This document shows, in pieces, positions 1 to 29,442 of a stretch of 29,442 nt of DNA. Position numbers and translations under genes: made by a program. A model generated the notes under the pieces. That model had not been told where the DNA came from and did not search any database. It saw only the letters and a program-made list of their open reading frames with translations. Positions within the stretch are counted from its first letter, which is position 1. Every line of letters begins with the position of its first letter. This stretch comes from a virus, in IMG/VR virus record IMGVR_UViG_3300043436_001503, positions 1-29,442 of that record. One strand, 5' to 3'.

Positions 1-111
1 GCACCTGCTTTCAAACTCGAAGGTTGGTCTGGGCACTTTCCGTCCGAAGCCGGGCGGTTTGAGCGCAAACACATCGAAAAGTTGAACGCAGAGCGCAAAG
101 CCAACTCATAA
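1..111 (+). CDS. 3' end of a truncated virion-side gene (last 36 codons)
   Basis: Frame 1 is open from the first base to the TAA at 109-111 and encodes 36 residues ending in KLNAERKANS. The visible tail is basic and hydrophilic. It lies directly before the scaffold and coat genes, where short-tailed phages usually carry the portal protein or a small gene following it, so a portal C-terminus is the best guess. The fragment itself has no motif I recognise. The next start codon lies 2 bases after this stop. Confidence 0.6.
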   Translation, partial: APAFKLEGWSGHFPSEAGRFERKHIEKLNAERKANS

Positions 112-113
112 GC

Positions 114-899
114 ATGAGCGCCGAGTTGAATCTCCTACAACCAGATTGGCAGGAACCCTTTATGTTGATTGACGAAGAACCGAACACGCCCAGCGAAATC
201 GAAGCTGAAGAGACCAAAGCGCCAGAACTTCCGGAGAAATACCGGACTAAAAGTTTGGAGGAGGTCATTCGCATGCACCAAGAGGCTGAAAAGCTGATTG
301 GCAAACAGGCCCAAGAAGTGGGCGAAGTGCGAAAATTAGCCGATGAGCTGCTTAAGCAAAGTCTCAGTTCTAAGCAACAACCGAGTCAGATTGAGGAAGA
401 GCCAGAGGTAGATTTCTTTGAGAATCCCCAGAAGGCTGTTCAAAAGACCGTAGACAAGCATCCCGATGTACTGGCGGCGCGTCAAGCTGCTGCTGAGTTC
501 CGACGGATGCAAACGCAGCAAAAGCTCACGCAAGAGCACCCGGATTACGCTCAGTTGGTTCAAGACCCTGAGTTTGCAGCCTGGGTGAAGGGCTCCCCCG
601 TTCGGGTGGGCCTGTATGCGAAAGCTGATTCTGAGTTTGACTTTGATTCGGCCAATGAACTGCTGTCAACCTACAAACAGATTCGCGGCGTTAAGACTAA
701 GCAGACCGAGGACGCTGGAGAAGCAACTCGCAAGCAAAATCTGAAGACCGCGCAAGTTGATGTGGGTGGATCTGGTGAAAGCTCAAAGCGCGTCTATCGC
801 CGTGCTGACCTTATTCGACTCAGGATGACCGATCCTGGCCGCTACGAATCGCTAAGTGATGAGATCATAAAAGCGTACGCAGAAGGCCGGGTCAAATAA
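114..899 (+). CDS. Putative capsid scaffolding protein
   Basis: A 261-residue, strongly charged protein without Cys. An acidic N-terminal third (about residues 17-45, rich in Glu) is followed by heptad-like, Gln/Glu/Lys-rich stretches (about 45-150) and a basic C-terminus. This composition and the position immediately upstream of the major coat gene are typical of scaffolding proteins, which guide procapsid assembly and are then removed. No catalytic motif is visible, so I call it by position and composition. The start is uncertain: ATG 114 sits 2 bases after the previous stop and has no clear ribosome site, whereas the in-frame ATG at 162 has AGGAA at 151-155 with a 6-base spacer and would give 245 residues starting MLIDEEPN. 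Confidence 0.7.
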   Translation: MSAELNLLQPDWQEPFMLIDEEPNTPSEIEAEETKAPELPEKYRTKSLEEVIRMHQEAEKLIGKQAQEVGEVRKLADELLKQSLSSKQQPSQIEEEPEVDFFENPQKAVQKTVDKHPDVLAARQAAAEFRRMQTQQKLTQEHPDYAQLVQDPEFAAWVKGSPVRVGLYAKADSEFDFDSANELLSTYKQIRGVKTKQTEDAGEATRKQNLKTAQVDVGGSGESSKRVYRRADLIRLRMTDPGRYESLSDEIIKAYAEGRVK

Positions 900-925
900 A
901 CCTTTCTTTTTTGGAGATTTGAACT

Positions 926-1900
926 ATGGCAAACACCGCCTTTTCCCCGACTAATAGCGTTACCGCAACTTCCGCAGCGAACTTCATCCCCGAGATTTGG
1001 AGTGATGAAATTGTTGCTGCCTTTAAGAAGAACCTTGTTCTGGCCAACGTGGTCAAGCGCATGAACTTCAAAGGCAAGAAGGGCGACACCGTTAACATCC
1101 CCTCGCCTGCCCGTGGCAACGCCTCGGCCAAGGTTGCTACCGACGCCGTCACCCTGATCGCTGAGAGCGACACTCTGATCCCGGTTCTGATCAACCGTCA
1201 TTTCGAGTACAGCCGCCTGATCGAAGACATCGTCGAAGTGCAAGCTCTGACCTCGCTGCGTTCTTTCTACACGGAAGACGCCGGTTACGCTCTGGCTCGT
1301 CGTATCGACACCGATCTGGTTCAACTGGGCCGTGCCTTCAACGGTGCTACCGTTGGCACCAACGACTACGCTACCAGCAACACCAGCACCAAGGCTTTCG
1401 TCGGTTCTGATGGCACCACCGCCTACAACAGCACCACCTCGAACGCTGCCGCGCTGACCGATGCTGCGATCCGTCGCACCATCCAGCGTCTGGACGACAA
1501 CGACATCCCGATGGATGGCCGTTTCTTCCTGATCCCTCCGTCTAGCCGTAACACCCTGATGGGTCTGGCCCGCTACACCGAGCAAGCCTTCATCGGCAAC
1601 GGCGATGCGATCCGCAACGGCGAAATCGGTCAACTGTACGGCATGGCCGTCTTCGCCTCGTCCAACGCCGACACCGGCGCTGGCAACTCTGGCGCTGACC
1701 GCATCTGCCTGATGGGCCACCGTGACGCTATGGTGCTGATCGAGCAACTGGGCATCCGTTCGCAGACTCAGTACAAGCAGGAATACCTCGGTACCCTGTT
1801 CACCGCTGACACGCTGTACGGTGTTAAGGCTCTGCGTACCAACGCCACCAGCACCGCTGCTGACGCTTCCGCTGCCTTCGCTCTGGCCGTCCCGGCCTAA
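926..1900 (+). CDS. Major capsid protein
   Basis: 324 residues, starting MANTAFSPTN after GGAG at 912-915. The pattern of an N-terminal IPEIWSDEIV segment, a KGDTVNIPSP stretch near residues 53-62, a long helix with RRIDTDLV near 125-132 and a late IGQLYGMAV segment is typical of P22-like/HK97-fold coat proteins of short-tailed and related phages. It would form the icosahedral shell. The codon choice is strikingly biased to a few preferred codons (GCT/GCC, CGT, CTG, ACC), more so than neighbouring genes, as expected for the most highly expressed virion gene. It follows the scaffold gene and is followed within 6 bases by a strong intrinsic terminator. Family assignment is by remembered sequence character, not by alignment. 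Confidence 0.88.
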   Translation: MANTAFSPTNSVTATSAANFIPEIWSDEIVAAFKKNLVLANVVKRMNFKGKKGDTVNIPSPARGNASAKVATDAVTLIAESDTLIPVLINRHFEYSRLIEDIVEVQALTSLRSFYTEDAGYALARRIDTDLVQLGRAFNGATVGTNDYATSNTSTKAFVGSDGTTAYNSTTSNAAALTDAAIRRTIQRLDDNDIPMDGRFFLIPPSSRNTLMGLARYTEQAFIGNGDAIRNGEIGQLYGMAVFASSNADTGAGNSGADRICLMGHRDAMVLIEQLGIRSQTQYKQEYLGTLFTADTLYGVKALRTNATSTAADASAAFALAVPA

Positions 1901-1906
1901 TGAACT

Positions 1907-1939
1907 GCCCCCCGGCCACAAGCTGGGGGGCGTCTTTTT
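1907..1939 (+). terminator. Rho-independent terminator after the capsid gene
   Basis: GCCCCCCGGC at 1907-1916 pairs with GCTGGGGGGC at 1922-1931 (10 bp including one G-U), with a 5-base loop, and is followed by GTCTTTTT. It lies 6 bases after the capsid stop and probably sets the capsid transcript apart from the downstream genes. Confidence 0.9.
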
Positions 1940-1951
1940 AAGGAGATTGAA

Positions 1952-2275
1952 ATGGCTGCTGCTACCGCTGTTACTTCCCGTCGCGGGAATGACCAATTCC
2001 GGGGCCTGTTCTCGGACACCTGGGAAGTTTCCTGTACCCTCGATGCTGGTGCCGTCTCTGCTGGCGCTACCGACACCGACACGGTAACTGTTCCTGGCGT
2101 TGCTCTGGGCGACATCGTTCTGGGCTTTTCTCATGGCGTCAGCGAAGCTGGTCTGGTCAAACGGGCCTACGTTTCTGCCGCTAACACGGTCACCATCGCG
2201 ACCTACAACCCCACCGCTGGTTCTGTCAATCTGGCAGCTACCACGTTGACTCTGGTTATTGGACGCGCTGTCTAA
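1952..2275 (+). CDS. Putative head decoration or minor structural protein
   Basis: 107 residues, Ala/Thr/Val-rich, with no Cys and few Lys, starting MAAATAVTSR after AGGAG at 1940-1944. The alternating hydrophobic/Thr pattern over residues 25-105 suggests an all-beta fold. It shares the codon bias of the capsid gene, sits between two strong terminators, and so appears to be expressed at a high level with its own transcript end. Small beta proteins directly after the coat gene are often capsid-stabilising (decoration) proteins; this is inference from position and composition, as I do not recognise a named family. Confidence 0.6.
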   Translation: MAAATAVTSRRGNDQFRGLFSDTWEVSCTLDAGAVSAGATDTDTVTVPGVALGDIVLGFSHGVSEAGLVKRAYVSAANTVTIATYNPTAGSVNLAATTLTLVIGRAV

Positions 2276-2278
2276 ACC

Positions 2279-2306
2279 ACAGGGGGCCTAGCGCCCCCTG
2301 TTTTTT
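2279..2306 (+). terminator. Rho-independent terminator
   Basis: ACAGGGGGC at 2279-2287 pairs perfectly with GCCCCCTGT at 2293-2301 (9 bp, 5-base loop CTAGC), followed by a run of six T (2301-2306). It ends the transcript of the 107-residue protein. The T-run is directly followed by the GAGG ribosome site of the next gene. Confidence 0.92.
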
Positions 2307-2316
2307 GAGGATTCAT

Positions 2317-2526
2317 ATGGCTACGTTTCGCTGCCTCCAGAGTGGTAATACGGTGACGTTCACTCTCCAGCACGATATTGATTCCATGCGCGGGCATGGG
2401 GGGTACGTCCGGGTGGACGAAGATCAGCCCCAGGCCCCAGAAGCTGTGCGTACCAACACGCCTTTTACCGCACCGCAACAACCCGTTCGCCCTCGCGGAC
2501 GTCCCCGTAAAGAATTTACCCTTTAA
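2317..2526 (+). CDS. Small protein with C-terminal AT-hook-like motif
   Basis: 69 residues, MATFRCLQSG to KEFTL. ATG 2317 is preferred over an in-frame TTG at 2305 that lies in the terminator T-run, because GAGG at 2307-2310 is 6 bases before the ATG. The first half looks like a compact beta domain (MATFRCLQSGNTVTF, then GGYVRVDE). The C-terminus is Pro/Arg-rich, and its RPRGRPRK is the core of an AT-hook, which in other proteins binds the minor groove of AT-rich DNA. A DNA-binding virion role is possible. The overall family is not recognised. Confidence 0.72.
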   Translation: MATFRCLQSGNTVTFTLQHDIDSMRGHGGYVRVDEDQPQAPEAVRTNTPFTAPQQPVRPRGRPRKEFTL

Positions 2527-2535
2527 GGATTCATC

Positions 2536-2667
2536 ATGTACGGAAAAGCACCCAAAATGGCTAAACCTAAGGCTCCTGCTAAGAAGCCTGCGATGCCGAT
2601 GGCTCCTAAGCTGCCCGTTCGTGGCCAGCGCACCATGACCAACAAGATGACCCGGGGCAAGAAATGA
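2536..2667 (+). CDS. Very small Lys/Pro/Met-rich basic protein (43 aa)
   Basis: ATG 2536, preceded by AAGGA at 2525-2529, gives 43 residues with 10 Lys and 3 Arg and no Asp or Glu. The first half is an Ala/Pro/Lys low-complexity stretch (about residues 4-25). It ends Lys-Lys-stop and its stop overlaps the next ATG as ATGA. It is the first of four consecutive small basic proteins lying before the adaptor gene. It is likely real because of the ribosome site and the exact overlap. Function unknown; nucleic-acid contact is suggested only by the charge. Confidence 0.72.
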   Translation: MYGKAPKMAKPKAPAKKPAMPMAPKLPVRGQRTMTNKMTRGKK

Positions 2668-2822
2668 AGAAGCCCACCAAAGCCGAAAAGAAGATTAGCA
2701 AGGTCATGCGCGAGTACAAGGCCGGTGAGCTTCATTCTGGCAGAGGTGGGCCGGTGGTCAAATCCCAGAAGCAGGCGGTGGCGATTGCGCTGTCGCAGGC
2801 TGGAAAGGCAAAGAAGAAATGA
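2664..2822 (+). CDS. DUF6496-like small basic protein (52 aa)
   Basis: 52 residues with 13 Lys and only 3 Glu. The core KVMREYKAGELHSG, followed by a Gly-rich turn and KQAVAIALSQAG, matches my memory of the DUF6496 family of small phage and bacterial proteins, whose role is not established. ATG 2664 overlaps the previous stop (ATGA), and its own stop overlaps the next ATG in the same way, so translation is probably coupled along the chain. It ends in Lys-Lys-Lys. Confidence 0.82.
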   Translation: MKKPTKAEKKISKVMREYKAGELHSGRGGPVVKSQKQAVAIALSQAGKAKKK

Positions 2823-2971
2823 AACCCGGTCTCTATGCCAGCATCAATGCCAAACGGGCCCGCATCAAAGCTGGCTCTGGCGAGAAGATGAACAAAGTCG
2901 GCTCCAGGGCTGCGCCCACGGATGCGGACTTCAAGAAAGCCGCAAAAACGGCCAAGCCGCGTAAAAAATGA
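2819..2971 (+). CDS. Small basic phage protein (50 aa), conserved hypothetical
   Basis: 50 residues with 11 Lys, 4 Arg and only 3 acidic residues. The pattern MKPGLYASINAKRARI, then AGSGEKM and a late FKKAAKTAK, is one I associate with a widespread small hypothetical phage family found next to head-tail joining genes. It is joined by ATGA overlaps on both sides. No enzymatic motif. Role unknown. Confidence 0.78.
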   Translation: MKPGLYASINAKRARIKAGSGEKMNKVGSRAAPTDADFKKAAKTAKPRKK

Positions 2972-3261
2972 AGACGCCCGCTTGGCAACGCAAAGAAGGA
3001 AAATCCCCTTCTGGCGGCTTGAACGCCAAGGGGCGATCATCCTATAATGCTGCTACCGGGGGCAGTCTAAAAGCCCCGGTGAAGTCGGGCGACAACCCTC
3101 GTAGGGCCTCCTTCTTAGCGCGTATGGGCAATATGCCTGGGCCGGAGTACAAGGATGGCGAGCCGACTCGACTTCTCTTGTCCTTGCAGGCTTGGGGCGC
3201 ATCGTCCAAAGCAGACGCCAAAGCGAAGGCTAAGGCGATCTCGGCAAGGAACAAGAAATGA
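2968..3261 (+). CDS. DUF6321-like basic protein (97 aa)
   Basis: 97 residues. The segments PSGGLNAKGRSSYNAATG, LKAPVKSGDNPRRASFLARM and a C-terminal Ala/Lys-rich helix resemble the DUF6321 family found in phage virion regions (recognised from memory, function not established). It is the last and largest of four consecutive basic proteins linked by ATGA overlaps, and its stop overlaps the start of the adaptor gene, which couples this cassette to head-tail joining genes. The C-terminal 25 residues look like a lysine-rich helix. Confidence 0.82.
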   Translation: MKTPAWQRKEGKSPSGGLNAKGRSSYNAATGGSLKAPVKSGDNPRRASFLARMGNMPGPEYKDGEPTRLLLSLQAWGASSKADAKAKAKAISARNKK

Positions 3262-3902
3262 CCTACCTTGAGATGATCAACGATGTTCTCACGCGACTGC
3301 GTGAGACGCCTGTTTCTACGAACAGTGAAACGACGTATTCGGCGTTGATCGGCAAGTTTGTCAATGATGCCAAGCGCCAAGTTGAAGATGCCTTCAACTG
3401 GAACGTGCTCGACCAAGACGTCTCAATCAGCACGACCTCGGGCACCTATCAATACGCTCTGACTGGCGCTGGCTCTAAGTTCCAGCTCCAAGACGCGATC
3501 AATATCACTTCAAACGTCGGGATGCAAAACATCCCGTTTGCGGTGATGAACCGCCGCCAGAACTTCTCGACGCCCGTAACGGGCATCCCGTATGAGTTCT
3601 GCTTTGATGGCTTTAGCAACGGCGATGCGAAGGTGACGGTGTATCCGCGTCCTGACAACGTCTACAACCTGAAGTTCACGCTGACGATTCCGCAAGCGCC
3701 CTTGAGTTCTGACAGCACTCAAGTGCTGGTGCCTGATGTTCTGGTGGTGCAGAACGCATACGCTCGCGCTCTAGTTGAGCGCGGTGAAGATGGGGGGATG
3801 TCTTCGTCGGAAGCCTATCAGTTGTACCGTTTGATGCTGTCGGACTACATTGCACTTGAAGCTACGCGTTTTCCTGACTACGATGGGTTTGAAGCCGTAT
3901 GA
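3258..3902 (+). CDS. Head-tail adaptor (SU10-type phage adaptor protein)
   Basis: 214 residues. The N-terminus MTYLEMINDVLTRLRET, a FVNDAKRQVEDAFNWNVL helix near residues 34-52 and the late helix LVPDVLVVQNAYARALVERGEDG are typical of the adaptor proteins that bind beneath the portal in short-tailed phages of the SU10/P22-gp4 kind. It would join the portal to the nozzle. It is coupled by ATGA overlaps to both neighbours; the next gene is the probable nozzle, which supports the assignment. Confidence 0.8.
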   Translation: MTYLEMINDVLTRLRETPVSTNSETTYSALIGKFVNDAKRQVEDAFNWNVLDQDVSISTTSGTYQYALTGAGSKFQLQDAINITSNVGMQNIPFAVMNRRQNFSTPVTGIPYEFCFDGFSNGDAKVTVYPRPDNVYNLKFTLTIPQAPLSSDSTQVLVPDVLVVQNAYARALVERGEDGGMSSSEAYQLYRLMLSDYIALEATRFPDYDGFEAV

Positions 3903-5455
3903 GCAAAGCGCTTCAAATTGCCAGCGTTTCAGCCCCAGGATTTTTTGGGCTGAATACTCAGGATTCGCCTTTGGATTTGGCGTCTGGCTTTGCGTTGAAT
4001 GCAACCAACTGCATCATTGATCAGTACGGGCGCATTGGCGCACGAAAAGGATGGAGCAAGGTCAACAGCTCTTCTGGAAACCTTGGCTCAAATGCTGTTG
4101 GAGTAATCCACGAGCTGGTGCAAGTTGACGGCACATTGACCGTTTTATTCGCTGGCAATAACAAGCTGTTCAAGCTCAGCTCTAGCACTGTTTCCGAGCT
4201 GACCTATGGGGGAGGGGGTACAGCCCCAACGATCACCGCAAGCAACTGGTCTTGCGCTTCCCTGAACGGCATCACCTACTTCTTCCAAGAAGGCCACGAT
4301 CCGCTGATCTTTGACCCGGCAGTGAGCACCACGACCTATCGCCGCGTGAGCGAGAAGTCGGGCTATGCTGGCACGGTGCCGTCGGGCAATATCGTGATCT
4401 CGGCCTATGGTCGCCTGTGGGTTGCCGATACGACGACGGACAACACGACGGTATCGTTTTCTGACATTCTGGCAGGCCACATCTGGACTGGTGGAACGTC
4501 TGGCACGCTGGACATTAACCGCGTGTGGCCCAACGGCGCTGACAATATTTCGGGTCTGGCCGCGCACAACAACTTCTTGATCATCTTCGGCTCGCGCCAG
4601 ATTCTGGTGTATTCGGGCGCTACGACGCCTTCGTCGATTACGCTGTACGACACGGTGGGCGGCATTGGCTGCATTGCCCGCGATTCGATTCAGAACACTG
4701 GCAAAGATGTGCTGTTCCTGTCCAACTCGGGCGTTCGTTCGTTTGCCAGGACGATTGTGGAGAAGTCAGCACCGCTGGGTGACTTGTCCAAAAACGTGCG
4801 AACCGACCTGATAAACATCATCAATGGCGAAACGCTGGCGAACGTCAAATCGGTGTACTCTGAGAAGGAAGCCTTCTATCTGCTGACGCTGCCGTCGGTC
4901 AAAGAAGTCTACTGCTTTGACACCCGCGTGCAGTTGCAAGATGGATCTTTCCGCGTCACGACTTGGGACTCTATCGAGCCGTCTTCTCTCCTCTCTCGCC
5001 GAAATGGCGATTTGTTGATCGGGAAGATTGGATATATCGGCTTGTATAGCACCTATTTGGATGATTCAGCGTCTTATAGGATGCTGTATTACACCAACCA
5101 CACGGACATCGGCAGCCAGTCGGTAACATCTATCCTCAAGCGTTTGCGTGTGGTTGTAATTGGTGGAACCAATCAGTATGTCACGGTTAAGTGGGCATTT
5201 GATTTCACTTCAAATTATCAATCGGTAAACGTCTTAATTCCTACCCAAGGAATTTCTGAGTATGGAATTGCCGAATATGGAGCTAATGGCGTTCCTTTAG
5301 CCCAATATTCAAGCGGCATCCTCATACAAGATTTGATGGCTTCGGCATCAGGCAGCGGGAAAGTTGTCCAAACTGGATACGAGGCTACAATTAGCGGATC
5401 TGCGCTGTCGATCCAAAAGATTGAAATCCAATCGAAAGATGGGAAGATGACATGA
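3899..5455 (+). CDS. Putative tail nozzle / stabilisation protein
   Basis: 518 residues starting [10 protein letters not shown]. The early [34 protein letters not shown] and the repeated Gly/Ser/Thr beta-strand pattern through the rest (beta-propeller-like) are typical of the long beta-rich proteins that follow the adaptor in short-tailed phages and form the nozzle (P22 gp10-like, SU10-type). It would close the DNA channel until ejection. Translation is coupled by ATGA to the adaptor gene and to the fibre gene. The third quarter of the gene (about 5000-5455) is visibly more AT-rich than the first half, which may mark a mosaic joint. Confidence 0.75.
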
Positions 5456-6267
5456 GCAATTACACAAAAAGCACCAACTTCGCCACCAAGGATGCATTGT
5501 CGTCTGGCAATCCTTTGAAGATTGTCAAAGGCACGGAGATTGATACCGAATTCAACAACATTGCTACCGCAGTCAACTCGAAGGCTGATGCCGCCAGCGG
5601 GACTCTGACCACGCCCACCATTACCGGCGGCACGATCAACAATACGGTCATTGGTGGAACGACGCCAGCAGCGCTCACGGCGACGACCATCACCGGGACA
5701 ACCATCACCGGGACGGCTCTGACTGCTAGCGCAGACTCTAGTTTCACTTCAACGGGCGCGGTGCTTTTGTCCAAGGGCACGACTGGGCAGCGGCCTGGAA
5801 CTCCTGTTTCGGGTCAGATTCGTTTTAATACGACGAGCACTGAATTTGAGGGCTACAACGGATCTTCCTGGGCTGCTGTTGGCGGCGGCGCTGCTTCTGG
5901 CGGCGGTAGCGACGACATCTTTTATGAGAACTCGCAGACGGTGAATATCGAGTATTCGATTTCAGCCAATAAGAACGCCATGTCGACTGGGCCGATCACG
6001 ATTGCGGCCAGCTTTGAAGGTACAGGCACGATCTCGGGAACCACGCTGACAATCAGCGGAACTACTGGGTCGGGCGTATTGGTGATCGGCTCGATCATCA
6101 GTGGCAGCGGCGTGACTGCTGGCACTATCATTACAGCGTTCGGCACTGGAACCGGAACGACTGGAAGCTACACAGTGACTCCATCACAAACTGTTGCCAG
6201 CCCGGTGACGATCACGACGACTATGGCAGTAACTGTTCCAACCGGCTCGCGCTGGGTCATTCTTTGA
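5452..6267 (+). CDS. Tail fibre protein with repeated beta modules
   Basis: 271 residues. The N-terminal about 45 residues ([20 protein letters not shown]) form the attachment domain seen in many short-tailed phage fibres. They are followed by Thr/Ile/Gly-rich strands including a 15-bp tandem DNA repeat (5686-5715, coding [11 protein letters not shown]), then [20 protein letters not shown], a common fibre module (about residues 113-132). The C-terminal domain begins with [18 protein letters not shown] and ends [12 protein letters not shown]; a Gly/Thr-rich module is inserted between its halves (see findings). It overlaps the nozzle stop by ATGA. Host range is the likely role. Confidence 0.8.
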
Positions 6268-6277
6268 AAGCACGACT

Positions 6278-6868
6278 ATGGCTTCTCTAGTTTTATCCGG
6301 CGACACCAGCGGCACAATTACGCTTGCAGCCCCTGATGTAGCAGGTAGTACGACACAAACGCTGGTGGCTACTACTGGCATTCTTGCGCCACTCGTCTCT
6401 GGCACAGCGCAGGCATCGACCTCGGGCACCAGCATTGAATTCACTAGCATCCCGTCATGGGTCAAGCGGATTACCGTATTGTTTAGTGGAGTGAGTACGG
6501 ACAGCACCGGCCAGCAGCAAATTCAGCTTGGCGATTCTGGCGGCTACGAAATTACGGACTACGTTGGAACTGGTGCAAACAATGCAACTGGGGCCAGCCC
6601 CGTGGTGACAAATTGCACCACCGGGTTTGCGCTAAACAGTACTTCTGTTGCAGCGCAAACCCAGCAGGGCATCGCCACCATTTGTTTAGTTGGGTCTAAT
6701 ACGTGGGTTTTTTCTTGGGTTGGCGGCAGAAACAATACTGTAGACTTGCGAGGCGCAGGAACTAAAACACTATCGGGCACGTTAACTCAAATTCGTGTTA
6801 TTGGCAGCGCAACAGGTTCGCCGTCTGATAACTTCGACGCTGGAACAATTAACATCCTTTACGAATAA
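6278..6868 (+). CDS. Tail tip / receptor-binding candidate, paralogue A
   Basis: 196 residues, Ser/Thr/Gly-rich and beta-rich, with ATG 6278 ten bases after the fibre stop and only a weak ribosome site. Residues from about 44 onward (QASTSGTSIEFTSIPSWVKR, IQLGDSGG, and the end FDAGTINILYE) closely match the gene at 7797-8330, so the two are paralogues. The first 40 residues (LSGDTSGTITLAAPDVAGST) are a fibre-type module common in marine and freshwater phages. The protein probably sits at or near the fibre tip and contacts the host surface; this is inferred from position, composition and duplication. Confidence 0.72.
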   Translation: MASLVLSGDTSGTITLAAPDVAGSTTQTLVATTGILAPLVSGTAQASTSGTSIEFTSIPSWVKRITVLFSGVSTDSTGQQQIQLGDSGGYEITDYVGTGANNATGASPVVTNCTTGFALNSTSVAAQTQQGIATICLVGSNTWVFSWVGGRNNTVDLRGAGTKTLSGTLTQIRVIGSATGSPSDNFDAGTINILYE

Positions 6869-6877
6869 GAGGTCATC

Positions 6878-7297
6878 ATGGCTGGAACTGTTGTAGCAGA
6901 CACTCTGCAAGCGGCTAGTGCAAGCACCCTGGTGCTTAAAAACGGCGTGGCTAATACGCCTCCGACTATCCAAGATAGCGCAGGCACTCAGGTTGGCACT
7001 TTCTGTCGCGCTTGGGTGAACTTTAACGGTACGGGGGCAATTGCAATCCGCGCCAGCGCAAACGTGTCGAGCATCACGGATAACGGTACTGGCAACTACA
7101 CCGTGAACTTTACGACTGCGATGTCAGATGCAAATTACTCTGTCACTGCGCTGTCGTCTAGAGATGCAAGCACTTCAAACATAATTACGCAGATTGACGG
7201 AACGACTTTTACAAGTTCCGCGTGCCGCCTCCGAACTTTTGACTTGGCCAACGGCGGTCAAGATGCACTGAATGCCTGCGTGTCCGTATTCCGCTAA
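6878..7297 (+). CDS. Tail fibre-type protein
   Basis: 139 residues starting MAGTVVADTLQAAS after AGAGG. The core CRAWVNFNGTGAIAIRASAN, then SSITDNGTGNYTVNFTTAM and DANYSV, is a module I know as very common in phage tail-fibre proteins, often as the C-terminal domain of a longer fibre. Here it is a free-standing gene. It lies in the same operon between tip paralogue A and the chaperone-like pair, 9 to 12 bases from each, with AAGGA before the next start. Confidence 0.8.
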   Translation: MAGTVVADTLQAASASTLVLKNGVANTPPTIQDSAGTQVGTFCRAWVNFNGTGAIAIRASANVSSITDNGTGNYTVNFTTAMSDANYSVTALSSRDASTSNIITQIDGTTFTSSACRLRTFDLANGGQDALNACVSVFR

Positions 7298-7309
7298 TAA
7301 GGATCAACC

Positions 7310-7516
7310 ATGAACTCTCGCATTATTTATCCCACCGACGATGGCGGCGTGGCCGTCATCATACCTGCTGTTGAGTGCGGCCTAACCATTGAACAAATTG
7401 CCGCTAAGAGTGTGCCTGCTGGCAAGCCGTTCAAAATTGTGGATGTGTCTGAGATTCCGTCTGACCGCACATTTCGTGATGCGTGGACTGCTGACTTCAG
7501 CGAGGTGACCGAATGA
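7310..7516 (+). CDS. Small protein of the fibre-assembly region (68 aa)
   Basis: 68 residues, MNSRIIYPTDDGGVAVIIPA to FSEVTE, with AAGGA at 7299-7303 before the ATG. Its sequence style (PTDDGGVAVI, KPFKIVDVSEIPSDRTFRDAW) matches the N-terminal part of small proteins that occur next to fibre genes. In other phages it is often fused to, or followed by, a partner like the next gene. A fibre-assembly chaperone role is a guess from position. It overlaps the next gene (ATGA). Confidence 0.7.
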   Translation: MNSRIIYPTDDGGVAVIIPAVECGLTIEQIAAKSVPAGKPFKIVDVSEIPSDRTFRDAWTADFSEVTE

Positions 7517-7797
7517 TCACAATCAATATTGACAAGGCCAAAGCCATCACCAAAGATCGGCTGCGTGCCGAGCGTGCTCCGCTTCTAGCGGCCCAAGATG
7601 TGGCCTTCCAGCGTGCGCTAGAGGCTGCTGGTGATACGACAGCAATTGTTGCCGAGAAGCAGCGCCTGCGTGATATTACGAATCTGGTCGATGCTTGCAC
7701 GACTTTGGATGAACTGAGGGCATTAAATTGTGCTGCGCCAGTGGTTGATGTTGCTCCAGAGCCAACTCCAGAGCCTACACCTGAAGGAGAAGCATAA
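7513..7797 (+). CDS. Small helical partner protein, chaperone-like (94 aa)
   Basis: 94 residues. Positions 1-70 are strongly helical and charged (KAKAITKDRLRAERAPLLAA, AIVAEKQRLRDITNLVDA). The C-terminus is a Pro/Glu/Thr low-complexity tail (EPTPEPTPEGEA). In related phages this helical segment follows the previous protein, sometimes in one chain; together they look like a split two-part accessory to fibre assembly. Start ATG 7513 overlaps the previous stop, and its TAA overlaps the next ATG (TAATG). Confidence 0.7.
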   Translation: MITINIDKAKAITKDRLRAERAPLLAAQDVAFQRALEAAGDTTAIVAEKQRLRDITNLVDACTTLDELRALNCAAPVVDVAPEPTPEPTPEGEA

Positions 7798-8330
7798 TGT
7801 CAGTAGTTATTAACGGTAGCGCAGGTGTTACGACGAACAGCGGTGCGGTCTATAACGGCATCCAATCTGACACCGCTAAAGCATCTACTTCCGGTACGTC
7901 GATTGACTTTACCGGCATACCAAACTGGGTAAAACGAATCACATTGATGTTTAATGGTGTTTCAATAAGTGGAACATCAACTATACTTATTCAATTAGGC
8001 GATTCTGGCGGAGTAGAAACAACGGGGTATGTCGGGCAAATTATTTATGTTAATAGTGGCGCTGCTGGAAGCGTGGCTTTTTCATCTGGAATCCAACTTT
8101 ATGGAACGGGCAGTAACGCAGCCATTTTAAATTCTGGTGCTATTGTATTTACAAATTTATCAGGAAATATTTGGACGTTTCAGGGTGGGGTTGCTTCTGA
8201 AGCAACAAGCGCAAACAACTTTGTAGCAGGTAGAAAAACGCTGTCTGATACTCTAACAACTGTCCGCATTACCACAATTAACGGCACTGACACCTTCGAC
8301 GCTGGCTCCATCAACATTCTGTACGAATGA
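7797..8330 (+). CDS. Tail tip / receptor-binding candidate, paralogue B
   Basis: 177 residues. It is a paralogue of the 196-residue product at 6278-6868: both share a core of STSGTSI, IP-WVKRIT and QLGDSGG and end FDAG-INILYE. Its N-terminal 25 residues (MSVVINGSAGVTTNSGAVYN) differ. The middle part (about 7920-8270) is clearly AT-richer than the surroundings and uses different codons (ATA, TTA, AAT), suggesting acquisition by recombination. It probably gives a second, alternative or stacked, receptor contact. It starts in TAATG overlap and ends in ATGA overlap with the cupin gene. Confidence 0.72.
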   Translation: MSVVINGSAGVTTNSGAVYNGIQSDTAKASTSGTSIDFTGIPNWVKRITLMFNGVSISGTSTILIQLGDSGGVETTGYVGQIIYVNSGAAGSVAFSSGIQLYGTGSNAAILNSGAIVFTNLSGNIWTFQGGVASEATSANNFVAGRKTLSDTLTTVRITTINGTDTFDAGSINILYE

Positions 8331-8620
8331 TCACCCACCACTTCAGCGATGGTCTGTACGCCAAGCAGGCAGAGTTTCCTGCTGGTGTAGCCATCTTGAA
8401 GCACACGCATGACTTTAGCCATTTGTCGATTCTGGCTAAGGGCAAGGTGGCGGTGATGAAGGGCGATGAGGTTGAAGTGATTGAAGCGCCCGCTTGCATT
8501 GAGATCAAGGCCGGTATGACGCACGGCGTCAAGGCGCTAACGGATTGTGTTTGGTTTTGTATCCACGCCACGGACGAACAGGATGCGTCCAAGGTCGATG
8601 ATGTTTTGATCGGAGTTTGA
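8327..8620 (+). CDS. Small cupin-fold protein
   Basis: 97 residues. The pattern LKHTHDFSHLSILAKGKVAV, then GDEVEVIEAPACIEIKAGMTHGVKAL, is typical of a single-domain cupin: the first motif carries two His and the second a further His (MTHGV), which could bind a metal ion. Enzyme or sugar/small-molecule binding is possible, but the substrate cannot be told. It is coupled by ATGA to paralogue B and followed at 8622 by the first ejection-type protein, so it is expressed with virion genes and may be a virion component or assembly factor. Confidence 0.75.
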   Translation: MITHHFSDGLYAKQAEFPAGVAILKHTHDFSHLSILAKGKVAVMKGDEVEVIEAPACIEIKAGMTHGVKALTDCVWFCIHATDEQDASKVDDVLIGV

Positions 8621-8621
8621 T

Positions 8622-9665
8622 ATGCCATTTATCGCAGCAGGCGGTGCAATTTTAGGTGGACTGATTAGTGGGAGTTCTGCTCGACGCGCCGCAGAAACAC
8701 AAGCGCGTGCGCAGATTGAAGCCGCTCGCATTGCCGCCGAAGAGGCTCGTTTTCGCCCGGTAGGCATTACGACGCGCTTTGGCCAGTCGGCGTTTCAATA
8801 CGGCCCGGACGGTCGCGTCTCGGGCGCTGGTTACACGCTTGCGCCTGAGTTTGCTGGCATGCAAGAGCGTCTGCTAGGGTTGGCTGGCCAGGGTCTGACC
8901 CAGGCTGAGATGGCACCGCAGCAGTTTGCTCCGCTAGCGGGCGCTGGACAGCGTCTGTTTGGCCTGGGCGAGCAGTATCTGGCCGAAACGCCCGAGCAGG
9001 TTGCGGCTAAGTTCATGACGGCGCAGCAGAACCTGCTCGCACCCAGCCGTGAGCGTCAATTTGCCCAACTGCAAAACCAACTGTTCCAGACGGGTCGTGG
9101 CGGTCTGTCGGTTGGCGCTACTGGCACTCGCCCTGGCGGCGGCGCTGGTCTGGGCGCAACCAATCCGGAACTTGAGGCGTACTACAACGCCATCGCTCAG
9201 CAGGATGCCGCTTTAGCCGCGCAAGCCCAGGAAGCCGGTCAGCGTCAGTTGGCGTTCGGCACGGGCCTGTTTGGTACCGGCGCTCAAATGTACGACCTGT
9301 ACGGTCGCGGTCAAGTCGGCGCGCTGGCTCCGTACCAAGCCTTCTTGGGCGGCGCTACTGGGCTGGAGCAGTTGGGCCAGCAGCCGCTGGAGCTTGGCTC
9401 GGCGCTGGGTGGCCGGATCGCCAACCCGACGGGGGCGAATGCTATGTTCCAAGGCGGTATGGCGGCGGCGCAATCGCAAGGCGCGGCCAACGCTTACAAC
9501 CCGTTCGCATCGGCTTTGTCATCGTTTGCGGCTAACCCGGCGGCGACACGAATGCTGTCACCGTATGTCAACGCAGCCCAAGCAATGCAAACATACGGCG
9601 CCGGAAACGTGTACGGCTTTGGCGGGCAAGGAACTGTTCCGACTAGCATCAACTGGGATATCTAA
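8622..9665 (+). CDS. Putative internal virion / DNA ejection protein 1
   Basis: 347 residues starting MPFIAAGGAILGGLISGSSA after GGAG at 8611-8614. The N-terminal 20 residues are a Gly/Ala-rich hydrophobic segment, followed by a helical, Ala/Gln/Arg-rich stretch (about 20-50). The rest is rich in Gln, Gly and Ala, with a Tyr/Gly-rich end. These features fit P22 gp7-like and SU10-like ejection proteins that enter the host envelope with the DNA. It starts the three-gene ejection block. No enzymatic motif seen. Confidence 0.68.
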   Translation: MPFIAAGGAILGGLISGSSARRAAETQARAQIEAARIAAEEARFRPVGITTRFGQSAFQYGPDGRVSGAGYTLAPEFAGMQERLLGLAGQGLTQAEMAPQQFAPLAGAGQRLFGLGEQYLAETPEQVAAKFMTAQQNLLAPSRERQFAQLQNQLFQTGRGGLSVGATGTRPGGGAGLGATNPELEAYYNAIAQQDAALAAQAQEAGQRQLAFGTGLFGTGAQMYDLYGRGQVGALAPYQAFLGGATGLEQLGQQPLELGSALGGRIANPTGANAMFQGGMAAAQSQGAANAYNPFASALSSFAANPAATRMLSPYVNAAQAMQTYGAGNVYGFGGQGTVPTSINWDI

Positions 9666-9666
9666 T

Positions 9667-11040
9667 ATGGCAACCGACATCGTTCAAACTCTGTTCGGAA
9701 TCACGCCTGAAGGCTATCAGCGGCAACAGGCTGCGGAGGCTGATCGCCGCGCTCTAGCGATTGCCCAGCTCAACCCAATGCAACGCGCCGAGTTCAACAT
9801 CGGTCGCGGGGCGTATCAGCTTGCTGGCGCGTTGGGTGGAACTGATCCTGAACTGGCGCGGATTAGCCTGCGTCAGTCTGTTGCACGCGACATTGACTAT
9901 ACCAACCCTGAATCTGTACAGGCTGGTATCCAACGCCTTGCGCCTCTTGACCCTCAAGGCGCGATGATGCTGAATCAAGAGTACCGCAAGGCGCTGGAAA
10001 GCGGCGCTTTGGTTAGGCAGCGCGAAGCTGCTGCACAAGCGTCTGAAGCGGCGGCTAAACGCGAGCGTCAACCTCCTGCGGAGATTCTTAAAGCGCAGGA
10101 GATTGCGCGCCTTAAGCAGCAACGCAATTTTCTGTCGATGGACACCCGCGACGAGACGGGTCAACGCGATCAGCAACTTGAGTTGTTGGACGCTCAGATT
10201 GCGGCGTTAGAGCAACGCAAGCCAATTGTGGTTGGAAACGCTCTTGTTACCGAAGCAGGTAAAGTGATCTACACGGGCGAACCGAAACTGCCGTCTGTGG
10301 GAGAAGCCAGGGAAGCTGTTTCGCTAGAGCGTTTTGATAAGCCATTTGCTCAACTGAACCAGTCTCAACGAGCCCAAGTTAACGCCGTTATAAATACGGA
10401 AGCTGTTACTCGCGCTCAAGCAGGCGCTGCGGTATCTCCTATTGCGGTTGTTGGCCCGTCGGGCGCGCCGATGTTTGTCAGCCGCGCGCAAGCAATGGGG
10501 ATGACGCCCGCTGCCGAAGCCCGCCAATTCTTGCCGCCATCGTTGCAAAAAGATGAAAGCAAAGATCTTGAGTTGGTCGATTCGTTGGCTATGCGCAGAG
10601 AGTCGCTTAAAGAGCCTTTGACGCTGCTTACGCCCGACCCTGTTACTAAAAAACCGCCGTTGGAACTTGGCCCGATTAAAAACGCCCAATATTTGGCGCA
10701 AAATGCCTCGGGCAACTCTACCCCCGAGAGCCGCGCGTATGCTGCGTTGCAGCGTGCGGTTCAGGAAGCGACTAACTTGAAGACGGACGCCGCTAAAGGT
10801 GTACAGACCGACAAAGACGTGTTGCGTTTTGCCAACGAATTGATCGCAGCGTTTGGTAAAAACGACACCAAAACAACGCTCGAAGCGCTTACAAAGTTTA
10901 ACAAAGCTACGCAAAGCGCTCTGGAGCAAACGCAAGTTCGTATTGATGCCCGCCGTAAGGGCCAGGGTGTTGCGCCGTTCTATGGCACCAGCACTGCTCC
11001 CAAAGGCACGCCCGGAAATCCGATCAAACTGGAAGACTGA
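9667..11040 (+). CDS. Putative internal virion / DNA ejection protein 2
   Basis: 457 residues. ATG 9667, one base after the previous stop, is preferred to a longer upstream in-frame start that would lie inside the previous gene. The protein is strongly helical and polar: residues about 110-180 form a long charged coiled-coil-like stretch (KRERQPPAEILKAQEIARLK). The middle part resembles the large helical ejection proteins of short-tailed phages. It ends with a flexible Pro/Gly/Thr segment. A role in genome delivery is inferred from position. Confidence 0.65.
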   Translation: MATDIVQTLFGITPEGYQRQQAAEADRRALAIAQLNPMQRAEFNIGRGAYQLAGALGGTDPELARISLRQSVARDIDYTNPESVQAGIQRLAPLDPQGAMMLNQEYRKALESGALVRQREAAAQASEAAAKRERQPPAEILKAQEIARLKQQRNFLSMDTRDETGQRDQQLELLDAQIAALEQRKPIVVGNALVTEAGKVIYTGEPKLPSVGEAREAVSLERFDKPFAQLNQSQRAQVNAVINTEAVTRAQAGAAVSPIAVVGPSGAPMFVSRAQAMGMTPAAEARQFLPPSLQKDESKDLELVDSLAMRRESLKEPLTLLTPDPVTKKPPLELGPIKNAQYLAQNASGNSTPESRAYAALQRAVQEATNLKTDAAKGVQTDKDVLRFANELIAAFGKNDTKTTLEALTKFNKATQSALEQTQVRIDARRKGQGVAPFYGTSTAPKGTPGNPIKLED

Positions 11041-11042
11041 TC

Positions 11043-12584
11043 ATGTCAACTGTCTACGAGTACAAAGGCGTCTCCTACGAGCTGCCTGACGGTCTGACCA
11101 ACGAGCAGGCCATCGCACGCATCAAGTCCAGCCTGGGAGAAGCTGCGCCCGCACCGACGACGGCGGCTGCTGCACCCGCTCCCGAAGGCCGCAGCATGGG
11201 CCAGCAATTGGCGCGGCAAGCTGGGTTAACCGCACGCGCCGCGTATCAGGGCTTCACCGCCCCGGCTACGGCAGCGCTGGATTTCCTAAGTTCCGCTTAC
11301 AACCTGGGCGCAGGGGCGCTAGGCTCCGAAAGCCGTTTGCCTTTGGCCTCTCAGCGCGAAAGCCAGATGCTGACGCAAATGGGCGTTCCTACGCCTGAAA
11401 CTGGCGTAGAGCGCGCCGTTCAAGCGGGCACGCAAGCTCTTACCTCGACGGCGGGTTTGGCGCGGGTAGCCCCCGCCGCTTTTGGCCAAGATTTGGCGCG
11501 TCAACTGCCCGCAGCAGGCGTTGGCGCTGCCGCCGCGCAGCCCACCGCAGAGGCGGTCAAAGAACTAACTGGAAGCGACCTGGGCGCGATTGTCGCGGGT
11601 CTGTTAGCGGGTGGCGTTTCGGGGTCGGCAGCAGGCAATCTGGCAGGCCGACTGACAACTACCAAGCAGCCCATCATGACGATGGACGAAGTTCGCCGCC
11701 GCGCGGAGCGCTCCTACACCGCTGTTACTGATGCAGGCATCCAATTAAACCAACCCGCTGGTCAGTCTTTGGCCGCTGGTCTAACCAAGCGCTTAGAAGA
11801 CGCCCGCTATTTGCCCGAGAACGCGCCTCCCGTACGAGTGGCGCTTGACAAGATCAACCAAGTAGTTGAGCGTGGGCCAGTTAGTTTTGATCAGGTATCG
11901 CAACTGCGTCAATTGGCAAACGATCTGAAGAACAACCAAGATCGCAATGTCCAGCGCCTTGCAGGCGTGATGGTCAACGAGATTGACGATTTCGTTGCTC
12001 GGCTGTCCCCTAAAGACGTGACCGCAGGCGCGGGCAAACTGGATGAGGCTATCAAAACGCTATCCAGTGCTCGTAAAGACTGGCGCAATCTGAGCCGCGC
12101 CAACATGCTAGACGATGTGCTGAACGTCGCCGAAGCGCGCGCTATGGACCCCAAGGCATCGGAGAGCGAACTGATTCGGCGCGGGTTTATTAATCTGGCA
12201 GCGGATAAGAACAAGATGCGTCTGTTTAACGACGCCGAACAAAACGCTATCAAATCCGTCGCTAAAGGCGGCTCGCTTGATTCGCTGTTGTCGCTAGTCG
12301 CGCGGTTTAACCCTGAGCGCAGCCAACTTATTGCTGGCGGCGTGGTGGGCGGCGGCGTCGTTAGCCCTGAGTCTTTGATGGTTAGTGCCCCTATCATGGC
12401 CGCAGGCTACGGCGCGGATAAGCTGTTGAGCGCCCAACGTCAAGGTGCGGCGCAGCGCGCTGTGGCGGGTCTTCTGTCCGGCTCGACACCGGCACCCCGG
12501 CCATCTACCTACGGCACCGGCCTGCTGGGTGGTGCGCTGGTTCTGTCGCCCGAAGAAATTAGCCGCGCTGCTGAAGTCTACTGA
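11043..12584 (+). CDS. Putative internal virion / DNA ejection protein 3
   Basis: 513 residues. The N-terminal YEYKGVSYELPDGLTNEQAI, followed by a short helix (ARIKSSLGE), is a small domain that I know at the start of large phage virion proteins. An Ala/Pro-rich linker (residues 33-50) leads into Ala-rich helices, a Gly/Ala-rich hydrophobic segment (about 178-200), then charged helices. A second hydrophobic Gly/Ala/Val segment is near residues 430-450. Such membrane-interacting helices fit proteins that form a conduit through the envelope. ATG 11043 is 2 bases after the previous stop. No lytic transglycosylase motif is seen. Confidence 0.65.
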   Translation: MSTVYEYKGVSYELPDGLTNEQAIARIKSSLGEAAPAPTTAAAAPAPEGRSMGQQLARQAGLTARAAYQGFTAPATAALDFLSSAYNLGAGALGSESRLPLASQRESQMLTQMGVPTPETGVERAVQAGTQALTSTAGLARVAPAAFGQDLARQLPAAGVGAAAAQPTAEAVKELTGSDLGAIVAGLLAGGVSGSAAGNLAGRLTTTKQPIMTMDEVRRRAERSYTAVTDAGIQLNQPAGQSLAAGLTKRLEDARYLPENAPPVRVALDKINQVVERGPVSFDQVSQLRQLANDLKNNQDRNVQRLAGVMVNEIDDFVARLSPKDVTAGAGKLDEAIKTLSSARKDWRNLSRANMLDDVLNVAEARAMDPKASESELIRRGFINLAADKNKMRLFNDAEQNAIKSVAKGGSLDSLLSLVARFNPERSQLIAGGVVGGGVVSPESLMVSAPIMAAGYGADKLLSAQRQGAAQRAVAGLLSGSTPAPRPSTYGTGLLGGALVLSPEEISRAAEVY

Positions 12585-12586
12585 CC

Positions 12587-13204
12587 GTGAGCGAAGAGAA
12601 GATCAACCACAACAGCCTAATCGAAAAGGTCTTAGGCTATGTGGATTCTCCGTTCAAACTGTTCGCGATACTGCTCATGGCAGTCTTTGCGTTCGTTGGG
12701 TACTTTGTCTGGCAAAACCAAGCGCTTCTGATCGGCGCTTATAAGGAGCAAAAGAAGCTGCCCAGCATCGCCGAGGATCGAGTAGAAGATGTGGCCGCGC
12801 ATCTGTTCAAGAACACCGACGCTGCGGTGGTGGCCATCTTCAAGATCAACCCAATGTTTGGCAACCGAGTACTGTACAGAGCGTACACCAAGCAGGGCCG
12901 GGAGAAAGAGCACGATGGGCTGGATGTTGGGCTGTTCACCTCGAACGTGAACAACAACCGTGATGTCGTGGCGCTGATGGCAGGTGAGATTCCTTGCGGC
13001 CACTACAAGACCGCGCAGTCCGAGATCGGGCTTTGGTACATGGAAAAGGGAATGACCTACGGATGCCGAATAGGCGTGCCGCCAGAGCCGGGTAAGCTGG
13101 TGGGGCAGATCACCGTAGGATGGAAAGAAGAGCCGCCAGATGTCGATCAGTACCGGGTGCTTTTGCAGATCGCAGCAACCATGTTGTCTAGGAGTAAACA
13201 GTAA
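12587..13204 (+). CDS. Membrane-anchored protein with a GAF-like C-terminal domain
   Basis: 205 residues with a GTG start at 12587, two bases after the previous stop. A single membrane segment is predicted at about residues 24-42 (LFAILLMAVFAFVGYFVW). The rest (about 60-205) has an alpha/beta pattern including DAAVVAIFKINPM and VGQITVGWKEEPPD that reminds me of GAF-type domains seen in membrane proteins near phage lysis genes. It lies directly before the holin (TAATG overlap), which suggests a part in lysis or its timing, such as sensing or holin control. This is inference. Confidence 0.65.
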   Translation: MSEEKINHNSLIEKVLGYVDSPFKLFAILLMAVFAFVGYFVWQNQALLIGAYKEQKKLPSIAEDRVEDVAAHLFKNTDAAVVAIFKINPMFGNRVLYRAYTKQGREKEHDGLDVGLFTSNVNNNRDVVALMAGEIPCGHYKTAQSEIGLWYMEKGMTYGCRIGVPPEPGKLVGQITVGWKEEPPDVDQYRVLLQIAATMLSRSKQ

Positions 13205-13692
13205 TGGAATGGCTTAAACAGATCGCGCCCACCATCGCTACGGCGTTGGGCGGCCCACTAGCAGGGATGGCTGTATCGGCCATCTCCAAGGCTATCGGAG
13301 TTGACGAGAAAGATGTCGGCGACCTAATCAACAACAACAAGTTGACTGCCGACCAGATCGCCCAGGTCAAGATGGCCGAAATCGAACTTCAGAAGCAGGC
13401 TAACGAACTAGGCCTGAACTTTGAGAAGCTGGCGGTGGACGACCGTAAGAGCGCCCGCGAGATGCAGGCCACGACGCGCTCCATCGTGCCCCCAGCGCTG
13501 GCTGCGATTGTCACCGTTGGCTTCTTCGGCATCATGGTGATGATGCTGCTGGGCAAGGTGGACTCCAACAACCCGGCGATCCTGATGATGCTGGGATCGT
13601 TGGGCACCGCCTGGACGGGAATCATTGCCTACTACTTCGGTTCTTCCGCTGGTTCCCAAGCTAAAACTGACCTCATGGCGAAAGCAAAATGA
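13204..13692 (+). CDS. 3-TM holin-type protein (GTA-holin-like)
   Basis: 162 residues. The N-terminus is a Gly/Ala-rich amphipathic or membrane segment (about 5-30: IATALGGPLAGMAVSAISKA). A charged helix follows (about 33-92). Two clear membrane segments are at about 95-116 (IVPPALAAIVTVGFFGIMVM) and 124-146 (PAILMMLGSLGTAWTGIIAY). This arrangement is typical of the 3-TM holin family found next to phage and gene-transfer-agent endolysins. It would open the inner membrane so the adjacent endolysin can reach the wall. It starts at TAATG and overlaps the endolysin start by 4 bases. Confidence 0.85.
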   Translation: MEWLKQIAPTIATALGGPLAGMAVSAISKAIGVDEKDVGDLINNNKLTADQIAQVKMAEIELQKQANELGLNFEKLAVDDRKSAREMQATTRSIVPPALAAIVTVGFFGIMVMMLLGKVDSNNPAILMMLGSLGTAWTGIIAYYFGSSAGSQAKTDLMAKAK

Positions 13693-14198
13693 AAGAAAAC
13701 TTTGACTCCGCACTGGCTGCCACCCTCCACCACGAGGGAAACTTTGTTAACCACCCAAAAGATCCCGGGGGGATGACTAATTTAGGAGTAACCAAGCGTG
13801 TCTGGGAGGAGTGGGTCGGCCACGAGGTGGACGAGAAGGCTATGCGTGCGCTGACGCCTGAGATCGTCGGCCCGATGTACAAGACCAAATACTGGGACAA
13901 GATCAAGGGCGACGATCTGCCCACTGGCGTGGACTACGCAGTGTTTGACGCAGCGATCAACAGCGGCCCAGGGCGCGCGGCCAAGTGGCTCCAGCAGACC
14001 GTGGGCGCTGTGCCCGATGGCGCTATCGGCGCGGGTACGCTAGCCAAGGTGGCTGCGATGGAGCCAGCCGCCATCATCGAGAAGTATCAGGAGACGCGGC
14101 TGGCGTTCATGCAAAGCCTGCCGACCTGGGATACCTTCGGCAAGGGCTGGGGTCGCCGTGTCACTGAAGTGAAAGATGCCGCGTTGAAAATGGTGTGA
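13689..14198 (+). CDS. Endolysin, GH108 N-acetylmuramidase
   Basis: 169 residues. The N-terminal HHEGNFVNHPKDPGGMTNLG is the hallmark of glycoside hydrolase family 108 (the EGG-type motif, with the catalytic Glu at residue 16, here EGN instead of EGG). The middle (about 60-95) has YWDKIKGDDLPTGVDYAVFD. The second half (about 95-165) fits the predicted peptidoglycan-binding domain of this family, with PGRAAKWLQQTVG. Length is typical. It cleaves the glycan strands of the wall after the holin acts. No signal peptide, so release depends on the adjacent holin. ATG 13689 overlaps the holin stop. Confidence 0.92.
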   Translation: MKENFDSALAATLHHEGNFVNHPKDPGGMTNLGVTKRVWEEWVGHEVDEKAMRALTPEIVGPMYKTKYWDKIKGDDLPTGVDYAVFDAAINSGPGRAAKWLQQTVGAVPDGAIGAGTLAKVAAMEPAAIIEKYQETRLAFMQSLPTWDTFGKGWGRRVTEVKDAALKMV

Positions 14199-14199
14199 T

Positions 14200-14577
14200 A
14201 TGGCCAATAAACCCAACGAGCAGCAAGCCAAAGAATTCGATGGGTTTATCCAGCACTGGCAGCGCGTCTTGAACCTGCAAGACTGGCGCATGGAGCGCAG
14301 CTCTAAGCCTGTTCGTGGGGCTATGGCGTGCGTGGAATGTGATGGTCCTCCGCGCCTTGCGGTCTACCGGCTAGGCGACTTTGGCGGCGAGAAGATCAAC
14401 GCCCAGTCCCTGTCTAACACTGCTTTACATGAGACTCTGCACGTTTTCTTGTTTGATTTGATCGCTGTCGCGCAGGATCAGAAGGCCAGTCCGGAGCAGT
14501 TGGAGAGCGCCGAGCATAGGGTCATCAATGTGCTTGAGCGCGTTCTAGGAGGCATAGATGGCCACGGTTCTGACTGA
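14200..14577 (+). CDS. Putative zinc metallopeptidase with HETLH motif
   Basis: 125 residues. HETLH at residues 77-81 is a clear HExxH zinc site in a helix (LSNTALHETLHVFLFDLIAV); ESAEHRVIN at about 102-110 could supply the third ligand. The first part has a beta pattern similar to small SprT-like phage proteins. Its substrate is unknown. It starts 2 bases after the endolysin stop and overlaps the next gene by 20 bases. A lysis-related or anti-host role is possible; so is a virion maturation role. Confidence 0.72.
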   Translation: MANKPNEQQAKEFDGFIQHWQRVLNLQDWRMERSSKPVRGAMACVECDGPPRLAVYRLGDFGGEKINAQSLSNTALHETLHVFLFDLIAVAQDQKASPEQLESAEHRVINVLERVLGGIDGHGSD

Positions 14578-15520
14578 CGACGAGTTCCTTGAGTTGTGGA
14601 ACACGCACAAGAGCGCGTCAAAGATTGCAAAAATCACCGGCATCAACGAGCGCAAAGTACATTCACGCCGCCGCACGCTTGAGCAGAAGTACAACCTAGT
14701 GCTGGTCGCTGGCGATAAGCGCACGAATGCGTTTGGGAAAGAGGCCGAAAACCATGCGGCGCGCTACCATCTAGGTATCGAAAATGGTACGGTCATCGTC
14801 TTCTCTGACGCACACTTCTGGCCCGGTATCCGCAGCACCGCGTTCAAGGGGCTGCTGTGGGCGATCAAGCAGCTCAAGCCCAAGGCGATCATCAACAATG
14901 GCGACGCTTTTGATGGCGCAGCGATCAGCCGCCACCCGCGCATTGGCTGGGATAGCAAGCCCAGCGTGGTGCAGGAGCTGCGAGCCTGCGAGATGTACCT
15001 TGGCGAAATTGAAGACGAGGCCAAGGGGGCCAAGCTGGTGTGGACACTAGGCAACCACGATGCCCGCTTTGAGAACCGGCTGGCCAACACCGTGCCCGAG
15101 TTCATGGCGGTGGGAGGGTTTACCCTTAAAGACCATTTCCCTGCCTGGATTCCGTGCTGGTCTTGCTGGCCTACGGAGAATGTGGTGGTTAAGCACCGCA
15201 TGAAAGGCGGCATTCACGCTACGCACAACAACGCCGTCAACGCTGGCAAGACGGTTGTGACTGGCCATCTGCACTCGCTCAAAGTAACTCCGTTTTCCGA
15301 CTACAACGGGGAGCGCTACGGCGTGGACACGGGCACGCTTGCTGAGACCAACGGCCCGCAATTCATAGACTACCTTGAAGACAATCCCACGAACTGGCGT
15401 TCCGGATTTGCCGTGCTCACATTCCATAATGGCCGCTTGCTCTGGCCTGAGCTTGTCCACGCTATAGCACCGGGTGCTATACAGTTCCGTGGCCAAGTGA
15501 TCGATGTGAGTAAGCTGTGA
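14558..15520 (+). CDS. Calcineurin-like metallophosphatase with N-terminal HTH
   Basis: 320 residues after AGGAGG at 14547-14552. The N-terminal 45 residues look like a helix-turn-helix (SASKIAKITGINERKVHSRR). From residue 78 the protein carries all the metallophosphoesterase metal motifs in order: SDAH (83-86), NGDAFDG (114-120), GNHD (165-168), His 220/223 in GGIHATHN, and GHLH (236-239). It therefore should be a two-metal phosphoesterase; phages use relatives of it against DNA ends or nucleotides, but the substrate cannot be read here. It overlaps the metallopeptidase by 20 bases and the next small gene by 4. Confidence 0.9.
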   Translation: MATVLTDDEFLELWNTHKSASKIAKITGINERKVHSRRRTLEQKYNLVLVAGDKRTNAFGKEAENHAARYHLGIENGTVIVFSDAHFWPGIRSTAFKGLLWAIKQLKPKAIINNGDAFDGAAISRHPRIGWDSKPSVVQELRACEMYLGEIEDEAKGAKLVWTLGNHDARFENRLANTVPEFMAVGGFTLKDHFPAWIPCWSCWPTENVVVKHRMKGGIHATHNNAVNAGKTVVTGHLHSLKVTPFSDYNGERYGVDTGTLAETNGPQFIDYLEDNPTNWRSGFAVLTFHNGRLLWPELVHAIAPGAIQFRGQVIDVSKL

Positions 15521-15660
15521 GCGCTTGGCTCATCATCGCCACGGGGCTGGCGTACGCCTATGTGGCGGTGGAGCAGTTCTTCAAAGGCAACCCGCATATG
15601 ACTGTCGTATACGCGGGCTACGCCTTCTCTAATGTGGGCCTGTATCTGATGGCTCGCTAA
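15517..15660 (+). CDS. Small two-segment membrane protein (47 aa)
   Basis: A GTG at 15517 overlaps the phosphatase stop (GTGA). It gives 47 residues, MSAWLIIATGLAYAYVAVEQ to VGLYLMAR, with hydrophobic stretches at about 2-18 and 28-46 separated by a short FFKGNPH loop. This is a familiar small phage protein of unknown role. Its 3' end overlaps the convergent minus-strand gene by 32 bases. Confidence 0.8.
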   Translation: MSAWLIIATGLAYAYVAVEQFFKGNPHMTVVYAGYAFSNVGLYLMAR

Positions 15661-15820
15661 GTTGCTTCATGTGCTGAAGCGACTGATACACCAGCCGAAC
15701 CTCGGCCATCGCCACCAAGGCGAACTCCTGGGCATCATCTAGCCGCCCTTCGATGGCGGCAGCGTACATGTTTTTGAGGGCCGTCTCAGCCATCATGCAT
15801 GGGTATGAGTAGTCAATCAT
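15629..15820 (-). CDS. Small acidic-helical protein (63 aa), unknown
   Basis: 63 residues, MIDYSYPCMMAETALKNMYA to EPSDTGPH, mostly helical with no recognised motif. It is the last gene of a minus-strand run whose members overlap by 4 to 26 bases. ATG at 15820 overlaps the stop of the gene before it (ATGA). The last 32 bases overlap the convergent plus-strand gene. Likely real because of the chain of overlaps. Confidence 0.65.
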   Translation of the reverse strand: MIDYSYPCMMAETALKNMYAAAIEGRLDDAQEFALVAMAEVRLVYQSLQHMKQLSEPSDTGPH

Positions 15821-16020
15821 GCTTTAGAAAAGATGTGGAAGTAGCGAATCTTGGTGGTGACGCCTGGGATGTGGCCGATGTCGCGGCCCTCACGGCGGGC
15901 TGATTCGACGACTTCAGTCTGGCGCATGGATAGTAACGCGCCGTTTTCCTTGGCGAAGATGGAGGGTCTTGGGTCATCGCGCCAGTGAAACGGGCTGTTG
16001 GGTGGGCATTTGCAGGTCAT
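15817..16020 (-). CDS. Small unknown protein (67 aa)
   Basis: 67 residues, starting MTCKCPPNSPFHWRDDPRPS with two closely spaced Cys (C3, C5) and ending RYFHIFSKA. It has no motif that I can name. ATGA overlaps join it to the genes on both sides (start 16020, stop 15817). This is typical of the small accessory genes of the phage early region. Confidence 0.65.
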   Translation of the reverse strand: MTCKCPPNSPFHWRDDPRPSIFAKENGALLSMRQTEVVESARREGRDIGHIPGVTTKIRYFHIFSKA

Positions 16021-16256
16021 TTTTTCCTACTAGGTCTAGGGCAATTCTCGGGCGGCACGACAACACACCAGACGGCGGTTACGAAGTTGTCGTGCTTGAT
16101 CCATCGGTCGATGTATGCGTCTGGGAACGTGTTGATCATCCTGTGGATGTGCGATTTGTCAGTGCCTGCGAGTTTTGTGAGTTGCGCGACGGTTAGCCCC
16201 TCGGGGTTGTCGCGCAGCAGTTGACGCACGATCTGCTGTCGGTGGTTAGCTCCCAT
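16017..16256 (-). CDS. Small winged-helix/HTH DNA-binding protein
   Basis: 79 residues. Residues 5-45 form a classic helix-turn-helix: QQIVRQLLRDNPEGLTVAQL, then TKLAGTDKSHIHRMINTF as the recognition helix; a beta wing may follow (IDRWIKHDNFVTAVWCV). The C-terminus is basic (RPSRKK). It is the only obvious small regulator candidate in the window and may control this or the divergent operon. Its start overlaps the preceding membrane-protein gene by 11 bases. Confidence 0.75.
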   Translation of the reverse strand: MGANHRQQIVRQLLRDNPEGLTVAQLTKLAGTDKSHIHRMINTFPDAYIDRWIKHDNFVTAVWCVVVPPENCPRPSRKK

Positions 16257-16401
16257 AGAGCGCCACTACCGCAAGCAAAAACAACACGACACCCCAGAAC
16301 TTGAGGTTAACGGACAGATCGCCATCGGAAAAGTGCAGCACGACAGGGATCAGCACCAGCATCAAGATGGATAGCGTTAGCAGGGCTAGGGCTAGTTGCA
16401 T
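16246..16401 (-). CDS. Small two-segment membrane protein (51 aa)
   Basis: ATG at 16401 gives 51 residues: a hydrophobic segment MQLALALLTLSILMLVLIPV (about 1-22), a short polar loop HFSDGDLSVNLK and a second segment WGVVLFLLAVVALYGS (about 36-51). It overlaps the gene before it by 10 bases and the HTH gene by 11. Two-helix size fits a small phage membrane protein; no holin partner is nearby on this strand. Function unknown. Confidence 0.68.
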   Translation of the reverse strand: MQLALALLTLSILMLVLIPVVLHFSDGDLSVNLKFWGVVLFLLAVVALYGS

Positions 16402-16577
16402 GGCTTGTTTCCGCAAATCTCGTCAGCCAACGACGTGTCAATTGGCGTTGCGATATCGCGCGTCAGCAGCCGAAGCCGCTGCAACTCCTCGTCTTGGCGT
16501 TGCAACTTCTCATAAGCGTCTTTGGCAAATCGCACAAGGGTCTGGTGCTTCCAGGTGTCAAAGTACGGGCCGCTCAT
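16392..16577 (-). CDS. Small coiled-coil protein (61 aa)
   Basis: 61 residues. The middle (about 14-42) is a charged helix with coiled-coil pattern (FAKDAYEKLQRQDEELQRLR). The C-terminus carries two Cys (CGNKPC). ATG at 16577 overlaps the previous stop as ATGA. No known family recognised; likely real by the chain of overlaps. Confidence 0.65.
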   Translation of the reverse strand: MSGPYFDTWKHQTLVRFAKDAYEKLQRQDEELQRLRLLTRDIATPIDTSLADEICGNKPCN

Positions 16578-16744
16578 TTGACCCTCCGAAACTCCGCTGG
16601 TTTCTTTTCTGGCGGCGGCGGCTCCATCTTCTCGCTAGGCGGCGTCCAGCCGTAGCGCCGCCAAGTAGCCTGAACGTCTGAGCCATTTGTCCATTTGAAT
16701 TTGGGATGGCCAACAGGGACCCAAGGCATTGTCAATTTAGTCAT
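16574..16744 (-). CDS. Small Pro/Trp-rich protein (56 aa)
   Basis: 56 residues: MTKLTMPWVPVGHPKFKWTN, then VQATWRRYGWTPPSEKM, then a Pro-rich stretch (EPPPPEKK) and a basic end. Four Trp in 56 residues is unusual. I recall similar short proteins in proteobacterial phages, without known role. Joined by ATGA overlaps to both neighbours (start 16744, stop 16574). Confidence 0.7.
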   Translation of the reverse strand: MTKLTMPWVPVGHPKFKWTNGSDVQATWRRYGWTPPSEKMEPPPPEKKPAEFRRVK

Positions 16745-16929
16745 CGTGTAGCTTCCTTTAGTAGTTCGATTCGCTCTCTAGCCGCACGCAGCATCGTGTA
16801 ACGCTGGTGCAGCCGCTCTAGTATCGTCACCCGACGATGCACCTGCCGCTCTTCGTTAAGCAGATTCAGAACCTGCTCTTCCGTGAGGTGCGACAAAACC
16901 TCGTTAAGCCTTCGCCAAGACAGCGCCAA
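16741..16929 (-). CDS. Small helical protein (62 aa), TTG start
   Basis: 62 residues, entirely helical and charged: MALSWRRLNEVLSHLTEEQV, LNLLNEERQVHRRVTILERL, then an Arg/Glu-rich end. The start is a TTG at 16929, chosen because GGAG lies 7-8 bases before it on the minus strand and because the only in-frame ATG would remove 44 residues. Its first 26 bases overlap the gene before it. Function unknown. Confidence 0.65.
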   Translation of the reverse strand: MALSWRRLNEVLSHLTEEQVLNLLNEERQVHRRVTILERLHQRYTMLRAARERIELLKEATR

Positions 16930-17077
16930 TTTTCTTCTCCAGTTCGTTAATCAAATTCGTCAACGCCAACTGTCGCTTGTTCAGCGAGTTCGCCTGCCGC
17001 GTGACGATCTTCATCTCGGCGCGCGCAACCTTCAATTTGGCACGCCACATATCAATTCGTTTCACAATTCGTTTCAC
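16904..17077 (-). CDS. Small basic helical protein (57 aa)
   Basis: The GTG at 17077 overlaps the helicase stop (GTGA) and has a perfect GGAGG seven bases before it, so it is preferred to the in-frame ATG at 17050. The 57 residues start MKRIVKRIDMWRAKLK and form one long basic helix with a coiled-coil pattern (about 20-50). The first eight codons come from a 12-bp tandem duplication. No family recognised. Confidence 0.68.
   Translation of the reverse strand: MKRIVKRIDMWRAKLKVARAEMKIVTRQANSLNKRQLALTNLINELEKKIGAVLAKA
17054..17077. repeat. 12-bp tandem duplication at a gene start
   Basis: AATTCGTTTCAC occurs twice in direct tandem (17054-17065 and 17066-17077). On the minus strand this is GTGAAACGAATT twice, in frame, coding VKRI-VKRI and including two possible GTG starts. 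A nearly identical GTGAAACGATT opens the unrelated small gene at 25817. Confidence 0.9.
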
Positions 17078-18408
17078 TTCAAAGCCTCCATTGCAATATC
17101 CGATAGCGCCCGTTTGTCATGCAGCGCCGCCCAAATCTTCTCGTCTACGGTTTTGTTTGTGAGCATGACGTAGCACCACACGTCGTGGCGCTGCCCCGAA
17201 CGGTGCAGACGACCAACGGTCTGCTCGTACAGTTCCAGCGACCAAGGCAGGGACAAGAAAATGATCTTGCAGCCTCCGAATTGCAGGTTAAGACCGTGGC
17301 CTGCGGATTTCGGATGCACCAGTAGCAGCTCGATCTGCCCCGCATTCCACCGCTCAACCGCCCGCTCGTCATCCAGCGTCTGAGCCTTCGGATAACGGCG
17401 GCGCAGCTCCGCAAGCTCTTCTTGATACGTGTAGGCAATGAGAGTGTTGGCATGCTGATTCTCTTCAATCAACTCGTCAAGACGATCAAATTTGTGGTGA
17501 CTAAACCACACCGATTTCTGTGTAACAATGAACTTACCGGGCGTGATGGAGGGGCTACTGTTTGTCTCGTAAATGAAGCCCGAGGCCATCTGTTGTAACT
17601 TTCCCGTTACAACACCTGCGTTGACAGCGACGGCTTTCGCGTCTGGGAACTCGACAACGAAGTTCTTCTTCATCTCGTTGTACTTGCCCAAGTCCATGTC
17701 GCAGCGCACCTCGACAACGCGCAGCGGCGGCAGCTTGTCCTTGTACTCGCCCGGCTCCAGCACGAACGTGGCGGGCTTGATCTTTTGCATCACCTGCGCC
17801 AGCGACCCTGGGCGCGGTGCCCAGTCGCCAAACTCTTTGTTCATCAGGATGAAGTACTGCTGCATGAACGCGCCTTTGGAGCGGCCCAACAGCGTCTGAT
17901 CGACGATCTTGCACTGACCGAACACGTCCTCTAGGCCGTTGCTGGTGAACGAGCCAGTCAGGCCCCAGCGAACCGGGCAGTCAAGCACCTTGGCCAGTGC
18001 CTTAAACCTAGTGCCAGAAGGGTTTTTCAAGCGCGTCAGCTCATCAAACACCACGCCGTCAAAGGCCAGCTCCTGCTGCGCCAGCCATTGGATGTTGTCG
18101 TAGTTGATCACGACGACCTGGGCCTTGAGCGCCGCCTTGCGCTGGGCCGGTGTGCCCACAGCGACGGCCAACTGTAGGCCAGGGGCCCACTTCGGTTGCT
18201 CGACGGGCCATACATCTGTACAGACGCGCTTAGGGGCCAGCACGAGCCAGCGCTTGACGACGCCATCATCGAGCATCGCCTTCATGGCCGTGAGCGTGAT
18301 CGCCGTTTTGCCTGCGCCCACAGGCGCGAGGATCATCGCCCTGTCGTGTTCGTATAGGAAGTCGGCGGCGGTCTCTTGGTAATCACGCAACTTCACGAGC
18401 CCACCCAT
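17074..18408 (-). CDS. SNF2-family DEAD/DEAH-box helicase
   Basis: 444 residues. Helicase motifs are in order: Q-like LRDYQETA (7-14), Walker A APVGAGKT (28-35), Walker B/DEAH-like FDEL (121-124, in the form DELT), motif III TGS (151-153), and motif VI QTVGRLHRSGQ (396-406). Motif VI with RxHRxGQ is typical of SNF2 superfamily 2 proteins, and phages often carry this compact single-subunit type for replication or recombination. ATG 18408 overlaps the nuclease gene by 26 bases; a GTG at 18396 (starting KLRDYQ) is an equally possible start. It is the second gene of the minus-strand operon. Confidence 0.9.
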   Translation of the reverse strand: MGGLVKLRDYQETAADFLYEHDRAMILAPVGAGKTAITLTAMKAMLDDGVVKRWLVLAPKRVCTDVWPVEQPKWAPGLQLAVAVGTPAQRKAALKAQVVVINYDNIQWLAQQELAFDGVVFDELTRLKNPSGTRFKALAKVLDCPVRWGLTGSFTSNGLEDVFGQCKIVDQTLLGRSKGAFMQQYFILMNKEFGDWAPRPGSLAQVMQKIKPATFVLEPGEYKDKLPPLRVVEVRCDMDLGKYNEMKKNFVVEFPDAKAVAVNAGVVTGKLQQMASGFIYETNSSPSITPGKFIVTQKSVWFSHHKFDRLDELIEENQHANTLIAYTYQEELAELRRRYPKAQTLDDERAVERWNAGQIELLLVHPKSAGHGLNLQFGGCKIIFLSLPWSLELYEQTVGRLHRSGQRHDVWCYVMLTNKTVDEKIWAALHDKRALSDIAMEALK

Positions 18409-18658
18409 CTACTTGTTCTTTCGTCCACAGGCATGCGTACTTCTGTTTCAGACGCGCCATGTCGGATTGGAAAATCTTCTGCAATTCGGACAACCGCCCG
18501 CCAGTGGTTTTGAGTTCGACGAACCACGTTGTGCCATCGGGCATGCATGCGATACGATCCGCAACCCCGCGTTGGTTGGGCGAGGTGAACTTGTAGGTCT
18601 TGCCGCCCATGCGCTGTACGGTCCAGTCGAAGTGTTTTTCGATCTCTGCTTCTTTCAT
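18383..18658 (-). CDS. VRR-NUC domain nuclease (small, free-standing)
   Basis: 91 residues from ATG 18658 (a GTG at 18667 would add three). The sequence SPNQRGVADRIACMPDG, then WFVELKTTGGRLSELQK is the VRR-NUC signature: a PD-(D/E)XK type nuclease with Asp in GVADR and the E-x-K of VELKT as metal-binding/catalytic residues, followed by Q (LQKIFQ). Free-standing VRR-NUC proteins of about 90 residues are common in phages, often beside a helicase as here; they act on branched DNA or ends. It is first in the operon and faces the divergent promoter region. Confidence 0.9.
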   Translation of the reverse strand: MKEAEIEKHFDWTVQRMGGKTYKFTSPNQRGVADRIACMPDGTTWFVELKTTGGRLSELQKIFQSDMARLKQKYACLWTKEQVDGWAREVA

Positions 18659-18687
18659 GGGCCGCACTCTATCACACTAAAAAACTT

Positions 18688-18734
18688 TTGCACAAGATAT
18701 TTTTCTGTGCTACAGTAGCTGCAAATCACAGGAG
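18688..18734 (+). promoter_or_regulatory. Divergent intergenic region: promoter and palindromes for the replication operon
   Basis: TTGCAC at 18688-18693 and TACAGT at 18711-18716 are 17 bases apart and form a fair sigma70-type promoter (3/6 and 4/6 matches). Between them lie inverted arms GCACA (18690-18694) and TGTGC (18706-18710), and the -10 is embedded in the perfect palindrome GCTACAGTAGC (18709-18719), both operator-like. AGGAG at 18730-18734 is the ribosome site of the GTG at 18741. The leftward gene starts only 80 bases away, so a weak leftward promoter is likely but not clear. Confidence 0.55.
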
Positions 18735-18740
18735 AATACA

Positions 18741-19865
18741 GTGCAACACTCGAAGATCGTCGGCGGCTCCACAGCTAAGCGCGTCATCAACTGCCCCGGC
18801 AGCGTGGCCCTGGTGCAACAGATGCCCCCGTCGCCGAGCAACAAATACGCCGATGAAGGCACGCTGCTGCACAACGTCATCAGCGAGTTGCTTGACAGCG
18901 ACGACGCTTTGCCCGAAGACTTCTTGGGCACCAAGTACAACGAGCAAGAACTCACGCAAGACCTCATCGACGAGAAGCTCCTGCCCGCACTGGCGGCGCT
19001 TGACAAGATTGACCCCATTGACCGCATGCGGTACGCCGTCGAGACGCAGGTGAACTTCGGCGATCTGCTGCCCGGTGTGTTCGGCTCGACCGACTTCTTG
19101 GGCCGCCTCGACGACAAGGCCATCGTGCTCGATTGGAAGTTTGGCAGTGGTGTTGCAGTCAGCGCCGAAGAGAACGAGCAGCTCATGTTCTACGCCGCAG
19201 CAGCTATGCGTACCGAGGAGGCGCAGTGGGTGTTCGATGGTGCGACCGAGATCGAACTCATCATCGTGCAGCCTCCGTCGATCAAGCGCTGGACGACAAC
19301 GCCTGAGCGCATCAAGCAGTTCGAGCGTGAGCTGGTTTCGGCGGTCAAAGAAGCGCAGCGCCCTGATGCTCGTCTGGCCACGGGCGATCACTGCCGTTGG
19401 TGCGCCGCCAAGCCGATCTGCCCGCAGATGAACGGCGCAGTTGAGCGCGCGACGCGCACGAAGATCGCCGAGCTAAATGTCGAGCAGATCAACATCATGC
19501 TGCAACAGGCCGACATGCTGGAGGACTGGATTAAGGAGCTGCGCTCCGTGGCTTTCCAGATGGCCGAAAACGGCGTGAAACTGCCCGATCACAAACTTGT
19601 GGCCAAGCGCGCCACACGGTCCTGGGTCAACGGCGCGAAGGAAGCGCTATTGGCCACGGGCCTTACCGAATCTGAACTGATGGAGATGGCATCTCCGGCA
19701 GCGGTCGAGAAGATTCTCAAAAAGAAGAAACTCGCACTGCCGCCAGATGTGACCGTATCCATCAGTTCGGGTAGCACATTGGTGCCACGGAGCGATCCGA
19801 GGCCCGAGGTGCTTCAACTTGGCGCTCAACTCAAGAGTGCCTTTCTTAAACTTGGAGTTCAATGA
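18741..19865 (+). CDS. Cas4/RecB-like nuclease, DUF2800 family
   Basis: 374 residues from a GTG at 18741 that has AGGAG six bases before it. It shows the PD-(D/E)XK set: His 44 (GTLLHNV), STD at 116-118, D131-W-K133 in the LDWKFG strand, and Q147-x3-Y151 (QLMFY). Four Cys (18, 218, 221 and 227; the last three in CRWCAAKPICPQ) have the spacing of the iron-sulphur cluster of Cas4/AddB-type nucleases. DUF2800 proteins are common in phage replication operons next to a family A polymerase. The role is probably end processing or recombination. It begins the plus-strand operon. Confidence 0.9.
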   Translation: MQHSKIVGGSTAKRVINCPGSVALVQQMPPSPSNKYADEGTLLHNVISELLDSDDALPEDFLGTKYNEQELTQDLIDEKLLPALAALDKIDPIDRMRYAVETQVNFGDLLPGVFGSTDFLGRLDDKAIVLDWKFGSGVAVSAEENEQLMFYAAAAMRTEEAQWVFDGATEIELIIVQPPSIKRWTTTPERIKQFERELVSAVKEAQRPDARLATGDHCRWCAAKPICPQMNGAVERATRTKIAELNVEQINIMLQQADMLEDWIKELRSVAFQMAENGVKLPDHKLVAKRATRSWVNGAKEALLATGLTESELMEMASPAAVEKILKKKKLALPPDVTVSISSGSTLVPRSDPRPEVLQLGAQLKSAFLKLGVQ

Positions 19866-20497
19866 TGTCTACTAGTCTGACTACTTTTTCTGGTGCTAAC
19901 CTTCCCGCAGTCGCAACGCTGTCTACCTCCCTTCGTGCCATCAACACGGATGTCGGTGGCATTGGTGCCGGTATTGCCATCCTCAAGATGGACAAGACCG
20001 GTCACTGGGTGTTCGGCGCGGATCAAACCGAGGTCGAAGACGGTTCCTTGTGGGCCGTCAACCCCTTCTCGTTCGTCCACGGCTACATTGCCTGGGGCGA
20101 CGGCGAGGTGCTCGGCGAGAAGATGGTGAGCGTAAGCCAGCCCCTGCCCGAACTTGATGCTGCCCCGCCTAACGCCAAGAAAGGCTGGGAAGTGCAAGTC
20201 GGTTTGTCTGTGAAGTGCATCTCCGGTGGCGACAAAGGCATCGAAGCGCGCTTTACGACCACTTCTGTCGGCGGCAAGCGCGCCGTGCAAACCCTGGCTG
20301 TTGCCTTGGCCGATCAGGTCGAGAAAGAGCAAGACAAGCCGGTGGCGATTGTGACCTTGAAGAAGGAGCACTATCAGCACAAGTCCTATGGCCGCATCTA
20401 CACCCCGGTCTTCGAGGTGAAAGAGTGGGTCAGCATGGATGCGGAACCTGCCGCTGCTGCTGAAGAAGCACCTGCCCGTCGTCGTCGCGTTGCGTAA
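19862..20497 (+). CDS. Replication-linked unknown protein (ssDNA-binding candidate)
   Basis: 211 residues between the DUF2800 nuclease and the polymerase, a place where related phages carry a single-strand DNA-binding protein (often DUF2815). The sequence is a beta-rich core (AGIAILKMDKTGHWVFGAD to about 100, then KKGWEVQVGLSVKCI and KSYGRIYTPVFEVKEW) with an Ala/Glu then Arg-rich tail (EEAPARRRRVA) instead of the acidic tail usual for SSBs. I do not recognise the family. The start is ATG 19862 or 19865 (ATGATG); GGAG suits the second better. Confidence 0.72.
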   Translation: MMSTSLTTFSGANLPAVATLSTSLRAINTDVGGIGAGIAILKMDKTGHWVFGADQTEVEDGSLWAVNPFSFVHGYIAWGDGEVLGEKMVSVSQPLPELDAAPPNAKKGWEVQVGLSVKCISGGDKGIEARFTTTSVGGKRAVQTLAVALADQVEKEQDKPVAIVTLKKEHYQHKSYGRIYTPVFEVKEWVSMDAEPAAAAEEAPARRRRVA

Positions 20498-20499
20498 CG

Positions 20500-22410
20500 A
20501 TGATTCTCTGGGTTGATTTTGAGACCCGTAGCGCCTGCGACCTCACGGTCGCGGGCGTTTACAACTATGCGCAGGATTCATGCACAGATGTCTTGTGCAT
20601 GTCCTATGCGTTTAATGACGCGGATGTACAAACTTGGGTGCCGGGCGAGCCGTTCCCCGCCGAAGTAAGAAACCATACCGGCCAGATTCGTGCGCACAAT
20701 GCCACGTTCGAGCGCCTTATCTTCTGGTACGTGCTCGGGCAGAACTTCAAGCTGGAGCAGTTCTATTGCACTGCAACACAAGCCCGCGCCAACTGCGCGC
20801 CCGGCTCGCTTGAAGACGTGGGCCGCTTTGCTGGCGCGTCCATGAAGAAAGACCACCGAGGCGCGCATCTGGTGCGCCAGTGCTGCATGCCGCCGTACAA
20901 CACCGAGCTGCTGCCCGAGTTAATCCAGTATTGCGAGCAGGATGTCCGGGCCATGCGCGTCGTCAGCAAGGGCCTGCGCGACTTGTCAGACGAAGAGCTG
21001 GCCGACTACCATACCAACGAGCGCATCAATGACCGAGGCGTGCTGGTGGACGTTGACTTGTGCAAGGCGGCGATCAAGTATGCGCAGGCTGAGACCGAAG
21101 AGATTCAAAAGATCGTCGCAGAGGTCACCAACGGCGAGATCACATCCGTGCGGTCTTCTAAGATGCGCGAGTGGGTGCTGGCGCGCGTGGGCGAGCGCGC
21201 CAAGAAGCTGATGGTCAAAGACGACAAGTATTCAATCGATAAAAGCGTGCGGGCCAACCTGCTCGCAATGGAGGATCCCGATGAAGTCCCGCCCGACGTG
21301 GCCGAAGTCATTCAATGCGCGGACGACCTCTGGGCGTCTTCGGTTGCGAAGTTCAGTCGCCTCGCACAACTTGCTGATGAAGAGGATGGTCGCGTTCGCG
21401 GAGCCTTCGTCTTTGCCGGAGGAAGTGCCACCGGCCGCGCTAGCTCCTATGGAGCCCAAGTTCACAATTTCACTAGAAAATGCGCCAAAGAACCCGAAGC
21501 TGTTAGAACTGCGATGGTCCGAGGCCATGCAGTTGTGCCACGATTTGGAAAGCGCGTTACAGATGTCCTACGGGGAATGCTCCGGCCCTCACTGATCCCG
21601 GCCAAGGGCAAGAAGTTCGTGGTGGCCGACTGGAGCGCAGTGGAGGCCCGTGTCACGCCTTGGGCCAGTGCCCAGCCGCAAGCGCAGGACGTGCTCGACG
21701 TGTTTCGCGCAGGGCGCGATATCTACATCCGCGAGGCAGCGGGCATCTACCGTATCCCAGAAGATACGATCGGCCCTGAGTCCGACGAGCGCCAAATCGG
21801 CAAGGTGGCCATCCTGTCCCTGGGCTTTGCTGGCGGTGTGGGCGCGTTCGCTGCGATGGGCCGCAACTACGGCATAACCTTACCCGAATCTGACGCCAGA
21901 CGCATCGTGGACGCATGGCGGCGTGCGAACTCCTGGGCCGTGGCCTACTGGCAAAACCTAGAGGAAGCCTACACCCGCGCGATGCGCAATCGTGGGCACG
22001 AGTTCAAGGCGGGTAAGGTAACCTATATGTTCGATGGCCAACACCTTTGGTATTCATTGCCATCGGGCCGCATACTTTGCTATCCATTCGCCCGCCTGGA
22101 AGCCGAGGGCGTGACGTATGCAAAGAGTGCGTGGAAACCCTCAGCCGATGCAAAAGAGTGGCCGCGAGGTCGTCTGTGGAAGGGTCTGGCGTGTGAAAAT
22201 ATCACGCAGGCCACCGCTAACGATCTGCTTCGCCACGCGCTGCGCCAACTCGACGACGTGGTGCTCCACGTTCACGACGAGATCGTCCTCGAAACGAGTG
22301 ATCCAGACGCAGCCGAAAACCTTAAACGTGTGATGTGTACGCCGCCCGCGTGGGCGAGCGATCTGCCCCTGAATGCGGGCGTGAAAACAATGGAGCGATA
22401 CGGCAAATGA
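20500..22410 (+). CDS. DNA polymerase, family A, with 3'-5' exonuclease
   Basis: 636 residues. The exonuclease domain has D6-x-E8 (VDFETRS), N67 (AHNATFERL) and Y144-x3-D148 (YCEQDV). The polymerase domain has motif A with D377 (DWSAVEAR), an O-helix with R431 and K435 (RQIGKVAILSLGFAGG, so Gly-Phe replaces the usual Tyr-Gly), and motif C H592-D593-E594 (VLHVHDEIVLE). It is compact; there is no 5'-3' exonuclease domain. It replicates the phage DNA with the primase-helicase that follows. It starts 2 bases after the upstream stop and its own stop overlaps the next ATG. Confidence 0.95.
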   Translation: MILWVDFETRSACDLTVAGVYNYAQDSCTDVLCMSYAFNDADVQTWVPGEPFPAEVRNHTGQIRAHNATFERLIFWYVLGQNFKLEQFYCTATQARANCAPGSLEDVGRFAGASMKKDHRGAHLVRQCCMPPYNTELLPELIQYCEQDVRAMRVVSKGLRDLSDEELADYHTNERINDRGVLVDVDLCKAAIKYAQAETEEIQKIVAEVTNGEITSVRSSKMREWVLARVGERAKKLMVKDDKYSIDKSVRANLLAMEDPDEVPPDVAEVIQCADDLWASSVAKFSRLAQLADEEDGRVRGAFVFAGGSATGRASSYGAQVHNFTRKCAKEPEAVRTAMVRGHAVVPRFGKRVTDVLRGMLRPSLIPAKGKKFVVADWSAVEARVTPWASAQPQAQDVLDVFRAGRDIYIREAAGIYRIPEDTIGPESDERQIGKVAILSLGFAGGVGAFAAMGRNYGITLPESDARRIVDAWRRANSWAVAYWQNLEEAYTRAMRNRGHEFKAGKVTYMFDGQHLWYSLPSGRILCYPFARLEAEGVTYAKSAWKPSADAKEWPRGRLWKGLACENITQATANDLLRHALRQLDDVVLHVHDEIVLETSDPDAAENLKRVMCTPPAWASDLPLNAGVKTMERYGK

Positions 22411-24644
22411 ACTTTGTGGATTTCATCGCGGGGCTGGCCCCCGAAGGCGAGACAGCTCTCTTCGTGCAACAGAAACTCACCGGAGGCACCTACGCCGACG
22501 GCAAACCGAAGGCGACGTGGCCCGCGTATCTCAAGCCCAGAGGCAAGGGCGCGTGGTTTGGCAACACCGGCAGCTTCATCGTTGATCGCTTCAAAGATGG
22601 CGTGCCCAGCGCGTCTAAAGCAAACTGCGAGTACGTGCTCGTGATGATGCTGGACGACATCGGAACCAAAGCCAAAGAGCCGCCCCTGGCCCCGACGTGG
22701 AAGATCGAAACCTCGCCGGGTAACTTCCAGTGGGGCTACGCCTTTTCTGAGCAGCCGACCAAAGGCGCGTTCGTGGGCGCGATGCTAGCGATTGCCGAGG
22801 CAGGCTACACCGACCCAGGCGCAAGCAATGCCGTGCGCAATTTCCGCTTGCCGGGTTCGGTCAACAACAAACCGAGCGCGGACGGATTCGAGGCGGTGCT
22901 CACGCACTTCGAGCCGAAGGTGGAGTACACGCTGGACGAGATTTGCACCGCCCTGGGCGTGACCCCTTACGAAGACCAAACCGATGTGCTGCGCCCGATC
23001 CGCATGGACGACACGGGCCAAGACGACGTGCTCGCGTGGCTGTCCGAGCAGAACCTCTTGCTGTCGAAACCTAATCACGAAGGCTGGGCGGGTGTCGTGT
23101 GCCCTAACAGCGCGCAGCACACCGACGGCAACGTCGAGGGCCGCTATATGCCCCTGAATCGCGCGTTTTGCTGCTATCACGGCCACTGCACCGAACTGGA
23201 TTCGGGCGTGTTCCTGCAATGGGTGGCCGACAATGGTGGCCCCAAGCACACGCCGGGGCTGCGTGAGGACTTGCTCGTATCGGCAATGGATTCGGCCCTG
23301 TCGAAACTCACGCCAAACGAATCGTTCCCCGACGCCGCTGCCGTGATCGTGGCCGACACCGAGCGCAAGGAACTCGCGCGTTTAGAAAAGGCCGAGTGGT
23401 GGGATCGCTTTGCGTATGTGCAGGAGGATGACGCCTATTTCGACCTTCAGGATCGCCGCGAATTAAGCAGAAGCACCTTCAACGCCCTCTTCCGTCACAT
23501 TGGCTGCAAGTCGATCCACAATGGCCGCAAGATTGAACCCGCGATTAGTTTCGACGAGCAGCGGCAGGCCAAGGGTGCTAAGGCCCTGGTCGGTATCACT
23601 TACGCAGCGGGCCAGGGCGTGACAGTCGCGCGTGAGGGCCATGAGTACGGCAACCGCTGGCGCAATGCCCGCCCGCAGCCCGTGGCTGCTGATGTATCCA
23701 TCTGGCTACGCCATGTTGAGCGCTTGGTTCCCGTTGACTTCGAGCGCGAGCACCTTCTGAACGCCCTGGCGCATAAGGTGCAGTTCCCCGGCCACAAGAT
23801 TAACCACGCGATCCTGATGGGCGGTAACCCGGGCTGTGGTAAGGACACCCTCTTCGCGCCTTTCTTCTGGGCCATCGGTGGGGCGACGAAAACCAACTGC
23901 TCGCTGGTCAAGAACGAAGACATCACCAGCCAGTGGGGCTATTCGCTCGAATGCGAAGTGATGGAGATCGCCGAGCTACGTCAAACTGAAGCTAAGGACC
24001 GCCGCGCGCTAGAAAACCAACTTAAGCCCATCATCGCCGCGCCGCCCGAGTTGCTGCCCGTCAACCGCAAGGGACTGCACCCGTACATGGCCCTGAATCG
24101 CGTGTTCGTGGTGGCATTCTCAAACGAGCGCGCAGCGATCTCGATTCCGTCTGAAGACCGCCGGTGGTTTTGCCTTTGGGCCGACCTGCCGCGTCTGCCT
24201 GAATCGGATGCCGTGGCCCTTTGGAACTGGTACCAGCACCGAGGCGGTTTCGAGGCCGTCGCTGCTTACCTGCACACCCGCGACGTGTCCGCATGGAACC
24301 CGACCGCACCGCCGCCTATGACTGAGGCCAAGGCCATCATGGTCGAACACGGCATGAGCACCGCCGAGTCGATGCTGGTCGATATGATGCAGCGGCGCGT
24401 GGGTGACTTCGCGTCTGGCGTGATCGGCGCGCCCTTCCATGCGCTTTGTGACCGCCTGCAAGCCCACATGCCCGCAGGCGTGAAGGTGCCCCAGGCGGCG
24501 CTGTTCCATGCCCTGAAGGAAGCTGGCTGGGTTGATCGTGGTCGGATCAAGTCCCGCGAGCACATGAACAAAAAGCAGGTGTTCTGCGCGCCGGAACTGT
24601 CGCAGAAATCCGACTCTGATCTGCGTAGGCTGGTTTCGCCGTGA
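22407..24644 (+). CDS. Primase-polymerase (AEP-like) fused to DUF5906-type helicase
   Basis: 745 residues from ATG 22407, which overlaps the polymerase stop as ATGA; an upstream in-frame extension into the polymerase gene is unlikely. Residues 1-190 resemble an archaeo-eukaryotic primase/RepB-primase domain: LVMMLDDIGTK with D83-D84 as metal ligands, then RNFRLPGSVNNKP. At about 231-262 a Cys/His cluster (VCPNSAQHTDG, then CCYHGHC) may bind zinc. The C-terminal helicase has a Walker A at about 472-480 (GGNPGCGKD) and an arginine-rich ATPase domain typical of DUF5906 proteins. The last about 100 residues look like a winged helix. Both priming and unwinding in one chain fits a small phage replisome. 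Confidence 0.9.
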   Translation: MNFVDFIAGLAPEGETALFVQQKLTGGTYADGKPKATWPAYLKPRGKGAWFGNTGSFIVDRFKDGVPSASKANCEYVLVMMLDDIGTKAKEPPLAPTWKIETSPGNFQWGYAFSEQPTKGAFVGAMLAIAEAGYTDPGASNAVRNFRLPGSVNNKPSADGFEAVLTHFEPKVEYTLDEICTALGVTPYEDQTDVLRPIRMDDTGQDDVLAWLSEQNLLLSKPNHEGWAGVVCPNSAQHTDGNVEGRYMPLNRAFCCYHGHCTELDSGVFLQWVADNGGPKHTPGLREDLLVSAMDSALSKLTPNESFPDAAAVIVADTERKELARLEKAEWWDRFAYVQEDDAYFDLQDRRELSRSTFNALFRHIGCKSIHNGRKIEPAISFDEQRQAKGAKALVGITYAAGQGVTVAREGHEYGNRWRNARPQPVAADVSIWLRHVERLVPVDFEREHLLNALAHKVQFPGHKINHAILMGGNPGCGKDTLFAPFFWAIGGATKTNCSLVKNEDITSQWGYSLECEVMEIAELRQTEAKDRRALENQLKPIIAAPPELLPVNRKGLHPYMALNRVFVVAFSNERAAISIPSEDRRWFCLWADLPRLPESDAVALWNWYQHRGGFEAVAAYLHTRDVSAWNPTAPPPMTEAKAIMVEHGMSTAESMLVDMMQRRVGDFASGVIGAPFHALCDRLQAHMPAGVKVPQAALFHALKEAGWVDRGRIKSREHMNKKQVFCAPELSQKSDSDLRRLVSP

Positions 24645-24928
24645 GTCTGAGCAAGAACGACCAGGAGATTGCGCGCATCATCGGCGGTGGCGTGGTCGCT
24701 TACGGTATCCGCGAGGCCCTGGAGATTTATTATCAACTGTGGGCGTTGGGCTATCGCCCAGGCGTGCCGCTGAAGTTCTTCATGCGCCAGTGGGCCAAAA
24801 AGAAGGGACCCCGAAGGGCCCCGAAGGTTTCAGCGATGGCGCCCCAGTATAACCCGGAGCAGGAGGGCGAGGGTGGCGTAGATCATTGTGGGCGGTCCTC
24901 GTCGTCAAAAGCCATATCGGGCGGGTGA
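24641..24928 (+). CDS. Small basic protein with hydrophobic helix (95 aa)
   Basis: A GTG at 24641 overlaps the primase-helicase stop (GTGA). Residues 10-37 are a hydrophobic helix (RIIGGGVVAYGIREALEIYY), followed by KKKGPRRAPK. The last 40 residues are low complexity and overlap both a minus-strand terminator (24797-24822) and the convergent gene at 24883, so the C-terminus may be non-conserved read-through. No family recognised. Confidence 0.6.
   Translation: MSLSKNDQEIARIIGGGVVAYGIREALEIYYQLWALGYRPGVPLKFFMRQWAKKKGPRRAPKVSAMAPQYNPEQEGEGGVDHCGRSSSSKAISGG
24797..24822 (-). terminator. Intrinsic terminator of the minus-strand small-gene cluster
   Basis: On the minus strand GGGGCCC (24822-24816) pairs with GGGTCCC (24811-24805), with one G-U, around a TTCG tetraloop closed by C-G, the very stable cUUCGg form, followed by TTCTTTTT (24804-24797). 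It lies 60 bases after the last stop of the cluster (24883) and inside the C-terminal part of the convergent gene. Confidence 0.85.
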
Positions 24929-25005
24929 GGGACTTCGTCGTGCACGATGACCCCATCTATTAAGGGCAAGAACCGCCCGCAAACGACGCAAAAGTATCCG
25001 GTCAT
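24883..25005 (-). CDS. Small acidic protein with a Cys pair (40 aa)
   Basis: ATG at 25005 gives 40 residues: MTGYFCVVCGRFLPLIDGVI, then VHDEVPHPPDM and an acidic end. The CxxC plus two downstream His could bind a metal. I recall this short VIVHDEVPHPPDM protein from other phages. The ATG overlaps the stop of the gene before it (TAATG). A longer TTG version (72 aa) would run out of frame through the upstream gene, so it is not preferred. Confidence 0.72.
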   Translation of the reverse strand: MTGYFCVVCGRFLPLIDGVIVHDEVPHPPDMAFDDEDRPQ

Positions 25006-25160
25006 TAGCTCTTCACTTTCAAGTATTCGCTGTGAATTCGGCCGCACAGTTTGCACTCTTGGTGGTACATGCCACCATAAATCCAAGCTCTGGCAGTCCA
25101 AAGATGCCCCGTTTTTTCACAGAGCCACCACCCAAACCTAATGTGCCAAGGTTGATTCAT
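25005..25160 (-). CDS. Small Trp/Cys-rich protein (51 aa)
   Basis: ATG at 25160 gives 51 residues: MNQPWHIRFGWWLCEKTGHL, then WTARAWIYGG and MYHQECKLCGRIHSEY with a CxxC. Five Trp and three Cys in 51 residues suggest a compact, perhaps zinc-binding fold. It is short and lies in a frame missed by length filters. Support is the ATG with GGAG ten bases upstream, the TAATG join to the next gene and the 23-base overlap with the gene before it. Confidence 0.62.
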   Translation of the reverse strand: MNQPWHIRFGWWLCEKTGHLWTARAWIYGGMYHQECKLCGRIHSEYLKVKS

Positions 25161-25308
25161 GTAGTTTTTTCTCCAATATAGCCAAACATTTTTGCGCCTG
25201 ATCTACAGGCATTTCGGCGTGATAAAAAATCAGCGCAGCTTCTATCAATTTGGGGTGCTGCTTTACGGACTCAAAAACGTTGCGCAGGTAGTCTTTTTTC
25301 TCGCTCAT
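25138..25308 (-). CDS. Small helical protein (56 aa)
   Basis: 56 residues from ATG 25308 (MSEKKDYLRNVFESVKQHPK), which has GGAG six bases before it; longer in-frame starts up to 25395 lack a ribosome site. The protein is one charged helical bundle (AALIFYHAEMPVDQAQKCLA, then EKKLHEST). No family recognised. A gap of about 108 bases separates it from the gene before, with no clear promoter. Confidence 0.62.
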   Translation of the reverse strand: MSEKKDYLRNVFESVKQHPKLIEAALIFYHAEMPVDQAQKCLAILEKKLHESTLAH

Positions 25309-25416
25309 TTCCAACTCCATCGAAAACAAACAAGCCACAAGTGAAGGATAAACTCGCGTCCGGAACTGAAGAACCCGATCCCGAAACACGGCCATTTACG
25401 AGGGAAAAATTCAACT

Positions 25417-25632
25417 TTAAACATAATCCTCTGCCCGTAGGATACGGTCCTCAAGCCGGGCAAACTGCGCACTAGATAGCATTTCTGCTATATCCACGCC
25501 CCCGACGAAGACATGGAAGATGTCGGCCATCGGTGGCGCGCCTGGATAGTCGGGCTCGATCATCTCGCCCGGGAACACGTCCGCATGGACTGTCATCTCA
25601 AAGCCCCAAGGGGCAAGGGTGTAGGTATTCAT
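25417..25632 (-). CDS. Small acidic protein (71 aa)
   Basis: 71 residues from ATG 25632 (MNTYTLAPWGFEMTVHADVF), then PGAPPMADIFHVFVGGVDIA and an acidic helix to EDYV. The ATG overlaps the stop of the gene before it (ATGA), which supports this start over longer forms that would run through that gene. It looks like a compact alpha/beta fold. Role unknown. Confidence 0.68.
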   Translation of the reverse strand: MNTYTLAPWGFEMTVHADVFPGEMIEPDYPGAPPMADIFHVFVGGVDIAEMLSSAQFARLEDRILRAEDYV

Positions 25633-25817
25633 TCTGTGATGTTCCTTGCAATGCAATATTCGGAAATAGCATCTTCTACTGTTTTTCCATACAGGTAATA
25701 ATAGGTCGCTGCATCCCAGTCGATCCGGCCGGATAACTCGGGATGGGCCCCTACTAAACGGTCCGCAAACTGGCCCATCCAATGGGCGCGCTGTTCGGCT
25801 TTATTCAATCGTTTCAC
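25629..25817 (-). CDS. Small helical protein (62 aa), GTG start
   Basis: 62 residues from a GTG at 25817 (MKRLNKAEQRAHWMGQFADR), chosen because AGGAGG lies 7 bases before it and because it overlaps the preceding stop (GTGA). It has Tyr-rich TYYYLYGKTVEDAISEY. Helical and charged, no motif. ATGA overlap with the next gene. Confidence 0.7.
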   Translation of the reverse strand: MKRLNKAEQRAHWMGQFADRLVGAHPELSGRIDWDAATYYYLYGKTVEDAISEYCIARNITE

Positions 25818-25993
25818 TGGAGGGCCTCCTGGAGGGCTTTGGCAGCCTCATAAACGTCCGGATCGCCCGTGGGCAGGGTGACGTGCAGCAGGGCCAGGGC
25901 TGCGGTTTCCAGAGCCTCGATGCGGGCCAGGGCATCGGCTAGGGTGTAGTCGCCTGCCATGTAGGCGGCGCGCTCTTGTTCGGATAGGGTCAT
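25814..25993 (-). CDS. Small Ala/Leu-rich helical protein (59 aa)
   Basis: ATG at 25993 gives 59 residues, MTLSEQERAAYMAGDYTLAD, ALARIEALETAALALLHVTL, then a helix to LQEALQ. It is read in a different frame from a longer spurious open frame in this stretch. The start overlaps the preceding stop (ATGA) and the TGA overlaps the next GTG. The repeating Ala/Leu pattern suggests an amphipathic helical bundle. Confidence 0.68.
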   Translation of the reverse strand: MTLSEQERAAYMAGDYTLADALARIEALETAALALLHVTLPTGDPDVYEAAKALQEALQ

Positions 25994-26199
25994 GCTTTCT
26001 CCAACATGCGCGCGCAGGCGCTCTCATAAATTTCACGGGCATTGTCAGACAGGGACTCCACGTCCAATATGGGCGAGGGTTTGAAGTAGCGCGACAGGCG
26101 GCACAGGCGCGCGTATTCGCGCGACCACTGGCCCCCGTGGCAGTGGGACAGGGCAAGGTAGTACGCCTCGCAAATGTCGAATCGGTCGAAGTACATCAT
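25990..26199 (-). CDS. Small Tyr/Arg-rich protein (69 aa)
   Basis: 69 residues starting MMYFDRFDICEAYYLALSHC, then HGGQWSREYARLCRLSRYFK and an acidic to basic helix ending LEKA. Two adjacent ATGs (26199 and 26196) follow AAAGGGG on the minus strand. It is joined by an ATGA overlap to the next gene. The opening FDICEAYYLAL with Tyr/Phe recurs in small phage proteins I cannot name. Role unknown. Confidence 0.7.
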   Translation of the reverse strand: MMYFDRFDICEAYYLALSHCHGGQWSREYARLCRLSRYFKPSPILDVESLSDNAREIYESACARMLEKA

Positions 26200-26211
26200 G
26201 CGTTGCCCCTT

Positions 26212-26601
26212 TCAGCGATACCAATAGGTGACCCAGCGGTCGTTACATGCGATTTCAACGCTTGAGTAATCGACGCGCAGATTGTCGGCGGTTGCGTCCC
26301 AGTCGATGGCGATATATGCCGGGATGTCTTTCGGCAGGTCGCCGATGTCCTGCACAAGTTCCCGGCAGTAGTCGGTGAAATAGTGGTCGCGGATCAGGGT
26401 CACGGGATACCAGTCGCCGCGCCACTGCTCATCGCCGCCTGAACCCTTGAGGTCGTCCATGATGGCGGTGAGGGCTTTCCACTCTGCAATGTGTTCGCCT
26501 TCGCCGTTAGCTTCAACTTCAAGCTCTAGCTCTTCAATGCGGGCGATGATGTCGCGCACGTCGATAATGTCGGCGGTAAGGTCGAGGGAAGTGGTGGTCA
26601 T
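26212..26601 (-). CDS. Conserved acidic phage protein (129 aa)
   Basis: 129 residues. An acidic helical N-terminal half (SLDLTADIIDVRDIIARIEE to about residue 50) is followed by SGGDEQWRGDWYPVTLIRDH and DYCRELVQDIGDLPKDIPAY, and the end is DYSSVEIACNDRWVTYWYR. I remember this WYPVTLI-RDHYF...YWYR protein from many phages and prophages as a conserved hypothetical. Its very acidic, DNA-mimic-like charge would fit an anti-restriction role, but I have no direct evidence for it. It starts 4 bases inside the next small gene. Confidence 0.75.
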   Translation of the reverse strand: MTTTSLDLTADIIDVRDIIARIEELELEVEANGEGEHIAEWKALTAIMDDLKGSGGDEQWRGDWYPVTLIRDHYFTDYCRELVQDIGDLPKDIPAYIAIDWDATADNLRVDYSSVEIACNDRWVTYWYR

Positions 26602-26687
26602 GGTTTCATGCTCCAGAAGTAGATGATGAAGGGAAGGGCCAGGATCAGGGCCACGATCAGGGCGGCAGCAGAGTCTCGGTTATGCAT
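26598..26687 (-). CDS. Very small single-segment membrane peptide (29 aa)
   Basis: ATG 26687 gives 29 residues: MHNRDSAAALIVALILALPF, then IIYFWSMKP, one hydrophobic segment from about residue 7 to 25. Support is AGGGGG eight bases before the start and an ATGA overlap with the next gene. It is short enough to be chance, so the call is tentative. Confidence 0.5.
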   Translation of the reverse strand: MHNRDSAAALIVALILALPFIIYFWSMKP

Positions 26688-26690
26688 GGC

Positions 26691-26915
26691 TTAGGCCCCC
26701 TGGATGATGGTTTCGCAGCCGGGATCGGTGCAGTCGATCTCGCCCAGGACCTGATGCGCCGGGTTGACGTCGCAGAACAGGTCAGCCACGTCGAACTGGC
26801 TCCCGTACTCCAGCACGATGTGCCAGCGGGCGATCTCGGGCGTGCGGGCCGTGGCGCGGGCGCGCTCGACGTTGCGGCGCGTGCGGTGCGTGATCTCGAA
26901 TTCGTACTGTTTCAT
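26691..26915 (-). CDS. Conserved small protein (74 aa)
   Basis: 74 residues with AGGAG 8 bases before ATG 26915. The start MKQYEFEITHRTRRNVERAR, then ARWHIVLEYGSQFDVADLFC and a Cys-containing end (IDCTDPGCETII) suggest an alpha/beta fold with three Cys. I recall MKQ-FEFEITHRTRRNVER-type sequences as a hypothetical protein of proteobacterial phages. Role unknown. Confidence 0.74.
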   Translation of the reverse strand: MKQYEFEITHRTRRNVERARATARTPEIARWHIVLEYGSQFDVADLFCDVNPAHQVLGEIDCTDPGCETIIQGA

Positions 26916-26939
26916 GGTCGGGGTCTCCTGGTGGGTTGA

Positions 26940-27104
26940 TTAGGCGGCGCGGGCCAGGGCACGTTCGATCCAGGCTTTGGCGTCGCGCTTGAGGCTGAAG
27001 GTGTCGTACACGTAGCCGTCGCGGGCGTCGACGACATCCCAGGCCTTGCGCTCGCCGCCAGAGGCGGTGCCGACGTAGGTGGGAACGATGCGGTACTGGA
27101 TCAT
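26940..27104 (-). CDS. Small basic-acidic protein (54 aa), first gene of the cluster
   Basis: ATG at 27104 with AGGAGA six bases before it gives 54 residues: MIQYRIVPTYVGTASGGERK, then AWDVVDARDGYVYDTFSLKR and a helix DAKAWIERALARAA. The pattern of three strands then a helix is reminiscent of small ferredoxin-like or dsRBD-like folds, but I cannot name a family. It is the first gene after the TTACC/GGTAA promoter region and would be transcribed first and most strongly. Confidence 0.72.
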   Translation of the reverse strand: MIQYRIVPTYVGTASGGERKAWDVVDARDGYVYDTFSLKRDAKAWIERALARAA

Positions 27105-27138
27105 GCTGCTCTCCTGGTTCGTTGTTGCGATGTCGAGT

Positions 27139-27181
27139 AGTGTAAGCGAATTCCTGTTACCAGGTAAAATAGGTGTTTACC
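27139..27181 (-). promoter_or_regulatory. Candidate promoter of the small-gene cluster with TTACC/GGTAA operator cluster
   Basis: On the minus strand TTTACC (27168-27163) and TACACT (27144-27139) lie 18 bases apart, with 4/6 matches each to the sigma70 boxes, and the first ATG is at 27104. The -35 falls inside operator-like symmetry: TTACC-A-GGTAA is a perfect palindrome (27157-27167) and GGTAAA-N7-TTTACC a second inverted pair (27163-27181). A repressor bound there would cover the -35. Confidence 0.5.
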
Positions 27182-27183
27182 CT

Positions 27184-27400
27184 AGTTTGTGGTCGCGTGT
27201 GGTCGCGTGTGGTCAGGGCGATTGACCACGCGAGCGCCAGCACTGGCGCGGGTTCCGGGCTATGTGGTCATTGTGGTCATAGGTTTACATGTTATAAAAA
27301 ATAATTAATATATATATAGGAGTATGGCGCGCCGCCGCCACGCCCTCCGTTTTGGCGCCAACTGAAAATGGGTGACCATGTGACCATATGACCACAAACT
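27184..27400. repeat. Origin candidate: GTGGTC motifs in inverted order around an AT-rich core
   Basis: GTGGTC stands at 27189, 27199 and 27209 (10-bp spacing), and again at 27264 and 27273; its reverse GACCAC is at 27224 and 27390, with GACCAT at 27374 and 27382. The outer ends form a perfect 11-bp inverted repeat, AGTTTGTGGTC (27184-27194) and GACCACAAACT (27390-27400). Between the arms is an AT-rich stretch (about 27290-27318, 28 of 29 bases A/T) and a perfect 7-bp hairpin GCGCCAG-CA-CTGGCGC (27234-27249). Binding motifs beside an AT-rich core are the usual design of an iteron origin; function is inferred. Confidence 0.5.
27284..27311 (+). promoter_or_regulatory. Candidate plus-strand promoter in the AT-rich core
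   Basis: TTTACA at 27284-27289 (5/6) and TAATAT at 27306-27311 (4/6) are 16 bases apart, or TATATA at 27309-27314 with 19. It points toward the intrinsic terminator at 27415-27447, so any transcript would be about 125-130 bases. A ribosome-like AGGAG and an ATG follow at 27318-27326, opening only a 13-codon frame. Confidence 0.42.
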
Positions 27401-27447
27401 GGGGTAGGCCCCAGATCGCGTCAGATCGGTCTGTAAGCGATTTTTTT
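27399..27447 (+). terminator. Hairpin and intrinsic terminator pair
   Basis: CTGGGG-TAGG-CCCCAG (27399-27414) is a perfect 6-bp hairpin. The next bases form ATCGC/GCGAT (27415-27419, 27437-27441) around an inner CAGA-TCGG-TCTG stem (27422-27433), followed by seven T (27441-27447). The second is a plausible rho-independent terminator reading rightward, where no protein gene precedes it. Confidence 0.6.
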
Positions 27448-27519
27448 CCATCAGGCTACCCTGGCCTGGACCGCCTCGCGTTCGCGTCACCTGGACGTTT
27501 TCGAATACTTTCGTTTAGT

Positions 27520-27577
27520 GCATAAAGAGACGGTTCTTTATGCTACGTATGCGGGTACGTAGTTGCTGCGATGCAAC
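27520..27577. repeat. Three consecutive hairpins with hexaloops
   Basis: Three perfect inverted repeats follow one another directly: GCATAAAGA/TCTTTATGC (27520-27543, loop GACGGT), CTACGTA/TACGTAG (27543-27562, loop TGCGGG) and GTTGC/GCAAC (27562-27577, loop TGCGAT). Stems are 9, 7 and 5 bp and share one base at each junction. All loops are six bases and the last two begin TGCG. No T-run follows, so they are not terminators. A structured RNA or a protein-bound DNA site is possible. Confidence 0.8.
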
Positions 27578-27628
27578 AGGAAGGCTTGCGAGTAGGGCCT
27601 GACAGCACCCGCTCCGCTCCATGCTCCG

Positions 27629-27754
27629 CGCTGTCACCTGCGCGACACGCTGTCACCTGCGCGACACCTTGCTCGAACCTTACAGCCACCAGCCACATGG
27701 CTATCGCGCCCGCTAGCCTCATAGCATTTTTGCTATCGTGTCACCTTGGCGACA
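27629..27754. repeat. Repeats of TGTCACC-type inverted half-sites
   Basis: TGTCACCTGCGCGACA stands at 27632-27647 and 27651-27666 within a 19-bp tandem unit, and TGTCACCTTGGCGACA (two mismatches) at 27739-27754. Each is itself symmetric (TGTC-N8-GACA). A shorter GTCACCTGGAC is at 27486-27496. An ATAGCA-TTTT-TGCTAT hairpin (27721-27736) lies just before the third copy. They look like protein-binding sites. Confidence 0.75.
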
Positions 27755-27775
27755 GTCCCATGCCGCCCGAATGAT

Positions 27776-27896
27776 GTGAGCACTCACTTCGCCTTGTTGT
27801 TAGCGAGCACTCACTTTGCCTAGCTGTTAGTTAGCACTCACTTCGCTTTGAGTTTGTAAGCACTCACTAACATCTTTCAGGAGTGAGCACTTACTA
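27776..27896. repeat. Five iterons with a 26-27 bp period
   Basis: AGCACTCACTT starts at 27779, 27806 and 27833, AGCACTCACTA at 27859 and AGCACTTACTA at 27886: spacings 27, 27, 26 and 27. The first copy is part of the palindrome GTGAG-CA-CTCAC. The bases between copies 1 and 2 are partly conserved (CGCC or TGCC after the core, GTTA before the next). Direct repeats at a near-constant period are typical of a replication-initiator or repressor array. Confidence 0.85.
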
Positions 27897-27962
27897 TGGG
27901 GGGAGGGGGGTCGGGCTACGCTCTAAATTTGACGGTGCCTCCTACCCTCAGAAAAAGGAAAA

Positions 27963-28025
27963 ATAGTCACCAGTCTTATCCGGATAGTCACCAGCTAAAA
28001 ACGAATAGTCGCCAGCCGTAAGAAA
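27963..28025. repeat. Three 21-bp-spaced direct repeats before terS
   Basis: ATAGTCACCAG starts at 27963 and 27984, and ATAGTCGCCAG at 28005: exactly 21 bp apart, two helical turns, so the copies face the same side of the DNA. They end about 45 bases before the terS start. A palindrome TATCCGGATA (27977-27986) lies at the join of copies 1 and 2. Small terminases often bind repeated sites near their own gene, so a packaging site is a good guess. Confidence 0.8.
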
Positions 28026-28060
28026 AAGTAGAATCAGGCAACTTCCCCGAAAGGATAAAA

Positions 28061-28348
28061 GTGAATTTGCCAAAGACGCTACCGAAGACGGACACGATGC
28101 GCTTGAAGGAGTTGAAAGAGCTGCTCCTAAAATCTGGCGGCAAGAGTGTTGTTCAGAAGGTGCTCGACATCGCGATGGATGACGCACATCCCGGACAGAT
28201 GACGGCGCTTAAGATGTGCATGGATCGCACACTGCCCACCAGCTTGTTTGAGAAAGAGAAAGGCGCTCGCAGCGCCGTCACGATCAATATAACTGGATTG
28301 GGCGAACCGCCGACGATCATAGAAGCAAAGGATATAACGGATGTCTGA
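28061..28348 (+). CDS. terS: Putative small terminase subunit
   Basis: 95 residues from a GTG at 28061 with AAGGA five bases before it. The sequence LKELKELLLKSGGKSVVQKV, then DDAHPGQMTALKMCMDRTL and a C-terminal GARSAVTINITGL is familiar from small proteins that lie directly upstream of the large terminase in many phages. It is shorter than typical TerS but fits in position: its end overlaps terL by 8 bases. It is expected to recognise the packaging site, possibly the 21-bp repeats just upstream. Confidence 0.75.
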   Translation: MNLPKTLPKTDTMRLKELKELLLKSGGKSVVQKVLDIAMDDAHPGQMTALKMCMDRTLPTSLFEKEKGARSAVTINITGLGEPPTIIEAKDITDV

Positions 28349-29442
28349 CCTTAACTTCCAGCTTCTGCCCTGGCAGCAGCAGGTCTACTCCGATTCCAGC
28401 CGCTTCAAGGTCATCGCCGCTGGCCGTCGCTGCGGCAAATCCAGACTGGCGGCAACCACTCTGATCATTGAGGCGCTCAAATGCCCGCCGGGGAGTGCGG
28501 TGCTCTACGTCAGTCCCACAATGGGACAGTCCAGGCAGATTATTTGGGACTTGCTGCTGGAGCTGGGCCGCGAGGTGATCTCGGGCAGTCATGTGAACAA
28601 TCTCGACATCACGATGATCAACGGCGCACGCATTTATGTGCGCGGTGCAGACCGCCCGGATACGCTGCGAGGCGTGAGCCTGACCTACGCCGTGCTCGAC
28701 GAGGTGGCTGACATCAAGCCAGAAGCCTGGGAGCAAGTGATTCGAGCATCACTTTCTGACAAAAAGGGCCGGGCGATGTTCATCGGCACGCCAAAAGGCC
28801 GCAATTGGTTCCACGATCTGTGGAAATTAGGCCAAGATGATCAGGACAAGGACTGGAAAAGCTGGCACTTTACGACGAAAGACAACCCGCTCATTGATCC
28901 TGGTGAAATCGAGTCGGCGAAAAAGACGTTGTCCAGCTTCGCCTTCAAGCAGGAATACCTTGCCAGCTTCTCCAACGCCGGTTCGGACATCTTCAAAGAG
29001 GAGTGGATCAAGTACGGCGAGGAACCGCCGCATGGCAGCTACTTCATCGCCGTTGACTTGGCGGGTTTTGAGGAGGTGGCCAAGCAGGCGGCTAACTCCA
29101 AGAAGCGCCTGGACGAGTCGGCCATTGCGATAGTAAAGGTAACTGATGAAGGCAAGTGGTTTGTTAAAGAAATTGAACATGGCCGCTGGGATGTTCGGGA
29201 GACGGCGGCTAAGATTCTGATGAAGATCCGCGACTACCGACCCTTGTCGGTGGGGATCGAGCGGGGGTCGCTCAAGAATGCGGTTTTGCCGTATCTTTCA
29301 GACCTGATGCGAAAGAACAACGTCTACGCGCACATCGCAGATTTGACGCACGGCAACAGAAAGAAGGCAGATCGCATCATTTGGGCGTTGCAAGGACGGT
29401 TTGAGCATGGCAGAATCGTGCTAAATCAGGATGAGGACTGGG
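28341..29442 (+). CDS. terL: Large terminase subunit, truncated at the window edge
   Basis: At least 367 residues, open to the last base. The ATPase half has Walker A GRRCGKS (28-34), Walker B VLDE (118-121) and the coupling motif GTPKG (149-153). The nuclease half begins near residue 234 with D239 (AVDLAG) and E307 (VGIERGS), which match the first two metal-binding acids of the RNase H-like terminase nuclease; the third should lie past the edge. It cuts and pumps DNA into the procapsid. ATG 28341 has AAAGGA before it and overlaps terS by 8 bases. Confidence 0.95.
   Translation, partial: MSDLNFQLLPWQQQVYSDSSRFKVIAAGRRCGKSRLAATTLIIEALKCPPGSAVLYVSPTMGQSRQIIWDLLLELGREVISGSHVNNLDITMINGARIYVRGADRPDTLRGVSLTYAVLDEVADIKPEAWEQVIRASLSDKKGRAMFIGTPKGRNWFHDLWKLGQDDQDKDWKSWHFTTKDNPLIDPGEIESAKKTLSSFAFKQEYLASFSNAGSDIFKEEWIKYGEEPPHGSYFIAVDLAGFEEVAKQAANSKKRLDESAIAIVKVTDEGKWFVKEIEHGRWDVRETAAKILMKIRDYRPLSVGIERGSLKNAVLPYLSDLMRKNNVYAHIADLTHGNRKKADRIIWALQGRFEHGRIVLNQDEDW

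Follow-up and report, generated by a model that had tools for sequence, protein, structure and literature searches.

A compact noncoding segment of an uncultured podovirus-like phage probably combines an iteron-type replication origin, an exchangeable operator-like insert and a packaging site

What does a phage accommodate in almost 1 kb of DNA that carries several families of repeats but no evident gene? The question is raised by positions 27105-28060 of IMGVR_UViG_3300043436_001503, a complete IMG/VR virus record of 29,442 bases, the whole of which was analyzed and is referred to here as the window. The window encodes a P22-like coat protein, a PolA-type DNA polymerase, a primase-SF3 helicase, an SNF2-type helicase and a PD-(D/E)XK nuclease, and ends on the right with a putative small terminase gene and a large terminase gene (Table 1). 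The phage is uncultured and podovirus-like, and DNA-level relatives among phage isolates were not found except for a single 54-base match. The longest open reading frame within 27105-28060 has at most 67 codons and none is gene-like, as a first-pass annotation had also concluded, and Rfam gave no match for the region; it is a genuine noncoding control region. We propose, with a probability of roughly 0.8, that it is a compact control segment in which an origin, an exchangeable operator-like insert and a terminase packaging site together explain the sequence patterns described below.

Table 1. Positions of the elements of the control region and of associated genes in the window
Feature	Position	Strand	Remarks
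Primase-SF3 helicase gene, proposed origin initiator	22335-24644	+	C-terminal ~50 aa co-vary with iterons; residue 743 in wing loop (predicted)
Homologue of the relatives' small origin-adjacent protein, directly after helicase gene	24641-24928	+	hmmsearch E=3.6e-7
Operator-like palindromes TTACCAGGTAA (27157-27167) and AGGTGTTTACCCTAG (27171-27185), leftward early promoter region	27157-27185	.	
Left iteron cluster, TGTGGTC at 27188, 27198, 27208 (10-bp steps)	27188-27214	+	Geometry kept in relatives
Inverted iteron GACCAC	27224-27229	-	
Conserved core CACTGGCGCGGGTTCCGGGCTA (CATGCGGGTTT type in relatives)	27241-27262	+	
Middle iteron pair, TGTGGTC at 27263 and 27272 (9-bp step)	27263-27278	+	
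AT-rich tract AAAAAATAATTAATATATATATAG, candidate DNA-unwinding element	27296-27319	.	AT minimum, conserved
Conserved motif CGTTTTGGCGCCAACTGAAAA, between AT tract and right iterons	27348-27368	+	
Right inverted iteron cluster GACCAT/GACCAT/GACCAC (8-bp steps)	27374-27395	-	
Hairpin triplet, three abutting inverted repeats (27520-27543, 27543-27562, 27562-27577)	27520-27577	.	
TGTC-N8-GACA operator-like sites at 27632, 27651, 27739	27632-27754	.	
Five operator-like sites around AGCACTYACT (27779, 27806, 27833, 27859, 27886), type GTTAGTGAGCACTCACTAAC	27773-27897	.	
Bipartite element: GGGGGGAGGGGGG (27898-27910), TAAATTTGACGGTGCCTCC (27924-27942), GAAAAAG (27951-27957), candidate packaging-initiation site	27898-27957	+	
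Three AATAGTCRCCAG direct repeats, 21 bp apart	27962-28020	+	Absent from L002 (TerS 99% identical)
Putative small terminase subunit gene (95 aa)	28061-28348	+	Assigned by position, directly upstream of terL
Large terminase gene, runs off contig	28341-29442	+	Pfam Terminase_6N E=1.4e-17

Relatives were collected by searching viral contigs with TerS, terL and the helicase, which gave >160 loci, about 50 to 70 of which show the interval; the comparison of blocks took in ~100 related contigs. One apparent relative lacking arrays (L104) was dropped on account of a contig gap in the interval, and another (L106) was a chance match within a protein gene. In a block alignment of the close relatives L002, L004, L005, L007 and L015, the left part is conserved, the middle is variable and the right is nearly invariant, which suggests a division into an iteron origin (27188-27395), a variable palindrome insert (27440-27897) and a rigid bipartite element (27898-27957). 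The first-pass annotation had listed six ordered repeat elements and had supposed that several proteins bind the region. Four of the families lie far above a baseline of 1,000 first-order shuffles and the hairpin triplet is real, but the TTACC/GGTAA family is not enriched; the supposition of several binding proteins gains support from a putative iteron binder, the operator-type arrays and the element next to terS. The most conserved element, the G-run and its downstream partner, had been overlooked.

In the left block, GTGGTC/GACCAC occurs seven times within 27105-28060, compared with 0.4 expected, and none of the 1,000 shuffles reaches seven. These motifs had been described as lying in an inverted frame; the motifs stand, but the arrangement is better described as an iteron origin. 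Multiple short iterons and an AT-rich segment are both present in 27188-27395, and the same genome encodes a proposed initiator in which primase and SF3 helicase domains are combined. Within the 4.8 kb that follow the helicase gene, the AT-rich tract marks the AT minimum, with one G/C in 30 nucleotides. In the general layout, a direct iteron triplet with steps of about 10 bp is followed by a single inverted copy and a core of the CATGCGGGTTT type; a direct pair (8 to 10 bp) comes next, and beyond the AT-rich tract lie two or three further copies, inverted and 8 to 9 bp apart. When this layout was held fixed and the iteron word left free, the window scored 52 and most same-type relatives 36 to 56, whereas 50 shuffled regions reached 31 at most. 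The iteron word itself varies between phages (GTGGTC, GTGGAC, GTAGTCA, GGGTCA, GTGGGYC, AGGGCAA and others) but is identical among the copies within one phage, and such concerted change is expected if a single DNA-binding protein imposes the word. Identification of 27188-27395 as a replication origin is thus well supported by comparative sequence evidence. We note that TGACCCT repeats occur in a similar origin-like layout in L121, L125, L131, L137, L144, L153, L163 and L174; the window helicase has no match in the five members of this group examined (L121, L144, L153, L163 and L174), and another initiator may use their layout.

Which protein would read these words? The primase-SF3 helicase has a DUF5906 domain (E=7.8e-10) and a RepB_primase match scoring below its cut-off, its nearest record is from an uncultured podovirus (49% amino acid identity), and its fold matches include the NrS-1 polymerase (6k9c) and the SaPI PriRep1/SaPI5 primase-helicases (7pds, 7ola). 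We compared two phage groups whose helicases are alike over residues 31-690 and found that in the C-terminal part (residues 736-769) pairs of the same iteron type, with type labels partly assigned by eye, are 16.8 points more identical than pairs of different type, a difference reached by 3 of 1,225 label permutations. The N-terminal part carries no iteron-type signal (-0.1 points, reached by 621 of 1,225 permutations). Two natural swaps illustrate the pattern: the L200 and L201 helicases share 99% identity across residues 30-690, and those of L208 and L221 are 97% identical, but in both pairs the C-termini and the iterons differ (GTAGTCA and GGGTCA in the former, GTGGTC and GTGGAC in the latter). 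Three phages (L206, L219 and L221) joined the comparison after the hypothesis was formed, and all three fit. Residue 743 alone distinguishes the iteron types within each of the two groups (H or Y versus F; L versus Y). L108 is an exception to the C-terminal clustering: it has GTGGTC iterons and a C-terminus otherwise like that of the GTGGAC group, from which it differs at a few residues that include 743 (Y, not F). In the predicted structure, residue 743 lies in the loop of a beta-hairpin that follows a helix-turn-helix, with local confidence >90; judged by its topology, the domain appears winged-helix-like with residue 743 in the wing, and a structure search with the isolated domain returned nothing significant (best E=0.38). 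Taken with the natural swaps, the co-variation suggests that the last ~50 residues set iteron specificity. With a geometry conserved across relatives and this co-variation behind it, the earlier proposal that replication starts in the region is strongly supported.

The likeliest scenario is that the winged-helix-like C-terminal domain binds the hexamer iterons, which flank the AT-rich tract in opposite orientations, and that the helicase loads there as a ring and melts the tract, whereupon replication would begin; binding, melting and the direction of replication are what we infer from the arrangement. SaPI Rep/PriRep1, SaPI5 and SCCmec Cch2, to which the fold matches 7pds and 7ola point, are likewise primase-helicase initiators whose C-terminal domain reads short iterons, and recognition of iterons by this domain is reported for SaPI Rep (PMC7581432). 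In SaPI proper, however, the origin lies directly downstream of rep, whereas the phage origin is about 2.5 to 2.6 kb from the helicase gene, with several genes between, and sits beside terS; the phage lacks SaPI gene content, and here co-variation of the wing extends across many phages. The closest solved structure for the SF3 helicase part is that of the NrS-1 primase-polymerase (6k9c; E=3.1e-10 by profile and 4.8e-12 by fold), which uses two copies of an 8-nucleotide recognition sequence with no iteron array described, unlike the phage. The alpha protein of P4 is a primase-helicase with a C-terminal origin-binding domain and acts at iterons near AT-rich DNA, features that the phage would share, but P4 has ori plus a distant crr and the window phage has a single origin region; sequence and structure searches of the window proteins gave no match to P4 alpha. 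By analogy, the iteron block would work like SaPI and P4 replicons, and as a replicon it is of a kind already known.

The DNA directly left of the iterons has the pattern AGGT-N3-TTWCCCTA in most relatives inspected, and a leftward TTGACA-16-TACAAT promoter matching at 11 of 12 positions is present in L002, L004, L005 and L007; the window has a weak version (8 of 12) whose -35 region is overlapped by a TTACC/GGTAA palindrome. Early transcription from this segment, which had been suggested, is therefore clear as a leftward sigma70-like promoter in four relatives but weak in the window. The accompanying idea of a TTACC/GGTAA operator cluster is not borne out by count (3 versus 1.9 expected, with 314 of 1,000 shuffles reaching 3), although the palindromes do sit in the conserved promoter region, where TTACCAGGTAA and AGGTGTTTACCCTAG may act as operators. 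This proximity also lends itself to other accounts of the hexamers. They adjoin the leftward promoter and could serve a phage transcription factor as operators instead of acting as origin iterons, but co-variation with the helicase C-terminus, an inverted layout around the AT tract and a long conserved core make this improbable. Alternatively, GTGGTC could represent T7-type primase recognition sites of the GGTC family, which it resembles, or chance occurrences in what is mainly a promoter area. This seems very improbable given that all copies shift jointly, whichever way they face and with their spacing kept, to words as unrelated as GTAGTCA, GGGTCA and AGGGCAA, that a fixed GGTC core was not found across relatives, and that the encoded primase is RepB/AEP-like and not of the zinc-binding T7 type.

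At the other end of the segment, the terS-proximal element has the consensus G7-9[A/T]G3-5, then GAAAAAG 39 to 46 nucleotides further on; the stretch separating the two contains TAAAAATT and GGTGCC-CC-CCCTC. All 52 relatives whose terL is preceded by at least 1 kb of sequence carry the G-run element there, the A-run is found 39 to 46 nucleotides downstream of the G-run in 66 of 70, and the element persists in phages such as L010 in which everything else in the interval is different. It was found in no phage isolate by blastn, and SSU5, which is similar in the N-terminal part of terL, has no G-run at its record ends; the putative TerS had no PHROG or Pfam match and no match at all among phage isolates. 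The cos/pac regions of lambda-type phages adjoin terS and similarly place a conserved DNA element shortly upstream of it, although the element here is a G-run plus an A-run at fixed spacing. Because a rigid bipartite element adjoining terS is conserved across terL relatives, it is probably the packaging site, at which terminase would recognize the DNA or initiate packaging. Packaging had been included among the suggested functions of the segment, and this part of the proposal is plausible for the same reasons; contig ends are equivocal, in that a few contigs start 0 to 24 bp before the G-run, but four near-complete contigs, circular by their overlapping ends elsewhere, cross it. A promoter, leader RNA or replication element in place of a packaging site is a rather unlikely though substantial alternative: some phage promoters have G-rich starts and the right part of the element contains a C-rich block, but the element remains beside terS even where all that precedes it is swapped, Rfam gave no match, and A/T changes in the G-run that go unmatched in the C-rich block led us to reject an RNA stem between the two. 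The 21-bp repeats that follow the element were correctly noted at first pass, with AGTCRCCAG occurring three times versus 0.012 expected (0 of 1,000 shuffles reach 3).

Between the origin and the packaging candidate, the insert is a changing collection of palindromes. Perfect inverted repeats number 1.36 per 450 bp in the 450 bp before the G-run versus 0.27 elsewhere in the same loci (about fivefold), and which palindromes occupy the insert differs between phages. The window arrays comprise five TetR-like sites and three TGTC-N8-GACA sites (3 versus 0.004 expected, 0 of 1,000 shuffles reaching 3); the latter are kept in L002 but absent in L005, L007 and L015. GCACTYACT, the center of what were called 27-bp iterons, is likewise enriched (5 versus 0.011 expected, 0 of 1,000 shuffles reaching 5), and the description needs correction only in that there are five copies at steps of 27, 27, 26 and 27. 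These two families and the hairpin triplet were thus rightly singled out at the start; the first two hairpins are kept in L002, and TACGTA-type palindromes are also present in L005 and L135. In L007, five-fold palindromes of the TAGACTGACCAGTCTA type (920-1040) occupy the same slot. The exact 20-mer of the TetR-like palindrome is present in 25 of ~85,000 bacterial and archaeal species genomes, with many matches in promoter position just before an ATG. One of these matches, L312, is itself a phage contig, organized in the same manner but with a different terminase; binned in a betaproteobacterial MAG, it has five TetR-like palindromes, GTGGAY-type repeats and a G-rich element, and its bin is a possible hint to the host.

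Among the relatives, sites of host type recur in this slot. DnaA boxes (TTATCCACA) number 31 in the insert interval versus 1 in 355 kb of flanking sequence, an outer set that is mostly coding DNA, and the concentration extends to Fur sites and to the palindrome TTAGTGAGCGCTCACTAA; in strictly noncoding insert DNA, DnaA boxes occur in 12, Fur cores in 7 and the TetR-like palindrome in 10 of 58 clusters. The motif list was picked after some of the sites had been seen, so that selection bias partly remains even with added control motifs, and 25 of the 32 textbook motifs tested show no significant enrichment in the interval; OxyR and IHF patterns are also enriched but are short or A/T-rich. LexA sites are enriched by count, but four of the six CTGT-N8-ACAG matches share offset and wording within a small-gene frame, leaving two that are noncoding, and the sites were rejected. 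Up to five exact DnaA boxes per phage occur in L144, L153, L163, L174, L137 and L165, in the ~450 bp before the G-run; there they adjoin the terS-proximal element upstream and are practically absent elsewhere in those loci. The window region 27105-28060 itself has no DnaA, Fur or parS site. The insert may be read as optional, rapidly exchanged operator-like palindromes for DNA-binding proteins which, in relatives at least, would be those of the host (DnaA, Fur).

What such arrays might do can be weighed from their neighbors. TerS proteins of lambda-type phages bind repeats, and the arrays (TGTC-N8-GACA, GTTAGTGAGCACTCACTAAC and the 21-bp repeats) adjoin terS, so that they might be TerS-binding sites like lambda cosB. 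Yet L002, L005 and L007, with TerS 93 to 99% identical, have different or no array copies (the 21-bp repeats, for example, are missing from L002), and the same palindromes occur in L312 with its different terminase; a TerS that is nearly the same does not bring the same arrays with it. The arrays are thus not sites that TerS must have, and we regard this role as improbable. A host-responsive late promoter, at which bound host regulators would time transcription of the terminase and late genes, is a tentative possibility at somewhat less than even odds. It would fit the crowding of DnaA, Fur and TetR-type sites just ahead of the terminase genes, and phage use of host regulators has a precedent in CtrA, which times late genes in this way in alphaproteobacterial phages (PMC9437464); however, the stretch from the arrays to terS yielded no consensus sigma70 promoter, and the DnaA boxes and five-copy arrays exceed what a promoter needs. 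More doubtful is a plug-in array of host-regulator sites that either titrates DnaA, Fur, TetR-type and other proteins as phage copies rise or docks them. If titration occurs, host functions would be shut down or rewired as phage copy number climbs; if docking occurs, the docked proteins could switch the genome from replication to packaging; and if the slot is of this plug-in kind, phages would swap in different arrays according to host. CtrA phages (PMC9437464) and GIL01/LexA also carry sites for host DNA-binding proteins, but here several different host-type sites replace one another in a single fixed slot, with the origin on one side and the packaging element on the other, and a limited literature search found no earlier description of a slot with recurring unrelated host-type sites (DnaA, Fur).

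Taking the segment as origin, exchangeable insert and packaging site, what is new is the integration in one segment, a specificity code that appears readable and arrays of host-type sites that can be swapped. A candidate origin and its proposed initiator are now defined for a large phage group for which the phage collection searched gave no isolate close to this phage, and origin, regulator sites and probable packaging signal are united. Iteron words and a ~50-residue protein tail exchanged together constitute a natural data set, which opens the recognition code of self-loading SF3 helicases to direct tests.

The first-pass annotation had regarded a conserved protein gene in this interval as evidence against a control region, and many relatives do have a gene of 65 to 85 aa between the origin and the arrays, which is absent from this spot in the window lineage. 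This does not overturn the reading because the origin and the G-run element flank the gene. One clade has parS (TGTTTCACGTGAAACA) in the interval, but every copy falls within coding sequence, where the small gene specifies its C-terminal tail, and none is noncoding; these were not counted. Exact chromosomal-type parS is found in this tail (NVSRET) in L017, L171, L175, L182 and L186, and variants in L162, L169 and L180, where the variant base is the position that varies in parS; the occurrence may be a coding coincidence. The gene after the helicase is the only significant homologue of the small protein in the window. The family is uncharacterized but conserved (65 to 95 aa, MARPCKxDT...LLAAGxGD) and tied to the origin, being located to its right in about 30 loci.
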